This document shows positions 1 to 64,000 of a stretch of 64,000 nucleotides of DNA, in pieces (position 1 is the stretch's first letter; each line of letters starts with the position of its first letter). The notes under the pieces were generated by a model, which had not been told where the DNA came from, searched no databases, and saw nothing but the letters and a program-made list of their open reading frames with translations. Both the position numbers and the translations under genes were made by a program. The stretch comes from Sphaerisporangium krabiense (lineage in GTDB: Bacteria; Actinomycetota; Actinomycetes; Streptosporangiales; Streptosporangiaceae): assembly GCF_014200435.1 (NCBI RefSeq), contig NZ_JACHBR010000001.1, positions 5,274,001 to 5,338,000 on the forward strand, read 5' to 3'.

Positions 1-315
1 GCCACCGCGGACGTGGTCGTCGCGCCGGGGCCGGTGGAGACGTTCGGCCTGGCCGCCCTGGAGGCCCTCGCCGCGGGCACGCCCGTCGTGGTGTCCCGGC
101 ACGGCGCGCTGCCCGAGGTGGTCGGCGACGCGGGCGCGGCCGTGGACGACGACCCGCGCGCGTACGCCGACGCGATCCAGGACCTGCTGGCCCGTGACGA
201 GGGCGAGAGACGGCGGGCGGCGCGCCGCCGCGCGGAACGGTACGGCTGGCCGGCCGCGGTCGGCGGCTTCCTGGCCGCGCACGCGGTCCCGGACTCCCAG
301 GGGGCGCGCCGATGA
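1..315 (+). CDS. GT4 glycosyltransferase, C-terminal fragment
   Basis: The reading frame is open from the first base of the window, so only the last 104 residues of a longer protein are present. They carry the GT4/GT-B donor-site signature PVETFGLAALEALAAGTPVV, in which two glutamates seven residues apart contact the nucleotide sugar. The tail ends in an Arg-rich helix. The stop codon overlaps the first ATG of the next gene (ATGA), which implies translational coupling with the SGNH hydrolase and, further on, with the MgtA-like glycosyltransferase. This suggests a glycolipid or cell-envelope glycan locus. The acceptor and sugar cannot be read from the fragment. Confidence 0.85.
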   Translation, partial: ATADVVVAPGPVETFGLAALEALAAGTPVVVSRHGALPEVVGDAGAAVDDDPRAYADAIQDLLARDEGERRRAARRRAERYGWPAAVGGFLAAHAVPDSQGARR

Positions 316-431
316 CCGAGCCGATGACCGAGCCGATGACCGAGCCGATGACCGAGCCGATGACCGAGCCGATGACCGCACCGATGACCGCACCGGTGAC
401 CGCGCCGACGACCGCGCCGGTGACCGTGCGG
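312..431 (+). repeat. 12-bp tandem repeat spanning a start codon
   Basis: Ten consecutive 12-bp units of the form ATGACCGAGCCG: five identical units, two with GCACCG endings, then three diverged units beginning GTG, ACG and GTG. In the hydrolase frame they encode MTEP x5, MTAP x2, VTAP, TTAP, VTVR. Nine of the ten units therefore begin with a usable start codon. The first ATG overlaps the stop of the preceding gene. Confidence 0.95.
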
Positions 432-1277
432 CTCGTCGCGCTCGGCGACTCCGTCACCGTCGGGATGGGCGACCCGGCACCCGGGGGAGGCTGGCGCGGG
501 TGGGCGGCCCTGCTCGCCGGATCGCTGCCCGGGACGGTCGAGTTCACCAACCTCGCCGACCTCGGCGCGACGGCGCGCGACCTCGCGTCCGGCCAGCTCC
601 CGAGGGCCCTCGACCTGCGGCCGACGCTGGCCACGGTGCTCGCGGGCGTCAACGACACGCTGCGCGGCTCCTTCGACCTGGCCGTCATCGCCGGCGCCCT
701 GGAACGCGTCGTCGCGGGGCTGCGCGGCACGGGCGCGACCGTCCTCACCGCCCGCCTGCCCGACCCCGGGCTCATGCTCGGCATCCCGGACTTCGTGCGC
801 CGCCCGCTCACGCGCCGCGTGCACGGCGTGAACGCCGTCCTGGACCACCTGGCCGGCGCGTACGGGACCGTCCACGTCGACCTCGGCTCGCACCCGTCGC
901 TGTACGAACGGCGCATGTGGGGGGTGGACAGGCTGCACCCGAGCGAGCGCGGGCACCGGCTGCTGGCCCGCCTGTTCGCGGCCGGGCTGGCCGAGCACGG
1001 TCACGCCGGCATCACGCCGCCGAGCCCCGAGCCGGCCGGGCGCGAGCCGTCGGCGTGGGCGAGCGCGCGGTGGATGGCCGTCGAGGGCACCGGGTGGGTC
1101 GTGCGCAGGTCCCGGGACTTCCTCCCTCAGTTCTGCGGGCTCGTCGCCAGCGAGGCGTGGCACGAGATCCGCGGCAGGACCGGGACGCTGGACGACCTGC
1201 TCCGCTCGGAGCTGGACGCCGTGCTGCGGCGCCTCGGCCCGCCCGGAGGCGCGCCCGCCGCCGCCTCCGGCGCGTGA
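312..1277 (+). CDS. SGNH/GDSL-family hydrolase
   Basis: A 321-residue SGNH hydrolase-fold protein. The block I motif ALGDSVTVGMGD supplies the catalytic Ser, the AGVNDT segment is block III-like, and VDRLHPSERGH near residue 215 supplies the Asp/His pair. The family hydrolyses esters on lipids or glycans. No signal peptide is visible, so it probably acts in the cytoplasm. The first forty residues are a low-complexity (MTEP/MTAP) tract encoded by the tandem repeat, and the folded domain begins near residue 40, so translation could start at any of several in-frame ATG/GTG codons. The gene overlaps the upstream glycosyltransferase by 4 bp and lies 83 bp before another, which points to acyl removal on a glycoconjugate as one inference. 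The substrate is unknown. Confidence 0.85.
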   Translation: MTEPMTEPMTEPMTEPMTEPMTAPMTAPVTAPTTAPVTVRLVALGDSVTVGMGDPAPGGGWRGWAALLAGSLPGTVEFTNLADLGATARDLASGQLPRALDLRPTLATVLAGVNDTLRGSFDLAVIAGALERVVAGLRGTGATVLTARLPDPGLMLGIPDFVRRPLTRRVHGVNAVLDHLAGAYGTVHVDLGSHPSLYERRMWGVDRLHPSERGHRLLARLFAAGLAEHGHAGITPPSPEPAGREPSAWASARWMAVEGTGWVVRRSRDFLPQFCGLVASEAWHEIRGRTGTLDDLLRSELDAVLRRLGPPGGAPAAASGA

Positions 1278-1360
1278 CCCCGTGCCTCCCGCCCCCGGCG
1301 CCGTGCGCGAGTGCGCGTCGCCCCGTCGCGTGCCGTCCGACGTTCGAGAGAAGTGAGGCC

Positions 1361-2545
1361 ATGAGAGTCGCCATCGTCTCCGAGTCGTTCCTCCCTCAGG
1401 TCAACGGCGTGACGAACTCGCTGTGCCGTCTCCTGGACCACCTCGCGGAGCAGGGGCACGACGCGATGGTCGTGGCGCCGAACCCCGGCCCGAGGACGTA
1501 CGCCGGGTTCCCCGTGCACGCGACGCCCGCCTTCCGGCTGCTGCCGTTCTACCGGTCGTTCCGCGTGGGCCTGCCGAGCCGCGTCATCCACCGGTCGATG
1601 GCGGAGTTCAAACCCGACGTCGTCCACCTGGCCTCGCCGACGGTGGTCGGCGCCGCGGGGTTGACGGCGGCGCTGCGGCTCGGCGTGCCCGCGGTCGCGG
1701 TGTTCCAGACCGACCTGGCCGGGTTCGCGCGCCAGTACGGCCTGCGCGGCACCGACGCGCTGATCTGGTCCTGGCTGCGGCACGTCCACGCGCGGGCCGC
1801 GCTCACCCTGGCGCCCTCGACGGCGACGATGCGCGAGCTGCGCGCACACGGCGTCCCGCGGGTGTCGCTGTGGGGGAGGGGCGTGGACCTGGACCTGTTC
1901 CACCCGCGCCACCGCTCGCCGGAGCTGCGGCGTGAGCTCGCCCCGGACGGCGAGGTCGTCGTCGGGTACGTCGGGCGGCTGGCCGCCGACAAGCGCGTGC
2001 ACCTGCTCGCCGAGCTGGCCGGCCTGCCCGGCGTCCGGCTCGTGGTCGTCGGGGACGGCCCGGCCGAGCGCCGGCTGCGCGCCCTGCTGCCGGGCGCGGT
2101 GTTCTGCGGCCTGCGGACCGGGACCGACCTCGCGCGCGTCCTCGCCTCGTTCGACGTCTTCGTGCACACCGGGAGGAACGAGACCTACTGCCAGGCCGTC
2201 CAGGAGGCGCTGGCCGCCGGGGTGCCCGTGGTCGCGGCGGCGGCGGGCGGACCGCTCGACCTGGTGACGCCGGGCGAGAACGGCCTGCTGTTCCCGCCGG
2301 ACGACCCCGCGGCGATGCGCGCCGCCGTCGCGAGGCTGGCGGGGGACGCCGCGCTCCGCCGCCGGATGGGCCTCGCGGCCCGCGCGTCGGTGCTCGGCCG
2401 GAGCTGGACGTCGCTGTGCCACCGGCTGTTCGGGTACTACCAGGCGGTGGTGGGCGAGCCCGCCACGGTCCCCGCCGCGTGGCCGGCGGGGACCGGCGGC
2501 GGTCAGCGGAACGCGTCGGCGTGGTCGGCCGCCCACTGGAGGTAG
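1361..2545 (+). CDS. GT4 glycosyltransferase, MgtA/PimB-like
   Basis: A 394-residue GT-B glycosyltransferase. The N-terminus MRVAIVSESFLPQVNGVTNS is typical of GDP-mannose-dependent alpha-mannosyltransferases of the MgtA/PimB type found in actinobacteria, which build mannosylated glycolipids at the cytoplasmic face of the membrane. The C-terminal domain holds VGYVGRLAADKRV and the ExxxxxxxE donor motif beginning RNETYCQAVQEAL. I chose the ATG at 1361 because GAGAG lies upstream and homologues start with MRVA; the frame is open much further 5' but that portion is not protein-like. Its 3' end overlaps the convergent NmrA-type gene by 43 bp. Mannose specificity is inferred from family resemblance only. 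Confidence 0.85.
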   Translation: MRVAIVSESFLPQVNGVTNSLCRLLDHLAEQGHDAMVVAPNPGPRTYAGFPVHATPAFRLLPFYRSFRVGLPSRVIHRSMAEFKPDVVHLASPTVVGAAGLTAALRLGVPAVAVFQTDLAGFARQYGLRGTDALIWSWLRHVHARAALTLAPSTATMRELRAHGVPRVSLWGRGVDLDLFHPRHRSPELRRELAPDGEVVVGYVGRLAADKRVHLLAELAGLPGVRLVVVGDGPAERRLRALLPGAVFCGLRTGTDLARVLASFDVFVHTGRNETYCQAVQEALAAGVPVVAAAAGGPLDLVTPGENGLLFPPDDPAAMRAAVARLAGDAALRRRMGLAARASVLGRSWTSLCHRLFGYYQAVVGEPATVPAAWPAGTGGGQRNASAWSAAHWR

Positions 2546-3360
2546 GAGGTGGCGGGGCGGCCGGTGACCTGCTCCACGGTCGGGGTGACCGGCTCGGGCG
2601 AAGCGGCCATCGCGGCCTGGCCGGCGAGGATCGCGTCCGCCATCTCCGCCGGATACCCGCGCGCGAGAATCCCCCGCCGCACCTCCTCCGCGGGCGTCTC
2701 CACCCACCGGACCGGACGGCCGATCGCCGTGCCGATGGCGGCGACCTGCTCGATCTGCGTCAGCGTCCGCGGCCCGGTCAGCACGTGCGCGGCGCCGGCG
2801 TGCCCGTCGTCGAGCAGCGCGCGCACCCCCACCGCGGCGATGTCGCGCTCGTGGATGAGCGAGCGCCCCGCGTTCCCGTACACCCAGCGGACGGTCCCGG
2901 TCGTGCGGATCTGCTCGGCCCACTGCAGGGTGTTGACGGCGAACCCGGACGGGCGCAGGAACGTCCAGGCCGCGCCCGAGGCCGCGATGAGGCGCTCCAT
3001 GCGGGCGTGCGAGCCGAGGATGAACCCCTGGGACTCCTCCGGCGCGTCCGACACGCCGCGCGCGGACAGGTAGACGATGTGGCCGGCCGCCCCGGCGAGT
3101 GTCTCGACGGCGGCGGGCGCGGCGTGGTCGCCCGACACCGTGGGCCAGACCAGGAACACCCCGTCCACGCCGTCCAGGGCCGCCTTCAGGGAGTCGGGCT
3201 CGGTCAGGTCGCCGCCGACGGCCTCGGCGCCGTCGGGCAGGCGCGCGGCCGCCGGGTCGCGGGTCAGCGCGCGGACGCGCGCGCCCGCCTCCAGCAGCAG
3301 CGTGACGGCGTGGCGGCCGACGTTGCCCGTGGCACCCGTGACCAGGAACGTCGAGGACAT
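2503..3360 (-). CDS. NmrA-like NAD(P)H-binding protein
   Basis: A 285-residue atypical short-chain dehydrogenase of the NmrA/quinone-reductase-like family. The N-terminal Rossmann motif VTGATGNVGRH binds NAD(P); HIVYLSARG and the FLRPSGFAVNTLQW segment are typical of the family, and the classical YxxxK catalytic pair is not evident. Members act as redox sensors or NAD(P)H-dependent reductases in the cytoplasm. The ATG at 3360 is preferred over an in-frame codon 36 bp upstream because GGGGAG precedes it. The gene is monocistronic, convergent with the glycosyltransferase, and sits behind a promoter with a 19-bp spacer and internal dyad, as seen for MerR/SoxR-controlled genes. Specific substrate unknown. 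Confidence 0.85.
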   Translation of the reverse strand: MSSTFLVTGATGNVGRHAVTLLLEAGARVRALTRDPAAARLPDGAEAVGGDLTEPDSLKAALDGVDGVFLVWPTVSGDHAAPAAVETLAGAAGHIVYLSARGVSDAPEESQGFILGSHARMERLIAASGAAWTFLRPSGFAVNTLQWAEQIRTTGTVRWVYGNAGRSLIHERDIAAVGVRALLDDGHAGAAHVLTGPRTLTQIEQVAAIGTAIGRPVRWVETPAEEVRRGILARGYPAEMADAILAGQAAMAASPEPVTPTVEQVTGRPATSYLQWAADHADAFR

Positions 3361-3394
3361 CCTGTCTCCCCTCATCGGTGGACGTACGGCCGCC

Positions 3395-3425
3395 ATCGTG
3401 AAACATCAACCTATGTTGAGGTCAA
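3395..3425 (-). promoter_or_regulatory. MerR/SoxR-type promoter for the NmrA-like gene
   Basis: On the minus strand, -35 TTGACC (3425-3420) is separated by exactly 19 nt from -10 CACGAT (3400-3395). The spacer contains the imperfect dyad CCTCAACATAGGTTGATG, which matches the SoxR box at about 13 of 18 positions. Long-spacer promoters with a central dyad are characteristic of MerR-family activation. No merR-type gene is adjacent, so the regulator is unidentified. Confidence 0.45.
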
Positions 3426-3692
3426 ATGGTGCGACCTGACAGGTCTGGCGCTCCAGGAGGTCGGCGCAGCGGGGGTTCTCGTGTACGCGGGCCTTATCCC
3501 GAGCAGGGACAATGATCTGGTGGGCGTAAGGGAGCGTGAGGCCGTCGTGCGCGGGGCCGCGGAGACGCGGCGCCGGCGGGCACGAGTGGGCCCGGATCCG
3601 CGGATGCGATCGATGCCTGTGGGTATCAACACGTATCAGCAAACGTGGGTGAAAATGGCCATAGAGGGCGCTTGCCGCCAGTCGAGGACGGG

Positions 3693-4547
3693 GTGAACGT
3701 GGTCACCGAAGACACCAAGAGGCCCGCCAAGAGCGACAAGCGTAAGAAGGGCTCGTTCTGGCGTGAGCTGCCCGTTCTGGTGATCGCCGCCCTGCTGATG
3801 GCGCTGACGATCAAGACGTTCCTCGTGCAGGCGTTCTACATTCCCTCGGGGTCGATGGAGAACACGCTGCTCCTGAACGACCGGGTCCTGGTCAACAAGC
3901 TCGTCTACCACACCCGCGACGTCGAGCGCGGCGACGTCATCGTGTTCTCCGGCGTGGACTCCTGGAAGGGCGAGGTCGACGTCCCGCCGCCGTCCAACGT
4001 GGCCGAGTCCGTCCTGCGCTGGATCGGCACCGCCTTCGGCGTGACGCCCGGCGAGAAGGACTACATCAAGCGCGTGATCGGCGTCGGCGGCGACACGGTG
4101 AAGTGCTGCGACGACAAGGGGCGCGTCACGGTCAACGGCGTGCCGCTCGAGGAGGAGTCCTACCTCTACCCCGGCAACGCGCCCTCGGACAAGACCTTCG
4201 AGGTCAAGGTGCAGCCCGGCCGCCTGTGGGTGATGGGCGACCACCGGGAGATCTCCTACGACTCGCGCTCCCACCAGGGCGACAAGGGCGACGGCGCGAT
4301 CCCCGTGGACACGGTCGTGGGCCGCGCGTTCATCATCGTGTGGCCGTTCTCGCGGCTGACCACGATCCCCATCCCGGACACCTTCGCCCAGCCCGCGCTC
4401 AGCGCCGTCGCCGCGCTCGGCGGGGCCACGCCGCTGGTCGGCGGCTTCGCCTGCGCGATGCCGCTGATGTGGTGGCGCAGGCGCCTGCTGGCCAAGCCCT
4501 ACCACGACCGGCGCTCCGGCCTGGCGGCCCCCGTCCGCGACCTCTGA
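3693..4547 (+). CDS. lepB: Signal peptidase I
   Basis: A type I signal peptidase (S26) that cleaves signal peptides from exported preproteins at the outer face of the membrane. A basic, Lys-rich N-terminus precedes a membrane segment (ELPVLVIAALLMALTIKTF), then the catalytic serine in PSGSMENT (about residue 54) and the general-base lysine in DYIKRVIGVGGD (about residue 126); WVMGDHREISYDSR is the conserved box E. A second hydrophobic stretch near the C-terminus ends in WWRRR, a second anchor. The GTG at 3693 has GAGG five bases upstream; an in-frame GTG at 3645 lacks a Shine-Dalgarno. The length of 284 aa is normal for actinobacteria, many of which have several paralogues. Confidence 0.95.
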   Translation: MNVVTEDTKRPAKSDKRKKGSFWRELPVLVIAALLMALTIKTFLVQAFYIPSGSMENTLLLNDRVLVNKLVYHTRDVERGDVIVFSGVDSWKGEVDVPPPSNVAESVLRWIGTAFGVTPGEKDYIKRVIGVGGDTVKCCDDKGRVTVNGVPLEEESYLYPGNAPSDKTFEVKVQPGRLWVMGDHREISYDSRSHQGDKGDGAIPVDTVVGRAFIIVWPFSRLTTIPIPDTFAQPALSAVAALGGATPLVGGFACAMPLMWWRRRLLAKPYHDRRSGLAAPVRDL

Positions 4548-4572
4548 CCGCCGCCGGTCCCGGCGCCCCTGC

Positions 4573-5646
4573 TCAGCCTGCGGGGGCGCCCCAGCCGGCG
4601 CGGTACTCGGCCCAGTCGGTCTCGGTGGCCGCGAAGTCCACGTACAGGGCGACGCCGAAGTCCCGCCGGTCGCCGGAGCCGAGGGCGAGGCGCACGCCCC
4701 GGATCGCGGCCCGCATCGTCTCCGCGGACGGGTGGTGGGTCCAGTTGTCGTCGTGGTAGGCGGGCACGCCGACCAGCAGTCGCGTGGACGGCGGCACGGC
4801 GGCGAGCGCCAGCGCGGTCTGGCGCCGGACGTACCCGGTGAACAGGGCCTCGGTCGGCTGGGCGGTGTCGTAGGTCATCAGCGCCACCTGGTGGACGCGG
4901 CGGGCGACCTGCGTCATGTACCCCGGCGTCCACCACCGCTCCTCGCCGAACACCAGGCCCTGGGCGGCGCTCATGCCGGGCAGCGGCTCCATCTGGTGCA
5001 CCGACATCGACAGCACGGCGCGGGGGAGCGCCGCGCGCGTGCGGTCCAGCACGTCCAGCAGGCCCTGGTCGTCGTCGTCGACCGGCTCGAAGTTGTAGTG
5101 GATCCCGTCGAACCCGGCCGCCATCGCCTGCCCGGCCGAGCGGACGATCGCGGCGCGCGTCGCGGCCGAGGACAGGTCCATGAGCCCCGGGTCCAGCCGC
5201 TGCCCGAGCCAGGCGTGCACCCGCACGCCCGGCAGCGCGCGGCGTAGCGCGGTGACGGCCCAGGCGGCGCGGGGGTAGAGGGAGGCGGGCAGCGTGCCGT
5301 CGGTGGCGAGCGGCCCGGTGTGGACGTACAGGTCGCGCACGCCGGTGCCGCCGATCCGGGCGGCCAGGGCCGCGACCTCGGGGTCGCCGTTGCGCCCGTC
5401 CACCCACGCGTGCCCGAGCCAGACGGCGTCCCCGCCGCGCGTGACGGCGTGCGGCGTGCCCGTGCTGAGCAGATAGAGGGCCGTCCCCGACGCGACGAGG
5501 GCCAGCGCGGGGACCGAGACGACGATGACGGCCGCCGTCCACAGCCGCCGCCACCGCACCCGGCTACGGGGCCGCCCGGCGGCCGGCGCCGCGCCGGGCG
5601 GCTCCTGTTCGTCGCGGGCGGAGGCCGGAGAACCAGGCTGAGGCAT
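4573..5646 (-). CDS. Membrane-anchored GH18-like TIM-barrel protein
   Basis: A 357-residue protein with a short basic cytoplasmic tail, one membrane segment at about residues 37-60 (TAAVIVVSVPALALVASGTALYLL, seen in part), and an extracytoplasmic domain. That domain resembles glycoside hydrolase family 18: GFDGIHYNFEP is comparable to the DGxDxDxE strand-4 motif with the final acidic residue kept, and QVALMTYDTAQ resembles strand 6. The central aspartates of the motif are replaced by Ile/His and Asn, so chitinase activity is doubtful; a binding or altered glycosidase role on cell-wall glycans is possible. It is convergent with lepB, with 25 bp between stops. The function is not established. 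Confidence 0.65.
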   Translation of the reverse strand: MPQPGSPASARDEQEPPGAAPAAGRPRSRVRWRRLWTAAVIVVSVPALALVASGTALYLLSTGTPHAVTRGGDAVWLGHAWVDGRNGDPEVAALAARIGGTGVRDLYVHTGPLATDGTLPASLYPRAAWAVTALRRALPGVRVHAWLGQRLDPGLMDLSSAATRAAIVRSAGQAMAAGFDGIHYNFEPVDDDDQGLLDVLDRTRAALPRAVLSMSVHQMEPLPGMSAAQGLVFGEERWWTPGYMTQVARRVHQVALMTYDTAQPTEALFTGYVRRQTALALAAVPPSTRLLVGVPAYHDDNWTHHPSAETMRAAIRGVRLALGSGDRRDFGVALYVDFAATETDWAEYRAGWGAPAG

Positions 5647-5730
5647 GACGAAGCAGCATATCGGCCCTTATCGCGGACGGTCGCGGATCGGGCATACCTG
5701 GGGCGCGGTGTGTGGGCGCACTCGATCGTT

Positions 5731-5747
5731 GTCTCACCATATGAGAC
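5731..5747. promoter_or_regulatory. Inverted-repeat operator upstream of sulfur cluster
   Basis: GTCTCA-ccata-TGAGAC is a perfect 6-bp inverted repeat with a 5-bp spacer. It lies just upstream of the -35 element TTGACT of the putative leader/transporter promoter, where an activator or repressor dimer could act. The regulator is unknown and no regulator gene is encoded next to it. Confidence 0.5.
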
Positions 5748-5752
5748 TGCAC

Positions 5753-5784
5753 TTGACTGCCCTATTACCTACCGGAAATATAGG
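5753..5784 (+). promoter_or_regulatory. Promoter of organosulfur cluster
   Basis: A -35 TTGACT at 5753-5758 is followed by an AT-rich -10 region (AAATATAGG, 5776-5784) at a 17-18 nt spacing. This is the most AT-rich stretch in the 400-bp gap. The predicted transcription start falls at or next to the GTG at 5789, so the leader peptide could be translated from a leaderless mRNA. Confidence 0.5.
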
Positions 5785-5788
5785 CAAT

Positions 5789-5860
5789 GTGCCGATTGTG
5801 AACTTGACCGTCCGGCGCGCGATCGACTTCATGCACGTGGACAGCAGCCTCTGTCAGTGA
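5789..5860 (+). CDS. Putative leader peptide, sulfur-type
   Basis: A 23-codon ORF starting GTG and ending RRAIDFMHVDSSLCQ-stop. Short actinobacterial leader peptides upstream of sulfur-assimilation genes commonly contain an R-R-[HA]-[IV]-D/HVD block and finish in S-[AS]-L/M-C. This peptide has the same layout with one terminal cysteine codon. It lies 194 bp upstream of the transporter's binding-protein gene, behind a plausible promoter. An alternative GTG (5798) and an internal ATG (5831) are in frame. The likely role, by inference, is ribosome-mediated sensing of cysteine supply that controls read-through into the transporter genes. Confidence 0.6.
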   Translation: MPIVNLTVRRAIDFMHVDSSLCQ

Positions 5861-5940
5861 ACGTGTTCCGTCTCGCGCGGTCCTCGCGCTGGAGACGACG
5901 CCTCTCACCGCCTGTTCCCGACCCACCAGAACCGCCGTCA

Positions 5941-5979
5941 GGACCACGTCCTCGCCCCTGTCCGGGGGCCTACGCCCCA
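5941..5979 (+). promoter_or_regulatory. Hairpins in leader before transporter genes
   Basis: Two short hairpins lie between the leader peptide and the first structural gene: AGGAC-cac-GTCCT (5941-5953) and GGGGC-ctac-GCCCC (5966-5979). They could form part of an attenuator with the leader peptide. They have no U-tract and short stems, so this is tentative. Confidence 0.3.
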
Positions 5980-6053
5980 TGCCCCGCGGCCGGTTCTCCA
6001 CCGGTCCCGCCTGTCCTCTCACCGTGCTCTCTCGTCGTTAGGTACTCGCCATC

Positions 6054-7118
6054 ATGTGGAAAACCCCCAGGCCGCACGCCCGTCCCCGGCGCGTGGCGCT
6101 CGCCGCGCTCGCCCTCACCGTCGCCGGGCTGGCGACCGCCTGCGGAACCTCCTCCGCGGCGGGCGGCCCGGCGTCCAAGGGCTCAGGAGCGGTCCTCAAG
6201 CTGCAGGACCCCGGAAACGCCGGCCCCCTGGCCTACGCCAAGCGCGAGGGCCTCCTGGAGAAACGCCTCAAGGCCGTCGGCGCCACGGTCGAGTGGGGCG
6301 GCTCCTACGCCTCGTTCACCGCCACCGTCGACGCCGTCCACGCCGGCTCGGTGAACATCCTCACCGGAGCCATCTCGCCCGCCATCGGCTACCTCGCCAA
6401 CAGCCCCGACATCAGGATCTTCTCGGTCACCGACCCCGTCACCGACCCGGCGGCCCCGCAGACCGACGGCCTGGTGGTGCGGCCCGACAGCCCCGTCAGG
6501 TCCGTGAAGGACCTGGTGGGCAAGCAGGTCGCCGTCAACAAGGGCGGCAAGGGCGAGTACCTGCTCCTGCTCGCGCTGGAGAAGGCCGGCGTCCCCGTCG
6601 ACCAGGTCAAGCGCGTCTACCTCAACCCCGACCAGGGCGCCGCCGCGTTCGCCACCGGCAAGGTGGACGCCTGGTGGGCCATCGTCCGCGCCTACCCCGA
6701 GGCCGTCGCCAAGGGCGCCCGGGTGATCGTGCACGGCCGCGACCTCGACGACAAGGACCTCACCATCATCGCCGCACGCAAGGAACTGCTCGACCGCGCG
6801 CCCGCGGCCGTCCGCGTCTACCTGGAGGTGCTCCAGGAACTGACCGAGGAGGCCAGGAAGACCCCGGAGAAGTTCGAGAACGTCTTCCTCACCCAGGGGC
6901 CCACCGCCGTCACCGGCGCCCGCCTCGCCCTGGACATCGAAACGGCCAAGCACGCCATCGTCCCCCGGTACGCCACCAAGGAGGACGGCGCCTACATCAC
7001 CGCCGTGGCGGACCTGTTCCGCAAGTACGGGGTCGTCACCAAGCCCATCGACCCCGCCGACGTCCTCTTCGACCTCAAGGCCGCGACCACCTCCGCCTCG
7101 CCCGCCGCCTCGGGGTGA
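6054..7118 (+). CDS. ABC transporter substrate-binding lipoprotein (SsuA/TauA type)
   Basis: A 354-residue periplasmic-type binding protein anchored as a lipoprotein: basic n-region, hydrophobic stretch, and lipobox LATAC with Cys at residue 30. The mature part resembles aliphatic sulfonate, taurine and nitrate binding proteins, with the DSPVRSVKDLVGKQVAVNKGGKGEYLLLLALEKAGV region typical of that group (shown in parts: SVKDLVGKQVAV, KGEYLLLLALEKAG). It should capture an organosulfur solute outside the membrane and hand it to the permease encoded 4 bp downstream. The ATG at 6054 gives a complete lipoprotein signal. The neighbouring desulfinase-like and monooxygenase genes favour a sulfonate or sulfinate over nitrate. 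Confidence 0.85.
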   Translation: MWKTPRPHARPRRVALAALALTVAGLATACGTSSAAGGPASKGSGAVLKLQDPGNAGPLAYAKREGLLEKRLKAVGATVEWGGSYASFTATVDAVHAGSVNILTGAISPAIGYLANSPDIRIFSVTDPVTDPAAPQTDGLVVRPDSPVRSVKDLVGKQVAVNKGGKGEYLLLLALEKAGVPVDQVKRVYLNPDQGAAAFATGKVDAWWAIVRAYPEAVAKGARVIVHGRDLDDKDLTIIAARKELLDRAPAAVRVYLEVLQELTEEARKTPEKFENVFLTQGPTAVTGARLALDIETAKHAIVPRYATKEDGAYITAVADLFRKYGVVTKPIDPADVLFDLKAATTSASPAASG

Positions 7119-7122
7119 CGCC

Positions 7123-8007
7123 ATGACCATCGAGAAGGTACACGAGCCGCCCGCGCGGCGGCCCGCGCCCGGCCCGCGGGAGGGCCGGGACGGCGCGGCG
7201 GCGGGACTGGAGACGCCGAGGTTCCTCGGCGCCCGCCGCCGCCCCGCGGCCCTGTCCGCCGCGCTGCGGATCTCCGTCCCCCTGCTGCTCCTGGCCGCCT
7301 GGTGGTACGGGTCCGCCAGTGGGCGCATCCCGCCGGACGTGCTCGCCGCGCCCTCCGCGGTCCTCGGCGCGCTGCGCGAGCTGGCCGCCACCGGGCAGCT
7401 CGCCGACTACCTGCTCGCCTCCGGGCACCGCGCCGGGCTCGGCGTGCTCACCGGCGGCGGCCTCGGGCTCGTGCTCGGCGTCGCGGCCGGACTGTCGGCG
7501 CTCGGCGAGGAACTGGTCGACCCGACCATGCAGATGCTGCGTGCCGTGCCGTTCCTCGCGCTCGTCCCGCTGTTCATCTCGTGGTTCGGGGTCGGCGAGA
7601 CCTTCAAGATCCTGCTCATCGCGGTCGCCGCCGCCATCCCGATGTACGCCTACACCTATCTGGGAGTCAGGAACGTGGACCGCAAGGTCGTGGAAGCGGC
7701 GCGCGGGTTCGGCCTGCGCGGGCACCGGCTCGCGCTCGGCGTGGTCGTCCCGAGCGCCCTGCCCAGCGTGCTCATGGCCCTGCGCATCAGCCTGTCGGTC
7801 TCGCTGACCGGCCTGATCGCCGCCGAGCAGATCGGCGCCACCGAGGGCATCGGCTACCTCGTCACGCTCGCCCAGCAGTACTTCCGCCCCGACTACATGG
7901 TGCTGTGCGTGCTCGTCTACGCCGCGCTCGGGCTGATCTTCGACGGCGCCATCCGCGTGGTGGAGCGGCTGGCCATGCCGTGGCGCGGCCAGGTGGTGGC
8001 CCGATGA
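7123..8007 (+). CDS. ABC transporter permease (SsuC/TauC type)
   Basis: A 294-residue inner-membrane permease of the BPD_transp_1 family with about six hydrophobic segments after a 40-residue Pro/Arg-rich cytoplasmic tail. The EAA loop, which docks the ATPase, reads EAARGFGLRGHRLALGVVVPSALP and is the canonical E-A-A-x3-G form seen in sulfonate and taurine permeases (key residues around 196-215). It follows the binding-protein gene by 4 bp and overlaps the ATPase gene by 4 bp (ATGA), so the three transporter parts are made together. The substrate is inferred from context. Confidence 0.9.
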   Translation: MTIEKVHEPPARRPAPGPREGRDGAAAGLETPRFLGARRRPAALSAALRISVPLLLLAAWWYGSASGRIPPDVLAAPSAVLGALRELAATGQLADYLLASGHRAGLGVLTGGGLGLVLGVAAGLSALGEELVDPTMQMLRAVPFLALVPLFISWFGVGETFKILLIAVAAAIPMYAYTYLGVRNVDRKVVEAARGFGLRGHRLALGVVVPSALPSVLMALRISLSVSLTGLIAAEQIGATEGIGYLVTLAQQYFRPDYMVLCVLVYAALGLIFDGAIRVVERLAMPWRGQVVAR

Positions 8008-8744
8008 GCGAGCCCGTCTTCCAGCCGCGCGGCGAGATCCCCGGCGAGCTGGCCGTCCAGGTCAGGGGGCTGCGCAAGGCGTTCGGCCCCAAGATCGTGC
8101 TGGACGGCGTCGACCTGGACATCCGCAGGGGCGAGTTCTTCGCGCTGCTCGGCCCGAGCGGCACCGGCAAGACCACGCTGCTGCGCATCCTGGCCGGGCT
8201 GGAGCTGCCCGACGCGGGCACCGTCCTCGCCGCCCGCCGGCGCACGACCGTCTACCAGGAGCCCCGGCTCATCCCCGCCCGGCGGGTGCTCGCCAACGTC
8301 ACCCTCGGCCTGCCGTCCGCGGCCCGCGAGGCCGGGCGCCGCGCGCTCGCCGAGGTCGGCCTCGACGGGTACGCCCGCAAGTGGCCCGCGACGCTGTCCG
8401 GCGGCGAGGCGCAGCGCGTGGCCCTGGCCAGGGCCCTGGTGCGCGACCCCGAGGTGCTGCTGCTGGACGAGCCGTTCGCCGCGCTCGACGCCCTCACCCG
8501 CCTGCAGATGCAGGACCTGGTCGCCGAGCTGTGCGAACGGCACCGCCCGGCGGTCGTCCTGGTCACCCACGACGTGGAGGAGGCGGTCCGGCTCGCCGAC
8601 CGCGTGGTGGTGCTGCGCGACGGCGCGCTCGCCGTCGACAGGACCATCGACCTGCCCCACCCCCGCGACCGCAACGCGCCCGAGTTCGCCGACGCCCGCC
8701 GCCTGTTTCTGTCCCACCTCGGCGTCACCGCCGCCGTCCACTGA
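8004..8744 (+). CDS. ABC transporter ATP-binding protein (SsuB type)
   Basis: A 246-residue ABC ATPase that powers the adjacent permease. It has the Walker A motif GPSGTGKTT, Q-loop VYQEPRL, signature LSGGEAQR, Walker B LLLDEPFAALD and H-loop VTHDVEEA, all intact, and ALTRLQMQDLV matches the nitrate/sulfonate/taurine subfamily. The start ATG overlaps the permease stop. Downstream there are 17 bp to the desulfinase-like gene, consistent with one transcript. Confidence 0.93.
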   Translation: MSEPVFQPRGEIPGELAVQVRGLRKAFGPKIVLDGVDLDIRRGEFFALLGPSGTGKTTLLRILAGLELPDAGTVLAARRRTTVYQEPRLIPARRVLANVTLGLPSAAREAGRRALAEVGLDGYARKWPATLSGGEAQRVALARALVRDPEVLLLDEPFAALDALTRLQMQDLVAELCERHRPAVVLVTHDVEEAVRLADRVVVLRDGALAVDRTIDLPHPRDRNAPEFADARRLFLSHLGVTAAVH

Positions 8745-8761
8745 GTCACCCGAGGAGTCCC

Positions 8762-9805
8762 ATGACCTCCGTCGACAAGCTTTGGTACACCCGCTGCCCC
8801 GTCCCCACCGCCAGCGGCCTCGCCCACCACCAGGGCTGGCTCGCCGAGGAGTTCCGGGCCGCGGGCCTGGAGATCGGCATCCTGCAGGACGCGGAGCCCG
8901 AGCTGGCCGAGCGTCACTTCGACCACCGCCTGCTCGGCCTGTTCCGCGAGGGCGGCAACGTCCCCGCCCTGGCCGCGCGGTCCGCCGGGGCACCGACCCG
9001 GCTGATCGGCCTGACCTGGATCGAGGAGTGGCAGTCCATCCTCGTCCGCGCCGACTCCGGGATCACCAACGCCGCCGGCCTGGCCGGCGCCCGGGTCGCG
9101 CTGCCGGGCTGGGCCGAGACCCGCGGCAAGAGCTTCCCGCGGGCCATGGCCCTGCACGGCTTCAAGGGCGCGCTGTCGCAGGGCGGCCTCACCCTCGACG
9201 ACGTCACCTTCGTCGAGGTCGCCGCCCAGGTCAGGCCCAGCGTGGGCCGCGACGCGGGCGCGCGGGCCTTCGCCTGGCCCGGCATCGCCGAGCTGGCGCG
9301 CGGCGAGGTCGACGCCGTGTACGCCAAGGGGGCGCGCGCGGCCGAGCAGGCCGCCGAGATCGGCGCGGTCGTCGCCGTGGACCTCGACGCCCACCCCGAC
9401 GTGCGCACCCGCGTCAACAACGGCACGCCGCGGCCCATCACCGTCCACGAGCGCCTCCTCGACGAGCGGCCCGACCTGGTCGTCGGGTTCCTCGTCCAGA
9501 CGCTGCGCGCGGCCGAGTGGGCGCGCGGCGACCTCGCCCGGGTCCGCGAGATCCTCGCCGCGGAGACCAGGTCCGGCGCCGACGCGGTGGCCACCGCCTA
9601 CCGCGGGGACTTCCACCGCTCCCTGCACCCCGACCTGTCGGAGCACCGGCTGGACCTGCTCCGCGTCCAGAAGGACTTCCTGCTCGTGCACGGCTTCCTC
9701 GACGCCGACGTCGACGTCGCCGCGTGGGCGGCGCACGAGCCGCTCGCCGAGGCCCACAGGCGCCTGGCCGCCTGGGCCGACCTCGCCGGGGCGGTGGCGC
9801 GATGA
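8762..9805 (+). CDS. DszB-like desulfinase
   Basis: A 347-residue protein with the two-lobed binding-protein fold but no signal peptide. It resembles DszB, the 2'-hydroxybiphenyl-2-sulfinate desulfinase that releases sulfite in the 4S desulfurisation pathway. The N-terminus WYTRCPVPTA parallels DszB YSNCPVPNA. Cys12 would be the nucleophile (DszB Cys27), His52 matches His60, and Arg62-Glu-Gly-Gly65 matches the RxGG motif (Arg70-Gly73), with the same ten-residue His-Arg spacing. GAGGAG precedes the ATG. The next gene overlaps by 4 bp. DszB-specific biphenyl contacts cannot be judged, so the natural substrate is probably a different sulfinate. A non-catalytic cytoplasmic binding protein is the alternative reading. 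Confidence 0.72.
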   Translation: MTSVDKLWYTRCPVPTASGLAHHQGWLAEEFRAAGLEIGILQDAEPELAERHFDHRLLGLFREGGNVPALAARSAGAPTRLIGLTWIEEWQSILVRADSGITNAAGLAGARVALPGWAETRGKSFPRAMALHGFKGALSQGGLTLDDVTFVEVAAQVRPSVGRDAGARAFAWPGIAELARGEVDAVYAKGARAAEQAAEIGAVVAVDLDAHPDVRTRVNNGTPRPITVHERLLDERPDLVVGFLVQTLRAAEWARGDLARVREILAAETRSGADAVATAYRGDFHRSLHPDLSEHRLDLLRVQKDFLLVHGFLDADVDVAAWAAHEPLAEAHRRLAAWADLAGAVAR

Positions 9806-10869
9806 CCGAGACCCCCGAGTTCCTGGTCACCGTCCCCACGCGCGGCGACGGGCGCCACCCGCTGCGCCGCGACCGCGGCGACTGGGAGGAACGCCGCCCG
9901 CTGCCCGCCTTCGTCACCGACCCGCGCGGCGGGGTGTCCGGGCCGTCCGCCCACATCGCCCAGGTGGGCAGGGCCGCCGAGATCGCCGGCCTGGACGGCG
10001 CTCTGGTCCCCTTCGACCCCGAGGGCGAGGAGTCGCTGGTGCTGGCGGCCGGGTTGCTGCGCGGCAGCAGGCACCTGCGCGTCATCGCCGGGTTCCACGC
10101 CGGGATCGCCACCCCGGTGTACGCGGCCAAGCTGTCCGCCTCCCTGCAGCGGTTCACCGGCGGGCGGCTCGACTGGCAGATCGACGTCGCCCTCGACCCG
10201 GTCGTGGCCCGCGCGCACGGCGACTTCCTCCAGGGCGGCGACCGCTACGCCCGCGCCGAGGAGTTCCTCACCGTCGCCAAGGGCGTGTGGCACGAGGAGG
10301 GCTACACCTACGAGGGCGTCTTCTACCAGGTGCTCGCCGGCGGATTCCAGCCGCCCAACGCCGGCCTGCCCTTCCCGCGCGTCCACCTCAGCGGCATCGA
10401 GCCCGGCGCGCTCGCGCTGTCGGCCCGCCACGCCGACGTGCACCTGTTCGACCCCGGCCAGAACCTCGACGTCGGGATCGCCGGCCTGGGCGACCGCGCG
10501 GCGGCAGAGGGACGCGCGGTCGCCTACGGCCTGCGGCTGCCGGTCCTGGCCCGTGAGGACGAGGAGGAGGCGTGGCGCGAGGCCCGCGGCCTGTGGGCGC
10601 TGGCGGGCGGCGCCGACGAGGACTTCCCCCGCCCGGACCCGAAGACCGGCCTGTGGCCGGGCTTCGACCGGATCGCGGGGCCGGGCGCGCTCGGCCTGGT
10701 CGGCTCCTACGAGGGCGTCGCCGCCGGGATCCGCGCCTACCGGGACCTCGGCGTCACGACGTTCGTGCTGTCGGCCCGGCCCACCGTCGAGGAGGCCTAC
10801 CGGCTCGGCGAGCGCCTGCTGCCCCTGTTCGCGACGGAGTCCCAGAAGGAGACCGCGCATGTCCATTGA
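9802..10869 (+). CDS. LLM flavin-dependent monooxygenase, SsuD-like (first copy)
   Basis: A 355-residue luciferase-like (LLM) TIM-barrel flavoprotein related to alkanesulfonate monooxygenase SsuD. GRLDWQIDVALDP aligns with the GRL-N-VTGGDP flavin/phosphate region but has lost the GG step. RYARAEEFLTVAKGVW and the LVGSYEGVAAGIRAYRDLG C-terminal block are family hallmarks. Enzymes of this family use reduced FMN and O2 to cleave C-S bonds or oxidise sulfur. The gene overlaps the desulfinase-like gene by 4 bp and the second LLM gene by 11 bp. No FMN reductase (SsuE/DszD) is encoded nearby, so reduced flavin must come from elsewhere. Confidence 0.85.
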   Translation: MTETPEFLVTVPTRGDGRHPLRRDRGDWEERRPLPAFVTDPRGGVSGPSAHIAQVGRAAEIAGLDGALVPFDPEGEESLVLAAGLLRGSRHLRVIAGFHAGIATPVYAAKLSASLQRFTGGRLDWQIDVALDPVVARAHGDFLQGGDRYARAEEFLTVAKGVWHEEGYTYEGVFYQVLAGGFQPPNAGLPFPRVHLSGIEPGALALSARHADVHLFDPGQNLDVGIAGLGDRAAAEGRAVAYGLRLPVLAREDEEEAWREARGLWALAGGADEDFPRPDPKTGLWPGFDRIAGPGALGLVGSYEGVAAGIRAYRDLGVTTFVLSARPTVEEAYRLGERLLPLFATESQKETAHVH

Positions 10870-12028
10870 CATCTACTGGCGCATCGGCACCCACGGCGAC
10901 CAGCCGTCGCTGCGCCGCCGGGTGACCAGCAGGGGTGAATGGGCGCCCGTCGTGCCGGGCAGCCTCGCCCCCGGGGTGCGGCACGGCCGCCGCGACGGCT
11001 ACTCCTACGTCGAGCACATGGCCGACGTCGCCCGCGCCTCCGAGGTCTCCGGGTTCGTCGGCGGGCTGCTGCCGTCCTTCCCCTTCACCGACGACCCCTG
11101 GGCCACGGCCGCCGCGCTCGCCCGCGAGACCACGACCTACCGGTTCATGATCGCCTACCAGCCGGGGTTCCTGCACCCGGTGCAGGCCGCGCGCATGTCG
11201 GCCACGTTGCAGCGGGCGACCGGCGGGCGGCTCGTCTACAACATCATCTCCGGCGGAGGCGGCCCCGCCCAGCTCTGGTGGGGCGACCGCGTCGACCACG
11301 ACGACCGGTACGCGCGCACCTCGGAGTTCCTCGACGTCCTCAAGGGCGTGTGGAACGGCGGGCCCTTCGACTACGAGGGCCGGTTCTACCGGGTCGAGGG
11401 CGCCGGGCTGCCCGAGCCGCTCGCCCGCCAGCCGTTCCCCGAGATCTACTTCTCCGGGTCCTCCAAGGCCGCGATCGAGGCGGCGGGCCGGCACGCCGAC
11501 TACTACCTGTCCTGGCTGGAGCCGTTCCCCGACCTCGCCGCCAAGTTCGCCCAGGTGCGCGAGCACAGCGCCGCCCTCGGCACCGCCCCGAAGTTCGCCG
11601 TGCGCATCGACGTGCTGGCCCGCGAGACCGAGGAGGCCGCCTGGGACGAGATCAGGCGCGGCTGGGAGCACGTCGACCCGTCCGCGCTGGCCAGCGCGGA
11701 CGGCGACTCGGTGGGCTGGCTGCGCAGCCAGTCGTTCGTGTCCTGGCCGGTGCGCCACCACCGGGAGCTGGAGGTCTCCCCGAACGTCTGGGGCGGCTTC
11801 CACCTGCTGCGGGGCGGCCCGGCGTTCGGCCTGGTCGGCAGCTACGCGCAGGTCGCCGAGCGGCTGGACGAGCTGATCGGCCTCGGCGTCGGCGCCTTCA
11901 TCCTCGCGGGCGTCCCGCACCTGGAGGAGGCCTACCGCGTCGGCGAGGAGGTCCTGCCCCTGCTCAAGGGCCACGACGTGCGCGTGGCCTCCCCCCTCAC
12001 GGCGGCGCTGTCCGACTCCCGCGCCTGA
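10859..12028 (+). CDS. ssuD: LLM flavin-dependent monooxygenase, SsuD-like (second copy)
   Basis: A 389-residue LLM-family protein closer to canonical SsuD than its neighbour. It contains YRFMIAYQPGFLHPVQAARM, ATLQRATGGRLVYNIISGGG, a DRYARTSEFLDVLKGVW segment and IYFSGSSKAAIEAAGRHADYY in part. These are the SsuD substrate/flavin barrel strands, including the GG-containing phosphate site that the first copy lacks. The expected reaction is FMNH2- and O2-dependent conversion of a sulfonate to an aldehyde plus sulfite. The ATG overlaps the preceding gene by 11 bp. The symbol reflects family resemblance; the true substrate may differ. Confidence 0.85.
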   Translation: MSIDIYWRIGTHGDQPSLRRRVTSRGEWAPVVPGSLAPGVRHGRRDGYSYVEHMADVARASEVSGFVGGLLPSFPFTDDPWATAAALARETTTYRFMIAYQPGFLHPVQAARMSATLQRATGGRLVYNIISGGGGPAQLWWGDRVDHDDRYARTSEFLDVLKGVWNGGPFDYEGRFYRVEGAGLPEPLARQPFPEIYFSGSSKAAIEAAGRHADYYLSWLEPFPDLAAKFAQVREHSAALGTAPKFAVRIDVLARETEEAAWDEIRRGWEHVDPSALASADGDSVGWLRSQSFVSWPVRHHRELEVSPNVWGGFHLLRGGPAFGLVGSYAQVAERLDELIGLGVGAFILAGVPHLEEAYRVGEEVLPLLKGHDVRVASPLTAALSDSRA

Positions 12029-12077
12029 CCCCCTGTCCCGACCTCCGTCCGCGACCACGCTTGAGAAAGGCTCGAAC

Positions 12078-12995
12078 ATGAGCGTCCGTGTCGGCTACTT
12101 CCCGCACAACAACTCGCTGTGGGTGCTGCGCCACCGCGGCATCCTGGAGCGCTCCCTGCCCGACGTCGAATGGGTCGACCTGCGCTCCCTCCCGTCCGGC
12201 GAGCGCCCCGACCCCACCAGGTCCCTGCCGTCCCTGCACGGCGACCACCTGTTCGACGGCGGGTACGACTTCATCGGCACCGGCTCCACCCCGCCGGTCA
12301 CCGCCCAGGGCAAGGGCCACGACATCGTCTACGTCGCGGTCTCCGGCTCCCGGCACGAGAACGGGCGGCTGGTCGTCAAGCAGGACTCGCCCATCCACTC
12401 CCTGGAGGACCTGGCCGGCAAGCGCGTCGCGCTCGGCCACGGCTCCTGGCAGACCACGCTGCTGCTGTTCGCCCTGGACCGCGCCGGGCTCACCTGGAAG
12501 GACATCGAGCCCGTCGACGTCTACGGCGACGCCGCCCAGCTCTTCCTCGACGGCGAGGTGGACGCCTGGGTCGGCTCCTACCCCGCGCTGACCCGCGTCG
12601 AGCGCGAGACGACCGTCCGCGAGCTCGTCGCCACCGACGGGCTGTTCAGCCACCGCTCGCTGTGGTTCACCCGCCGCGACTTCGCCGCCGATCACCCCGA
12701 GGAGCTGGCCGCCATCGTCGCCGCCCTCCAGGAGTCCGACGCCTGGATCCGCGAGAACCCGCGCGCCGCGGCCGAGCTGTTCGCCGCCGACGACGGGGGA
12801 GACCTGGACGCGTGGGAGCACGCCCTGCGCACCCGCCCGTTCGGCCTCAACCCGGTCACCGAGGACTTCGTCGCCGAGCAGCAGCGCGCCGCCGACCTGT
12901 TCCACGCGAGCGGCCTCATCGACCGCAAGATCACCGTCTCCGAGGCCGTCCTGCCGGAGCTCAACCGCCTGGTCGAGTCCACCCGCCGCCCCTGA
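12078..12995 (+). CDS. Signal-less SsuA/TauA-fold protein
   Basis: A 305-residue protein with the sulfonate/nitrate binding-protein fold: QDSPIHSLEDLAGKRVALGH and a FLDGEVDAWVGSYP region match SsuA-type proteins. It starts directly in the fold (MSVRVGYFPHNNSLWVLRHR), so there is no signal peptide or lipobox, and it also lacks the CPVP and RxGG motifs of the DszB-like gene upstream. GAAAGG precedes the ATG. It is the last gene of the cluster, 49 bp after the second monooxygenase, and a hairpin follows. It may be a cytoplasmic binding protein, a substrate-channelling partner or a diverged enzyme. Which of these is right cannot be decided here. Confidence 0.7.
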   Translation: MSVRVGYFPHNNSLWVLRHRGILERSLPDVEWVDLRSLPSGERPDPTRSLPSLHGDHLFDGGYDFIGTGSTPPVTAQGKGHDIVYVAVSGSRHENGRLVVKQDSPIHSLEDLAGKRVALGHGSWQTTLLLFALDRAGLTWKDIEPVDVYGDAAQLFLDGEVDAWVGSYPALTRVERETTVRELVATDGLFSHRSLWFTRRDFAADHPEELAAIVAALQESDAWIRENPRAAAELFAADDGGDLDAWEHALRTRPFGLNPVTEDFVAEQQRAADLFHASGLIDRKITVSEAVLPELNRLVESTRRP

Positions 12996-13032
12996 CCCCG
13001 GCCGGGCCCGGTCGCGCGGAGAGGCGAGGGCC

Positions 13033-13069
13033 GTCCCGGGGGACCGGCCGCGATCCGGTCTCCCGGGAC
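13033..13069 (+). terminator. Hairpin closing the sulfur cluster
   Basis: A 15-bp stem with one mismatch (arms 13033-13047 and 13055-13069) and a 7-nt loop, 38 bp after the last gene of the cluster. There is no T-tract, as is common for high-GC actinobacterial terminators. Confidence 0.65.
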
Positions 13070-13100
13070 GGACGGCGCCACGCCGGGGCCCGATTGCTGA

Positions 13101-13106
13101 CAGGCT
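13101..13106 (+). promoter_or_regulatory. -10 element for leaderless PHP gene
   Basis: CAGGCT ends exactly 6 nt before the ATG at 13113, which would place the transcription start on the start codon. There is no Shine-Dalgarno before the gene. Confidence 0.45.
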
Positions 13107-13112
13107 CGGGGC

Positions 13113-13973
13113 ATGCGGATCGATCTGCACACGCACTCCACCGCGAGCGACGGCACCGACGCCCCCGACGTCCTGATGAGGCACGCCGCCGGGGCCGGGC
13201 TCGACGTGATCGCGCTGACCGACCACGACACCACGGCCGGATGGGCGCGGGCGGCCTCGGCCGTGCCGCCGGGGCTGACGCTGGTGCCCGGCGCCGAGCT
13301 GTCGGGACGGTGGTACCGGGACGAGCCGACGATCGGCCTGCACCTGCTGGCCTACCTGTTCGACCCCGGCCACCCGGGGCTGACGGCCGAGCTGGCCGCG
13401 GTGCGGCGCTCACGCGACCGGCGCGCCGAGGCGATCGTCGAGATGCTGAACGCCGACGGCGTAGACCTCACCATGGACGAGGTGCGCGCCCTGGTCGCGG
13501 GCGGCACCGCCGGCCGCCCGCACGTGGCCCGCGCCCTGGTCGCCCGCGGCCTGGTCGGGTCGGTGGACGAGGCGTTCGCCCCCCAATGGCTCGGCGGGCG
13601 CTACCGGCTCCCCAAGACCGACATCGACGTGCTCACCGCGATACGGCTGATCGGCGAGGCGGGCGGCGTGGCCGTGCTGGCCCACCCCATGGCGGGCAGC
13701 CGGGGCCACGTCCTGCCGGACGCGCTGATCGCCGGCCTCGCGGACGCCGGGCTGTGGGGCATCGAGGCCGATCACGTCGACCACGCGCCCGAGGACGCCG
13801 CCCACGTCCGCGCGCTGGCCCGCGAGCTGGGGCTGCGCGTGACCGGGTCCAGCGACTACCACGGCGACAACAAGACCGTCCGGCTCGGCGCCTTCACCAC
13901 CGGCCGCGAGGTCTACGAGGACCTGGTGTCCACCGCGACCGGCGCCGTCCCCGTCCAGGAGCCCGCCCGGTGA
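13113..13973 (+). CDS. PHP-domain phosphoesterase
   Basis: A 286-residue metal-dependent phosphoesterase of the PHP superfamily (TrpH/YciV group). The N-terminal LHTHSTASDGT and LTDHDTTAG motifs, a later AHPMAGSRG block and SSDYHGDNK near residue 248 supply the His/Asp ligands for the metal cluster; all are present. Characterised relatives hydrolyse 3',5'-nucleoside bisphosphates or trim RNA 5' ends in the cytoplasm. The gene appears to be transcribed alone and leaderless. It is convergent with the aminotransferase, with 7 bp between stops. The exact substrate is not predicted. Confidence 0.88.
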   Translation: MRIDLHTHSTASDGTDAPDVLMRHAAGAGLDVIALTDHDTTAGWARAASAVPPGLTLVPGAELSGRWYRDEPTIGLHLLAYLFDPGHPGLTAELAAVRRSRDRRAEAIVEMLNADGVDLTMDEVRALVAGGTAGRPHVARALVARGLVGSVDEAFAPQWLGGRYRLPKTDIDVLTAIRLIGEAGGVAVLAHPMAGSRGHVLPDALIAGLADAGLWGIEADHVDHAPEDAAHVRALARELGLRVTGSSDYHGDNKTVRLGAFTTGREVYEDLVSTATGAVPVQEPAR

Positions 13974-13980
13974 GGACCGG

Positions 13981-14766
13981 TCAGAGCGGGTCGCCCGGGA
14001 GGGCGGCGTACTCGCGGCGCAGCGTGGTGAGGATCGGGTCGTCGACTCGCAGCTCCGCGCCGTCGATGGAGCGGACGGCGCGCGGGCCGGCCGCGGCGTT
14101 GGTGACGAAGGCGGCGGTCATGCCGGGCAGGTCGTCGACGTCGATCTCGGCCTGGGAGGACGGGATGCCCGCGCGCTCGGCGATCCGCTCCAGAAGGCGC
14201 ATGGTGACGCCGTTCAGGCGGTCGAAGCCCGGCCAGAGCACGCGCCCGTCCCGGATGAAACCGATGTTCCACGTCGGCCCCTCGGTGACCCGCGCCCTGC
14301 CGTCGGTGAACAGCACGTCGTCGTAGCCGCCGAGCAAGGAGAACCGCCGCTGGACCAGCGGCCCGAACAGGCCGGTGTGCTTGAGCTCCGGCAGGTCGCG
14401 CTCGTACTCGGCGGTGCCGAGGGCCAGGGGCGGCAGGTCGCCGGGGACGGGCCGCGTGCCGACCAGGATCTCGGGGTTCGCCTTGGCCGCGGGCCTCGCG
14501 ATGTCGAACTCGGGATCGAAGACGGTGACGCGGACGACCACCGGCGGGCCCCCGGCGGTGGCCCGCCGCACCAGGTGGCGGACCCGGTCGAGGTCGAGGT
14601 CGGCGCCGTGCAGGACGCGGCAGTCCCCCTGCAGCCGGTCGAGATGGAGCGACAGCCCGCGCACCCGGTCGTCCTCGACCCGCATGGTCGTGAAGTGCCC
14701 GTAGTTGTGCGACGCGAGCGCGCCGAGCTCGCCGGCGGTGGCGGGACGCCCGTTCAACTCCATCAT
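13981..14766 (-). CDS. Class IV PLP aminotransferase / ADC lyase-like
   Basis: A 261-residue fold-type IV PLP enzyme, the family of branched-chain aminotransferases, D-amino acid aminotransferases and 4-amino-4-deoxychorismate lyase. The candidate Schiff-base lysine is in LPELKHTGL, followed by the GGYDDVLFTDG and VTEGPTWNIGFI blocks that hold the PLP phosphate, and a C-terminal GMTAAFVTNAA segment. Two adjacent ATG codons (14766, 14763) could start it. Class IV proteins are hard to assign by reading; a pabC role is possible but no folate gene is nearby. Confidence 0.8.
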   Translation of the reverse strand: MMELNGRPATAGELGALASHNYGHFTTMRVEDDRVRGLSLHLDRLQGDCRVLHGADLDLDRVRHLVRRATAGGPPVVVRVTVFDPEFDIARPAAKANPEILVGTRPVPGDLPPLALGTAEYERDLPELKHTGLFGPLVQRRFSLLGGYDDVLFTDGRARVTEGPTWNIGFIRDGRVLWPGFDRLNGVTMRLLERIAERAGIPSSQAEIDVDDLPGMTAAFVTNAAAGPRAVRSIDGAELRVDDPILTTLRREYAALPGDPL

Positions 14767-14895
14767 GCGGCCATCCTGACACCTGCCCGAGGCCCGCGAA
14801 CCCCGGCGGCGGCCGTGTTCGCCGCCGGCGTGACCGCCCCTGGCGTGACCGCTCCGGGCGCGCCCCTGCCGGGTCTCGGGCGAAGGGAGAGAAGG

Positions 14896-14901
14896 TAGGG
14901 T
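14896..14901 (+). promoter_or_regulatory. -10 element for leaderless cadD-like gene
   Basis: TAGGGT ends 7 nt before the GTG start at 14909, the spacing expected for a leaderless mRNA. No Shine-Dalgarno is present between the two. Confidence 0.45.
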
Positions 14902-14908
14902 CTGCCGG

Positions 14909-15514
14909 GTGGGCGAGGTGCTGGGGACGGCCGGGACGGCGGTGGGCATGTTCGCCGGCACCAACGTCGACGACATCATCGTCCTCACCGTGCTCTTCCT
15001 GGCCGCGCGGGCCGGGGGCCGGCCGCGGCCGTGGCACATCTGGGCGGGGCAGTACGCCGGCATCGCCGCGCTCGTCGCCCTGTCGGCGCTCGCCGCGCTG
15101 GGGCTCACCGTCCTGCCCGACCGCTGGGTGGGCCTGCTCGGCCTGGTGCCGCTCGGCCTCGGGCTGTGGGGGCTGGTCAGGGCGGTGCGCGGCCGTGGCG
15201 GCGACGGCGAGGATCCCCCCGCGGTGGCGACCGGGCCGCTGTCGGTGGCGGGCGTGACGCTGGCGAACGGCGCGGACAACATCTCGGTCTACACCCCGGT
15301 CTTCCGCTCCATCGGAGCCGCGGCCACCGTCCTGACCGTCGCGGTGTTCGCGGCCGGAGTGGCGGTGTGGTGCCTGGCGGGGTCATGGCTCGGATCCCAC
15401 CCCGCGGTGGTCGGCCTGGTGCGGCGGCACGGCGGGTGGATCGTCCCCACGGTGTTCACGGCGATCGGCGCGGTGATCGTTCTCGGCTCGGGTGTGCTCG
15501 GCGAACTGCTCTAG
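14909..15514 (+). CDS. CadD-family cadmium resistance transporter
   Basis: A 201-residue membrane protein of the cadmium resistance (CadD/LysE-superfamily) transporter family. About five to six hydrophobic segments are visible, with the paired motifs FAGTNVDDIIVLTVLF near residue 15 and LANGADNISVYTPVF near residue 115; the symmetric Asn/Asp residues are the family's signature and probably lie in the transport path. It would export cadmium or a related divalent metal. No CadC/ArsR-type regulator is encoded next to it. The GTG start fits the upstream -10. Confidence 0.85.
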   Translation: MGEVLGTAGTAVGMFAGTNVDDIIVLTVLFLAARAGGRPRPWHIWAGQYAGIAALVALSALAALGLTVLPDRWVGLLGLVPLGLGLWGLVRAVRGRGGDGEDPPAVATGPLSVAGVTLANGADNISVYTPVFRSIGAAATVLTVAVFAAGVAVWCLAGSWLGSHPAVVGLVRRHGGWIVPTVFTAIGAVIVLGSGVLGELL

Positions 15515-15580
15515 CCGGCGGCGTCCGGAACCGCGGGGCACGGGACGGCCGGAATGCCGGGGCCCGGCGCCGGCCCAGAA

Positions 15581-15592
15581 TGGTCTACACCA
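15581..15592. promoter_or_regulatory. DasR-like dre site 1
   Basis: TGGTCTACACCA differs by one base from the core TGGTCTAGACCA of the DasR-responsive element, a GntR/HutC-family operator that senses amino-sugar phosphates in streptomycetes. Confidence 0.6.
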
Positions 15593-15642
15593 ATAGGCGT
15601 CGCGGGAATGGGGAGTGAATCTTCGCGGCGGCTTCCCGTAAT

Positions 15643-15654
15643 TGGTATATACCA
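15643..15654. promoter_or_regulatory. DasR-like dre site 2
   Basis: TGGTATATACCA is a perfect 12-bp palindrome of the GntR/HutC type, 62 bp centre-to-centre from site 1. A weaker match, TGGATTAGACCG at 15702-15713, lies a further 59 bp downstream. Confidence 0.6.
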
Positions 15655-15840
15655 GGTGGCCGGGCGTTCGACTTTGGCGTCCGAGGGCTTCCGCAGGGGA
15701 ATGGATTAGACCGCTATATTGGGGTCTAGCTGCGAAGACATCGTCCCGAAACGTGGGTGACGTTTCCCGGTCAGATTCATAGGTAGAGTCCCCGGCAACG
15801 AGGCGGAATCGTACGCCGCGAAGTCGTTGAAGGAGCTCGA

Positions 15841-18501
<2,661 letters not shown>

Positions 18502-18511
18502 GCGCGGGACT

Positions 18512-18546
18512 CCGGCCCGGGCCACCGCTGGGGGTGCTCGGGCCGG
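18512..18546 (+). terminator. Hairpin downstream of ppdK
   Basis: CCGGCCCG (18512-18519) pairs perfectly with CGGGCCGG (18539-18546), with flanking GC able to extend the stem. It lies 10 bp after the ppdK stop. Confidence 0.5.
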
Positions 18547-18650
18547 GGTGGGACCGCCGGTGGGCTGGGGTGGCCTACGGGGCGGATGATCTGCGAAAAT
18601 ACCGGAAATGCCGTGGATGCCGTGAGTTTCCCGCATGTTAGTAATTACCG

Positions 18651-18679
18651 ACCCGTCGCGCGGGTAGCATCCCGCTACC
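18651..18679. promoter_or_regulatory. Two overlapping dyads before dgt
   Basis: ACCCG-tcgcg-CGGGT (18651-18665) is directly followed by GGTAGC-atccc-GCTACC (18663-18679). The second dyad contains a -10-like TAGCAT (18665-18670) and ends 1 bp before the ATG. Such placement suits a repressor site or a 5' stem-loop affecting initiation. Confidence 0.4.
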
Positions 18680-18680
18680 G

Positions 18681-19919
18681 ATGAGAGCCTACGACCACTC
18701 CGATCAGGCCAGATGGGTACCGGAACCCGCCGGCAACCCCGAGCGCAGCGCGTTCGAACGCGACCGGGCCCGCGTGCTGCACAGCGCGGCGCTGCGGAGG
18801 CTGGCGGCCAAGACGCAGGTGGTCGGGCCGGGCGACGTCCCCGACCACGGCCGCCACATCCCGCGCACCCGCCTGACCCACTCCCTGGAGTGCGCGCAGA
18901 TCGGCAGGGAGATGGGCAAGGCGCTCGGCTGCGACCCCGACCTGGTCGAGACGGCGTGCCTCGCGCACGACCTCGGCCATCCCCCCTTCGGGCACAACGG
19001 CGAGACCGCGCTGAACGAGCTGGCCGCCCGCTGCGGCGGCTTCGAGGGCAACGCCCAGAGCCTGCGCCTGCTCACCCGGCTGGAGGCCAAGGTCCTCACC
19101 GCCGACGGCCGCAGCGCCGGGCTGAACCTCACCCGGGCGACGCTCGACTCCGCGCTGAAGTACCCCTGGACCTCCGCGCACGGCGCCAAGTACGGCGTCT
19201 ACCCCGACGACATGCCGGTCTTCGCCTGGGTCAGGCAGGGCGTGCCCGCCGGCAGCGTCAGCTTCGAGGCCCAGGTCATGGACTGGTCCGACGACGTCGC
19301 CTACTCCGTCCACGACCTGGAGGACGCGCTGCACTCCGGCCACGTCCTGCCCGCGACCCTGCGCGACCCCGGCGAGCGGCGTGAGGTGTGCGAGCGCACC
19401 CTCAAGTGGTACGCCGACGACAGCGGCATGACCGAGCTGGAGGAGACCTTCGCCCGGCTCATCGAGGAGCCGCTGTGGCCGTGGCGCTTCGAGGGCAGCA
19501 TGAGCGACCTGGTCGCGCTGAAGTCGTTCACCAGCGCGCTGATCGGCCGGTTCTGCCTGTCCGCGCAGGCGGCGACCCGCGCGGCGTACGGCGCGGGCGC
19601 GCTCACCCGGCACGGGGCCGAGCTGGTCGTGCCAAGGACGACGCGGCTGGAGTGCGCGCTGCTCAAGGGGCTGACGGCCCACTACGTGATGGCCAGGGAC
19701 GAGCACAGCGCCAACCAGGCCCGCCAGCGCGAGCTGATCGCCGAGCTGGCCTCGATGATCATGCTGGGCGCCCCCGCCACCCTGGAGCCCGCGCTGCGCC
19801 CGGCGTTCGCCGAGGCCGGCGACGACGCCGCCCGGCTGCGCGTGGTCGTCGACCAGATCGCCTCGCTCACCGACGGCTCGGCGGTGAGCCTGCACCGCGG
19901 CCTCGGCGGACGCCGCTAG
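18681..19919 (+). CDS. dgt: dGTPase-like dNTP triphosphohydrolase
   Basis: A 412-residue HD-domain enzyme that hydrolyses dNTPs to deoxynucleosides and triphosphate in the cytoplasm. RTRLTHSLE, ACLAHDLGHPPFGHNGE and DWSDDVAYSVHDLED carry the H...HD...D metal ligands of the family, all intact. The N-terminal RDRARVLHSAALRRLAAKTQV block is typical of the group. dgt lies close to dnaG here, as it does in mycobacteria, which is consistent with a link to replication precursor control. The start is the ATG one base after a dyad; there is no obvious Shine-Dalgarno. Confidence 0.93.
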   Translation: MRAYDHSDQARWVPEPAGNPERSAFERDRARVLHSAALRRLAAKTQVVGPGDVPDHGRHIPRTRLTHSLECAQIGREMGKALGCDPDLVETACLAHDLGHPPFGHNGETALNELAARCGGFEGNAQSLRLLTRLEAKVLTADGRSAGLNLTRATLDSALKYPWTSAHGAKYGVYPDDMPVFAWVRQGVPAGSVSFEAQVMDWSDDVAYSVHDLEDALHSGHVLPATLRDPGERREVCERTLKWYADDSGMTELEETFARLIEEPLWPWRFEGSMSDLVALKSFTSALIGRFCLSAQAATRAAYGAGALTRHGAELVVPRTTRLECALLKGLTAHYVMARDEHSANQARQRELIAELASMIMLGAPATLEPALRPAFAEAGDDAARLRVVVDQIASLTDGSAVSLHRGLGGRR

Positions 19920-19949
19920 CCGCCTCTCCGCGCCCTGGGACGCCGGCCC

Positions 19950-20828
19950 TCAGCCGCGCGTCACGTCCGGTTCGCCGGTCTGCGTCGGCACGGGCTTCTT
20001 CGGCGGACGCTTCACCGGCTTGGAGGCGCACAGCGTGCGGCAGGGCGGCGTCGCGCCGACCGCGGCGCGCACGGCGGCCACCCGCGCTGCGGGCGAAAGG
20101 GTGGCGTTGCCGTTCAGCCAGGCGTCCAGGTAGGTCCACGGGTCCACCATGCCCCGGCGCACCCACCAGTACTTGGCGGAGGTGGACCACGACACCGCGA
20201 AGTACAGGTTGGTCCCCTCGTCCTTGGCGTTCCCGGAGTCGCCGACCCGGCCGAGAAGCTGCCCGGCGGCGACCCGCGCCCCCGGCCGCAGGCCCGGCGC
20301 GACGCTGTCGAGGTGCCCGCCGAGGTAGCGCACGCCGTCGTCGCCGACGATCGAGACGAAGCGGCCCTCGCGGTCGGCGCCCCTGTCGGTGGAGGCCGTC
20401 CAGCGGTTCCTGGCGTTGACCTCGTGCACGACGCCGCCGACCGGCGCGACGAACGCGCAGCCCTTCCCGGTCCAGATGGTGGCCTTCGGCAGCACGAGCC
20501 GGCCGCGGGTGTAGGTGGCCCGGCAGCCCTTCACGGGGAAGGCGTAGGTGAAGCGCGACAGCTTGGGCGGGGGCACCCGGACCGGCTCGTCGCCCGCGGG
20601 CGGGGTCACCCGGGCCTGCGGAGCGGGGGTGACGGTCGGGCCGAGCGTGGCGGCGTCGATCGGGCCGCGCCCGGCGCTCGGGGAGGCCTCGAAGGCCGCG
20701 GGCGCGCTCGGCACGTCCTGCGGGACGGACGTCGGCCGGGTGCTGATGCCGGCCACTCCGCCGGGCGCGGCGCAGGCGGTGGCGACGAGCATCGTCGCGG
20801 CAATGGCGGCGAGTCGCCCCGATCGCAT
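19950..20828 (-). CDS. LytM/M23-like lipoprotein, degenerate active site
   Basis: A 292-residue exported lipoprotein: MRSGRLAAIAATMLVATACAAP is a short lipoprotein signal with lipobox VATAC. A Pro/Thr-rich linker follows, then a LytM (M23)-like beta domain (FVAPVGGVVHEV, RYLGGHLDSVAPGLRPGARV, GQLLGRVGDSGNAKDEGTN). In active M23 enzymes the last motif is HLHF; here it reads NLYFAVS, so two zinc-ligand histidines are lost. It may be a catalytically dead amidase regulator or a wall-binding protein. A GTG nine bases upstream (20837) is an alternative start. It is convergent with dgt. Confidence 0.75.
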   Translation of the reverse strand: MRSGRLAAIAATMLVATACAAPGGVAGISTRPTSVPQDVPSAPAAFEASPSAGRGPIDAATLGPTVTPAPQARVTPPAGDEPVRVPPPKLSRFTYAFPVKGCRATYTRGRLVLPKATIWTGKGCAFVAPVGGVVHEVNARNRWTASTDRGADREGRFVSIVGDDGVRYLGGHLDSVAPGLRPGARVAAGQLLGRVGDSGNAKDEGTNLYFAVSWSTSAKYWWVRRGMVDPWTYLDAWLNGNATLSPAARVAAVRAAVGATPPCRTLCASKPVKRPPKKPVPTQTGEPDVTRG

Positions 20829-20969
20829 GATCTCCACCCGTGTGACGTTACCGAAACCAGCTCCGAACCAAGCGTTCTCTTTCTAACCGACCTTCAACCC
20901 CGACACGACCCATTCGCGAAAAATCCCCCATCACGGACGCCGCGTGCCCAGCGTGCGGGCGCCGAGTCG

Positions 20970-20975
20970 TAGACT
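20970..20975 (+). promoter_or_regulatory. -10 element for leaderless dnaG
   Basis: TAGACT ends 7 nt before the GTG at 20983. There is no Shine-Dalgarno, so transcription probably begins on the start codon. Confidence 0.5.
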
Positions 20976-20982
20976 CACCGGC

Positions 20983-22875
20983 GTGGCAGGGCGGATCAGT
21001 GACGAGGACATCGCGCTCGTGCGGGAGCGGTCGGCGATCGCCGACGTCGTAGGGGAGCACATCCAGCTTCGCAACGCCGGCGGCGGCAACCTCAAGGGGC
21101 TGTGCCCCTTCCACGAGGAGAAGACGCCGTCGTTCAACGTGACCCCCTCCCGTGGCTACTGGTACTGCTTCGGCTGCGCCGAGGGCGGGGACGTCATCAC
21201 CTTCGTCCGCAAGCTGGAGCATCTGTCCTTCACCGAGGCGATCGAGCGGCTGGCCCAGCGCGCCGGCCTCCAGCTCCGCTACGAGCAGGGCGGGTACGTC
21301 CCCGGGCGCGAGCACGGCGAGCGCAGCCGCCTCATCGAGGCCCACAAGGCCGCCGCCGAGTTCTACGCCGCCCAGCTCGCCGAGGCCGAGGCCGCCCCCG
21401 GCCGCCGGTTCCTGTCCGAGCGGGGTTTCGAGCGCGTGGACGCCGAGCACTTCGGCGTGGGCTACGCCCCGTCCGACTGGGACCGGCTGAGCCGCCACCT
21501 GATGGGGCGCGGCTTCACCGCCGCGGAGCTGATCAAGGGCGGCCTGGCCAGGGAGGGCCGCCGGGGCCCGGTGGACCGCTTCCGCGGCCGGCTCGTCTGG
21601 CCGATCCGCGACATCACCGGCGAGACGATCGGGTTCGGCGCCCGCAGGCTCCTGGACGGCGACGACGGGCCCAAGTACCTCAACACCCCCGAGAGCCCCA
21701 TCTACAAGAAGAGCACGGTGCTCTACGGCATCGACCTGGCCAAGCGCGAGATCTCCAAGCGCTCCCAGGCCGTCGTCGTCGAGGGGTACACCGACGTGAT
21801 GGCCTGCCACCTGGCCGGGGTGCCCACGGCGGTCGCCACGTGCGGCACGTCCTTCGGCGAGGAGCACATCAAGGTGCTGCGGCGGCTGCTGCTCGACCAG
21901 GCCGAGTTCCGCGGCGAGGTCGTGTTCACCTTCGACGGCGACTCCGCCGGCCAGAAGGCCGCCCTGCGCGCCTTCGCCGACGAGCAGAAGTTCGTCACCC
22001 AGACCTTCGTGGCCGTCCAGCCGGAGGGCCTCGACCCCTGCGACCTGCGCGTCAAGCACGGCGACGCCGCGGTCCGCGACCTGATCGCCGGCCGCGAGCC
22101 GCTGTTCGCGTTCGCCATCCGCAGCGTCATCTCCCGCTACGAGCTCGACACCAACGAGGGCCGCCTGTCCGCCCTGGACGCCGCCGCCCCGCTGGTCGCC
22201 GGCATCAAGGACCCCGCGCTGCGCGGCCGGTACGCCGTGGACCTGGACCGCTGGCTCGGCTTCATGGACGAGCGCATGGTGCTGCACCGCATCCAGGAGG
22301 TCGCCGGGGCCGGCGCGGGCGGGGGACGCCAGGGCGGCCGCGCCGCCGCCCCCGAGCGCGGCGGCAGGCGGGTCCCCGCGCCGCGCCCGCCGGCCGATCC
22401 CGCCGACCCCACGGTGCGCATCGAGTCCGAGGCGCTCAAGCTCGCCGTCCAGCGTCCCGCCCTCATGGGGCCGGAGTTCGACGCGCTCGGGACCGGCGCG
22501 TTCACGGTGCCCGAGCACGTGGCGCTGTACGAACTGATCATGACGGCGGGGGGGACGTCCTCGGGCGGCTCCGGCGGGCGCGACTGGGTGGACGCCCTGC
22601 TCGCCGTCACCGAGGACGACGCGCTGCGCGCGCTGGCGACCAGGTTCGCCGTCGAGCCGCTGCGCGCCGAGCTGGAGGGCGAGGAGCGCTACGGCGCGGC
22701 CGTGCTGGCCCGGCTGGCCGAGATCGCGGTGACCCGCGCGCTCGTTCAGGTGAAGGCCAGGATGGAGCGGCTGAACCCGATCGAGCAGCAGCAGGAGTAC
22801 AACCGTCTGTTCGGGGAACTGGTGGCACTCGAACAACAACGGCGGGTGTTAAGAGAACGCGCCGTCGGCGCATAA
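20983..22875 (+). CDS. dnaG: DNA primase
   Basis: A 630-residue primase that lays down RNA primers for the replication fork. The N-terminal CHC2 zinc-binding domain reads GLCPFHEEKTPSFNV...YWYCFGCAEGGD. The TOPRIM catalytic core has the glutamate in VVVEGYTDVMA and the DGDSAGQKAA aspartates in FTFDGDSAGQ. The C-terminal part is the helicase-binding region, preceded by a Gly/Arg/Pro-rich linker. The start is the GTG giving VAGRISDEDIALVRER, which matches where homologues begin and lies 7 nt after a -10 element; the frame is open 39 bp further upstream. It is followed by a sigma factor gene, echoing the macromolecular-synthesis operon order, though here each appears to have its own promoter. 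Confidence 0.95.
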   Translation: MAGRISDEDIALVRERSAIADVVGEHIQLRNAGGGNLKGLCPFHEEKTPSFNVTPSRGYWYCFGCAEGGDVITFVRKLEHLSFTEAIERLAQRAGLQLRYEQGGYVPGREHGERSRLIEAHKAAAEFYAAQLAEAEAAPGRRFLSERGFERVDAEHFGVGYAPSDWDRLSRHLMGRGFTAAELIKGGLAREGRRGPVDRFRGRLVWPIRDITGETIGFGARRLLDGDDGPKYLNTPESPIYKKSTVLYGIDLAKREISKRSQAVVVEGYTDVMACHLAGVPTAVATCGTSFGEEHIKVLRRLLLDQAEFRGEVVFTFDGDSAGQKAALRAFADEQKFVTQTFVAVQPEGLDPCDLRVKHGDAAVRDLIAGREPLFAFAIRSVISRYELDTNEGRLSALDAAAPLVAGIKDPALRGRYAVDLDRWLGFMDERMVLHRIQEVAGAGAGGGRQGGRAAAPERGGRRVPAPRPPADPADPTVRIESEALKLAVQRPALMGPEFDALGTGAFTVPEHVALYELIMTAGGTSSGGSGGRDWVDALLAVTEDDALRALATRFAVEPLRAELEGEERYGAAVLARLAEIAVTRALVQVKARMERLNPIEQQQEYNRLFGELVALEQQRRVLRERAVGA

Positions 22876-22995
22876 GAATCTTTACTTTCCGCTGGTCACC
22901 GAGGCCAAACATTTGTTTGATATCGATTCGGTAATGAATTAAGCCTTACCATCGGTGACAAAAATAGGGCCTGCCGTTTTATGGCGGCCATACAG

Positions 22996-23001
22996 CAGAC
23001 T
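22996..23001 (+). promoter_or_regulatory. Candidate -10 of the sigma factor gene
   Basis: CAGACT ends 7 nt before the GTG at 23009. Upstream, GTGACA (22955-22960) and TTTTAT (22977-22982) at a 16-nt spacing form a second candidate promoter. The whole stretch 22876-23000 is unusually AT-rich for this genome, as expected for a strong promoter region. Confidence 0.35.
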
Positions 23002-23008
23002 ATGCACC

Positions 23009-24151
23009 GTGGGTGCATCGGTGCTGCCAAGTGGACCGCCTTCGGTTGATCAGGTGGCGGATCTAGTCGCCAGAGGAAGAGAGCGCGGGAGCGTCACCGT
23101 CGACGACGTGGCCGCCGCGCTCGACCGCTCCGAGTTGCCACCCGACGCGCTGGAGCGCGTCGTGCGGATGCTCGCGGAAAAGGGCGTGGAGGTGCTCGAG
23201 CCGCAGGGCGACGACGACACCGCCCGCCCGGACGAGGAGGACGTCGGCAAGCGCGCGCCGACCAGCGACCTCGTCCGCATCTACCTCCGCGAGATCGGCA
23301 GAGTGCCCCTGCTCACCGCCGAGGAGGAGGTCGAGCTGGCGAAGGCCATCGAGGCCGGGCTGTTCGCCGAGGACAAGCTCTGCGAGTCCCGCCTGCCCAC
23401 CCCGGAGTTCGAGGAGCTGGTCTGGGAGGGCGTGCGCGCCAAGCAGCGCCTCATCGAGGCCAACCTGCGGCTCGTGGTGTCGATCGCCAAGCGCTACGTC
23501 GGCCGCGGCATGCTCTTCCTGGACCTGATCCAGGAGGGCAACCTGGGCCTGATCCGCGCGGTCGAGAAGTTCGACTACACCAAGGGCTACAAGTTCTCCA
23601 CCTACGCCACCTGGTGGATCCGCCAGGCCATCACCCGGGCGATCGCCGACCAGGCGCGGACGATCCGCATCCCCGTGCACATGGTGGAGACGATCAACAA
23701 GCTGGTGCGGGTGCAGCGCCAGCTCCACCAGGACCTCGGCCGGGAGCCCGCCCCCGAGGAGATCGCCCTGGAGATGGACCTCCCCGTGGACCGGGTGGTG
23801 GAGATCCAGCGCATCGCCCAGGAGCCGGTGTCGCTGCAGTCGCCCATCGGCGAGGAGGACTCCGACCTCGGTGACTTCATCGAGGACGCCGACGCCGTCG
23901 TGCCCATCGAGGCCGCCGCGTTCATCATGCTGCAGGACCAGCTCGACGACATCCTCGCCACCCTCTCCGACCGCGAGCAGCGCATCATCCAGTTACGCTT
24001 CGGCCTCTCCGACGGCCACCCGCGGACGCTGGAGGAGGTGGGCCGCGAGTTCGGCGTGACCCGCGAGCGTATCCGCCAGATCGAGTCGAAAACGCTCGCC
24101 AAGCTGCGTCACCCCACGCGCGCCCAGATGCTGCGCGACTATCTCGACTGA
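23009..24151 (+). CDS. Principal-type RNA polymerase sigma factor (sigma-70 group 1/2)
   Basis: A roughly 380-residue sigma-70 factor. Region 1.2 ([18 protein letters not shown]), region 2 ([60 protein letters not shown]), region 3 and region 4.2 ([21 protein letters not shown]) are all present and nearly canonical, so it should recognise ordinary -35/-10 promoters. The N-terminus is short: the long Lys/Ala-rich extension of Streptomyces HrdB is absent. It could be the principal sigma or a close paralogue (HrdA/C/D or SigB type). The GTG at 23009 is favoured by a -10 element 7 nt upstream; GTG at 23021 is possible and the frame is open to 22955. A strong hairpin follows the gene. Confidence 0.9.
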
Positions 24152-24156
24152 GATCG

Positions 24157-24188
24157 CGCGCCCGCCGGCGGCAGGCCCGGCGGGCGCG
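24157..24188 (+). terminator. Terminator after the sigma factor gene
   Basis: A perfect 12-bp stem, CGCGCCCGCCGG paired with CCGGCGGGCGCG, around an 8-nt loop, starting 6 bp after the stop codon. Confidence 0.75.
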
Positions 24189-24387
24189 GCGATATCGCGC
24201 CATTCACGCGCCGCGGTGAAGGGCTCGGAAATGGACCCCGAACGGGGTCGCGCGGCACGGGTTTCGTTCATGGGCGATTCACGTTCGCCCCCATAGACGG
24301 TCGGAAAAGAGGAATCGGCGAGGGCGGGCGGGCGGCGTGAATCACCGGCCGCCGAAAAGGGCGGGCCGCCCGCCCGGCCACCGGCCT

Positions 24388-24443
24388 GGCCCGCGCGCCG
24401 TCCATGGTCACCAAGGCCATGGGCCGTGGACGGCGCGCGGGCC
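24388..24443. repeat. Large inverted repeat, 17-bp perfect arms
   Basis: Arms at 24388-24404 and 24427-24443 are perfect 17-bp reverse complements (GGCCCGCGCGCCGTCCA and its complement) around a 22-nt loop that itself contains a CATGG...CCATGG dyad. It lies in a gene-free 340-bp stretch (24152-24492) between the sigma factor and the next gene. A smaller palindrome, GACCCCG-aa-CGGGGTC, sits at 24234-24249. It could be a second terminator or a structured RNA; no gene is seen in the stretch. Confidence 0.6.
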
Positions 24444-24492
24444 GCGACCGCCCGGTGGGCGACCGGCCGCCGTCGCCCGATAGCTTGCACGC

Positions 24493-24972
24493 ATGAGACT
24501 TCCCTGGCGTTCCCACGCCCTTCCCGCTGAGGCCGGTGTCACGCTGGAGCCGGGGGAGCGGGCGCTGGTCCACGCCCGCACGCCGGACGGCGGCTACGTC
24601 GTGGTGACCGACCGCGCGCTGCGCCTGCCGGGCGAGGCCCCGCTGCCGTGGTACAGGATCGACCGGGCCCAGTGGGACGAGGAGGGGCTGCACGTCGTCG
24701 CGACCGACGGCGCCGAGTGGCGGCTCCCGCTGCCGGAGCCGGGGCGGCTGCCCGAGGCGGTGCGCGAGCGGGTCACCTCCACCATCCTGGTCAACCGGCA
24801 CGTGCGGCTGATGGAGCGCGGGGGAGTGCGGCTGGTCGCGCGCCGGGTGCCCGGGCGGGACGACGCGCTGTGGGAGATGGTCTTCGATCCCGGGCTGGAC
24901 GCCGCCGACCCCGGCCTGCGCGCCGCCGCCGACCAGGTGCTGGAGGGCCTGCGCCGCAACCTCGGCGTCTGA
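24493..24972 (+). CDS. Conserved-looking hypothetical protein
   Basis: A 159-residue soluble protein of unknown function. The sequence suggests a beta-rich domain (GERALVHARTPDGGYVVVTD, PWYRIDRAQWDEEGLHVV) followed by a helical half with Arg-rich segments. No catalytic motif, signal or membrane segment is visible. The pattern of a short strand-rich N-terminus resembling a PH-like fold is a guess. TAGCTT ends 6 nt before the ATG, so the mRNA is probably leaderless. A bidirectional hairpin separates it from the convergent YtxH-like gene. Confidence 0.7.
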   Translation: MRLPWRSHALPAEAGVTLEPGERALVHARTPDGGYVVVTDRALRLPGEAPLPWYRIDRAQWDEEGLHVVATDGAEWRLPLPEPGRLPEAVRERVTSTILVNRHVRLMERGGVRLVARRVPGRDDALWEMVFDPGLDAADPGLRAAADQVLEGLRRNLGV

Positions 24973-25036
24973 GGCCGGAGGTCACCGGGCGCCGAGGGCC
25001 CGTCCAGGGGGACGAGGCGCCGGAGACGCCAGGAAA

Positions 25037-25070
25037 CGATCGAGGCCCGCGTCGCCGCGGGCCTCGATCG
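25037..25070. terminator. Bidirectional terminator
   Basis: A perfect 15-bp stem with a TCGC tetraloop (arms 25037-25051 and 25056-25070), between two convergent genes and suitable for both. Confidence 0.8.
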
Positions 25071-25081
25071 TGCGCGGGCGG

Positions 25082-25384
25082 TCAGGTGACCCGCTGGACC
25101 TCGGTGTCCGGCCACCCGGTGCCGGTGTCGGCCTCGCCGACGACCCGCCCGTTCTTGTGCAAGAAGGGCACCCGGTCGCCGAGGACGTCGCCGAGCTTGT
25201 GCCGGGTGACCTCGGCGGCCTTGGACGCCTGCGCGCCCGCGAGCCCCGCCGCCTGCTGGATCCTGGGACTGTCCACGACCCGTTGGCCGATCCGCCTGAT
25301 CTGCTCGTAGCGCTCACGGCCGGCCCGGCTGCCGAGGACGTACCCGACGGCCAGGCCCACGACGAACGTCAATCGATATCGCAT
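25082..25384 (-). CDS. Small YtxH-like membrane protein
   Basis: A 100-residue protein with one N-terminal hydrophobic segment (MRYRLTFVVGLAVGYVLGSR) followed by an amphipathic Arg/Glu/Gln-rich helix, the layout of YtxH-type stress proteins and of many actinobacterial small membrane proteins. The AGRERYEQIRRIG stretch right after the membrane segment is a common actinobacterial form. GGAGG lies 8 bases before the ATG. The role is unknown; in this layout the bulk would face the cytoplasm. Confidence 0.75.
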   Translation of the reverse strand: MRYRLTFVVGLAVGYVLGSRAGRERYEQIRRIGQRVVDSPRIQQAAGLAGAQASKAAEVTRHKLGDVLGDRVPFLHKNGRVVGEADTGTGWPDTEVQRVT

Positions 25385-25541
25385 CTTTCACACCTCCGCG
25401 TGCGGCTGGCTTCCCGCTTGCCGGGTCCCCTACCCCGGCGGCGTGCGGTTATGGTCCCGAGTCGCGGTCACTTCCCCGGAGACGCCCGCCGGGGAGGCCC
25501 GGGCGGGTGATCGAGTGCGACACGCACCCCCGGGAATGCGC

Positions 25542-25547
25542 TAATCT
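25542..25547 (+). promoter_or_regulatory. -10 of the tRNA-Asn gene
   Basis: TAATCT is a good -10 hexamer about 50 bp upstream of the mature tRNA; a weak -35 (CGACAC, 25518-25523) lies 18 nt before it. Confidence 0.4.
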
Positions 25548-25597
25548 AGTTCCGCGCCGCGAGGAAGGGCCGGAAAGATCCTCCGAGTGACGCGCGA

Positions 25598-25670
25598 TCC
25601 CGTGTAGCTCAATCGGCAGAGCAGCCGGCTGTTAACCGGCAGGTTATAGGTTCGAGTCCTATCGCGGGAG
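25598..25670 (+). tRNA. tRNA-Asn(GTT)
   Basis: A 73-nt cloverleaf can be drawn directly. The acceptor stem TCCCGTG pairs with CGCGGGA (one G-U), the D-arm is GCTC...GAGC, the anticodon arm GCCGG-CTGTTAA-CCGGC shows anticodon GTT, and the T-arm is TATAG-GTTCGAG-CTATC-like with the GTTCGA core. The discriminator base is G, and the CCA end is not encoded. A strong terminator follows 8 nt later. It is the only RNA gene recognised in the window. Confidence 0.97.
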
Positions 25671-25678
25671 CAACGCTC

Positions 25679-25712
25679 CGACAGCCCCAGGGTGATCACC
25701 CTGGGGCTGTCG
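25679..25712 (+). terminator. tRNA-Asn terminator
   Basis: A perfect 34-bp palindrome centred on GATC (arms CGACAGCCCCAGGGTGA and its complement), followed by GCGTTTCC. Confidence 0.85.
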
Positions 25713-25964
25713 GCGTTTCCGGGGCCCTCTTTGCCATATGGCGGGACAAATCACAGCCGATGGCCCAAGATGTGGGTTTGCCGGGCTTCGTGGCACCCCG
25801 CCACCGCCCGGGCGCGCATCGTGACCGCGCCCGGGTCCGCGGGGGCCGGGAGCCCGGTGGCCGCGGATCATGCCAAGGACAGCGGGGAAGGGCCGCTGCG
25901 CGCAGGGCGCTCGCGTCACCCCGGACGACGCCGGACGCCCGTGGAACCTCGTGGCGGTTGTCGC

Positions 25965-27179
25965 ATGCTCGCGTGGTGGAGATCCCTGCCCCGTGCCCCT
26001 TTTCGTGCCCCCTTTCGTGCCCGCGGCGTGCCCGCGCGGCGGCCCTGGCCCGTGCCCCCGCACCGCCAGGGCGCCGGCACGGGCCCCGTCGACCCGGCCC
26101 AGGCCGAGGAGTTCCTGAGGCTCTTCCACGCCGACAACCCCTCCGCGGGTCCGGCGCGGCCGAGGATCCGGGAGGTCACCGCGCAGATCGCCAGGTCCGG
26201 CACCTATGTCCACACCGCCGCGGAGCTGGAGTACGGCGCGCGGATCGCCTGGCGCAACAGCGGCCGGTGCATCGGACGCCTGTACTGGCGGTCGCTGCGG
26301 ATCCGGGACCGCCGCGCCGTCGAGACCGCGGACGGCGTCGCGCGGGAGTGCGTCCGCCACCTGCGCGAGGCGACCGGCGGCGGCCGGATCCGCCCCACGA
26401 TCACGGTCTTCGCCCAGGACCGCCCGGGGCGCCCCGGGCCGCGGATCTGGAACGAGCAGCTCATCCGCTACGCCGGCTACCGGGGCCGGGACGGCGTGGT
26501 CGTGGCCGGGGACGCGCGCAACGCCGCGCTCACGGCCACGGCGCTGCGCCTCGGCTGGCCGGGCGGGCCGGGGACGGACTTCGACGTGCTGCCGTTGCTG
26601 GTCGAGGCGGGCGGCGCGCCGCCGCTGCTCGCCCCGGTCCCGCGGGACGCGGTCCTCGAGGTGCCGCTCGAACACCCGGCGCACCCCTGGTTCGCCGAAC
26701 TCGGGCTGCGCTGGCACGCGGTGCCCGCGATCTCCGGCATGTGCCTGGAGATCGGCGGCGTCTGCTACCCCTGCGCGCCGTTCAACGGGTGGTACATGGG
26801 GACCGAGATCGGCGCGCGCAACCTCGCCGACGAGGACCGCTACAACCGGCTCGGCGCCGTGGCCGAGGGGCTCGGCCTGGACACCTCCAGCGACCGGACG
26901 CTGTGGAAGGACCAGGCGCTGGTCGAGCTGAACGTCGCCGTGCTGCACTCCTTCGCCCGCGCGGGCGTGACGATCACCGACCACCACACCGAGGCGCGGC
27001 GGTTCATCACCCACCTGGAGCGCGAGGAGCGCTCCGGCCGCGTCTGCCCGGCCGACTGGTCGTGGATCGTTCCGCCGCTGTCCGGCGCGCTGACTCCGGT
27101 CTTCCACCGGTACTACGACGACGTGCTGCTGTCCCCGGCGTTCGTCCATCATCCGCGCAAGAGCGAGCACGAAGGCTGA
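25965..27179 (+). CDS. nos: Bacterial nitric oxide synthase oxygenase
   Basis: A 404-residue NOS oxygenase domain that makes nitric oxide from L-arginine with heme and a pterin/folate cofactor. The heme-thiolate cysteine lies in WRNSGRCIGRLYW, and the substrate-site block FNGWYMGTEIGARNLADEDRYN (key residues GWYMGTEIG) holds the arginine-binding glutamate. ITDHHTEARRFITHLERE and CPADWSWIVPPLSG are further family blocks. As in other bacteria there is no fused reductase, so electrons come from host reductases. The ATG at 25965 (MLAWWRSLP) is chosen; the frame runs 270 bp further upstream but that part is Arg/Pro-rich noise. No thaxtomin-like biosynthesis gene is nearby. Confidence 0.95.
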   Translation: MLAWWRSLPRAPFRAPFRARGVPARRPWPVPPHRQGAGTGPVDPAQAEEFLRLFHADNPSAGPARPRIREVTAQIARSGTYVHTAAELEYGARIAWRNSGRCIGRLYWRSLRIRDRRAVETADGVARECVRHLREATGGGRIRPTITVFAQDRPGRPGPRIWNEQLIRYAGYRGRDGVVVAGDARNAALTATALRLGWPGGPGTDFDVLPLLVEAGGAPPLLAPVPRDAVLEVPLEHPAHPWFAELGLRWHAVPAISGMCLEIGGVCYPCAPFNGWYMGTEIGARNLADEDRYNRLGAVAEGLGLDTSSDRTLWKDQALVELNVAVLHSFARAGVTITDHHTEARRFITHLEREERSGRVCPADWSWIVPPLSGALTPVFHRYYDDVLLSPAFVHHPRKSEHEG

Positions 27180-27259
27180 GCCGGCCGCCGGGAAGTGGTG
27201 TACAACGGGGAGGGGCTGTGTAGAACGATATTCGGTAGTGGTTTCCGTGAGGAGGGTCC

Positions 27260-28045
27260 GTGTCCGATCTCGTGCTGTCGTCCCTGGACGACGGCGTGCT
27301 GACGCTGACGTTCAACCGTCCCGACCGGCTCAACGCCTGGACGGGGGCGCTCGGGCGCCGCTACTTCGACCTGCTGGACGAGGCCGACCGCGACCCCGGC
27401 GTCCGCGTCATCGTGGTCACCGGCGCGGGTAGAGGCTTCTGCGCGGGCGCCGACTTCGAGACGCTGGCCGCCATCCGGGACGGCTCCTACGACGAGGAGC
27501 AGGACAGGCGTCCCGGCACCCACCCGACGACGATCCGCAAACCGATCATCGCGGCGGTCAACGGGGCCTGCGCCGGCTTCGGCATGCTCCAGGCGCTGGT
27601 GTGCGACCTCGTGTTCACGGCGGCCGAGGCCAAGTGGACCACCGCCTTCGCCCGCCTCGGCCTGATCGCCGAGTACGGCCTGGCGTGGGTGCTGCCCAAG
27701 CTCGCCGGGCAGGCCAGGGCCATGGAACTGCTGCTGTCCGGCCGCACGTTCACCGGCGCGGAGGCGGGCCGGCTCGGCCTGGCCTGGCGCGTGACGCCGG
27801 GGGAGCGGCTGGCGGAGGAGGTCGCCGGCTACGCGCGGGAGCTGGCCGCCCGCAGTTCCCCGGCGTCGATGGCCGTGATCAAGCGGCAGGTCTGGGGCGA
27901 CTGGGAGACGACGCTGGACGCCTCCAGCGCCGAGGCGTTCCGGCTCATGATCGAGTCGTTCGCCCGGCGCGATTTCGCCGAGGGCGTCGCGAGCCATCTG
28001 GAACGCCGTCCGCCCGCGTTCCCGCCGCTCGGGCGGCCGGACTGA
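27260..28045 (+). CDS. Enoyl-CoA hydratase/isomerase family protein
   Basis: A 261-residue crotonase-fold enzyme acting on acyl-CoA thioesters. GRGFCAGADFETLAAI forms the first oxyanion-hole strand and AVNGACAGFGMLQALVCDLVF (in part NGACAGFG) the second. The usual hydratase glutamates are not clearly both in place (GLIAEYGLAWVLPKLAG carries one), so isomerase or another crotonase reaction is possible. GAGGAGG precedes the GTG start. The GTGTACAACG/GTGTAGAACG direct repeat at about 27197-27221 lies in its promoter region and might be an operator. Confidence 0.87.
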   Translation: MSDLVLSSLDDGVLTLTFNRPDRLNAWTGALGRRYFDLLDEADRDPGVRVIVVTGAGRGFCAGADFETLAAIRDGSYDEEQDRRPGTHPTTIRKPIIAAVNGACAGFGMLQALVCDLVFTAAEAKWTTAFARLGLIAEYGLAWVLPKLAGQARAMELLLSGRTFTGAEAGRLGLAWRVTPGERLAEEVAGYARELAARSSPASMAVIKRQVWGDWETTLDASSAEAFRLMIESFARRDFAEGVASHLERRPPAFPPLGRPD

Positions 28046-28300
28046 CGCGCCGCGCCGCCCGGCGGGCCGCCTCCGGCCCCCTTCGCGCGGCCCCTGCGTT
28101 CGCCAGGCCGCCGAGCGATGGTGTTGAATGGGAGCGGTTGTAGTAGAGGTTCGTTACGTGTAGCAGCGCCTGCGAAGTTCTCACAGCGGGCGTTCCACCA
28201 TGCGAAGCCAACGTGCTTTCGAGGGGCGGTCGGTCGCCGGACAACCCGAGGAGCCGCATCCGCGGGCCTCGCAGATCGTCTCAATGAGGAGAATCAGTCC

Positions 28301-28504
28301 ATGGCTCAGGGAACCGTCAAGTGGTTCAACGCCGAGAAGGGCTTCGGCTTCATCGCGCCCGACGACGGCGGCGCCGACGTCTTCGTCCACTACTCCGCCA
28401 TCGACTCCAGCGGCTACCGCAGCCTGGAGGAGAACCAGCGGGTCGACTTCCAGACGACGCGCGGTCCGAAGGGGCCCCAGGCCGAGCAGGTCCGCCCGAT
28501 CTGA
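28301..28504 (+). CDS. Cold-shock protein, CspA family
   Basis: A 67-residue OB-fold RNA chaperone. The RNP1 motif KGFGFIAPD and RNP2 motif VFVHYSAI are intact, and [10 protein letters not shown] is the canonical first strand. It binds single-stranded RNA and DNA and loosens mRNA structure. AGGAG is 9 bases before the ATG. The gap of about 255 bp upstream leaves room for a long 5' untranslated region of the type seen on csp mRNAs, where temperature-dependent folding controls translation. GC-rich hairpins follow the gene. Confidence 0.97.
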
Positions 28505-28525
28505 CGCGCGGGGCGCCGACGCGTG

Positions 28526-28546
28526 AGGGGGGCCGCCAGGCCCCCT
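28526..28546 (+). terminator. Terminator after csp gene
   Basis: AGGGGGGCC-gcca-GGCCCCCT hairpin 21 bp after the stop; a second, GGGGCC-gtca-GGCCCC, follows at 28573-28588. Both share the same loop-flanking context and sit in otherwise gene-free DNA up to 28748. Confidence 0.65.
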
Positions 28547-28748
28547 GACGACGAGTCGCGTGCTCGCACGGAGGGGCCGTCAGGCCCCGCCCGGACGGGC
28601 CGCGTCTCTCACCTGGTCATCATGACCACCGACACAGCGGGCCGTAAGGCTCCGTGAGGGCGGCGGGTGCCGTTCTCATCCTCGGGACGCGGGCGGCAGG
28701 TTTGCCGAGAGGCGACCGCCCCGCGTCCATCGATTGGAGGTCCCATCG

Positions 28749-29114
28749 ATGGACCTGCACCTTCTCATCCAGGCCGACTCGACCCTCTGCCGCGTGACCG
28801 GCGACGTCGACATCTCCTGTTCACCCGAACTGCGCGAGCGCCTCCTGGCCGCGCTACAGCCCCCGCGTCCCCGCCTCGAGGTGGACCTGTCGGGGGTCAC
28901 CTTCATGGACGCGAGCGGCGTCGCCGCCCTGATGGCCGCCCGGCGGCGCTCGCTGCGCCTCGGCGGAGGGGTGTGCCTGATCTCGCCCTCCTCGTCCGTG
29001 CTCCGCGTGCTGGAGGCCAGCGGCCTCAGCGCCCGTTTCCCCGTCCGCCGGAAGCGCGTTCCCGCCGAGACCCTGGACGCGGTCCGCACCGCGCAGGCGG
29101 CCTTCCGCCACTGA
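28749..29114 (+). CDS. STAS-domain anti-sigma factor antagonist
   Basis: A 121-residue STAS protein (SpoIIAA/BldG/RsbV-like). DLSGVTFMDASGVAALMAARRR contains the phosphorylatable serine in the D-A-S-G motif (about residue 56). Such proteins, when unphosphorylated, bind and remove an anti-sigma kinase. GGAGG lies 8 bases before the ATG. No anti-sigma kinase or sigma factor gene adjoins it, so its partner is elsewhere. It is followed by a strong terminator, so it forms a single-gene unit. Confidence 0.9.
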   Translation: MDLHLLIQADSTLCRVTGDVDISCSPELRERLLAALQPPRPRLEVDLSGVTFMDASGVAALMAARRRSLRLGGGVCLISPSSSVLRVLEASGLSARFPVRRKRVPAETLDAVRTAQAAFRH

Positions 29115-29145
29115 TCCCCGCCGCGATGGCGCGGCATCTGACATG

Positions 29146-29179
29146 GAACGGCGCCCTCCCTTCGGGGAGGGCGCCGTTC
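29146..29179 (+). terminator. Terminator with TTCG tetraloop
   Basis: A perfect 15-bp stem, GAACGGCGCCCTCCC and its complement, closed by the stable TTCG tetraloop, 31 bp after the STAS gene. Confidence 0.88.
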
Positions 29180-29188
29180 GTCATACCA

Positions 29189-29216
29189 TTGACGCGCCGA
29201 GGATTTCCTGTAATCC
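29189..29216 (+). promoter_or_regulatory. Candidate promoter for FAD/NAD(P)-binding gene
   Basis: TTGACG (29189-29194) and TAATCC (29211-29216) at 16 nt spacing, in a locally AT-rich stretch between the terminator and the GTG at 29252. Confidence 0.35.
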
Positions 29217-29251
29217 CTACCGTCAAGATAGCTGAATACCGGGAGGCGAGC

Positions 29252-30748
29252 GTGACCGCGTCAATCTGCGTCGTCGGCGCCGGGGCCACGGGGATCCGCC
29301 TGGTGGAGCGGATACGCGCCCACGCCTCCGCCGGGCCGCTGGACGTCCACGTCGTGGACCCTCAGGCGGCCGGCACGGCGGCGCCGCCGTCCCCGGACGC
29401 GCTGCGGGTCCACGCCCACCGGGCCAGCGCCGTCGATCTGTCCGGCCGGTTCGTCCTCCTCGACGACGGCACCCGCCTGGACACCTGCGCCGTCGTCCTC
29501 GCCCACGCCTGGCCCGACGTGCTGCCCTCGCCCCGCGAGCGCGAACTGCGCGACTTCGCCCGCGACCACGGCCTGTACTACCGGCCCGCCGGGCACGCGG
29601 GCGGCCGTCCCTCCCTGGACCGGGTGCCGGGCGGGCGGCCGGTGCTGGTGCTCGGGCTCGGGGCGGTGATGTCCGGCGTCGTCGCCCGGCTCACCACCGG
29701 GCGGGGCGGCCGGTTCCGGCCGGGGCGCGACGGCGGGCCCGTCTACCTGCCGAGCGGCGCGGAGCCTCTGATTCACGCCGGGTCCCCGCGCGGAGTGCCC
29801 CACCACGCCCGGCACGCCTACCGGACCGGCGACCCGCCCCCGGCCCCGCGCTTCGTCACCGCGCTCGGCCCCGGGCCGCACGACTTCCGGCGCGAGGTGT
29901 GGCCGCTGGTCGCCAAGGACCTGGCCTACGCCTACTACCACCACCTGCTCACCCTCCACCGGGACCGGGCCCGTGTGGGCTGGCCCGGCTTCGCCGCCGC
30001 CTTCGCCGCCGAGGAGTGGGACGGCCCCGCCATGCGCGCGCTGATCCGCACGGCCGTGCCGCGCTTCGAGGACCGGCTCAACTTCGCCCGGCTCGACCGC
30101 CCGCTCGCCGGCATGCGCTTCGGCGACCTGGCGGGGCTGCAGCGGTGGACGTACGGCTACCTCGCCGCCGACCTGGCCCGTCGCGCCGACCCCGCCCACA
30201 GCGCCGACCTCGCCATGATCGAAGGGCTGCGCGGCGTGCTGGACGCCCTGGCCCGGCGGGTGCCGCAGGACGCCTGGCTCCACCGCCTGGCCCGGCACGC
30301 CGCGGGCGGCCTGTCCGCCACGCGGATCGCCGAGCTCAGGGCGCTGGGCCGGGCCGGCGTGCTGACCTTCCTCGGCGCCGCGGCCCGGGTCGAGCCCTCC
30401 GGGGACGGCGTCTGGCGCGCCACCTCGGCCAGCGTGCCCGGCGCCGTGACCGCCACCGCCTTCGTCGACGCCAGGCGCCCCGCCCCCAGCCTGGACCGCA
30501 CCCGCGACCCGCTGCTCAGGCGCCTGCACGACCGGGGGGAGTGCGCCGAGGAATGCGGCCGGCTGAAGGTGAGCCTGCCCGGCAACCGCATCGTGGACAG
30601 CAGCGGCGCCGCGCACCCGCACCGCTTCGCGCTCGGCGGCTGGACCACCGGGGCCGACCCGCTGTCCGCCGACGACCCGCCGCTGGACGCCCTCGCCCGC
30701 GCCGTCCTCGCCGCGACCGCGGGCCCGACGGTGCCGCGGGTGGCCTGA
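29252..30748 (+). CDS. FAD/NAD(P)-binding domain protein
   Basis: A 498-residue flavoprotein of the FAD-NAD(P)-binding (NAD_binding_9-like) group. The N-terminal dinucleotide fold CVVGAGATGIRLVERI binds FAD and PVLVLGLGAVMSGVVARL is a second nucleotide-binding glycine motif. LGGWTTGADPLS at the C-terminus is a typical closing FAD contact. The family includes amino-acid and peptide-modifying oxidoreductases of natural-product pathways, but no such pathway is evident beside it. GGGAGG precedes the GTG. Its stop codon is immediately adjacent to that of the convergent galactokinase gene. Reaction unknown. Confidence 0.75.
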   Translation: MTASICVVGAGATGIRLVERIRAHASAGPLDVHVVDPQAAGTAAPPSPDALRVHAHRASAVDLSGRFVLLDDGTRLDTCAVVLAHAWPDVLPSPRERELRDFARDHGLYYRPAGHAGGRPSLDRVPGGRPVLVLGLGAVMSGVVARLTTGRGGRFRPGRDGGPVYLPSGAEPLIHAGSPRGVPHHARHAYRTGDPPPAPRFVTALGPGPHDFRREVWPLVAKDLAYAYYHHLLTLHRDRARVGWPGFAAAFAAEEWDGPAMRALIRTAVPRFEDRLNFARLDRPLAGMRFGDLAGLQRWTYGYLAADLARRADPAHSADLAMIEGLRGVLDALARRVPQDAWLHRLARHAAGGLSATRIAELRALGRAGVLTFLGAAARVEPSGDGVWRATSASVPGAVTATAFVDARRPAPSLDRTRDPLLRRLHDRGECAEECGRLKVSLPGNRIVDSSGAAHPHRFALGGWTTGADPLSADDPPLDALARAVLAATAGPTVPRVA

Positions 30749-31873
<1,125 letters not shown>

Positions 31874-31906
31874 GACGACGCTCTCTCCTCGCTCGGGGTC
31901 CCCGCA

Positions 31907-31937
31907 AGCCTAGTGCGGCCCGCACCCGTGCCAAGCT
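31907..31937. promoter_or_regulatory. Overlapping divergent promoters galK / PLP deaminase
   Basis: For galK (minus strand): -35 TTGGCA (31934-31929), 16-nt spacer, -10 TAGGCT (31912-31907). For the plus-strand gene: -10 CAAGCT (31932-31937), 6 nt before its GTG. The galK spacer contains the palindrome GTGCGG-C-CCGCAC (31913-31925), a possible operator for both. Confidence 0.45.
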
Positions 31938-31943
31938 GGGCCT

Positions 31944-32831
31944 GTGGACGAACGCCTCTCCCTCCCCGGGGCGCGGCTGCCGAGCCCGCTGGAGGAGATC
32001 GAGGATCGGCGGCTCGGCGGCGCGCGCCTGTTCCTCAAGCGCGACGACCTCATCCACCCCGACGTGCCGGGCAACAAGTGGCGCAAGCTCAGGGACAACC
32101 TGGCCGAGGCGGCCCGGCGCGGCGAGGACACGCTGCTGACCTTCGGCGGCGCATACTCGGGCCACATCCGCGCGACCGCCGCGGCCGGGCGGCTGTTCGG
32201 GTTCGCGACGATCGGGGTGATCCGCGGCGAGGAGCACCTGCCCCTCAACCCGTCCCTGGCGTACGCGGCGGCGCAGGGCATGCGGCTGACCTACATGGAC
32301 CGCACGACCTACCGGGCCAAGAACACCCCCGAGGTGATCGCCCGGCTGCGCGCCGAGCACGGCCGGTTCCACCTGATCCCCGAAGGGGGGAGTAACGCCC
32401 GGGCGGTGCGCGGCTGCGCCGAGCTGCCCGCCGAGATCGAGGCGCAGGGCGTCGCCTACGACGTGATCTGCTGTGCCACCGGCACCGGCGGCACGCTCGC
32501 GGGCATCGCCGCCGGGCTGCCCCCGGGCCGCAGGGCCCTCGGCTTCTCCGCGCTGAAGGGCGGGGAGTTCCTGGCGGGCGAGGTCGACCGGCTGCGGCGC
32601 GAGGCGTTCGGCGCCTCCTCCGGCAACTACGGCCTGGAGTGCGGCTTCCACTTCGGCGGCTACGCCCGGCGCACCCCGGAGCTGGACGATTTCGCCGCCG
32701 GCTTCGCCGCCCGGCACGGCCGCGTCCTGGAGCCGGTGTACGTCGCCAAGATGATGTACGGCGTCTTCGCGCTCGCCGCGCGGGGCGCGTTCGCGCCCGG
32801 CACCCGGATCGTCGCGGTCGTCACCGGCTGA
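31944..32831 (+). CDS. PLP-dependent ACC deaminase / D-cysteine desulfhydrase family
   Basis: A 295-residue fold-type II PLP enzyme. The Schiff-base lysine is in DVPGNKWRKLRDN, GGAYSGHIRATAAAG is the substrate/PLP loop typical of 1-aminocyclopropane-1-carboxylate deaminases and D-cysteine desulfhydrases, and CCATGTGGTLAGI binds the PLP phosphate. Products would be ammonia plus 2-oxobutyrate (ACC) or pyruvate with sulfide (D-cysteine). The members cannot be separated by reading. It starts with GTG, apparently on a leaderless mRNA, and is followed by the MshB gene. Confidence 0.85.
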   Translation: MDERLSLPGARLPSPLEEIEDRRLGGARLFLKRDDLIHPDVPGNKWRKLRDNLAEAARRGEDTLLTFGGAYSGHIRATAAAGRLFGFATIGVIRGEEHLPLNPSLAYAAAQGMRLTYMDRTTYRAKNTPEVIARLRAEHGRFHLIPEGGSNARAVRGCAELPAEIEAQGVAYDVICCATGTGGTLAGIAAGLPPGRRALGFSALKGGEFLAGEVDRLRREAFGASSGNYGLECGFHFGGYARRTPELDDFAAGFAARHGRVLEPVYVAKMMYGVFALAARGAFAPGTRIVAVVTG

Positions 32832-32966
32832 GGCGCGGCGCGGGCCGTTCCCGCTGTGCCGGCCGTTCCCGCGACGGAGTCGTACCGGGAACGTGACTCG
32901 ACGCGCGTATGGTTCTCGGCGGGCCCGTCCCACGGGATTCAGCCATCCGAAGGAGAGGCAGGACGC

Positions 32967-33818
32967 ATGCCGCCCGAACGACGCATCCTGTTCGTCCACG
33001 CGCACCCAGACGACGAGACGATCGGCACCGGCGCGACCATGGCCAGGTACGCGGCGGAAGGCGCCCACGTCTGCCTGGTGACGTGCACGCTCGGCGAGGA
33101 GGGCGAGGTCATCCCGCCCGAGCTGCGCCACCTCGCCGCCGACCGCGAGGACCGCCTGGGGGAGTACCGCGCCGGCGAGCTGGCCCGCGCGTGCGCGGCA
33201 CTCGGCGTCGCCGACCACCGCTTCCTCGGCGGGGCCGGGCGCTGGCGCGACTCGGGCATGATGGGCGCCCCCACCAACGAGGACCCGGACTGCTTCTGGC
33301 AGGCCGACGTCGACCTTGCCGCCGCCGAGCTGGCCGGCATCGTGCGCGAGGTGTGCCCGCAGGTCATCGTGACCTACGACGACAACGGCTACTACGGCCA
33401 CCCCGACCACATCCAGGCCCACCGGGTGGCCTGGCGGGCCTTCGAGAAGGCCGGCGACCCTTCCTTCGGCGAGGGCGAGCCCTGGACCCCCTCGCGCTTC
33501 TACGCCACCGCCATGCCGCTGTCGCTGCTGGAGGGCGCGGTGGACTCCGGTCCTTTCGCGCGGGTGAAGTCCGTCGAGGACTTCGGTTTCGGCGTTCCCG
33601 ACGAGCAGATCACGACCCGCGTCGAGGCGGGGGGCCACCTCGACGCCAAGCTCGCCGCCCTGCGCGCCCACCGCACCCAGATCATGGTGAACGGCGGCCA
33701 CTTCGCCCTGTCGAACAACGTCGGCCACCCCGTCTACCCCGCCGAGTACTACACGCGCCTGGCGGGCGACCCCGGCCCCCTCGACGCCGAGGGCCGCGAG
33801 ACCGGCCTGTTCGGCTGA
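32967..33818 (+). CDS. mshB: Mycothiol biosynthesis deacetylase MshB-like (LmbE family)
   Basis: A 283-residue zinc deacetylase of the LmbE/PIG-L family. [21 protein letters not shown] supplies two zinc ligands (HPDDE) and [12 protein letters not shown] the third histidine, as in MshB, which removes acetyl from GlcNAc-inositol in mycothiol synthesis. The length, the ASPDDE-to-HPDH spacing and the conserved LGEEGEVIP and [11 protein letters not shown]-like C-terminus favour MshB over the related mycothiol conjugate amidase Mca. AAGGAGAGG precedes the ATG. Other msh genes are not adjacent, which is normal for this dispersed pathway. Confidence 0.9.
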
Positions 33819-34082
33819 CCGCGGCCGCCGGGGCGGCCAGGTCGAGACGAGGTCGTGACCTGGTGGTGTCCTGCCGGATCATTGCCGCCGCGTGGCCGCC
33901 GTCCTAGGGTGGCGGACGGGTCCATCGGGCACGCGTGCGCCGCAGGCGGGCGCGCCGGAACCTTGAGCCCTCGGGGACGGGAGGACGCACCCGTCCCCGA
34001 GGCCCGTCCCGTTCGCCGCCGCCCGGCCCTTCCGGCGAGGTCCGCCGGTCCAGGCCATGGTCCACGCCGTCGAGAGGCCCCC

Positions 34083-34652
34083 ATGACGATCGAGCACGAC
34101 ACGCGTCCCGCGTCCCCCACGCGCTCCCTTGAGATCAGGCTGAGCGGGGAGGGGCTCGTGCTGCGCGAGTGGACCGACGACGACCTGCCGGCCATGGCCG
34201 ACCTGTTCGACGACCCCGACGTGGCGCGCTGGACGCCGCTGGCCAGCCCGTTCGACCTGGCGGCCGCCCGGCGGTACCTGGAGGCCGCGCGGCGCTCACG
34301 CGCCGCGGGGGAGCGGCTGAACCTGGCGATCACGACCGACGGGGGCGCGCCCCAGGGCGAGATCCTGCTGAGCCGGGTGGGCTGGCCGGCGGGCACGGGC
34401 AGCATCGGCTACGTCGTCGGCGCGGCGCACCGCGGCAGGCGGCTGGCGGTGCGCGCGGTCCGGGTCATGGCCGAGTTCGCGCACACCGTGGCCGGGCTGT
34501 CGCGGGTCTGCCTGGAGATCGAGCGGGACAACGAGGCCAGCACGCGGGTGGCCCGCGCGGCGGGTTTCACCCTCACCGGCGAGCCTCCCAAGGTCGTCCA
34601 GGAGAAGGGGCGCAGGCTGAGCCTGCTGACCTGGGCTCATCCCGCGCCCTGA
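34083..34652 (+). CDS. GNAT-family N-acetyltransferase (RimJ-like)
   Basis: A 189-residue acetyl-CoA-dependent N-acyltransferase. LVLREWTDDDLPAMADLFDDPDVARW is the RimJ/RimL-type N-terminus, IGYVVGAAHRGRRLAVRAVRVM contains the acetyl-CoA pyrophosphate loop (R-G-R-R-L-A in place of Q/RxxGxG/A), and CLEIERDNEASTRVARAAGF is the typical C-terminal strand/helix. Substrate unknown. A TAGGGT hexamer about 170 bp upstream (33905-33910) is a possible -10. It is convergent with the HesB-like gene, 9 bp between stops. Confidence 0.85.
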   Translation: MTIEHDTRPASPTRSLEIRLSGEGLVLREWTDDDLPAMADLFDDPDVARWTPLASPFDLAAARRYLEAARRSRAAGERLNLAITTDGGAPQGEILLSRVGWPAGTGSIGYVVGAAHRGRRLAVRAVRVMAEFAHTVAGLSRVCLEIERDNEASTRVARAAGFTLTGEPPKVVQEKGRRLSLLTWAHPAP

Positions 34653-34661
34653 GGCGCGGGA

Positions 34662-34946
34662 TCAGGACGTCTGGTCCTCCACGTGGAAGGAGATGCCGCC
34701 CTGGTCGTCGATGTCGGCGTCGAGAGCCTTGTCGTCGAGCACGGACGCGGCGACCGGGTCGAGGTAGACCTTCGCCCCCTCGCTCTCGACGACCTTGTCG
34801 GTCGTCTCGGGCCCTTCGGCGACGGAGAGCATCAGCGAGCCCGCGTCATCGCCCTGGGACGAGATGCGGATGCCCTTGTCGGTCGATTCCGACTGGGCGT
34901 TGAGGTCTCGGATCACCTTGGCGGCGGTGTCTGTCAGCGTGAGCAT
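34662..34946 (-). CDS. HesB/IscA-like protein lacking all cysteines
   Basis: A 94-residue protein with the fold pattern of the HesB/IscA Fe-S biogenesis family: MLTLTDTAAKVIRDL at the N-terminus and a VYLDPVAASVLDDKALD segment that matches IscA strand-helix order. IscA uses three cysteines, ending in CGCGESF. Here that position reads DDQGGISFHV and the protein has no cysteine at all, so it cannot hold a cluster in the known way. GAGGAG precedes the ATG. It may be a small adhesin-like or scaffold derivative seen in actinobacteria; its function is unknown. Confidence 0.8.
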   Translation of the reverse strand: MLTLTDTAAKVIRDLNAQSESTDKGIRISSQGDDAGSLMLSVAEGPETTDKVVESEGAKVYLDPVAASVLDDKALDADIDDQGGISFHVEDQTS

Positions 34947-35212
34947 TGGGTCTCCTCGCCAGGGTCGATTTGTCCTAACAGTTCGGCCTTTGCCGTCTTT
35001 GAGGTCGATAAACCGGATCTCGGGATTGGAAGGGTCGAATCTCGCTGAGGCTTCGTTGACGGGGCGTTGGGACGGATCGTCCGCGACACGTCTCACGATT
35101 CGCCGGGAAACCGTGGCGCGCCGTCGTGCGGAGGCCCATAGTTGAGCCGCGGGACGCGGCCGGCACCTGTCCCGCGCCTTCAAAGGGTGGGACAGCGCGG
35201 GTGGGAGCGATC

Positions 35213-36163
35213 ATGGTCGTCGTCGGCACGTGGAACCTGGAGAACCTCTACCGCCCGGGAGGTGAGTTCGGCCCCGGCGACACCACCGCCTACCAGGCCA
35301 AGATCAAGGCACTGGCCACCACGATCACCGGCTTCGCGCCCGACGTGCTCGGCGTCCAGGAGGTCGGCGACCCCGAGGCGCTGGACGATCTCACCGCCGA
35401 GCTCGGCGGCGAGTGGCACACCGCCCTCTCCGGACACCCCGACGCCCGCGGCATCCGCGTCGGCGTGATCAGCAGGTTCCCGCTCACCGTCCAGCGGGAC
35501 GTGAGCGTCTTCACCGCGCCGCTGGCCGCCGTCCAGAACGACGACACCGGCCCCGGCACCTCCCAGACCAGCCGCGGCATGCTCGCCGTCCAGGTGGAGC
35601 CCACCCCGGGCACGACGCTGTCGATCGCCGTCTGCCACCTGAAGTCCAAGCTGCTCAGCTTCCCCGGCGGCAGGTTCGCCGCCCGCGACGAGGGCGAACG
35701 CGCCCGGTTCGGCGCCTACGCGCTGTACCGGCGGGCCGCCGAGGCCACCACGCTGCGGGGTCTCGCCGATGGCCTGCTCGACGGCCAGGGACGGCAGCGC
35801 CCGCTCGTCGTGCTCGGCGACTTCAACGACGAGCCGCAGGCCGCCACCACCCAGATCGTGCTCGGCCCCCCGGGATCGGAGCTCGGCACGCCGGGGGCCC
35901 TGCGGCCCGACAAGGGCGACGCCTGGCGCCTGTGGAACCTCGCCACGCGCATCGAACCCGCGGCCGACCGCTACTCGCGGATCCACAACGGCAAGGGGGA
36001 GCTCATCGACCACATCCTGGTCAGCCGGGCCCTCATCGAACGCGTCGCGGAGATGCGCTCCGTCGTCTCCCACGGCCTGCCGTCGATCTCCGAGGACCCG
36101 ACGGCCCGCCGCGACGCCGCCGACTCCGACCACGCCCCCCTCTACGCCCGCCTCGACCTGTAG
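35213..36163 (+). CDS. Endonuclease/exonuclease/phosphatase family protein
   Basis: A 316-residue metal-dependent hydrolase. The family blocks are visible in order: GTWNLENLY (Asn metal ligand), LGVQEVGD (Glu), VVLGDFNDEPQA (Asp/Asn), ELIDHILVS and DSDHAPLYARL (catalytic Asp-His). Substrates in the family range from DNA and RNA to phosphoinositides and sphingomyelin. No signal peptide is present, so a cytoplasmic phosphodiesterase is likely. GGGAG lies before the ATG at 35213; an in-frame GTG at 35201 is possible. It is transcribed divergently from the HesB-like gene. Confidence 0.85.
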   Translation: MVVVGTWNLENLYRPGGEFGPGDTTAYQAKIKALATTITGFAPDVLGVQEVGDPEALDDLTAELGGEWHTALSGHPDARGIRVGVISRFPLTVQRDVSVFTAPLAAVQNDDTGPGTSQTSRGMLAVQVEPTPGTTLSIAVCHLKSKLLSFPGGRFAARDEGERARFGAYALYRRAAEATTLRGLADGLLDGQGRQRPLVVLGDFNDEPQAATTQIVLGPPGSELGTPGALRPDKGDAWRLWNLATRIEPAADRYSRIHNGKGELIDHILVSRALIERVAEMRSVVSHGLPSISEDPTARRDAADSDHAPLYARLDL

Positions 36164-36204
36164 GAGCGTCCGCCCGCCTCGACCGGGAGGAGCGCCCGCT
36201 CGGG

Positions 36205-39200
36205 TCACGGCTGGACGAACACCGCCACGGTCCGCGCGGGAACGGTCAGCGCGCCGGTCGCCGGGTCGAAGGCCGACCGTCTCACCACCGGGTCGTCCGA
36301 GGCCGCCTGCACCGGGTGCAGCGCGGCCCGCGTCCCCTTCAGGGCGGGCACGACCTGCCGCCGCTCGTCCGGCGTCGCGTTGAAGACCACCGTGACCGAC
36401 GACCAGCGCGGGTCCAGCCCCGCCGTGTCCAGGTGCATGGTGACGACGCCCGGCGTCTCGCCCGTGCCGCTCGTCGGGAAGGACAGCCGCCGCTGCACCT
36501 CCTCGCGCGAGCCGAGCGAGAAGGCCGGCGAGGAGGACCGGATCCGCAGCAGCTCCCCGGCACGGGCCCGCGCCGCGCCGATGTCCGCGCAGCCCGGCCT
36601 GAGCGCGGGGTCGGCGAGCAGCGGCCCGGCGTACGGCCACCTGGCCGCGTTGTCGGCCGCGGGCGGCAGCCCCGCCCCGAAGCCGTTGCCCGCCGCGCAG
36701 TCCCACAGCAGCCGGTTGAACCAGTCGCCGGAGTCGTAGGAGTTGCGGTCCAGTGACTTGGACCGCAGCCGCTCGCTGCCCGCGTGCAGGAACGCCACGC
36801 CCTGCGACAGCAGGACCGCGGCCAGCGCCACCGACTGCATGCGCACCCGGTCCGCCATGGGCGTGCCCTGCGGGAGCTTGTAGGCCAGCGCGTCGAACAG
36901 GGTCTCGTTGTCGTGCGCGTCGGCGTAGGTCACGGCCTCGCCCGGCGCCGCGGTGTACCCGGCGGGCGAGCCGTTGTAGTCCACCTGCGCGCCGGTGACC
37001 TCCGCGCCCGAGGACGCGGTGAACCGGTAGTCGCGCAGGTTCCCCGCCAGCCCCACCTTGATCAGGTCCTGGTAGTGGAGCAGGCGGGCCCGCCGCTGCT
37101 CGTCGCCGCCGTTCGCCGGGGAGCCGTTGGGCGCGCCCGCCAGCCCCGAGGCGAACCCCTGTACGCGCGGGTCGGCGTCGAACGGGCCGCCGCCCCGCAC
37201 GGCGTCGCGCAGCCGGTCGTTGAAGGTGCCCACGCCGGTGCCCGCCATGTTCGCCTGCGTGGCTTGGACGAACCGCGCGCCGTCCGCGACCTCGCCGAAG
37301 TTCCACCCCTCGCCGTACAGGACGACCGACCTGCCGTCCACGCCGTCGCGGGCGGGCGTGAGCCGGTCGAGCGCGGCCCGCACCGCCAGGATGTTCGCCT
37401 TCGGGTGGTGGCCCATGAGGTCGAACCGGAAGCCGTCCACCTTGTACTCCCTGGCCCAGGTGACCACCGAGTCGACGACGAGCCTGCCCATCATGGCGTG
37501 CTCGGGCGCGGTGTTCGCGCAGCACGTGGAGGTCGCGACCGAGCCGTCCGCCAGCAGGCGGTGGTAGTACCCGGGCACGATCCTGTCCAGCACCGACCTC
37601 GGGTCCTGCCCGGCGGCGTAGGTGTGGTTGTAGACCACGTCCATGACCACGCGCAGCCCCGCCCCGTTCAGCGCGGCGACCATGGCGCGGAACTCCACCA
37701 CGCGCCGCGACCCGTCCGGATCGGTCGAGTAGGACCCCTCGGGGACCGTGTAGTGGACCGGGTCGTACCCCCAGTTGAAGGAGTCCGTGGCCGCGGTGGC
37801 CGCCACGCACTCCTGCTGCCGGCCGGAGTCGGGCGGCAGCGCGGCCAGGTCGCAGGACGGCTCGGTGCGGTCCGCCCTGCGCTCCGGCACGCTGCCGAAG
37901 TCGAAGGCCGGCAGCAGGTGCACGTGCGTCAGCCCGTCGGCGGCCAGCGCCCGCAGCGCCCGCGTGCCGGCCGAGTCGCGGGTGAACGCCGCGTAGGTGC
38001 CGCGCTCGGCCGCGGGCACGGTCGCGTCGGAGGCGGAGAAGTCCCGCACGTGCAGCTCGTAGATCGACGGCCGGTGGGCGGGCGGGGGTTTGCGCAGGTC
38101 CGCCCAGCCGTCCGGGCGCAGCGCGCGGTCCGACAGGTCCACGAGCCGGCTGCGCGCCGAATCGGCCGCGAGCGCCAGGCTGTAGGGGTCGGTGACCTCG
38201 TTGGTGACGACCTCGCCCGCCGCGGGCGCGTACACCGTGACCAGGAAGGTGTAGTAGCGGTCCTTCCAGGCGGGCGTGCCGCGCGCCGACCACACGCCGG
38301 TGGCGTCGTCGCGGCGCATCGCGTGCACGGTGCGCGCGCCCCCCGCCGGGCCGGTGTACAGCGCCAGCTCGACCTTCCGCGCGGTCGGCGCCCACACCGA
38401 CACCGCCGGCGACCCCGAGGACCAGGCCGGGCCCAGCGGGGCGGACACCGCCCCGGCGTACAGGTCGTCGAGCACGCCCGGGATCTGCACGCCCGTCGCG
38501 GCGCGCAGCGCGCCCGAGGCGTCCCGCTCCACCGCGACCACCTGGCCGCGCAGCGCCCCGGCGACCAGGTCCGCGTCACGCGGGTCCACCGTGAACGCCG
38601 CGTACGCGGCCAGGTGCGGCCAGGCGGCCTTCTGCGCGGCGGTCAGCGCGCCGGGCAGCAGCCGGACGAGACGCACGTCCCCCCGCAGATCGCCCTTGTC
38701 GTACCTCAGGTCGCCCTTCCCGGAGAAGGCCACCGCGTAGCGCGAGGACGCCGATGGCGTGACGTCCCAGGCGAGGGTGCCCCGGTCGATCCAGTGGGCC
38801 CGCGCCTTGGACAGGTCGGCGTCGGCGCCCGGCGCCGCGGGCTGCGGCAGCAGGTGGCCCTCGGCGCCCGCGAGCCGCCACACCTCGTGGCCCGCCGCGG
38901 CCAGGTCCAGCGACTGGTCGGACGGCAGGTCCTTCTCGTCGCCCTTGTGGAAGATGTAGCTCAGGCTCGTCGCCCCCTCCGCCAGCGGCACCCTGAAGTA
39001 CACGCCGAAGCCGTCGGCCCCCGCCGGCGCGAGCGGCGCCGCCCAGTCGGTGGGGGCCGCGGCTCCGGTCCACACGTGCAGCCCCCAGCCGTCGTGGTTC
39101 CCGTCCGGGCGGCGATAATGCAGGATCGCGACGTTCTCGGCCGCGGCCCGCGTCGCGTGCGCCCGGGCGTCCCCCGAGTTCACGTACGCCTCCGGGCGCG

Positions 39201-42114
39201 CCGCGGGTGTGAACGCCTGGTCCGGGCCGGGGTCCTTGGCGTCCCCCTTGTGCACGATGAAGTTCAGCGGCGCCGCGGCGTCCTTGAGCGGCACCTTCCA
39301 GAACGCGCCGTAGGAGTCCGCGCCGTCCGGCGGGCGCGGCTTCGCCCAGTCGGTGGCCGTGCCGCCGGCCAGGCCGTCACCCCACAGGTGCAGGCCCCAG
39401 CCGTCGTAGTCCCCGTCCGGGCGCCGGTAGTGGACCGTGGCGTATCCCTGGGCGGCGGCCCGCGACCCGTACGTCTCCGTCCGGCCCTCCGCCAGCCACA
39501 CCTCGCCGGTCCGCCGCGGGTCCACCAGCCGGTCGCCGCCGTCCTTCTCGTCCCCCCTGTGGGCGAGGATCCCGACGCCGGTCGCGCCCGGCCTGAGCCT
39601 GACCCAGGCGAAACGGCCGTAGGCGTCCTCACCCGCGAACGGCACGGGGGAGCCCCAGTCGGTGGGCCGCTCGACGTCGCCCCAGACGTGCAGGCCCCAG
39701 CCGTCGTAGTCCGCCCGCTTGTAGTGGACGACCAGCCAGTCCCGCCGCACGGCCCCCGGCTCGCCCGGATCGGGCGGCGCCGCGACGGTGACCGTCGCGG
39801 CGGCCGAGGCGTACCGGCCCGCCGAGTCCTTGACGACGGCCTTGTAGGTGAGCTGCGTCCCCGGCGCGATGCCGGTCAGGTCGTGGAACACGCGGAAGGT
39901 CCGGGTCGCCCCGTTCGTCGTGGTGGGGGCGTCGTCGGTGCCGAGCACCGTCCACGCGCCGTCCCCCGCCCGCACGGCGAACGTCACCTGGTCGAAGCCG
40001 GCGCCCGGGACGGTGGCCGTCACCGGGATCCTCGGCTCGCCCGCCGCGCCCCGCACCTCGGCGCCCGGCAGCGCGATCGACACCGCGGGCCCGGCCGCCG
40101 GGACGGACAGCGCCGCGGCGGCCCGGTAGACCACCGCCGACAGCGGCGGCACGGTCAGGCGGAGCGTGCGGTCGGCCGCCGAGGTCAGGCGCGCGGCGGC
40201 CGTGCCGTACACGCGGGCGAACTCCATGCCCGGCGAGTACGTCGGGACGTCCGCGGTGGCCGGGGTGCGGGCGTTGTTCACCGCGACCACGTACTCGACC
40301 CGCTCCTTGGCGCCGATGCGGCTGAACGCGTACAGGCCGCCCGAGGCCAGGCGCTCGACCTGCGCGCCGTCCGCCAGCGCGGGATGGGCGTCGCGCAGCC
40401 GCGCCAGCGCCGCGATGCCCTGGTAGAGCGGGTGGGAGGGGACGAAGTTGTCCTGGGCGTGCGTGGCCGCCGTGCCGATCAGGTCGTCGGCCAGGTAGTC
40501 CGGCGTGCGCGAGGCGAACATGGTCTGGCGGGCGTCCTTGTCGCCGCCCTTGCCGGTGAAGCCCTGCTCGTCGCCGTAGTAGACGACCGGCTGGCCCCGC
40601 GTGAGGTACATCAGCTCGTGGGCGAACAGGTCGCGCCGCAACAGCTCGGCGTCCGAGGCGCCAGGAGCGTCCTGAGCGACGAACCTGCCGATCCGGCCCA
40701 TGTCGTGGTTCCCGAGGAACGTCGGCAGCGACGCCGCGTTGTCGCGGGCGCTCGTGTGATAGTCGTCGCCCGCGTACAGGCGGGCCAGCCTGTCCGCCCC
40801 GGCCGTGCCGCCCGCGAACGACCGGGCGGCCTCCTGGAACGGGAAGTCCAGCGTGGCGTCCATGCCGCCGCGCGTGGAGTACCTGCTGGTCACCGCCGGG
40901 TCGCCGGAGTACACCTCGCCGAACATGAAGAAGCGCTCGTCGCCGAGCCGGGCGGCGTAGCCGTGCAGGGCCGGGGTGAACCGCTCCCAGAACTCCATGT
41001 TCACGTGCTTGGCCGTGTCGATCCTGAAGCCGTCCACGCCGGCCTCGCGCACCCACGTGCGGTAGATGTCGATCATGCCTTGCACGACCTCGGGCCGTTC
41101 GGTCCACAGGTCGTCCAGTCCGGCGAAGTCGCCGTACTCGTCGGTCTCGCCACCGCTGAACGTCGAGTCGCCCCGGTTGTGGTACATGGTCGGGTCGTTC
41201 AGCCAGGCCGGCTTCCTGACACCCGTCGGGGCGACCGGGGTGTAGGGGAACGAGTCGGCCGTCACCTTGGGGAACGTGCCGCCGGCCGCGTAGGCGCGGT
41301 CGTCGAACACCTTGCCGTCGACATCGACGTACGGGTACGCGCCCTTGGAGCGGTAGGCGTAGGTCTTCTGCGCGTAGTCCACGACATCGGCGGTGTGGTT
41401 GGTGATGATGTCGAGGAAGACCTTCATCCCGCGCTTGTGCGCCTCGCGGACCAGCCGCCTCATCTGCGCGTTCGTGCCGAGGTGCGGGTCGACGGAGGTG
41501 AAGTCGGTGATCCAGTACCCGTGGTACCCGGCCGACGCGCCCGCGCCCACCCCCTGCACGGGCCTGTTCACGAACGCGGGCGTCAGCCACAGGGCCGTGC
41601 TGCCGAGCCCCTTGATGTAGTCCAGCTTCCCGATCAGCCCCGCCAGGTCACCGCCCTGGTAGAACCCCTTGTCCGTCGGATCGAACCCGGTGACGAGCCG
41701 ATCGCCGCCCCGCCCGCCCCTGTCGTTCCCGGCCTCGCCATTGGCGAAGCGATCGGTCATCGCGAAGTAGAACCGCTCCCGCGTCAGATCCGCCCGAACC
41801 GCGTCCCGCGCGAGCTCCCCGTCCCCGCTCCCGGAACCCCGGCTCAGCGCCGACACCACCGGCCCCCCTCCCACCGGCGCCGACGAGACGACCACGCCGC
41901 CGGAACCCGCGGCCGCGGCCGAACCGGCGGGGGCCGTGCCGGGACCCGTGGCAGTGAGCGGGCGAGCGGGGGCCACGGCCGAGGCTGCGGCGGGAGAGAG
42001 GCCTGACACGCCGGCGAGCGGCACACACAGCGCCATGGCGAGGAGCACGGCCACACGGCGACTCCGTGACCTGGACGGCGTTCTCGCGGACCGCGGGGGG
42101 AAGGACCGGACCAC
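36205..42114 (-). CDS. Secreted bifunctional amylopullulanase (GH13 + CBM41x3 + GH13)
   Basis: A 1,969-residue exported enzyme for alpha-1,4 and alpha-1,6 glucan breakdown. A basic, Ser/Arg-rich n-region and hydrophobic core ([18 protein letters not shown]) form a Sec signal ending near AAASA. The N-terminal GH13 alpha-amylase domain has [10 protein letters not shown] (nucleophile, about residue 361), FMFGEVYSG (acid/base, about 398) and FLGNHDMG (about 470). After an Ig-like segment come three pullulanase-associated CBM41-like modules, each with a [10 protein letters not shown] core (about 793, 891 and 995). The C-terminal type I pullulanase domain has [30 protein letters not shown] (about 1558), [10 protein letters not shown] and [10 protein letters not shown]. 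All catalytic residues are intact. The GTG at 42114 has GGAGG five bases upstream, which places it above the GTG at 42126. Confidence 0.95.
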
Positions 42115-42188
42115 CAGGACCTCCACGGGTCGGAGTGATTCACGGACGTTGCCCGGAAGCTACTCACAACTCCGAATCTGTGCAATGC

Positions 42189-42209
42189 CTTACAGAAATA
42201 TCCAGAAAG
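42189..42209. promoter_or_regulatory. Imperfect inverted repeat in amylase promoter region
   Basis: CTTACAG-aaatatc-CAGAAAG: the arms match at 5 of 7 positions. Streptomycete amylase genes are controlled by MalR-type regulators through CTTGCAG-like motifs, so this is a candidate operator, about 75 bp upstream of the start. Confidence 0.3.
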
Positions 42210-42304
42210 ACTCCATGCCGTCTAATCCGCGTCCCCGACATCCGCGTAGCCGCCGAAATGACCGTTTCCCCAAAGGCGGCTCGCAGGTGTCGCCGCGCGC
42301 CGAT

Positions 42305-42454
42305 GTCGCTGCCGGGTAACCACGACCGTGCAGGCGGTTGCACGAGGTCGCTGCGCACGTCCAATCCGGTGTCGCTGCCGGGTAACCGTCTCCTCGAAGG
42401 GGGCTCGCCCGGTGGTGCTTCGCGCGTCCGATCCGGTGTCGCTTCCGGGTGACC
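42305..42454. repeat. Three direct repeats at 66-67 bp spacing
   Basis: GTCGCTGCCGGGTAACC occurs at 42305-42321 and 42371-42387, and a two-mismatch copy GTCGCTTCCGGGTGACC at 42438-42454. The second and third copies share an upstream extension ATCCGGT. The intervening 49-50 bp segments are only partly alike. A further half-related stretch (GGCTCGC...GTGTCGC) lies at about 42278-42300. Confidence 0.7.
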
Positions 42455-42597
42455 GCCTCTCGTGATTTCACTGACGACGGTTACCTCGGTTTTCGGCCTG
42501 TTCAGAACAGGGCCGCCCCGGTCCGGCCCAGAGGCGCGTACTGAAATTCTCCGTGTCTTTCTTTTGCGGCCGCCCCGGTGACCCGCGGGCCCGCGGG

Positions 42598-43401
42598 TCA
42601 CGCCCGCTCGCGCTCCTTCCCGGCGGACGGACGGGCGTCCGGGGGGATCCGCACCGGAATCTCCCCGCCCAGCCGTGCCCCGGATGAAAGGACCAGCTCG
42701 TCCCCGCTCCAGAACCGCCCGGGGTCATACCAGTTGAGCCTGCGCCCACCCGGCAACAGCCCCATCGCCTCATACGTCGCGGCCACCACCTCCGCGCAAT
42801 AGGCCGTCTCCAGCGCCGCGCTCGCGGCGTTCCCCGCAGTGCCGGCCTCGCCCGCGGTCCCTGAGTCGGCCCCGGTCCTCGCGCCCCGCCCCGCCAAGGC
42901 GTTCCAGGCGGTCCGCCATTCACGGGCGGCCCTTCTGCCGGCTGCGTTCCCCGCCCTCCCGCGGACGAACGGAACACGGCCGCGCAGCCAGCGGCCGGCC
43001 AGGCCCGCCGTCGAGGGGAACGGCGTCCCGTCAAGGCGCGCGATGGTGCGCAGCAGCGCGTCCTCCATCTCCCGGGTGACCGCCGCGTCGAGCTGCCGCA
43101 GCCACGCCCGCTGCCCGTACCGCCTCGCCCACACGACCACCGCGTCCCGCAGGTCGTGCAGCTGCACCCCGCGCTGGTGGGTGCCCGCCCACATGTCCGG
43201 CAACGACCTCCCCAGCTCGGCGTGCCACATCAGCGGCGGCAGATCCTCGATGACCACGGACATGCCGACATGGTTCACGGGACTGTTCGTCGTCATCTGG
43301 ATGGCGCGATCCGGCGCCGACCGCCCCCGGAACAGCCACACGTCCCCGGTACGCGTCAGCTCCATCGCCTCGTCGAGATCGATGCCGCCACTGTGGATCA
43401 T
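42598..43401 (-). CDS. Permuted NlpC/P60 (YiiX/C92-like) hydrolase
   Basis: A 267-residue protein with the circularly permuted papain-like (YiiX/YebB) arrangement. TGDVWLFRGRSAPDRAIQ and SPVNHVGMSVVIEDLPPLMWHAE carry the histidine part of the site early in the chain, and TAYCAEVVAATYEAMGLLPGG near residue 205 carries the catalytic cysteine late. Such enzymes cleave amide or ester bonds in peptidoglycan fragments, lipids or lipid-modified proteins. No signal peptide is visible. The ATG lies 6 nt downstream of TAGGCT, so the mRNA is probably leaderless, and the -10 overlaps that of the divergent small gene. Confidence 0.8.
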   Translation of the reverse strand: MIHSGGIDLDEAMELTRTGDVWLFRGRSAPDRAIQMTTNSPVNHVGMSVVIEDLPPLMWHAELGRSLPDMWAGTHQRGVQLHDLRDAVVVWARRYGQRAWLRQLDAAVTREMEDALLRTIARLDGTPFPSTAGLAGRWLRGRVPFVRGRAGNAAGRRAAREWRTAWNALAGRGARTGADSGTAGEAGTAGNAASAALETAYCAEVVAATYEAMGLLPGGRRLNWYDPGRFWSGDELVLSSGARLGGEIPVRIPPDARPSAGKERERA

Positions 43402-43406
43402 CCCAG

Positions 43407-43413
43407 TAGCCTA
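43407..43413. promoter_or_regulatory. Shared bidirectional -10 element
   Basis: The 7-bp TAGCCTA gives -10 TAGCCT on the plus strand (43407-43412) and TAGGCT on the minus strand (43413-43408). In each direction exactly 6 nt separate it from an ATG (43419 and 43401), so both transcripts would be leaderless. Confidence 0.6.
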
Positions 43414-43418
43414 GAGAC

Positions 43419-43583
43419 ATGCGCTGGTGGAAAGTACTGGGGTTGGCCGCTTTCGCGGGCGTCGCCGCGACCGGCGTGGTGATAGCCCGCGCCGAACGCC
43501 GCCGCCGCTCCTACACCCCCGACCAGATCCGCACCCGCCTCCGCCAACGCCACGCCGAGGCCACCCGTCCCGAGCCCGACTAG
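43419..43583 (+). CDS. Small single-pass membrane protein (54 aa)
   Basis: A 54-residue protein beginning MRWWKVLGLAAFAGVAATGV, a single hydrophobic helix flanked by positive charges, followed by a strongly basic cytoplasmic tail (AERRRRSYTPDQIRTRLRQR). The composition, codon bias and a -10 element exactly 6 nt before the ATG argue that it is real. It probably sits in the membrane with the Arg-rich tail inside, perhaps contacting nucleic acid, lipids or a partner. It is divergent from the permuted NlpC/P60-like gene. Function unknown. Confidence 0.72.
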   Translation: MRWWKVLGLAAFAGVAATGVVIARAERRRRSYTPDQIRTRLRQRHAEATRPEPD

Positions 43584-43629
43584 GGCTCGCCCGCGCGTCG
43601 GGGGACGACGACGCGGACGCCAACGACCT

Positions 43630-44862
43630 TCACCGGTACAGGGGTTCGAGGGGACGGGGCGGCAGAACGGGCCTGGTGAGCGGCTCGGTCCTCGGCTCGG
43701 CGAGCCCGAGGAGCCGGTACATCACCCGCCGGAACTCCCGCGCCGCGCCTCCCGGCACCGAGGTCAGCTGCGCCCGCAGCGTGGCGGCGTTCGCCGGTGA
43801 CCAGGCCCGCAGCGCCTCGTCGAGCTGGTCGGCGACCGCGCTCTTGGGGTCCAGCGCGGGCGCCATCTCCGTGAGCCGTGCGAACACCGAGCCGGGCAGG
43901 ACGTCCTCGGCGGCGAACGGCGCCAGAAGGGTGGGCAGGCCCAGGGCCGCGCCGTAGCACACCACCGAGCTGTGGTCGGCGAACAGCAGGTCGGCCGCGA
44001 CCAGCGCCGCCCGCCACCCCTCCTCCGGGGGCAGCAGCACCGCGCCCGCTTCGATCGACGCGGAGAACCACGCCCTGATCTGGGACTTTCCATGCGCCGA
44101 CCAGATGTTCGGGTGCATGGCGAGCACGACGCGGTACCGGTCCGAGGGCAGCTCACGGGTGATCGTCGTCAGCAGCTCCGGGTGACGGGACATCAGTGAC
44201 TCCGAGCCGTGGTGGCTGGAGACGACGACCACCTGCTGGTCGGGGGAGGCCCCGAGGGCGTTCCGGTAGGCCGTCCTGCGGCCTCGGCTGGCCAGGATGC
44301 GGTCGAAGCACGGATCCCCGGCGACGACCGAGGCGGGAAGCGCCTCCGGGCACGCCGCGGCCAGCATGGGGAGGTGGTCCTCGTGCCCCAGCATGATGGC
44401 CGACGAGATCACCCGCCCGTACATGGTCAGCGCCTGCTGCCCGAAGCCGGGGATCGCGCGGGGCGCGGCCGGCCCGGGGCTGTCACGCCGATCGACGTAG
44501 CCGTTCGGGCCGATGCCGTGGGTCAGGGTCATGATGGGGCCGTGCAGGCGCTCCAGCATTCCGTCGCCCGCGGACACGACGAGGTCCCAGGGGAGCTCCA
44601 CGGCCTGTGACCACGGCATCTCCCACAGCCCCGCGTCCCTCAGGTAGTCGTGCGCGCCGTTGGCGTAACGCGACGACGGGGGAACCGTGTACGCGACCTG
44701 CACCCGGTGATCCTCTTCCACCAGGTGAACGATGTCCGCCAGTCGCGTCGCACTCGCCAGATGGTGGGTCACCATCAGGACGACGCGTTCGACCCCGTGC
44801 GTGTCCGCCTTGCCCGCGCCGAAGGAGAACGGCCCGGGGAGCCTTCTCACGTCGCTTGCCAA
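43630..44862 (-). CDS. TagB/CDP-glycerophosphotransferase-like protein
   Basis: A 410-residue protein with a GT-B-like organisation. The C-terminal half resembles CDP-glycerol glycerophosphotransferases and related transferases: VVVSSHHGSESL, RVVLAMHPNIW and LLFADHSSVVCYGAALGLPTLLAP, where the HPN and DHSS motifs are the family's active-site pair. No wall teichoic acid genes adjoin it. The TTG start is chosen because AGGAGG lies four bases upstream; the next in-frame GTG would be too far from it. It may add a glycerophosphate or sugar to a cell-wall or lipid acceptor. Relatives in databases are often misnamed, so the call is tentative. Confidence 0.65.
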   Translation of the reverse strand: MASDVRRLPGPFSFGAGKADTHGVERVVLMVTHHLASATRLADIVHLVEEDHRVQVAYTVPPSSRYANGAHDYLRDAGLWEMPWSQAVELPWDLVVSAGDGMLERLHGPIMTLTHGIGPNGYVDRRDSPGPAAPRAIPGFGQQALTMYGRVISSAIMLGHEDHLPMLAAACPEALPASVVAGDPCFDRILASRGRRTAYRNALGASPDQQVVVVSSHHGSESLMSRHPELLTTITRELPSDRYRVVLAMHPNIWSAHGKSQIRAWFSASIEAGAVLLPPEEGWRAALVAADLLFADHSSVVCYGAALGLPTLLAPFAAEDVLPGSVFARLTEMAPALDPKSAVADQLDEALRAWSPANAATLRAQLTSVPGGAAREFRRVMYRLLGLAEPRTEPLTRPVLPPRPLEPLYR

Positions 44863-45390
44863 CGCACCTCCTGTACGTGTCGGCCGGTTGGCGGGGAACC
44901 GGTCGAGGCGAGGCTGTGGTGCGAGGCTTGACGTGGACCTTGCATGGGGCTTGATGCCGCTTCCCGGCCATTACTCACTAATTAGGGCATGTCATTAAAT
45001 GGACTGAACTGCATGTAGAATTGAGTGCTCAAGGCGCACTGTGAAAGCCTCCGCGCGGAAGCTCCGTGTGGGTCGAGTCGGTCACGGCGGCGCCAGGAGT
45101 GTGCCGACGAGAACGCCGGCGACGATGTCACCCAGTTTCGGATGTCCCTCTAGCTCCGTCAGTAGAACTGGGATCGCCCGTCGAGCCTGGGGGAACGCCG
45201 AGACGATCTTCAGCCACGCCATTATGGACGCACATCTATGGACGTGACAACTTGGCTGCGGTAGCAACCCAATTGGCGCACCTGCTGAAGCGGCTCGGCC
45301 TTCCCCGGGCCGGGACATCGGAGGGGCTCGACGAGGACGGCACGGGCCGCCGGCCGTTCGTGGCGTGACGAGGGGCCTCGCCCTCGGGCG
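44863..45390. other. Gene-poor, lower-GC region
   Basis: About 530 bp without a supported gene. The stretch 44970-45050 is clearly AT-richer than the rest of the window and could hold the promoter of the TagB-like gene. A 46-codon frame on the minus strand (45222 down to 45082; MAWLKIVSAFPQARRAIPVL...) ends in a hydrophobic IVAGVLVGTLLAPP tail and looks mildly protein-like, but has no ribosome site. It may be a remnant. Confidence 0.45.
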
Positions 45391-45810
45391 CTAGCGGGGA
45401 GAGGTGGAGGGCGGTCTGTCCTCGCGGTGCGTGGTCGGAGGGTCCGTGGCGGGGTGGGGGCCGAGGACCATCGGTCCGGTGAAGTCGCGGCCCTGGATGG
45501 CGGGACCGTGGACCGAGCCGCTGATGATGTTGCGGACGCCGTCTGCTTCGGGTGTCGCGGGTGGGGGGTCGGAGGATGAGGGGGCGTCGGGCGCGGGTGA
45601 CGCGGACGGTGCTCGCGGGCGGGGCCGGCGCATGGTGGCTTGCCAGGAGAGGGCCAGGCCGGCGAGGCCGGTGAGCGCGCTGAGAACGCTGGCTAGTTTG
45701 TCGGCCTTATCTAGACCTATGGCGATGAAATACACGGCCAATGCGATCAGTGCCAGCCCGACGGAAAGAACGGCGAGGCGTGTGGCCGTCGACGCGCGGG
45801 AACGGTTCAC
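45391..45810 (-). CDS. Two-helix membrane protein with IISGSVHGPAIQGRDF motif
   Basis: A 139-residue protein: an N-terminal pair of hydrophobic segments (LAVLSVGLALIALAVYFIAI and VLSALTGLAGLALSW), a Pro/Ser-rich cytoplasmic linker, and a C-terminal motif VRNIISGSVHGPAIQGRDFTGPM. A motif of the form N-x-I-S-G-x3-G-x2-Q-G-R-D recurs in actinobacterial proteins next to NTPases and effector modules, where it may mediate assembly. This one is divergent from a STAND NTPase. CACAAT ends 6 nt before the GTG start, so it is probably leaderless. Function unknown; a membrane-tethered partner of the NTPase is an inference. Confidence 0.65.
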   Translation of the reverse strand: MNRSRASTATRLAVLSVGLALIALAVYFIAIGLDKADKLASVLSALTGLAGLALSWQATMRRPRPRAPSASPAPDAPSSSDPPPATPEADGVRNIISGSVHGPAIQGRDFTGPMVLGPHPATDPPTTHREDRPPSTSPR

Positions 45811-45960
45811 GGGGCGATTGTGGCGTGCCTCGAGAAGACCGTACAGAGACGGTGGATCGCGGACGGCCGATATGGGGACTACGGCCGGGTGGTAATCCGA
45901 TTTGACGATACCCGGCCGGTTTTCCGGTGATCTTTCCAGATCGGCGGGGCTGAATTACGA

Positions 45961-48174
45961 TTGCGGGGCCAGCTGGAGGCGAGGCGACGTTGGGCGGCGA
46001 GTGGGGTGCCTGCTTGGACGAAGGCGGGCGATGTTCCCGCGGAGACCACCAGTTTCGTCGGGCGGCGGGCCGAGATCGGCCAGGTGATCCGTTTGCTGGA
46101 ACGGGGGCGGACGGTCACGCTGACCGGCGTCGGCGGGGTCGGCAAGACGCGGATGGCCCTGCGGATCGCGCGGGCCGTTCAGGCGCGGTTCCCTGACGGG
46201 GTGTGGTTCGTCGAGCTGTCCTCGCTGCGCGAGCCGGAGTTGCTCGGGCACACCGTCTGCTCGGTCCTGCGCGTGGCGCAGCAGGCCGGGCGTCCGCGGA
46301 TGGAGGTCCTCGCCGAGTTCCTGGAACGGCGGCGCGCCCTGCTCGTCCTCGACACCTGCGAGCACCTGGCAGAGGAGTGCGCGGCCATGCTGGGCGCCCT
46401 GCTGGAGGCCGCGCCCGGCCTGCGCGCCCTGGTGACGAGCAGACGCGTCCTCGGCATGCCCGGCGAAACCCGCTACGAGGTCGCGCCGCTCCCCGTCGAG
46501 CCAGGCCCACCCGGAGCCGTCCCCACGAGCTGGGACCCCACCCCCGCCGGCATGGCACCCCCGAACGGTGCCCCTGCCGGCGTCGCATCTGCCAACGGCG
46601 TGGCCGGTGGGGCGGTGGCGTTGTTCGTCGAGAGGGCGGGGACGGTGGTGCCGGGGTTCGTGGCCACGCCCGAGGTGGCGGTGATCTGTGAGCGGCTGGA
46701 CGGGATACCGCTCGCCATCGAGCTCGCGGCCGTACGGCTGCGCACGCTGTCCGTCGACCAGATCATGCGGCGCGTCGACGATCGCTTCGGTCTGCTGCTG
46801 GACGGCGACCGTGAGGGCCAGCCCCGGCACCGCACACTGCGCACGGCCATCGGCTGGAGTCACGAGTTGTGCGAGCCGCTGGAGCGGCTGCTCTGGGCCA
46901 GGCTGTCGGTCTTCGCCGGGGACTTCGGCGTGGAGGCCGCGCAGGCCGTGTGCGCCGATCCTGGCGGCGCCACGGGCCTTTACCCGGGCCAGGTGCCGAA
47001 GCTGCTGGGCGCGCTGGCCGACAAGTCGATCCTGCGCCGCGACGGCGACGGCGCGGACACCCGTTTCCGCATGCTCGGCACCGTGCGCGACTACGGCGCC
47101 GACTGGCTGCGCGAGCTCGGCGAGCGGGACGACACGCGCCGCCGCCACCGTGACCACTACCTGGACCTCGCGCGGCGCTTCGACGCCGCGTGGTTCGGCC
47201 CGGACCAGGCCGCCTGGTACGCCCGCATGCGGCGCGAGCTGCCGAACCTGCGCCCGGCGCTCGACTTCTGCCTCTCCGAGCGGGCCGAGCACCCCGTCGG
47301 CCTGGAGCTGGCCGGACGGCTCGCGTACTTCTGGATGGCCTGCGGCTTCATCGCCGAGGGCCGCCACCACCTGGGCCGCGCGCTCGGCCTCAGCCACGCG
47401 CCGTCCGCGAGCAGGTCGCGGGCGCTGTGGGTGTGCGCCTGGCTCGCCGACTTCCAGGGCGACCTGGACGAGGCCAACGACCTCGCCACCGAGTGCCTCT
47501 CGCAGGCGTTCTCGCGGGCGGACCGCGAGGCGGCGGGGTGGGGCACGATCTGCTGCGCCAACACCGGCCTGCACTGGGGGTACGTCACCGAGGCGCTGCC
47601 GATGTACGAGCGCGCCCGGCGCGCGCACGAGGACGGCGGCGACCAGGGCGCCGGGGTGGCGGTGGCGCTGGTCGGCGAGGCGTACGTGCTGCGCCGCCTC
47701 GGCAGGCACGAGCAGGCGCTGTCGTGCCTGCGCAGGCAGCGGGCGCTGTGCGACGCGTACGGCGACATCTGGCTGCGGTCCACCGGCGACTGGGTGCGCA
47801 GCCTCATCGAGCTGGACCGGGGAGACCCGCACGCGGCCGAGCGGTTCGGCCGGGCGTCGCTGCGCGACAAGCGGGCGTTGCACGACAGCCTCGGCATCGC
47901 GGCCGTCGTCAGGAGCCTCGCCGGCGCGGCGGCCGGGCTCGGCGACATGGAGCGCGCGGCGCGGCTCCTCGGCGTCGGCGACCTGGTCGAGGACGCCTTC
48001 GGCCTGCGGATCGGCCGGGCGCACCCGAACGGCGTCACCGAGCGCACCGAGGCGCGGGCGATGGACGCCCTGGGGGAGCGGACGTACCGGGACGCCGTCA
48101 CCCGCGGGCGCGCACTCGACCTGGATCACGCCCTCGTCTACGCCCTCACGGGCGCCGAGCCCTCCGGGATCTAG
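45961..48174 (+). CDS. STAND/AfsR-like NTPase with TPR-like C-terminus
   Basis: A protein of about 735 residues of the signal-transduction NTPase class. PAETTSFVGRRAEIGQVIRLL precedes the Walker A GVGGVGKTRMA, RALLVLDTCEH is Walker B, and RLDGIPLAIELAAVRLRTLS is the conserved GxP motif of AP-ATPases. The second half has repeated TPR-like helices. Unlike LuxR-type (LAL) relatives, no C-terminal HTH is visible, and unlike SARPs there is no N-terminal DNA-binding domain, so its output must lie in a partner. Candidates are the divergent membrane protein and the small protein downstream. The start is uncertain: TTG 45961 or GTG 46006. Confidence 0.82.
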   Translation: MRGQLEARRRWAASGVPAWTKAGDVPAETTSFVGRRAEIGQVIRLLERGRTVTLTGVGGVGKTRMALRIARAVQARFPDGVWFVELSSLREPELLGHTVCSVLRVAQQAGRPRMEVLAEFLERRRALLVLDTCEHLAEECAAMLGALLEAAPGLRALVTSRRVLGMPGETRYEVAPLPVEPGPPGAVPTSWDPTPAGMAPPNGAPAGVASANGVAGGAVALFVERAGTVVPGFVATPEVAVICERLDGIPLAIELAAVRLRTLSVDQIMRRVDDRFGLLLDGDREGQPRHRTLRTAIGWSHELCEPLERLLWARLSVFAGDFGVEAAQAVCADPGGATGLYPGQVPKLLGALADKSILRRDGDGADTRFRMLGTVRDYGADWLRELGERDDTRRRHRDHYLDLARRFDAAWFGPDQAAWYARMRRELPNLRPALDFCLSERAEHPVGLELAGRLAYFWMACGFIAEGRHHLGRALGLSHAPSASRSRALWVCAWLADFQGDLDEANDLATECLSQAFSRADREAAGWGTICCANTGLHWGYVTEALPMYERARRAHEDGGDQGAGVAVALVGEAYVLRRLGRHEQALSCLRRQRALCDAYGDIWLRSTGDWVRSLIELDRGDPHAAERFGRASLRDKRALHDSLGIAAVVRSLAGAAAGLGDMERAARLLGVGDLVEDAFGLRIGRAHPNGVTERTEARAMDALGERTYRDAVTRGRALDLDHALVYALTGAEPSGI

Positions 48175-48245
48175 CCGAGCCTTCCGGGACGCCTGTCACC
48201 AAGACCAGCGGGACGGAGGCCGGTATGCCGGTGGGGTCTTCGCTG

Positions 48246-48274
48246 TTGACAGAAATGCCAAAAATGACATTATT
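48246..48274 (+). promoter_or_regulatory. Strong consensus promoter, leaderless
   Basis: -35 TTGACA (48246-48251), 17-nt AT-rich spacer, -10 ATTATT (48269-48274), then 5 nt to the ATG at 48280. It is the closest match to the housekeeping consensus in the window. Confidence 0.6.
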
Positions 48275-48279
48275 CAGCC

Positions 48280-48690
48280 ATGCGAGAGGAAACGCAGCGG
48301 CTGCTGCAGATCCAGGATGACTTCGAGCGGTTCCGCGCGGCCACGCGCATGCTCGTCGACCTGGACGATCTGATCCTGGAGATCTCCCGGATCAGGAACG
48401 AGAGCGCCTCGCGGATGCAGATCAGCCCCGTCACCCCGCAGCCCCGGCCGGACGAGTCCCTGCCGGACGACGCACGGGCCGTGCTGGAGTGCGTGCGCAG
48501 GATGGGCGAGGAGCGGTTCCGCCGCCGCGACGTCTTCCGCCGCCTCGCCCGGCGGTTCAAGACCGTCGCGGCGATGGTCCCCGCCCTGGACCTGCTGGAG
48601 GCGGCCGGGTACATCCGCAAGGTCGAGCCCGCCACGGAGCCCGGCCACCCGGGCCGCCGCCGTTCCCCGGAGTACGAGGTCCGTCTGTAG
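48280..48690 (+). CDS. Small coiled-coil plus winged-helix-like protein
   Basis: A 136-residue cytoplasmic protein I do not recognise by name. Residues 1-45 form an acidic amphipathic helix likely to be a coiled coil (MREETQRLLQIQDDFERFR). Residues 65-136 look like a winged helix: LECVRRMGEERFRRRDVFRRLARRFKTVA is followed by LDLLEAAGYIRKVEPA and an Arg-rich wing. It lies 105 bp after the STAND NTPase gene behind its own strong leaderless promoter. It could be the DNA-binding output of that NTPase or an independent regulator; both are inferences. Confidence 0.6.
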   Translation: MREETQRLLQIQDDFERFRAATRMLVDLDDLILEISRIRNESASRMQISPVTPQPRPDESLPDDARAVLECVRRMGEERFRRRDVFRRLARRFKTVAAMVPALDLLEAAGYIRKVEPATEPGHPGRRRSPEYEVRL

Positions 48691-48777
48691 CGCGCCGGGG
48701 AACCCGCACGCTGGGCGGCGACCGCGCCCTGAATACCCTTGAGTGTTCTTTCGGCGGCTTCAGAAGGCAGGTGGCAC

Positions 48778-49533
48778 GTGGGCGAGGGCGGGCTGGTGAC
48801 CGGGCGGGTGGCGCTGGTCACGGGAGCCGGGCAGGGCATCGGGCTGGCCATCGCGCGGCTGTTGCGCGAGCACGGGGCGCGCGTCGTGGTGAGCGACCGG
48901 GACCCGGCGCTCGCGGAGGCGGCGGCGCGGGAGGCCGGGCAGGGCGCCGGGCCCGAGGTCGTGCCGCTGGCCTGCGACGTCACCGACGAGGCGGCCGTCG
49001 AGGGGGCCGTCGCGCACGCGGTGGAGCGGTTCGGCGGGCTCGACGTCATGGTCAACAACGCCGGGATCACGCGGGACGCCACGATGGGGAAGATGACCGT
49101 CGACGATTTCGAAGCCGTCGTCGACGTCCATCTGAAGGGGACGTGGCTGGGAGTGCGGGCGGCGGCGAAGGTGATGCGGGAGGCCCGATCGGGGTCGATC
49201 ATCAACATCTCCTCGCTGTCCGGGAAGTCCGGAAACTTCGGACAGACGAACTACAGCGCCGCCAAGGCGGGCATCATCGGGCTCACCAAGGCCGCGGCCA
49301 AGGAACTGGGCCCGCGCGGGGTGCGTGTCAACGCCGTGCAGCCCGGGCTCATCAGGACCGCGATGACCGCCGCGATGCCTCCCGACGTCTTCGCCGCACG
49401 CGAGGCCGACATCCCGATGCGGCGCGCGGGCGAGCCCCACGAGGTGGCGGGCGCCGTGCTGTTCCTCGCCTCCGACCTGGCCGGTTACATGACGGGCGCC
49501 GTGCTGGAGGTCGGTGGCGGCCGCCTGATGTAG
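48778..49533 (+). CDS. Short-chain dehydrogenase, FabG-like
   Basis: A 251-residue classical SDR. VTGAGQGIGLAIARLL binds NAD(P), VMVNNAGITRDATMGKM carries the NNAG motif, and the catalytic residues are in IINISSLSGKSGNFGQTNYSAAKAG (Ser, Tyr, Lys of the YSAAK motif). NNAGITRD is characteristic of 3-oxoacyl-ACP reductases, and the C-terminal YMTGAVLEVGGGRLM also fits. The start is the GTG at 48778 with AAGGCAGG upstream. No fatty-acid or polyketide genes adjoin it, so the substrate is open. It is convergent with a STAS gene. Confidence 0.88.
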   Translation: MGEGGLVTGRVALVTGAGQGIGLAIARLLREHGARVVVSDRDPALAEAAAREAGQGAGPEVVPLACDVTDEAAVEGAVAHAVERFGGLDVMVNNAGITRDATMGKMTVDDFEAVVDVHLKGTWLGVRAAAKVMREARSGSIINISSLSGKSGNFGQTNYSAAKAGIIGLTKAAAKELGPRGVRVNAVQPGLIRTAMTAAMPPDVFAAREADIPMRRAGEPHEVAGAVLFLASDLAGYMTGAVLEVGGGRLM

Positions 49534-49556
49534 CGCCGCTGCTCCTCAGGAGCCGC

Positions 49557-50087
49557 TCACGAGACGGGGGCCGCCGGGTCGACGGGCGGCGCGTCGTGGC
49601 GCACCTCCAGAACGGGCGCGACCGTCGGGGAGGACGCGCTCAGGGGTGCGTCGGCCGGGATGTCCTGGGGAACGACCGCGCTCACGGGGGACGCGAGCGG
49701 TTCTTCCGGGGCCACGAGGGGGCGGGCCCGGAGCAGCGCGTCCTCGACGGTGTCGTTCAGGTCGAAGACGTTGTTGAGGCCGGTGATCGTGAGCACCCGC
49801 AGGACCCCGCCGTGGACGCCGCTGACCAGGAAGGTGCGGCCCGTGCTCTGGCTGCGCCGCAGCGTGGCGATCAGCTCGCTCAGCCCCACGGAGTCGCAGA
49901 AGGTCACCTCGCCGAGGTCCAGCACGAACGGCGTCCCGGCCGGGGACTCCCACACGGGCGCGAGCCCGGCGCGCAGCAACGGCGCGGCGGTGAAGTCCAG
50001 CTCGCCGCGCACGTGCACGACCAGCGCGCCGTCCCGTAGCTCGGAGGCGAGCGTGAGGCCCGGTGGCGGGTCATTCTCGAAGTGCAT
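49557..50087 (-). CDS. STAS-domain anti-sigma factor antagonist with C-terminal tail
   Basis: A 176-residue protein. Residues 10-115 are a STAS domain (VVHVRGELDFTAAPLLRAGL, LDLGEVTFCDSVGLSELIATL), with the conserved phosphorylatable serine in C-D-S-V-G near residue 66. A 60-residue Pro/Ala/Ser/Val-rich tail follows, which is unusual and probably disordered. GGAG lies six bases before the ATG. No partner kinase or sigma factor is encoded nearby. It is the second STAS protein in the window. Confidence 0.88.
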   Translation of the reverse strand: MHFENDPPPGLTLASELRDGALVVHVRGELDFTAAPLLRAGLAPVWESPAGTPFVLDLGEVTFCDSVGLSELIATLRRSQSTGRTFLVSGVHGGVLRVLTITGLNNVFDLNDTVEDALLRARPLVAPEEPLASPVSAVVPQDIPADAPLSASSPTVAPVLEVRHDAPPVDPAAPVS

Positions 50088-50280
50088 ATCAGCTCCTTCA
50101 GCCTGCGGGTTTCAGGGCAGGCACGACACCTTCCTACCAGTTCTGCCGCGTGCGTAACGCCTTCGGTGGCTCATGCGGGCGAAAGGCCGCGCGGCCGGGC
50201 GCCCGCCGCGGCGAACGAGCGACCGCTCAAGCGCAGGTGCGACGCGGGGAGCCTCCTTGGCGGGGCGCGGGCACGGCGTT

Positions 50281-50286
50281 CAGAAT
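50281..50286 (+). promoter_or_regulatory. -10 element for leaderless molybdenum hydroxylase gene
   Basis: CAGAAT ends 6 nt before the ATG at 50293; there is no Shine-Dalgarno. Confidence 0.4.
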
Positions 50287-50292
50287 CGGCTT

Positions 50293-52614
50293 ATGCCTGA
50301 CCGCCCTGCGTACGTCGGTGCCCCTACTCCGCGCCGCGAGGACACCCGATTACTGACCGGGGGAGGGCGGTTCATCGCGAACGTCCGCCTCCACGGCATG
50401 GCGCACGCGGTGGTGGTGCGCAGCCCGGTCGCCCACGGCCGGCTGACGCGCTGCGACGTCGCCGCCGCCAGGGCCGCCCCCGGCGTCCTCGACGTCATCA
50501 CCCCGAAGGACGCCGCCCACGTCCGCCTGCCCTGCGTCTCGCTCGCGCCCGGCCAGCGGCTGTCGTCCTACCCGGTGATCGACGAGGTGGTCCGGTACGC
50601 CGGGCAGCCGGTCGCGGTCGTGGTCGCCGCCACCGAGGCCGAGGCCCGCGACGCCGCGGAACTGCTGGACCTGCGCTTCGACGAGCTGCCCGCCGTCGTC
50701 GGCGCCGAGCGGGCGCTGGATCCCGCCGCCCCGCTGCTGTACCCCGAGTGGGGCGCCAACCTGGTCACCGACTTCCCGCTCGGCGACCCCGACTGCGAGG
50801 AGGCCATCGCCGGCGCCGCGCACGTCGTCGAGATGACCTTCCGGATCGGCCGCGCCGCGCCGAGCCCCGTGGAGCCGCGCGGCCTGGTCGCCTCCTTCGA
50901 GGACGGCACGCTCACCGTGCGGGCCGCCACGCAGGCCCCGCACCACGTGCGCGACCACGCCGCCGAGGCGCTCGGCCTGTCCTTCGACAAGGTGCGGGTG
51001 ATCGGCGGGGACGTCGGCGGCGGCTTCGGCGGCAAGGAGCACCTCTACCCCGACGAGACGCTGATCTGCCTGGCCGCGATCCGCCTCGGCCGTCCCGTGC
51101 GGTGGATCGAGTCGCGGACCGACCATCTGGCGGCCACCCTGCCGGCCCGCGACGCCGTGCACCGCGCCCGGCTGGCCCTGGACGAGGAGGGCCGCTTCGT
51201 CGCGCTGCACTGCGACATCCTCGGCGACCTCGGCGCGCACCCGTCCAACGTCGGCATCTCGCCGATCGCGGTCTCGGCCGTGGCGCTGCCCGGGCCGTAC
51301 CGGATCGGGCGGGTGGGGGCGCGGGTGCGCGGGGTCGTGACGACCACCACGCCCACCGGCTCCTACCGCGGGTTCGGCCAGCCGGAGGCCACGTTCACCC
51401 GCGAGCGCCTGGTGGACGAGGCCGCGCGGCGGCTCGGCCTGGACCCGGTCGAGCTGCGGCTGCGCAACCTGGTCCGGCCCTCCGACATGCCGTTCGCCAC
51501 CAGGATGGGCCAGGTGTACGACTCGGGGGACTATCCCCGCGCGCTGCGGGAACTGCGCGACCTGGTGGACGGCGCGCCGCCCCGGCCCCGCGACGGGCGC
51601 AGGCGCGCGGTCGGCTACTCCCTCCACGTCGAGGCGACCGGCATGGGGCCGTCGATGGAGATGAAGGCGGCGGGCATCCAGGCGGGCGGCTTCGAGACGG
51701 CGGTGCTGCGCATGGAGCCGGACGCCTCGCTCGTGGTGTCCAGCGGGGTCGCGGGCATGGGGCAGGGCATCGAGACGACCCTCGCCCAGCTCGCCGCCGA
51801 CGAGGTCGGCGTGCCGCTGGACACCGTGCGCGTGCTGCTCGGCGACACCGCGGTCACGCCGTACTCCTCGGTCGGGTCCATCGCCAGCCGCTCCCTGACC
51901 GTCGGCGGCGGCGCGCTGATCCGCGCGGCGGAGCGCCTGCGCGACAAGATCGTGACCATCGCCGCCGACCGGCTGGAGGTCGCGGCCGAGGACGTCGAGA
52001 TCGCCGGGGGCGCGGTGCGGGTCAAGGGCGATCCGGTGGCGCACGTCACGCTGCGCGAGGTCGCCGCCTCGGCCTGGCGCGGCTGGGACCTGCCGGAGGG
52101 CGTCGCGCCCGGCTTGGAGGAGCGGGCCACCTACCACCCGGCCGGGTACGTCTACGCCTACGGCGCGCACGCCGCCGCCGTCGCGGTGGACCCCGAGACC
52201 GGCGCCGTGGAGGTGGAGGGGTACTGGGTGGTCAACGACTGCGGCGTCGTGGTCAACCCGGCGATCGTGGAAGGGCAGATCCGCGGCGGCGTCGTCCAGG
52301 GGATCGGCATGGCGCTGACCGAGGAGGTCGCCTACTCCGGCGAGGGCGGCCCGCTCGCCGACTACCTGCCGCCCACCACGCGCGAGGCGCCGGACGTCGA
52401 GGTCCGCCTCCTGGCCATCCCCTCGCCGCACACGCCGGGCGGCATGAAGGGGGTGGGGGAGGCCGGGACGGTGAGCCCGCCCGCCGCGGTGGGCAACGCC
52501 GTCGCGGCGGCGCTCCCCGAGATCGCGGACGCGATCACCGCCACGCCCGTCACGCCGATGGCGGTCTGGACGGCACTCTCCGGGCGCCGTCCACCCCCTT
52601 CCCGGTCCGAATAA
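50293..52614 (+). CDS. Xanthine dehydrogenase-family molybdenum-binding subunit
   Basis: A 773-residue molybdopterin-binding large subunit of the xanthine dehydrogenase/aldehyde oxidase/CO dehydrogenase family. VGAPTPRREDTRLLTGGGRFI is the usual N-terminus, GGDVGGGFGGKEHLYPDE and GSYRGFGQPEATF contact the cofactor, and GGMKGVGEAGTVSPPAAV carries the catalytic glutamate. The AYxCSFR loop of true CoxL is absent, so CO oxidation is unlikely. The FAD and 2Fe-2S subunits that normally accompany it are not encoded within the window on either side, so it is an orphan or uses subunits made elsewhere. Substrate unknown. Confidence 0.9.
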   Translation: MPDRPAYVGAPTPRREDTRLLTGGGRFIANVRLHGMAHAVVVRSPVAHGRLTRCDVAAARAAPGVLDVITPKDAAHVRLPCVSLAPGQRLSSYPVIDEVVRYAGQPVAVVVAATEAEARDAAELLDLRFDELPAVVGAERALDPAAPLLYPEWGANLVTDFPLGDPDCEEAIAGAAHVVEMTFRIGRAAPSPVEPRGLVASFEDGTLTVRAATQAPHHVRDHAAEALGLSFDKVRVIGGDVGGGFGGKEHLYPDETLICLAAIRLGRPVRWIESRTDHLAATLPARDAVHRARLALDEEGRFVALHCDILGDLGAHPSNVGISPIAVSAVALPGPYRIGRVGARVRGVVTTTTPTGSYRGFGQPEATFTRERLVDEAARRLGLDPVELRLRNLVRPSDMPFATRMGQVYDSGDYPRALRELRDLVDGAPPRPRDGRRRAVGYSLHVEATGMGPSMEMKAAGIQAGGFETAVLRMEPDASLVVSSGVAGMGQGIETTLAQLAADEVGVPLDTVRVLLGDTAVTPYSSVGSIASRSLTVGGGALIRAAERLRDKIVTIAADRLEVAAEDVEIAGGAVRVKGDPVAHVTLREVAASAWRGWDLPEGVAPGLEERATYHPAGYVYAYGAHAAAVAVDPETGAVEVEGYWVVNDCGVVVNPAIVEGQIRGGVVQGIGMALTEEVAYSGEGGPLADYLPPTTREAPDVEVRLLAIPSPHTPGGMKGVGEAGTVSPPAAVGNAVAAALPEIADAITATPVTPMAVWTALSGRRPPPSRSE

Positions 52615-52713
52615 TCGCGCCGCTTACCCGGCGCTCCCGCCGGGCACGGTCCGAGTGGCGGTGGCGCGGTCAACGGGGATCGCGCCCCCCTACGGGCCCT
52701 GCAGGGAGGGACC

Positions 52714-53265
52714 ATGGTGACGGACACCGCGGGACGACGGGAGCTCACGCTACCCGGGATCGTCCTCGGCGTGGGGATGGGCGGCTTCGTCGACGGCATC
52801 GCGTTGCACCAGGTGCTCCAGTGGCACCACATGCTGAGCAGCACGAACACCGACAACATCGGAGTGAGGTACTACTCGCCGCACACGGTGCCCGGCCTGG
52901 AGATGAACACGCTGTGGGACGGGCTGTTCCACGTGGTCACCTGGATCGCCGTGCTGGCCGGGCTCGGCCTGCTGTACTCGCGGGTCACGCACTCGCGCGG
53001 CCGGGTGTGGCGGTCGCGGGCGCTGTGGGGCTGGGGCCTGGTCGGCTGGGGCCTGTTCAACCTGGTCGAGGGCATCGTGGACCACCACGTGCTCGGCATC
53101 CATCACGTCCGCGGCGGCCCGTACCAGACGTGGTGGGACATCGGGTTCCTGGTCCTCGGCGCGCTGCTGGTCGCCGGAGGGCTGGCGCTCCAGCGGGGCG
53201 CGTCCCCGGTGGACCTGTGCGCGGACGCGTCCGCGCGGGACCACGCCTCCGCGCGGGGCGTGTGA
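52714..53265 (+). CDS. DUF2243 membrane protein
   Basis: A 183-residue membrane protein. LPGIVLGVGMGGFVDGIALHQVLQWHHMLS is the DUF2243 signature (key residues GFVDGI-LHQ-LQWHHM), and a second histidine-rich stretch, EGIVDHHVLGIHHV, follows. About four hydrophobic segments can be drawn. The conserved histidines suggest copper or heme contacts. The stop overlaps the GTG of the CtaG-like gene (GTGA), so the two are translationally coupled. The role is unknown but probably lies in cytochrome oxidase biogenesis or function, from the pairing. Confidence 0.88.
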   Translation: MVTDTAGRRELTLPGIVLGVGMGGFVDGIALHQVLQWHHMLSSTNTDNIGVRYYSPHTVPGLEMNTLWDGLFHVVTWIAVLAGLGLLYSRVTHSRGRVWRSRALWGWGLVGWGLFNLVEGIVDHHVLGIHHVRGGPYQTWWDIGFLVLGALLVAGGLALQRGASPVDLCADASARDHASARGV

Positions 53266-54050
53266 GCCCCGTGCACGGGACGCAGCACGGCGGCGACGGC
53301 TGGACGACGGCCGCCGCCGCCCTGGTCATCGCGATGGCCGCCCTCTACCTCGCGGCGGCCGCGGCGCGCCGCGCGGAGCCGCGGGGCTGGAGCGGCCTCA
53401 GGACGGCGTGCTTCGCCGCGGGGGCCGCGCTGCTGGCGGCGGGGCTGCTGCCCCCGGTGGCCGCGTTCGCCGCGCACGACTTCCGCGGGCACATGCTCCA
53501 GCACCTGCTGATCGGCATGCTGGCCCCGCTCGGGCTGGTGCTCGGCGCGCCGGTCACGCTGCTGCTGCGGTCGCTGCCGCCCCGGGACGCGCGAGTGGTG
53601 GGCCGCGTGCTGCGCGGCCGGGCCGCGCACGTCCTGGCGGGCCCCTGGGCGGCGCTCGCGCTCAGCGTGGGCGGCATGGCCGCCCTGTACGCCACGCCGC
53701 TGTACGGGGCCGTCGCGGCGGACCCGCTCCTGCACCACCTGCTGCACGCGCACTTCGTGCTCTCCGGATGCCTGTTCGCCTGGGCGATCGCCGGCCCCGA
53801 CCCCGCGCCGCGCAGGCCGCCGGTCCCGCACCGGCTCGTCGTGCTCGGCGTGGCCGTGGCCGCGCACGCCACGGTGGCGCAGCTCATGTACGCGGGCCTG
53901 CTGCCCCTGGACGTCCCGGCGGCGCAGCTGCGCGGCGCCGCCGAGATCATGTACTACGGCGGGGACGCGGCCGAGCTGCTGCTGGCCCTGGCCATGGTCG
54001 CCACCTGGCGCCCGGCCCGCCGCCGCGTCCCGGTGGCCCGCCCCGCCTGA
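53262..54050 (+). CDS. CtaG-type cytochrome c oxidase assembly protein
   Basis: A 262-residue integral membrane protein of the CtaG (caa3-type) family with about seven hydrophobic segments. AAHDFRGHMLQHLLIGMLAPLGLVLGAP is the family's central His-rich block, and LLHHLLHAHFVLSGCLFAWAI and AEIMYYGGDAAELLLALAM follow. It is thought to help insert copper into the oxidase. The frame is open for 2.5 kb upstream in the shadow of other genes; the GTG overlapping the DUF2243 stop is the sensible start. No oxidase subunit genes are nearby. Confidence 0.88.
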   Translation: MSPVHGTQHGGDGWTTAAAALVIAMAALYLAAAAARRAEPRGWSGLRTACFAAGAALLAAGLLPPVAAFAAHDFRGHMLQHLLIGMLAPLGLVLGAPVTLLLRSLPPRDARVVGRVLRGRAAHVLAGPWAALALSVGGMAALYATPLYGAVAADPLLHHLLHAHFVLSGCLFAWAIAGPDPAPRRPPVPHRLVVLGVAVAAHATVAQLMYAGLLPLDVPAAQLRGAAEIMYYGGDAAELLLALAMVATWRPARRRVPVARPA

Positions 54051-54085
54051 GGCGTCCGGCCCGGCGCGGCGGGCATGGGAGGAGC

Positions 54086-54631
54086 ATGGGAACCACCGCG
54101 CTCATCGTGATCGACATGCTCAGCCCATATGCGCACGAGGACGTCGAACTGCTGGAGAAGTCGGCGGAACGGGTCGTGCCGCCGCTGGCCCGCCTGGTCC
54201 GGCGGGCCCACGAGCGGGACGACGTCGAGCTGATCTACGTCAACGACAACTACGGGGACTTCACCGCGACCCGGGAGGACATCGAGGACCGCGCCCGCAA
54301 GGGCCGCAGGCCCGACCTGGTGGAGCCGCTGCTGCCGCCGCCGGACTGCGCGTTCCTGCCCAAGGTGCGGCACAGCGCCTTCTTCGGCACCCCGCTGGAG
54401 TACCTGCTGGCCCAGCGCCGGGTGGAGAACGTGCTGCTCACCGGGCAGGTCACCGAGCAGTGCGTCCTCTACACCGCGCTGGACGCCTACGTCCGCCACT
54501 ACACGGTCCGCGTCCCGCGGGACTGCGTCGCCCACATCCACCCCGACCTCGCCGAGGCCGCGCTGACGATGATGGAGCGCAACATGCGCGCCGAGATCAC
54601 CACGTCATCGGAGTGCCTCGACCTGACGTGA
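54086..54631 (+). CDS. Isochorismatase-like cysteine hydrolase
   Basis: A 181-residue alpha/beta hydrolase of the isochorismatase-like family. The catalytic triad is visible: Asp in ALIVIDMLSPY, Lys in FLPKVRHSAFFGTPL and Cys in LTGQVTEQCVLYTALDAY. Members include nicotinamidases, ureidoacrylate and N-carbamoyl amidases. GGGAGG is 4-6 bases before the ATG. It follows ctaG by 35 bp but shares no obvious pathway with it. An inverted repeat overlaps its stop codon. Substrate unknown. Confidence 0.88.
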   Translation: MGTTALIVIDMLSPYAHEDVELLEKSAERVVPPLARLVRRAHERDDVELIYVNDNYGDFTATREDIEDRARKGRRPDLVEPLLPPPDCAFLPKVRHSAFFGTPLEYLLAQRRVENVLLTGQVTEQCVLYTALDAYVRHYTVRVPRDCVAHIHPDLAEAALTMMERNMRAEITTSSECLDLT

Positions 54632-54683
54632 CATCCGTCACGTCGGTGACATTTGACGTGCCCTTGAGCTTTGACGTGCGTCA
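54625..54683. promoter_or_regulatory. Cluster of TGACGTG motifs upstream of katA
   Basis: GACGTGAC-atcc-GTCACGTC (54625-54644) is a perfect inverted repeat that overlaps the upstream stop codon. TTTGACGTG is repeated at 54652-54660 and 54670-54678, 18 bp apart, and the last copy extends into the dyad TGACG-tg-CGTCA (54672-54683). This looks like an array of operator half-sites for a catalase regulator. Confidence 0.55.
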
Positions 54684-54733
54684 TCCCGGATAGGGACCGC
54701 AGACCGTGACCGTCACAGGAGGGAGCCGTCGTC

Positions 54734-56386
54734 ATGACGGACGTGTCGAGCATCGGACCGCGGTCGGGGGACGATCGCCCGGTGCTGACCAACCGGCAGG
54801 GACACCCGATCCACGACAACCAGAACCAGCGGACGGTCGGCGCGCGTGGCCCGGCCACGCTGGAGAACTACCAGTTCCTGGAGAAGATCAGCCACTTCGA
54901 CCGCGAACGCGTCCCCGAGCGCGTCGTGCACGCGCGGGGGGTCACGGCGTACGGGTTCTTCGAGGCGACCGGCCGGCTCGGGGACGAGCCGATCTCCCGC
55001 TACACCCGCGCCGCGCCGTTCCGCGGCCCCGGGAAGCGCACCGACGTCGCCGTGCGGTTCTCGACGGTGATCGGCGGGCGTGACTCCTCCGAGGCCGCCC
55101 GCGACCCGCGTGGCTTCGCCGTCAAGTTCTACACCGAGGACGGCAACTGGGACCTGGTCGGCAACAACCTCGCGGTGTTCTTCATCAGGGACGCGATCAA
55201 GTTCCCCGACGTCATCCACGCGCTGAAGCCCGACCCCGTGACGTTCCGGCAGGAGCCGAACCGGATCTTCGACTTCATGTCGCAGACGCCGGAGTGCATG
55301 CACATGCTGGTCAACCTGTTCAGCCCGCGTGGCATCCCCGCCGACTACCGCCACATGCAGGGGTTCGGCGTGAACACCTACAAGTGGGTGAACGAGCGCG
55401 GGGAGACACATCTGGTGAAGTACCACTGGATCCCCAAGCAGGGCGTCAGGAGCATGACCGAGGAGGACGCCGCGGCCGTCCAGGCGGGCGACCTCGGGCA
55501 CGCCACCAAGGACCTGCAGGACGCGATCGACCGCGGCGACCACCCGGAGTGGGAGCTGCGCGTGCAGATCATGACCGACGAGGAGCACCCGGAGCTGGAC
55601 TTCGACCCGCTCGACGACACCAAGGTGTGGCCGGAGAACGAGTTCCCCGCGCTGCCGGTCGGCCGGCTGGTCCTGAACAGCAACGTGCGGAACTTCTTCG
55701 CCGAGAACGAGCAGATCGCGTTCGGCACGGGCGTGCTGATCGACGGGCTGGACTTCTCCGACGACAAGATGCTCGTCGGGCGGACGTTCTCCTACAGCGA
55801 CACCCAGCGCTACCGGGTCGGGCCGAACTACCTGCAGCTCCCGGTGAACCAGGCCAAGAACGCCGAGGTGCGCACCAACCAGCGCGACGGCCAGATGACC
55901 TACCACGTGGACGGGGAGGGCGAGAACCCGCACGTCAACTACGAGCCCTCCATCACCGGCGGGCTGCGGGAGGGCGAGTACCCGACCGAGGACGAGCAGG
56001 GGCCGGTCATCACCGGGCGGGTCACGCGCAAGCGCATCCCGCGCACCAACGACTATCTGCAGGCCGGGCAGCGCTACCTGCTGATGGAGCAGTGGGAGCG
56101 CGACGACCTGGTCCGCAACTTCGTCACGCTGCTCTCGCAGTGCGTGCGGCCGGTGCAGGAGCGCATGGTGTGGCACCTGCTGCTGGTCGAGGACGACCTC
56201 GGCCTGCGCGTGGGGGAGGGCCTCGGCATCGCGCCGGACGACGTCGCCCACCTGGAGCCGCTCGCGAGCCAGGACCTGACCGAGGAGGACCGCGAGCGCC
56301 TGTCCCACCTCGGCAAGAACGGCCCGCGCGACGTGACGGGGCTGACGATGACGCACTGCGTGCCCAACGAGCGCCATATCCCGTAG
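54734..56386 (+). CDS. katA: Monofunctional heme catalase
   Basis: A 550-residue catalase that disproportionates hydrogen peroxide. The distal histidine is in [18 protein letters not shown], the Asn in [15 protein letters not shown], and the proximal heme-ligand tyrosine in [17 protein letters not shown] (R-x-F-x-Y-x-D-T-Q). The length and a modest C-terminal extension fit the small-to-medium-subunit class. GGAGGG lies before the ATG (coding start 54734). Upstream repeats suggest control by a dedicated redox regulator, but no regulator gene adjoins it. A terminator follows. Confidence 0.97.
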
Positions 56387-56436
56387 GGATCTTCTCGGAC
56401 GCGGGCACGTCCGCCGTGCCGTCGGCGGGCACGCCG

Positions 56437-56468
56437 GACGCCGCCGCCCTGTCCAGGGCGGCGGCGTC
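56437..56468 (+). terminator. katA terminator
   Basis: A perfect 13-bp stem, GACGCCGCCGCCC and its complement, around the loop tgtcca, 50 bp after the catalase stop. Confidence 0.75.
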
Positions 56469-56548
56469 GTCGTGACGGGCGGCGTTTGGCAGGGAGAGGG
56501 CCGGGAAGCGGCCGGGAACGGCGTTTCTTCCTGAAAGTGGTGCATTGC

Positions 56549-57589
56549 ATGGCTACACACGACGTGGCGCGGGCGAAGGTGTCGGCCCGCGCGCCGCGAG
56601 GGCCCTTCGACCTGTCGGGACGCTCCTGGCGGTCGGTGCTGAAGCGCACCGTGAAGGAGTTCCAGGAGGACAAGGTCACCGACTGGGCGGCCGCGCTCAC
56701 CTACTACGCGGTCCTGTCGATGTTCCCGGCGCTGCTCGCCGCGGTCTCCCTGCTCGGCCTGTTCGGCGAGTCCGCGACCCGGCCGCTGGTCGACAACCTC
56801 GCGGCGCTCGCCCCCGGCCCGGCCCGGGAGATCATCGACGGCGTGCTGCGCGCCATGCAGGACAGCCCGCGCGCCGCGGGCATCACCACGATCATCGGCA
56901 TCGCGGTCGCGCTGTGGTCCGCCTCGGGGTACGTCGGGGCGTTCATGCGCGCGGCCAACGTCATGTACGAGATGCCGGAAGGGCGCCCGATCTGGAAGAC
57001 CCTGCCGCTGCGCCTGGCCATCACCGCCGTCCTGGTCGTCCTGATGGCGGTGGGCGCGGTGGCGGTGGTCTTCACCGGCGGGCTCGCCGAGCAGGCGGGG
57101 CGGCTGCTCGGCCTCGGGGACACCGCGGTCACGGTGTGGGGGATCGCCAAGTGGCCGGTGCTGGTGCTCGTCGTCATGGCCGTCCTGGCCCTGCTCTACT
57201 GGGCGGCGCCGAACGTCAGCCAGCCGGGGCTGCGCTGGATCACGCCCGGCAGCACGCTCGCCGTCGTGCTGTGGATCGCCGCCTCGGCCGCGTTCGGCTT
57301 CTACGTCGCGAACTTCGCCTCCTACAGCAAGACCTACGCCGCCCTGGCCGGGGTCATCGTCTTCCTGGTGTGGCTGTGGATCACCAACATCGCCGTGCTG
57401 CTCGGCGTGGAGTTCGACGCGGAGCTGGCCAGGGGGCGCGCCATCGCCGCCGGGCACCCCGCCGGCGAGGAGCCGTACATCGAGCCGCGCGACACCCGCA
57501 AGATCCCGGACGAGGACAAGGAGGCGATCAGGAACGGGCTGGAATCCGGCATGGGGGAGAAGCCGTCCGCGCCGGAGTCCGGGCGGTAG
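56549..57589 (+). CDS. YihY/BrkB-family membrane protein
   Basis: A 346-residue integral membrane protein with six hydrophobic segments. DWAAALTYYAVLSMFPALLAAVSLLGLFG (key AALTYY-LSMFPALL) is the YihY signature, and ITPGSTLAVVLWIAASAAFGFYVANFASYSKTYAALAGVIVFLVWLW (key SYSKTYA-LAGVIVFLVWLW) is the second conserved block. Older databases name this family ribonuclease BN, which is incorrect. The transport or structural role is unknown. The ATG at 56549 (MATHDVARAK) is preferred over a start 63 bp upstream. The tail is acidic and cytoplasmic. Confidence 0.88.
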   Translation: MATHDVARAKVSARAPRGPFDLSGRSWRSVLKRTVKEFQEDKVTDWAAALTYYAVLSMFPALLAAVSLLGLFGESATRPLVDNLAALAPGPAREIIDGVLRAMQDSPRAAGITTIIGIAVALWSASGYVGAFMRAANVMYEMPEGRPIWKTLPLRLAITAVLVVLMAVGAVAVVFTGGLAEQAGRLLGLGDTAVTVWGIAKWPVLVLVVMAVLALLYWAAPNVSQPGLRWITPGSTLAVVLWIAASAAFGFYVANFASYSKTYAALAGVIVFLVWLWITNIAVLLGVEFDAELARGRAIAAGHPAGEEPYIEPRDTRKIPDEDKEAIRNGLESGMGEKPSAPESGR

Positions 57590-57599
57590 CGTACGGGGT

Positions 57600-58022
57600 A
57601 TGACCGGCATATCCCGGCAGGCCCGGCAGTGGAGGGTCCGGCGTGATTTCACCCTCCTGAAGTGGACGGCCGCGGCGGCGTTCTGCGTGCTCGGCGTCGT
57701 CGTGGGGGACCTGCGCGGCCTGATCCTCTGCGCGGGCGGCGCGCTGTTGCTCGGCGGGTTCGCCCTGCACGACGTGGTGGCGCCGGTGCGGCTCGCCGCC
57801 GACGACCAGGGGCTGACGGTGGTGACCGGGCTCGCCCGGCGCCGGCGGCTGCCGTGGCCGGAGGTCACCGGCATCCGCGTGGCGCGCACCGCGCGGTACG
57901 GGCTGAGCTGGGAGCTGCTGGAGATCGAGACCACCGAGAGCCTGCACCTCTTCTCGTCCTTCGAACTCGGCACCTCCTGCATGGCCGCCGCCGACGAGCT
58001 CTACCGCCTCCGGCCCGCCTGA
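57600..58022 (+). CDS. Bacterial PH-domain membrane protein
   Basis: A 140-residue protein with two hydrophobic segments near the N-terminus (WTAAAAFCVLGVVVGDLRGL, LILCAGGALLLGGFAL), followed by a bacterial PH-like beta domain (RLAADDQGLTVVTGLARRRRLPW, GLSWELLEIETTESLHLFSSF). This matches the bPH_6 group common in actinobacteria. TAGCGT, which contains the stop of the preceding gene, ends 7 nt before the ATG, so the gene may also have a leaderless transcript of its own. Function unknown. Confidence 0.75.
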   Translation: MTGISRQARQWRVRRDFTLLKWTAAAAFCVLGVVVGDLRGLILCAGGALLLGGFALHDVVAPVRLAADDQGLTVVTGLARRRRLPWPEVTGIRVARTARYGLSWELLEIETTESLHLFSSFELGTSCMAAADELYRLRPA

Positions 58023-58557
58023 CCCGCTCCCTGGATCCCGTGGGAGACGCTCCTCGCCGAGGCGAAGCGCTGTTGGTGACCGCCCCCGCAGGGGCCACCG
58101 GCCTCGCCGGCAAGGGCCGTGGTCGCGGTGACGGCGGACCGGAGTCTCATACCGTCCGTCCTTTCCATGTGCACGGAGCCGTGGAGCCGATGGACGGCGG
58201 GCCGGCCATGAGGTGATGCACGACTCGGACTCACGATTCTTGTGGCTCTTGTGGAATGGCGGGCCGCCGTCGTCGTATATGGCCTCTCATTCCGTATGCG
58301 TGCACCATCGCCGGTTCCCGGACGGATCGGTCCCCGCGGCGGTGTCGCCGCCGATCATGGACTGTTCTCCTTTCGACGGGCACCTCATCGTGCACGGGGT
58401 CGCCGTCCATCCGTGGCCGGGAGCGGCGTGCGTCGATACCTGCTGTACAAAGCGGACCGTCGCACATAGGATGCCGAAGGTTTCAAGCGGCGTTCAGGCG
58501 CCGTTCTCGCGCTGCCAGTCGAAATCCGTTCCTGGGTCGGCGGAAGAATTGCTGAAT
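58023..58557. other. Intergenic region upstream of SARP gene
   Basis: About 535 bp. A hairpin, GCCCC-cgca-GGGGC region at 58082-58095, may end the PH-domain transcript. A TAGGAT hexamer (58467-58472) is a possible -10, and three 11-bp-period repeats lie at 58482-58510. The SARP frame remains open through here but the translated sequence is not conserved-looking. Confidence 0.5.
58482..58510 (+). promoter_or_regulatory. Three direct heptamers with 11-bp period (SARP-type site)
   Basis: TTCAAGC (58482-58488), TTCAGGC (58493-58499) and TTCTCGC (58504-58510) are spaced by exactly 11 bp, one helical turn, as in known SARP/AfsR binding sites. They lie 48-76 bp upstream of the SARP start codon. Confidence 0.5.
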
Positions 58558-61386
58558 ATGGACTTCCGGATTCTCGGACCTCTCGAGATATTCGTTCATG
58601 GCCGGCCGGTCGAGGTGAAAGCGGCGAAGCAGAGGACGCTGCTCGCGCTCTTCCTGATGAGGCCGAACCAGGTCCTGTCCGCGGACGTCCTCGCCGACGA
58701 ACTCTGGGGGGCACGGCCGCCCCGCACCGCCCGCGACACCCTCTACTCGCTGGTGTCGCGGTTGCGCGGTCAGATCGACGGCGCCGGGGCCAGGGCCGCC
58801 GAATGGGCCCTGACCTCCCACCCGCCCGGCTACCTGCTGCGCGTCGATCCCGCGGCGGTCGACGCGCACCGTTTCCTGGCCCTGACCACGGCGGCGCACC
58901 GCCTCACCGCCACACCCCCCGCCGGAGTGGCGGGTCGCCTGGACGAGGCCCTGCGACTGTGGCGCGGTGTCCCACTGGCCGACATCGCCCTCGGCCCCAT
59001 GCTGGAGTCCTGGCGGAAAAGGCTGATCGACGACCGGTTGGCCGCCTTCGAGAAGTACGTCGAGGCACTGCTGCCGACCGGTGTGCCCCCGGAGACGCTC
59101 GACGAACTGCGGATGACGGCATCGGAGCACCCCTACCGCGAGGGGCTGTGGGAACTGCTGATGCGTGCGTTGCGGGCGGCGGGCCGGCGGGACGAGGCGC
59201 TGGCGGCGTACCGGGAGGCCAGGGCCGCTCTGTCCGGCGAACTGGGTATCGAACCCGGCCCCGGGTTGCGGCGCCTGCACCAGGAGGTCCTGAGCGGAGA
59301 GCCGGAGCACGGCGACGACGGCCCCCGGACGGGCGAGCCGCCGGCCGGAGACGGGACCGCGCCCGTACGGGAACAGGTGCCACGCCAGCTCCCCCGTGAC
59401 CTGACCGCGTTCACGGGCAGGCGGGACGAGGTCGCCACGCTTCGCGGGCACCTGACCATGGCCGCCGCGGAGGCGGCTCCCGTGCTCATCGTCACCGGCC
59501 CCGCCGGGTCGGGCAAGTCCGCGCTGGCCGTCCATGTCGCCCACCAGGTCGCCGACGCCTACCCCGATGGGCAGCTCTACATCGACCTGTGCGGGGCCAC
59601 TCCGGGACTGTCGCCGCTGTCACCGTCCACGGCCCTCGGCCGGATCCTGCGCGCGCTCGGCGTTCCCGGCGAGCACGTGCCCCTCGACGCCGGAGAGGCC
59701 GCGGGCCTCTACCGCACGAGAACCGCCACGGCCAGGCTGCTGCTGATCCTCGACAACGCCCGCGACGCGGCGCAGGTGCGGCCACTGCTGCCCGGTGGCG
59801 CGCGCAGCGCCGTGATGGTCACCAGCCGGATGAACCTGGCCCATCTTCCCGACGCCGTCTGCGTTCCCGTGGGCCCGATGCGACCCCAGGACGCCTGCCA
59901 GATGCTGAGCCGGGCCGGCGCCGCCCCGAGCGAGACGGCCGATGTCACGCGGCTGGCCGAACTGTGCGGGTTCCTGCCCCTGGCCCTGGCCGTGGCGGTC
60001 GCGCGGCTGACCGGGCAGCGGCACCTCGGCGTGGGCGAGCTGGTGCGGCGCATGGAGGACGGGCGCCGGCGCCTGAGCGAGCTGGCTGTCGGCGACCTGG
60101 AGGTACGCCGCAGCCTGGAGGTCAGCTACGTGACCATGACCCGGGACGGCCACGCCATGGACCGCGAGGCGGCCCGAGCCCTGCTGCTGCTCGCGTTGCT
60201 GCCCATCCCGGACATCGGCGTGGACGCCGCCGCCGCGCTGTTCGGTCAGACCCCCGCCGAGGCCGCCCGCACCCTGCAACGGCTGGTCGACGCCAACCTG
60301 CTCAACGACACCGCCCGGGACCGGTGGAGCATGCACGACCTGGTCAGGCTGTTCGCCAGGGAGAAGTCGGCCGGCGACCTGGCGAGCGGCCACTGGCCCG
60401 ACCGGTTCGGCGCGATCCTGGACCACTACCTGGCCACCGCCCGGCTGGCCTTCCGGCTCATCGATCCGCACCGGGAGCAGTTCCCGGTCTCCGAGCCCAC
60501 GGCTCCGGCGGCGCCGCTCGCGGACGCCGCGGACGCCAGGACGTGGTTCAGGACCGAACTCCCGGGCGCGGTCCGCCTGGCGGTCCAGGCGCTGAGCGAA
60601 CCGGACCGGCCAGGGCACGCCGGAATGGCTCTGGCGGGAGCCCTGAGATGGATCCTCGATCGGGAGGATCACGTCGAGGAGTCGCTGACCATGTACGAAC
60701 TGGCGCTGCAGGCGGCCCGGCGTCTCGGCGACCCCCAGGCCGAGATCTACGCCCTCGACCAGCTCGGCGGGATGCTCTACCGTCTCGGCCGGTACGACGA
60801 AGCCTGCCGGAACTATCTCCAGGAGCAGGAACTGTGCCGCCGTCACGGGGATCTGCGCGGGCAGACGCGGGCCCTGGGCAACCTGGGCCTCCTCTACGTC
60901 CGCATGCGCCGACCGGCCGAAGCGCTGGCCGTCGCGCGACGACAGCTGCGCTTCGCGGACGAGGGCGGCTGGGACGCCGCCCGGACCCACGCCCACATCA
61001 TGCTCGGCATGTCCTACCTGAACCTCGGCGGGCACGATGACGCGGCAACGCACCTGTGCACGGCCGTGGACCAGGCGCGCGCCCGCGACGACCACTACCA
61101 GCTCGCGGCGGCGCTCAACTACCTGTCGCAGGTCCGGATAGCGATGGGCCAGGGGGAACGAGCGCGGGACCTGGCACGTCAGGGGCTCGGATACGCGCGG
61201 CTGATCGCCGACCGCAAGCAGGAGGCGTCGCTGCTCATCACCCTGGCCCGAGCGCACTCGATGACGGGAGACAGGCAGGCCGCCGAATCGGCCCTGACAA
61301 CGGCCGGGCGGCTGGAAGACGCCCTGGACTCCCCGCTGGTGGACTACCTCGCCGGCGCACGCGCCGAGGTCGCCGCCGCACGGTGA
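58558..61386 (+). CDS. AfsR-like SARP regulator (BTAD, NB-ARC, TPR)
   Basis: A 942-residue regulator. Residues 1-95 are an OmpR-type winged helix (MDFRILGPLEIFVHGRPVEV, RPNQVLSADVLADELWG), followed by the bacterial transcriptional activation domain (DEALRLWRGVPLADIA, EALAAYREARAALSGELGIEPGPGLRRLHQEVL, key ELGIEPG). An NB-ARC ATPase has Walker A TGPAGSGKSALAV and LLILDNARDAAQVRPLLPG, and the C-terminal third is TPR repeats (GMLYRLGRYDEACRNYLQEQ). This is the AfsR architecture, which integrates a signal to activate secondary metabolism. The ATG at 58558 matches the homologous start. No biosynthetic cluster follows, so it may act at a distance. Confidence 0.93.
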   Translation: MDFRILGPLEIFVHGRPVEVKAAKQRTLLALFLMRPNQVLSADVLADELWGARPPRTARDTLYSLVSRLRGQIDGAGARAAEWALTSHPPGYLLRVDPAAVDAHRFLALTTAAHRLTATPPAGVAGRLDEALRLWRGVPLADIALGPMLESWRKRLIDDRLAAFEKYVEALLPTGVPPETLDELRMTASEHPYREGLWELLMRALRAAGRRDEALAAYREARAALSGELGIEPGPGLRRLHQEVLSGEPEHGDDGPRTGEPPAGDGTAPVREQVPRQLPRDLTAFTGRRDEVATLRGHLTMAAAEAAPVLIVTGPAGSGKSALAVHVAHQVADAYPDGQLYIDLCGATPGLSPLSPSTALGRILRALGVPGEHVPLDAGEAAGLYRTRTATARLLLILDNARDAAQVRPLLPGGARSAVMVTSRMNLAHLPDAVCVPVGPMRPQDACQMLSRAGAAPSETADVTRLAELCGFLPLALAVAVARLTGQRHLGVGELVRRMEDGRRRLSELAVGDLEVRRSLEVSYVTMTRDGHAMDREAARALLLLALLPIPDIGVDAAAALFGQTPAEAARTLQRLVDANLLNDTARDRWSMHDLVRLFAREKSAGDLASGHWPDRFGAILDHYLATARLAFRLIDPHREQFPVSEPTAPAAPLADAADARTWFRTELPGAVRLAVQALSEPDRPGHAGMALAGALRWILDREDHVEESLTMYELALQAARRLGDPQAEIYALDQLGGMLYRLGRYDEACRNYLQEQELCRRHGDLRGQTRALGNLGLLYVRMRRPAEALAVARRQLRFADEGGWDAARTHAHIMLGMSYLNLGGHDDAATHLCTAVDQARARDDHYQLAAALNYLSQVRIAMGQGERARDLARQGLGYARLIADRKQEASLLITLARAHSMTGDRQAAESALTTAGRLEDALDSPLVDYLAGARAEVAAAR

Positions 61387-61432
61387 ACCCGGCGATCGCC
61401 GTGGCTGTGACACCCGGCGGCCACGGTTTCGG

Positions 61433-62146
61433 TCAGGGCGAGGTACGGTTCTCGACCACACCCGGATCGGACGGCGCGGCGGGCTTCTCGGACGTGTCCC
61501 GGGCGGAGGACGGGGCGGGCTCCTCGGCCGCGGCTCCGTAGGAGGCGTTCTCCTGGGCGAACCTGCGCAGCGCGCTGAAGACGACGTCGCCGAGCGCCGT
61601 CCAGATGACCGCGGTCTCCAGCAACGTGTCGGGATCGCGTTCCTGCCGGAGCTGTGCCAGGTCGGCCTCGGCCGCCTGGCGTGCCGCCCGCGCGTAGCCG
61701 TCCAGCAGCTTGAGCTGGTCGGTCTGGCCCAGCCTGAACAGCGTGGCGAGGGCGGAGGCGAGGGTCTGGCGGGCGGGGTTGGTGGCGCGGACCCGCCAGC
61801 CGAGCCGCTCGATCAGCTCGTCGGTGTGCCGGGTGGCGGCCTCCCACGCCTCGTCCTCGATCACCGGGCGCGGGGTGACCATGGCGAACTGCGCCTTGCC
61901 CGCCGAGTCGAGCACGCTCATGCCGGGCCCGTACATCTTGGCCAGGACCTCGCGGGTGGCGGCGACGCTGAGCCCGCCGACCTCGATGAGGGCCCTGACC
62001 AGCCGGAGGCGGCGGACGTGGGCCTCGGTGTACTGGGCCTGGTTGTGGCTGGTGCGCTCGCCGGGGAACAGGAGGCCCTCGCGCAGGTAGTACTTGATCG
62101 TGGGCACGGGCACGTCCGCGCGGCGGCTCAGCTCGGCGATGCGCAT
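61433..62146 (-). CDS. MerR-family transcriptional regulator
   Basis: A 237-residue regulator. MRIAELSRRADVPVPTIKYYLREGLLFPGERTSHNQAQY (key VPTIKYYLREGLL) is the MerR winged-HTH, followed by the coiled dimer helix. A roughly 150-residue effector domain with no recognisable metal site follows, more like the drug- or acyl-sensing members. It is divergent from an aldo/keto reductase with 94-103 bp between starts. A dyad lies in that gap, and a second copy of the same element precedes the MMPL gene, suggesting that it controls both. Confidence 0.9.
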   Translation of the reverse strand: MRIAELSRRADVPVPTIKYYLREGLLFPGERTSHNQAQYTEAHVRRLRLVRALIEVGGLSVAATREVLAKMYGPGMSVLDSAGKAQFAMVTPRPVIEDEAWEAATRHTDELIERLGWRVRATNPARQTLASALATLFRLGQTDQLKLLDGYARAARQAAEADLAQLRQERDPDTLLETAVIWTALGDVVFSALRRFAQENASYGAAAEEPAPSSARDTSEKPAAPSDPGVVENRTSP

Positions 62147-62185
62147 GGTCCTCCCTCGGGCCCGATCCGTGAGAGCCCTTGCGCA

Positions 62186-62226
62186 GTCTATCGAAAAGAT
62201 AGTAGACAGTTCTCATATCCATATTG
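62186..62226. promoter_or_regulatory. MerR operator, site 1
   Basis: GTCTATC (62186-62192) faces GATAGTAGAC (62198-62207) as an interrupted dyad. The 29-bp stretch 62198-62226, starting GATAGT and ending CCATATTG, matches 22 of 29 positions of a stretch before the MMPL gene. Confidence 0.6.
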
Positions 62227-62249
62227 CGGCGGCGCGGGAGATGATCGTC

Positions 62250-63281
62250 TTGGAGTATCGGCCCTTCGGGCGGACCGGTCTCAAGGTCAGTCCTCTCTGC
62301 CTCGGCGCCATGATGTTCGGCCGGTGGGGCGGCAACGATCACGAGAGCTCATCCGCGATCATGCGCCGGGCCCTCGACGCCGGGATCAACTTCATCGACA
62401 CCGCCGACGTCTACTCGGGCGGTGAATCGGAGGAGATCGTCGGCCGCTTCCTCGCCGAGAACGGCCTGCGCGACCGCGTCGTCCTCGCCACCAAGGTGCA
62501 CGGCGCCATGGGCGACGACCCGAACAGCGCGGGCAACGGCCGCCGGTGGATCATCCGCGAGGTGGACGCCAGCCTGCGCCGCCTGCGCACCGACTGGATC
62601 GACCTGTACCAGATCCACCGGCCCGACCCCGCCGTGGACCTGGACGAGACGCTCGGCGCCCTCACCGACCTGGTGCGGGCCGGCAAGGTGCGCCACATCG
62701 GGACCTCGACGTTCCCCGCCCACCACCTGGTGGAGGCCCAGTGGGTCGCCGAGCGGCGCGGCCGGGAACGGTTCGCCGGCGAGCAGCCGCCGTACTCGCT
62801 CCTGGCGCGCGGCGTGGAGGCGGACGTGCTGCCGGTCTGCGAGCGGTACGGCATCGGGGTGCTGACCTGGAGCCCGCTGGCCGGCGGCTGGCTGACCGGC
62901 CGCTACCGCGAGGGGATCGAACTCCCCGGGAGCAGGCGGGCCGAGCTGCTCCCGGAGCGGTACGACCTGACGCTGGAGGCCAACCGCCGCAAGCTCGCCG
63001 CCACCGAGCGCCTCGCTCATCTGGCCGAGGAGTCCGGGATGACGCTGATCGAGCTGGCCCTGCGGTTCGTGCTCCACCATCCGGCCGTCAGCTCGGCCAT
63101 CATCGGGCCCCGGACCATGCGACACCTGGAGGACCAGCTCACCGCCACCGACGCGGGCCTCACCGGCGACGTGCTCGACCGCGTCGACGCGATCGTCCCG
63201 CCCGGCGTGACGCTCAACCCGGCCGACGGCGGGTGGCGCCCGCCGTCCCTGGCCGACCCGTCCCTCCGCCGCAGGGGGTGA
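62250..63281 (+). CDS. Aldo/keto reductase
   Basis: A 343-residue NADPH-dependent reductase. EYRPFGRTGLKVSPLCLG is the AKR N-terminus, with catalytic Asp and Tyr in FIDTADVYSGG, the lysine in VLATKVHG and the histidine in LYQIHRPDP, all intact. GVLTWSPLAGGWLTGRY and SSAIIGPRT form the NADPH site. GGGAG precedes a TTG at 62250 by nine bases and gives the homologous start; an ATG at 62241 abuts the GGGAG directly and is less likely. It is the first gene of the MerR-controlled divergent unit and ends in a T-tract terminator. Confidence 0.92.
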   Translation: MEYRPFGRTGLKVSPLCLGAMMFGRWGGNDHESSSAIMRRALDAGINFIDTADVYSGGESEEIVGRFLAENGLRDRVVLATKVHGAMGDDPNSAGNGRRWIIREVDASLRRLRTDWIDLYQIHRPDPAVDLDETLGALTDLVRAGKVRHIGTSTFPAHHLVEAQWVAERRGRERFAGEQPPYSLLARGVEADVLPVCERYGIGVLTWSPLAGGWLTGRYREGIELPGSRRAELLPERYDLTLEANRRKLAATERLAHLAEESGMTLIELALRFVLHHPAVSSAIIGPRTMRHLEDQLTATDAGLTGDVLDRVDAIVPPGVTLNPADGGWRPPSLADPSLRRRG

Positions 63282-63292
63282 CGCTCTAGACC

Positions 63293-63346
63293 GGCGCCGG
63301 CGGCGGTGCGGGCCCGTGGCAACCCACTCCGTCGCCGGCGCCTTTT
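63293..63346 (+). terminator. Intrinsic terminator with T-tract
   Basis: GGCGCCGGCG (63293-63302) pairs perfectly with CGCCGGCGCC (63333-63342), followed at once by TTTT. It separates the reductase from the MMPL gene, so the latter needs its own promoter. Confidence 0.75.
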
Positions 63347-63359
63347 CGTCCGATACATA

Positions 63360-63388
63360 GATAGTGACCAGTCCTACTATTCATATTG
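63360..63388 (+). promoter_or_regulatory. MerR operator, site 2
   Basis: A 29-bp element from GATAGT to TCATATTG, matching site 1 at 22 of 29 positions, 60 bp upstream of the MMPL start. It lies downstream of an intrinsic terminator, where a promoter is expected. Confidence 0.58.
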
Positions 63389-63447
63389 ACCCGATTGCGG
63401 GGCGCACCGCCCGATCGGCGCCGCGTGCCCGCGTTCCAGGAGAGGAA

Positions 63448-64000
63448 ATGTTCGCGAAACTAGGGCGGTTCTCCGCCAGACATCGTTTATGGGTCCTCGC
63501 GACAGCCGTCCTGTTCGTCGTCCTCGGCGGCGTGTGGGGCTCCGGCGCCGGCGGCATCCTCGGGGGAGGCGCCGGCCTGGACGCGCCCGGCAGCGAGTCC
63601 GCCGAGGCCAACCGCATCCTCGCCGGCAGCCTCGGCCGGCACGTCCCCGACGTCGTCGTCATCTACGAGAGCCCGGCCATGACCGTGGACGACCCGCGCT
63701 TCCGCCAGGCCGTCGAACAGGTCGCCGCCCGCATCCCCAAGGACGCCTACGTGCGGCTGGAGACCTACTGGTCCACCGGCTCGGCCGACTTCGTGTCCCG
63801 CGACAAGCACAAGACCTACCTCGCCCTCCAGCTCCCCGGAGCCACCGAGGAGGAGCAGGTCGTGGTGTACCGGGACATCGCCGGCCTGTTCGACGCCCCC
63901 GGCCTGACCGAGCGCCGCGGCGGGCTCACCGCCATCGGCGAGCAGTTCAACACCATCAACTCCCGCGACCTGTCCCGGGCCGAGCTGATCTCCTTCCCCT
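63448..64000 (+). CDS. MMPL-family RND transporter, N-terminal fragment
   Basis: The first 184 residues of a larger membrane transporter that runs off the window. FAKLGRFSARHRLWVLATAVL is the MmpL N-terminal cytoplasmic helix leading into TM1 (VLFVVLGGVWGSGAGGIL), followed by the periplasmic porter-type domain (SESAEANRILAGSLGRHVPDVVVIY and AIGEQFNTINSRDLSRAELIS). MMPL proteins export lipids, drugs or siderophores. AGGAGAGG precedes the ATG. The upstream element shared with the reductase gene suggests MerR control. Confidence 0.9.
   Translation, partial: MFAKLGRFSARHRLWVLATAVLFVVLGGVWGSGAGGILGGGAGLDAPGSESAEANRILAGSLGRHVPDVVVIYESPAMTVDDPRFRQAVEQVAARIPKDAYVRLETYWSTGSADFVSRDKHKTYLALQLPGATEEEQVVVYRDIAGLFDAPGLTERRGGLTAIGEQFNTINSRDLSRAELISFP

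Follow-up and report, generated by a model that had tools for sequence, protein, structure and literature searches.

The closest described counterpart of the locus studied here is the bds locus (GTC6_01620 to GTC6_01585; bdsABC deposited as KC831580) of Gordonia terrae C-6. It encodes, in this order, a substrate-binding protein, a permease, an ATPase, a desulfinase, an FMNH2-dependent monooxygenase, an alkanesulfonate monooxygenase, a hypothetical protein and a further substrate-binding protein (PMC3868597). The locus is up about 90–190-fold on benzothiophene relative to sulfate, its eight genes rising with 29 others in a 37-gene table, and E. coli extracts containing bdsABC, supplied with DszD, NADH and FMN, converted benzothiophene to o-hydroxystyrene; the flavin reductase listed, GTC6_04560, lies away from the locus (PMC3868597). 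A comparable set is up-regulated in dibenzothiophene cultures of Rhodococcus qingshengii IGTS8, a strain counted in the introduction of PMC3868597 among those seemingly unable to desulfurise benzothiophene. The IGTS8 parts peg4799 (SsuA), peg4801 (SsuB), peg4802 (SsuA/DszB), peg4804 (SsuD) and peg4806 (SsuA) are assigned to sulfonate transport and sulfur acquisition in PMC8557817, and the DszB-like protein is given there without a substrate.

We analysed a stretch of 64,000 nucleotides from Sphaerisporangium krabiense (the window), in which positions 5731–12995 contain an operator, a leader, an importer, a DszB homologue, two luciferase-like monooxygenases (LLM1 and LLM2) and a second binding-fold protein (SBP7):

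5731..5747, no strand: palindrome GTCTCA-N5-TGAGAC (N5 = ccata), just upstream of the -35
5753..5781, +: promoter-like TTGACT-17-AAATAT, a conserved upstream element
5764..5788, no strand: imperfect palindrome ATTACCTA...TAGGCAAT, overlapping the -10, core 5767-5784
5789..5860, +: leader peptide uORF, GTG 5789 to TGA, 23 codons, MPIVNLTVRRAIDFMHVDSSLCQ, conserved in 17/39 regions
6054..7118, +: SsuA-like substrate-binding lipoprotein, lipobox ...LATAC
7123..8007, +: SsuC-like ABC permease, best NCBIfam match SsuC, 41.8% identity with E. coli SsuC (237 aa aligned)
8004..8744, +: SsuB-like ABC ATPase, best NCBIfam match SsuB, 53.2% identity with E. coli SsuB (205 aa aligned)
8762..9805, +: DszB-like putative sulfinate desulfinase, from PDB sequence search and residue alignment
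9802..10869, +: LLM1, SsuD-fold luciferase-like monooxygenase retaining little of the SsuD active site, from residue alignment and barrel model
10859..12028, +: LLM2, SsuD-like predicted FMNH2-dependent monooxygenase, Trp196, Arg226 and Arg297 kept
12078..12995, +: SBP7, SsuA-fold, signal-less, Cys-free, very conserved and presumably cytosolic, from TIGR01728 and lipobox check

The gene identities given in a preliminary description of this DNA hold, and every part it named was located in the window; it had also noted the absence of a flavin reductase, and none (SsuE) was found among the seven genes with Pfam and NCBIfam. By NCBIfam and comparison with E. coli, the importer is of the SsuABC type and the monooxygenase of the SsuD type, as in an ssu operon; every importer part scores below the curated equivalog cut-off for its Ssu family. 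Since genes overlap at 8004/8007, 9802/9805 and 10859/10869, the remaining gaps measure only 4, 17 and 49 nt, and a consensus scan of 5600–13400 returned no terminator-like site (about 1.1 expected by chance), a single transcript for the whole cluster is plausible. The importer parts and LLM2 are homologous to those of E. coli ssuEADCB (33–53% identity over the aligned parts), but that operon has SsuE and lacks a DszB homologue, a second LLM and a cytosolic SsuA-like protein. With dszABC of Rhodococcus IGTS8 the window shares a DszB homologue, identical in its catalytic residues, whereas it has an importer and no orthologue of DszA or DszC.

The combination had been described as new, which it is not: the C-6 bds locus shows this order with one gene added, and IGTS8 peg4799–4806 looks alike (PMC3868597, PMC8557817). 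The bds locus, likened here by order and not by sequence, shares gene order, a flavin reductase encoded elsewhere and a role in sulfur acquisition; it differs in having a gene, absent from the window, at the place between LLM2 and SBP7. For IGTS8, likened by description, the parts come in the same order as in the window, with peg4800, peg4803 and peg4805 absent from the table at hand. The bds forward primer as given in PMC3868597 was not found in 251 genomes of one family (f6) or 59 of one genus (g112) except at a single site with three mismatches, in a genome (G696) that had no DszB-like match, and neither bds primer gave a few-mismatch match in the cluster loci examined.

Of 34 named loci, 20 hold all seven genes in this order, a biased count, the loci having been located via peptide patterns of this DszB-like protein; two more are cut by contig ends. 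With this order and with parts that score best as Ssu-type, nitrate or taurine genes are not always attached. The same order with an extra gene ahead of SBP7 occurs in 12 of 14 loci from two genera of one family and in L080, the other two being divergent; in these look-alike loci the gene between LLM2 and SBP7 is class II aldolase-like, and the leader and operator of the window were not found. Conservation alignments excluded, for length, the permeases of L051, L067, L089 and L124, the ATPase of L086 and LLM2 of L053.

At E <= 0.001 the PDB sequence matches of the DszB-like protein are two DszB sequences only (best E 5.6e-20), and its Cys12, His52, Arg62 and Gly65 align with DszB Cys27, His60, Arg70 and Gly73, which we take to be catalytic. 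These positions are conserved in 42 (one gap), 42, 43 and 43 of 43 DszB-like rows, respectively, and exactly one Cys, always at the catalytic position, is present in 41 of the 43, in proteins that otherwise shed sulfur. Together these results make it very improbable that the protein is another NMT1-fold enzyme or a binding protein, a reading that would accommodate the detection of only NMT1 and SsuA by Pfam and NCBIfam, an identity to DszB of 37% across 309 aligned columns with many gaps, and the protein's own conserved motif VNNGTPRPxTVH. The catalytic residues support the earlier prediction of a pathway that would end in DszB-type desulfination.

The two monooxygenases have diverged from SsuD to very different extents, and neither has the full residue set of SsuD proper (site counts are based on 41 rows each, with the mis-called LLM2 row L053 of 702 aa left out of the LLM alignment). 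Among the SsuD active-site residues Cys54, Trp196, Arg226, His228, Arg297 and Tyr331, LLM2 keeps Trp196 (40/41), Arg226 (41/41) and Arg297 (40/41); Cys54, His228 and Tyr331 are kept in 0/41, with Cys54 replaced by Thr (41/41) and His228 by Asp (37/41). Because of these three replacements, the substrate or chemistry of LLM2 probably differs from that of SsuD. Its score is below the TIGR03565 cut-off (267.5 vs 518.2 bits) and far nearer SsuD (1m41, 225 bits) than DszA (39 bits); for both proteins, DszA or DszC orthology was ruled out by sequence search. In LLM1, Cys54, Asn105, His124, Trp196, His228 and Tyr331 are all 0/41, Arg297 2/41 and Ser178 3/41, while Arg226 (27/41), Arg127 (38/41) and Tyr128 (37/41) persist. 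The two different SsuD-like monooxygenases of the preliminary description are therefore confirmed by fold, LLM1 lacking most of the SsuD active site.

Bacterial luciferase, LuxAB, combines one intact and one degenerate LLM subunit encoded by neighbouring genes. As LLM2 retains the core of the SsuD active site and LLM1 little of it, the alignments suggest a LuxAB-like pair of a non-catalytic and a catalytic subunit; the likeness lies in the intact/degenerate pattern and the gene pairing, and LuxAB belongs to another branch of the family. It is possible, though unlikely, that LLM1 is instead an active second monooxygenase with a changed cofactor (e.g., F420) or substrate that works in sequence with LLM2. 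Residues of its own that are invariant across an alignment of 23 sequences (among them Arg87, Lys110, Trp125 and Glu154), Arg127 and Tyr128 in most rows, and a confidently modelled full barrel (pLDDT 85.4) fit an active enzyme, but LLM1, at a mean pairwise identity of 0.545, shares with the lipoprotein (0.546) the lowest conservation among the seven (0.750 for LLM2), eight of the SsuD sites above are kept in at most 3 of 41 rows, and the loss goes further in the proteobacterial counterparts. In Sphingobium a degenerate LLM stands beside an intact LLM2 relative, and a Rhodospirillales MAG has a similar, less clean pair whose LLM2 relative is without Trp196 and Arg297. A tree of 45 rows, a subset of those aligned, unites the LLM2 proteins from 18 loci in a single clade (100/98) and recovers LLM1 as one group in 29% of bootstrap trees, with two LLM1-type rows on very long branches, so that a single LLM1 origin is neither shown nor excluded. 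In a Burkholderia cenocepacia plasmid stretch no LLM1-type partner was recognised in a crude ORF list, and in the plasmid records of this species and of Sinorhizobium meliloti the stretch carries no annotated feature. No description of an LLM1-type partner subunit was found in the literature searched, which left most subscription journals outside.

SBP7 scores just above the TIGR01728 cut-off (165.7 vs 163.5 bits). The proposal of a signal-less binding-fold protein was borne out: a lipobox occurs in 0 of 40 rows, and in 23 of 39 loci SBP7 starts inside LLM2, with an overlap of 1 or 4 nt (as noted, the window has a gap of 49 nt), which together rule out a mis-started secreted protein.

Upstream of the genes, the core element ACCTACCGGAAATATAGG (5767–5784) was matched in none of 100 shuffles and is better conserved than the GTCTCA palindrome; elements of this type precede the cluster in 21 of 39 upstream regions, one of them doubtful, and the imperfect palindrome at 5764–5788 is a likely operator. 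The GTCTCA-N5-TGAGAC palindrome is weak when taken alone (matched with up to 3 mismatches in 18 of 100 window shuffles); in 8 of 39 regions, window included, a copy with up to 2 mismatches lies directly ahead of the -35. It is possibly an activator or repressor site, and is present in only part of the relatives. A consensus promoter scan returned no promoter-like site and missed TTGACT-17-AAATAT. As the -10 of this element ends 7 nt ahead of the GTG at 5789, the uORF may be translated from a leaderless mRNA. The leader had been described as ending in Cys. A conserved uORF with a near-terminal Cys is present, the Cys being second to last in the window and last in L042, L043 and L068, and conservation in 17 of 39 upstream regions rules out a chance ORF. 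Like the leader peptide of a Cys-responsive attenuator, it is a conserved uORF with Cys near its end ahead of sulfur genes. Of the 21 regions that have the promoter element, 4 lack the leader, and promoter, operator and leader were found in only part of the Streptosporangiales. RNA folding of the leader region as a single sequence showed nothing unusual (z 0.74), an NCBIfam search with the leader was uninformative, and the patterns used for leader and operator each matched the organism's own genome once, at this locus.

The operon is extreme in sparing sulfur: Cys and Met make up 0.66% of the seven proteins compared with 2.54% in the 35 other, crudely called ORFs of the window (Mann-Whitney p 0.0003). 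The connection to sulfur starvation drawn earlier is supported.

Our preferred reading, to which we assign a probability of roughly 0.55 from sequence comparison, is a Streptosporangiales form of a bds-type sulfur-scavenging operon in which a sulfone is converted to a sulfinate and then to sulfite, with LLM1 as a structural partner. Under sulfur starvation the operator would be released and a Cys-sensing leader would let expression proceed; the lipoprotein and the SsuC- and SsuB-like proteins would, judging from their families, import an anionic organosulfur compound. In the cytosol, LLM2 would cleave the C-S bond of a sulfone to yield a sulfinate, using FMNH2 from a reductase encoded elsewhere, and LLM1 would support it as LuxB does LuxA. 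The DszB-like enzyme would then release sulfite via Cys12, His52 and Arg62, and SBP7, as a guess, might bind substrate or product for hand-over or sensing. The sulfur of a sulfonate is already more oxidised than that of a sulfinate, and only a sulfone or lower-valent sulfur can reach the sulfinate by oxidation; the earlier suggestion that an imported sulfonate might be oxidised to a sulfinate is for this reason chemically impossible.

Consistent with the preferred reading are the conserved gene order, the sulfur-sparing composition, the DszB catalytic residues, the contrast of LLM1 with LLM2 at SsuD sites, the published induction of the bds and IGTS8 loci on benzothiophene and dibenzothiophene, and the activity of bdsABC extracts. 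Other observations sit less easily with it: the bds primers matched no locus of this cluster; a sulfonate-type importer is awkward beside a sulfinate route, a sulfonate needing SsuD alone; LLM1 has a full barrel and Arg226, Arg127 and Tyr128 in most rows, its loss of activity being our interpretation; the Rhodospirillales LLM2 relative lacks Trp196 and Arg297; and the leader folds ordinarily and is missing in 4 of 21 regions. The importer could also serve two parallel routes without any sulfone, LLM2 desulfonating sulfonates to sulfite and the DszB-like protein hydrolysing imported sulfinates. The closeness of importer and SBP7 to sulfonate systems and the SsuD residues Trp196, Arg226 and Arg297 kept in LLM2 agree with this, as does Microbispora L064, which has a DszB-like gene, a different ABC importer and an SsuD-like gene (four other Microbispora loci resemble it; Microbispora L061 ends before the place of SsuD). 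However, with Cys54, His228 and Tyr331 replaced, LLM2 probably differs from SsuD in substrate or chemistry, and the fixed order DszB-LLM1-LLM2 suggests consecutive steps, so that we give parallel routes perhaps one chance in several.

Less probable again is the pathway proposed for bdsABC, in which LLM1 would make a sulfone from thiophene or benzothiophene, LLM2 would open the ring and the DszB-like protein would free sulfite. Formation of o-hydroxystyrene by the bdsABC extracts favours it (PMC3868597). Yet such a cluster is present and expressed in IGTS8 (PMC8557817), one of the strains named in PMC3868597 as seemingly unable to desulfurise benzothiophene, and the simultaneous rise of 29 further C-6 genes looks like general sulfate starvation (PMC3868597). 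Benzothiophene is, moreover, a neutral oil with no need of a sulfonate importer, and a DszC-like step by LLM1 is unlikely with the SsuD active site gone. Benzothiophene as natural substrate therefore appears doubtful.

The gene order itself is already known from Gordonia (PMC3868597). New here are the loss of the active site in LLM1 against the retained core of LLM2, the extreme sulfur-sparing and the regulatory elements in part of the Streptosporangiales. We propose tentatively, at somewhat less than even odds, that LLM1/BdsB-type proteins are non-catalytic subunits of a LuxAB-like C-S-cleaving heterodimer that feeds a DszB-type desulfinase, with an SBP7-like cytosolic carrier or sensor, that this adds to Ssu and Dsz a third, widespread mode of oxidative desulfurisation, and that benzothiophene has been wrongly credited as the natural substrate. 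If LLM1 and LLM2 form an obligate pair, efforts to engineer or assay BdsC by itself would fail, and the cause would be clear. Testable roles are thereby proposed for two unexplained proteins, LLM1 and SBP7, the benzothiophene assignment of bds is put in question, and the Cys-poor make-up may help to recognise operons of this kind in genomes without annotation. A gene order published for a single fuel-desulfurising Gordonia becomes, on this reading, that of a sulfur-starvation operon common to many soil actinomycetes.

The organosulfur cluster lies on contig 1 of the 8.53 Mb genome (the window being 5274001-5338000), and in window coordinates the locus is arranged as follows.

4573-5646, minus strand: gene 5' of the cluster, no Pfam match at E 0.001
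5731-12995: cluster, consisting of a palindrome, a promoter-like element, a second palindrome and a leader uORF, then genes for an SsuA-like lipoprotein, an SsuC-like permease, an SsuB-like ATPase, a DszB-like protein, two luciferase-like monooxygenase-type proteins (LLM1, LLM2) and a signal-less SsuA-like protein (SBP7)
13113-13973: gene 3' of the cluster, PHP domain

The sequence establishes the parts of the cluster, their conservation, residues and composition, and to this extent the preliminary description is borne out. Its claim of a new gene combination does not stand, as the same order was already published for Gordonia terrae C-6 (PMC3868597) and a similar one for Rhodococcus IGTS8 (PMC8557817). 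In the available parts of these sources, strain C-6 carries eight consecutive loci in this order, with one hypothetical gene ahead of the last, and RNA-seq ratios were 112 to 188 for seven of the eight genes and 92 for bdsC (PMC3868597). Only bdsABC were cloned, and extracts supplemented with DszD, NADH and FMN turned benzothiophene into o-hydroxystyrene; this result and the strong induction are thus those of other workers on a counterpart locus (PMC3868597). Five of eight consecutive loci of the same pattern in IGTS8 were up-regulated with dibenzothiophene (PMC8557817). Judged by gene order and annotation, the window cluster is a putative orthologue of both loci. Benzothiophene is doubtful as the natural substrate, because the strains listed as seemingly unable to use it include IGTS8, which carries a cluster of this kind (PMC3868597).

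The complete set of seven genes, with order and strand unchanged, occurs in 20 of 34 named loci with a close DszB-like relative, a set biased by selection via peptide patterns of that protein; in two further loci (L044, L051) contig ends cut off the cluster. In six loci of Microbispora the DszB-like gene stands beside a different importer, with an SsuD-like gene behind it in five (the sixth, L061, ends before that place). The importer is reversed in one Aeromicrobium locus, and four loci of Streptomyces or Actinacidiphila also deviate, as does one from a Rhodospirillales MAG. Even samples including the own genome placed a DszB-like gene in 28 of 150 genomes of the host's order (E <= 1e-10) and 13 of 394 of its class (E <= 1e-15). 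Another order (DszB-like, lipoprotein, permease, ATPase, SBP7-like, one SsuD-like) was seen on a Streptomyces plasmid (L090) and in L081 and L083, with LLM1 recognised in none of the three; the SsuD-like protein of L090 has residues of the SsuD type. A bigger organosulfur cluster lies on Sphingobium sp. TomTYG65 plasmid pTomTYG65a (L091, 263538-282461); besides three DszB paralogues and an LLM1/LLM2-type pair it has genes for a sigma-54 activator, a nitroreductase and two permeases, as well as one that is class II aldolase-like. DszB homologues are also common on rhizobial megaplasmids such as L093 (about 37-41% identical where listed), with 47 Sinorhizobium and 22 Rhizobium records among 87.

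Twelve of 14 loci fetched from two genera of one family (L113-L124) have the seven genes in window order with 745-1019 nt separating LLM2 from SBP7; L125 and L126 are divergent. This gap, read in L113, L116, L118, L121 and L080, contains a class II aldolase-like gene (PF00596 in L118), the positional counterpart of GTC6_01590, labelled hypothetical in the available G. terrae account. Among 16 genomes searched, it matched strongly in five (G573, G712, G759, G626, G434) and at only 30% in G070, of the host's family; the other ten, G000 (the own genome) included, gave no match, and the ten genomes searched from the own family held no close counterpart. The gene may point to a substrate whose carbon skeleton is hydroxylated or sugar-like. 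In the two divergent loci, from genus g112 genomes, a distant LLM1-like gene stands immediately 5' of a distant DszB-like gene at 30-33% identity (L125 5971-8000, L126 6203-8157).

The only PDB sequence relatives of the DszB-like protein at E <= 0.001 are DszB sequences. Cys12, His52, Arg62 and Gly65 align with DszB Cys27, His60, Arg70 and Gly73, the positions with catalytic roles there, and are present in 42, 42, 43 and 43 of 43 aligned orthologues; in 41 of these the catalytic Cys is the only one. A conserved stretch, RVNNGTPRPxTVH, is absent from DszB, so the substrate probably differs. A second DszB-like gene of the own genome (G000:C1:4767340-4768284; L082 7841-8815) is 44% identical, stands alone and has its catalytic Cys replaced (TRAPEP vs TRCPVP); its 5' neighbour on the opposite strand appears ATP-grasp-like by eye.

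Both LLM1 and LLM2 have their best matches in the SsuD branch, with 28% and 35% identity to E. coli SsuD, respectively. We compared 41 orthologues of each at SsuD sites with known roles (mature numbering), among them Cys54, Asn105, His124, Trp196, Arg226, His228, Arg297 and Tyr331. LLM2 retains Asn105, His124 and Arg226 (41/41 each), Trp196 and Arg297 (40/41 each), with substitutions of Cys54 by Thr (41/41), His228 by Asp (37/41) and Tyr331 by Val or Asn (38/41). LLM1 retains Cys54, Asn105, His124, Trp196, His228 and Tyr331 in none of the 41, Arg297 in two, Ser178 in three and Arg226 in 27; Arg127 and Tyr128 persist in 38 and 37. It also evolves faster (mean pairwise identity 0.545 vs 0.750 for LLM2; 35 sets, window included). 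Its confidently predicted SsuD/MsuD-like barrel (pLDDT 85.4; best PDB match MsuD 7jv3, E 1.1e-28) marks it as a retained, folded protein. The simplest reading of these residue patterns is that LLM1 and LLM2 would form a LuxAB-like catalytic/non-catalytic pair. In Sphingobium, an intact LLM2 relative adjoins a degenerate LLM in which Arg127, Tyr128 and Arg226 are gone as well. A comparable degenerate gene neighbours the LLM2 relative of the Rhodospirillales MAG, but there Trp196 and Arg297 are missing from the LLM2 relative itself, which speaks against a strict intact/degenerate rule.

The importer would take up an anionic compound, LLM1/LLM2 would cleave the C-S bond of a sulfone to give a sulfinate, and this would then be hydrolysed to sulfite. 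Oxidation of a sulfonate to a sulfinate, also proposed previously, is excluded on oxidation state.

TTGAC with a palindrome-like ACCTA...TAGG across the -10 was found in 21 of 39 upstream regions (the window plus 20 named loci from Streptosporangiales, with L058 doubtful), and a uORF of pattern MPxVxLTxRRxxDxMxxDSSLC in 17. No leader was found in L052, L053, L056 and L058, where the promoter element lies 169 to 32 nt 5' of the lipoprotein gene; L044 offers just 157 nt of upstream sequence, too short for comparison. The other 17 regions, including own-family L085 and L089, had neither element nor leader, save in L115 for one weak and apparently fortuitous match. The palindrome at 5731-5747 noted previously recurs in 8 of the 39. 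As the window uORF starts 7 nt past the -10, it may be translated leaderless; polycysteine leaderless uORFs reportedly act as attenuators in mycobacteria. No special RNA fold was found in the leader region, and the attenuation step is therefore one that we infer, in which leader control would depend on Cys.

Sulfur-poor composition has been reported, in the available parts of three sources, for proteins made during sulfur starvation (PMC7661421, PMC11022551, PMC8557817). Past the start codon, Cys and Met make up 0.66% of the seven window proteins vs 2.54% for 35 further ORFs of the window, called crudely; the permease is ordinary (2.39%), and LLM1 and SBP7 have none. SBP7 orthologues lack Cys in 40 of 40 and Met in 39 of 40, making DszB chemistry impossible for SBP7. 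SsuA-like in sequence and fold, SBP7 has neither signal nor lipobox and is more conserved than the exported lipoprotein (0.709 vs 0.546). Among its fold neighbours are the cytosolic enzymes DszB and Thi5, as well as the CmpABCD transporter's regulatory domain, and it may serve as a carrier, a sensor of the importer or an enzyme. What is new is LLM1 as a probable pseudoenzyme partner, together with SBP7 as a presumably cytosolic binding protein, both within an operon that is widely shared.
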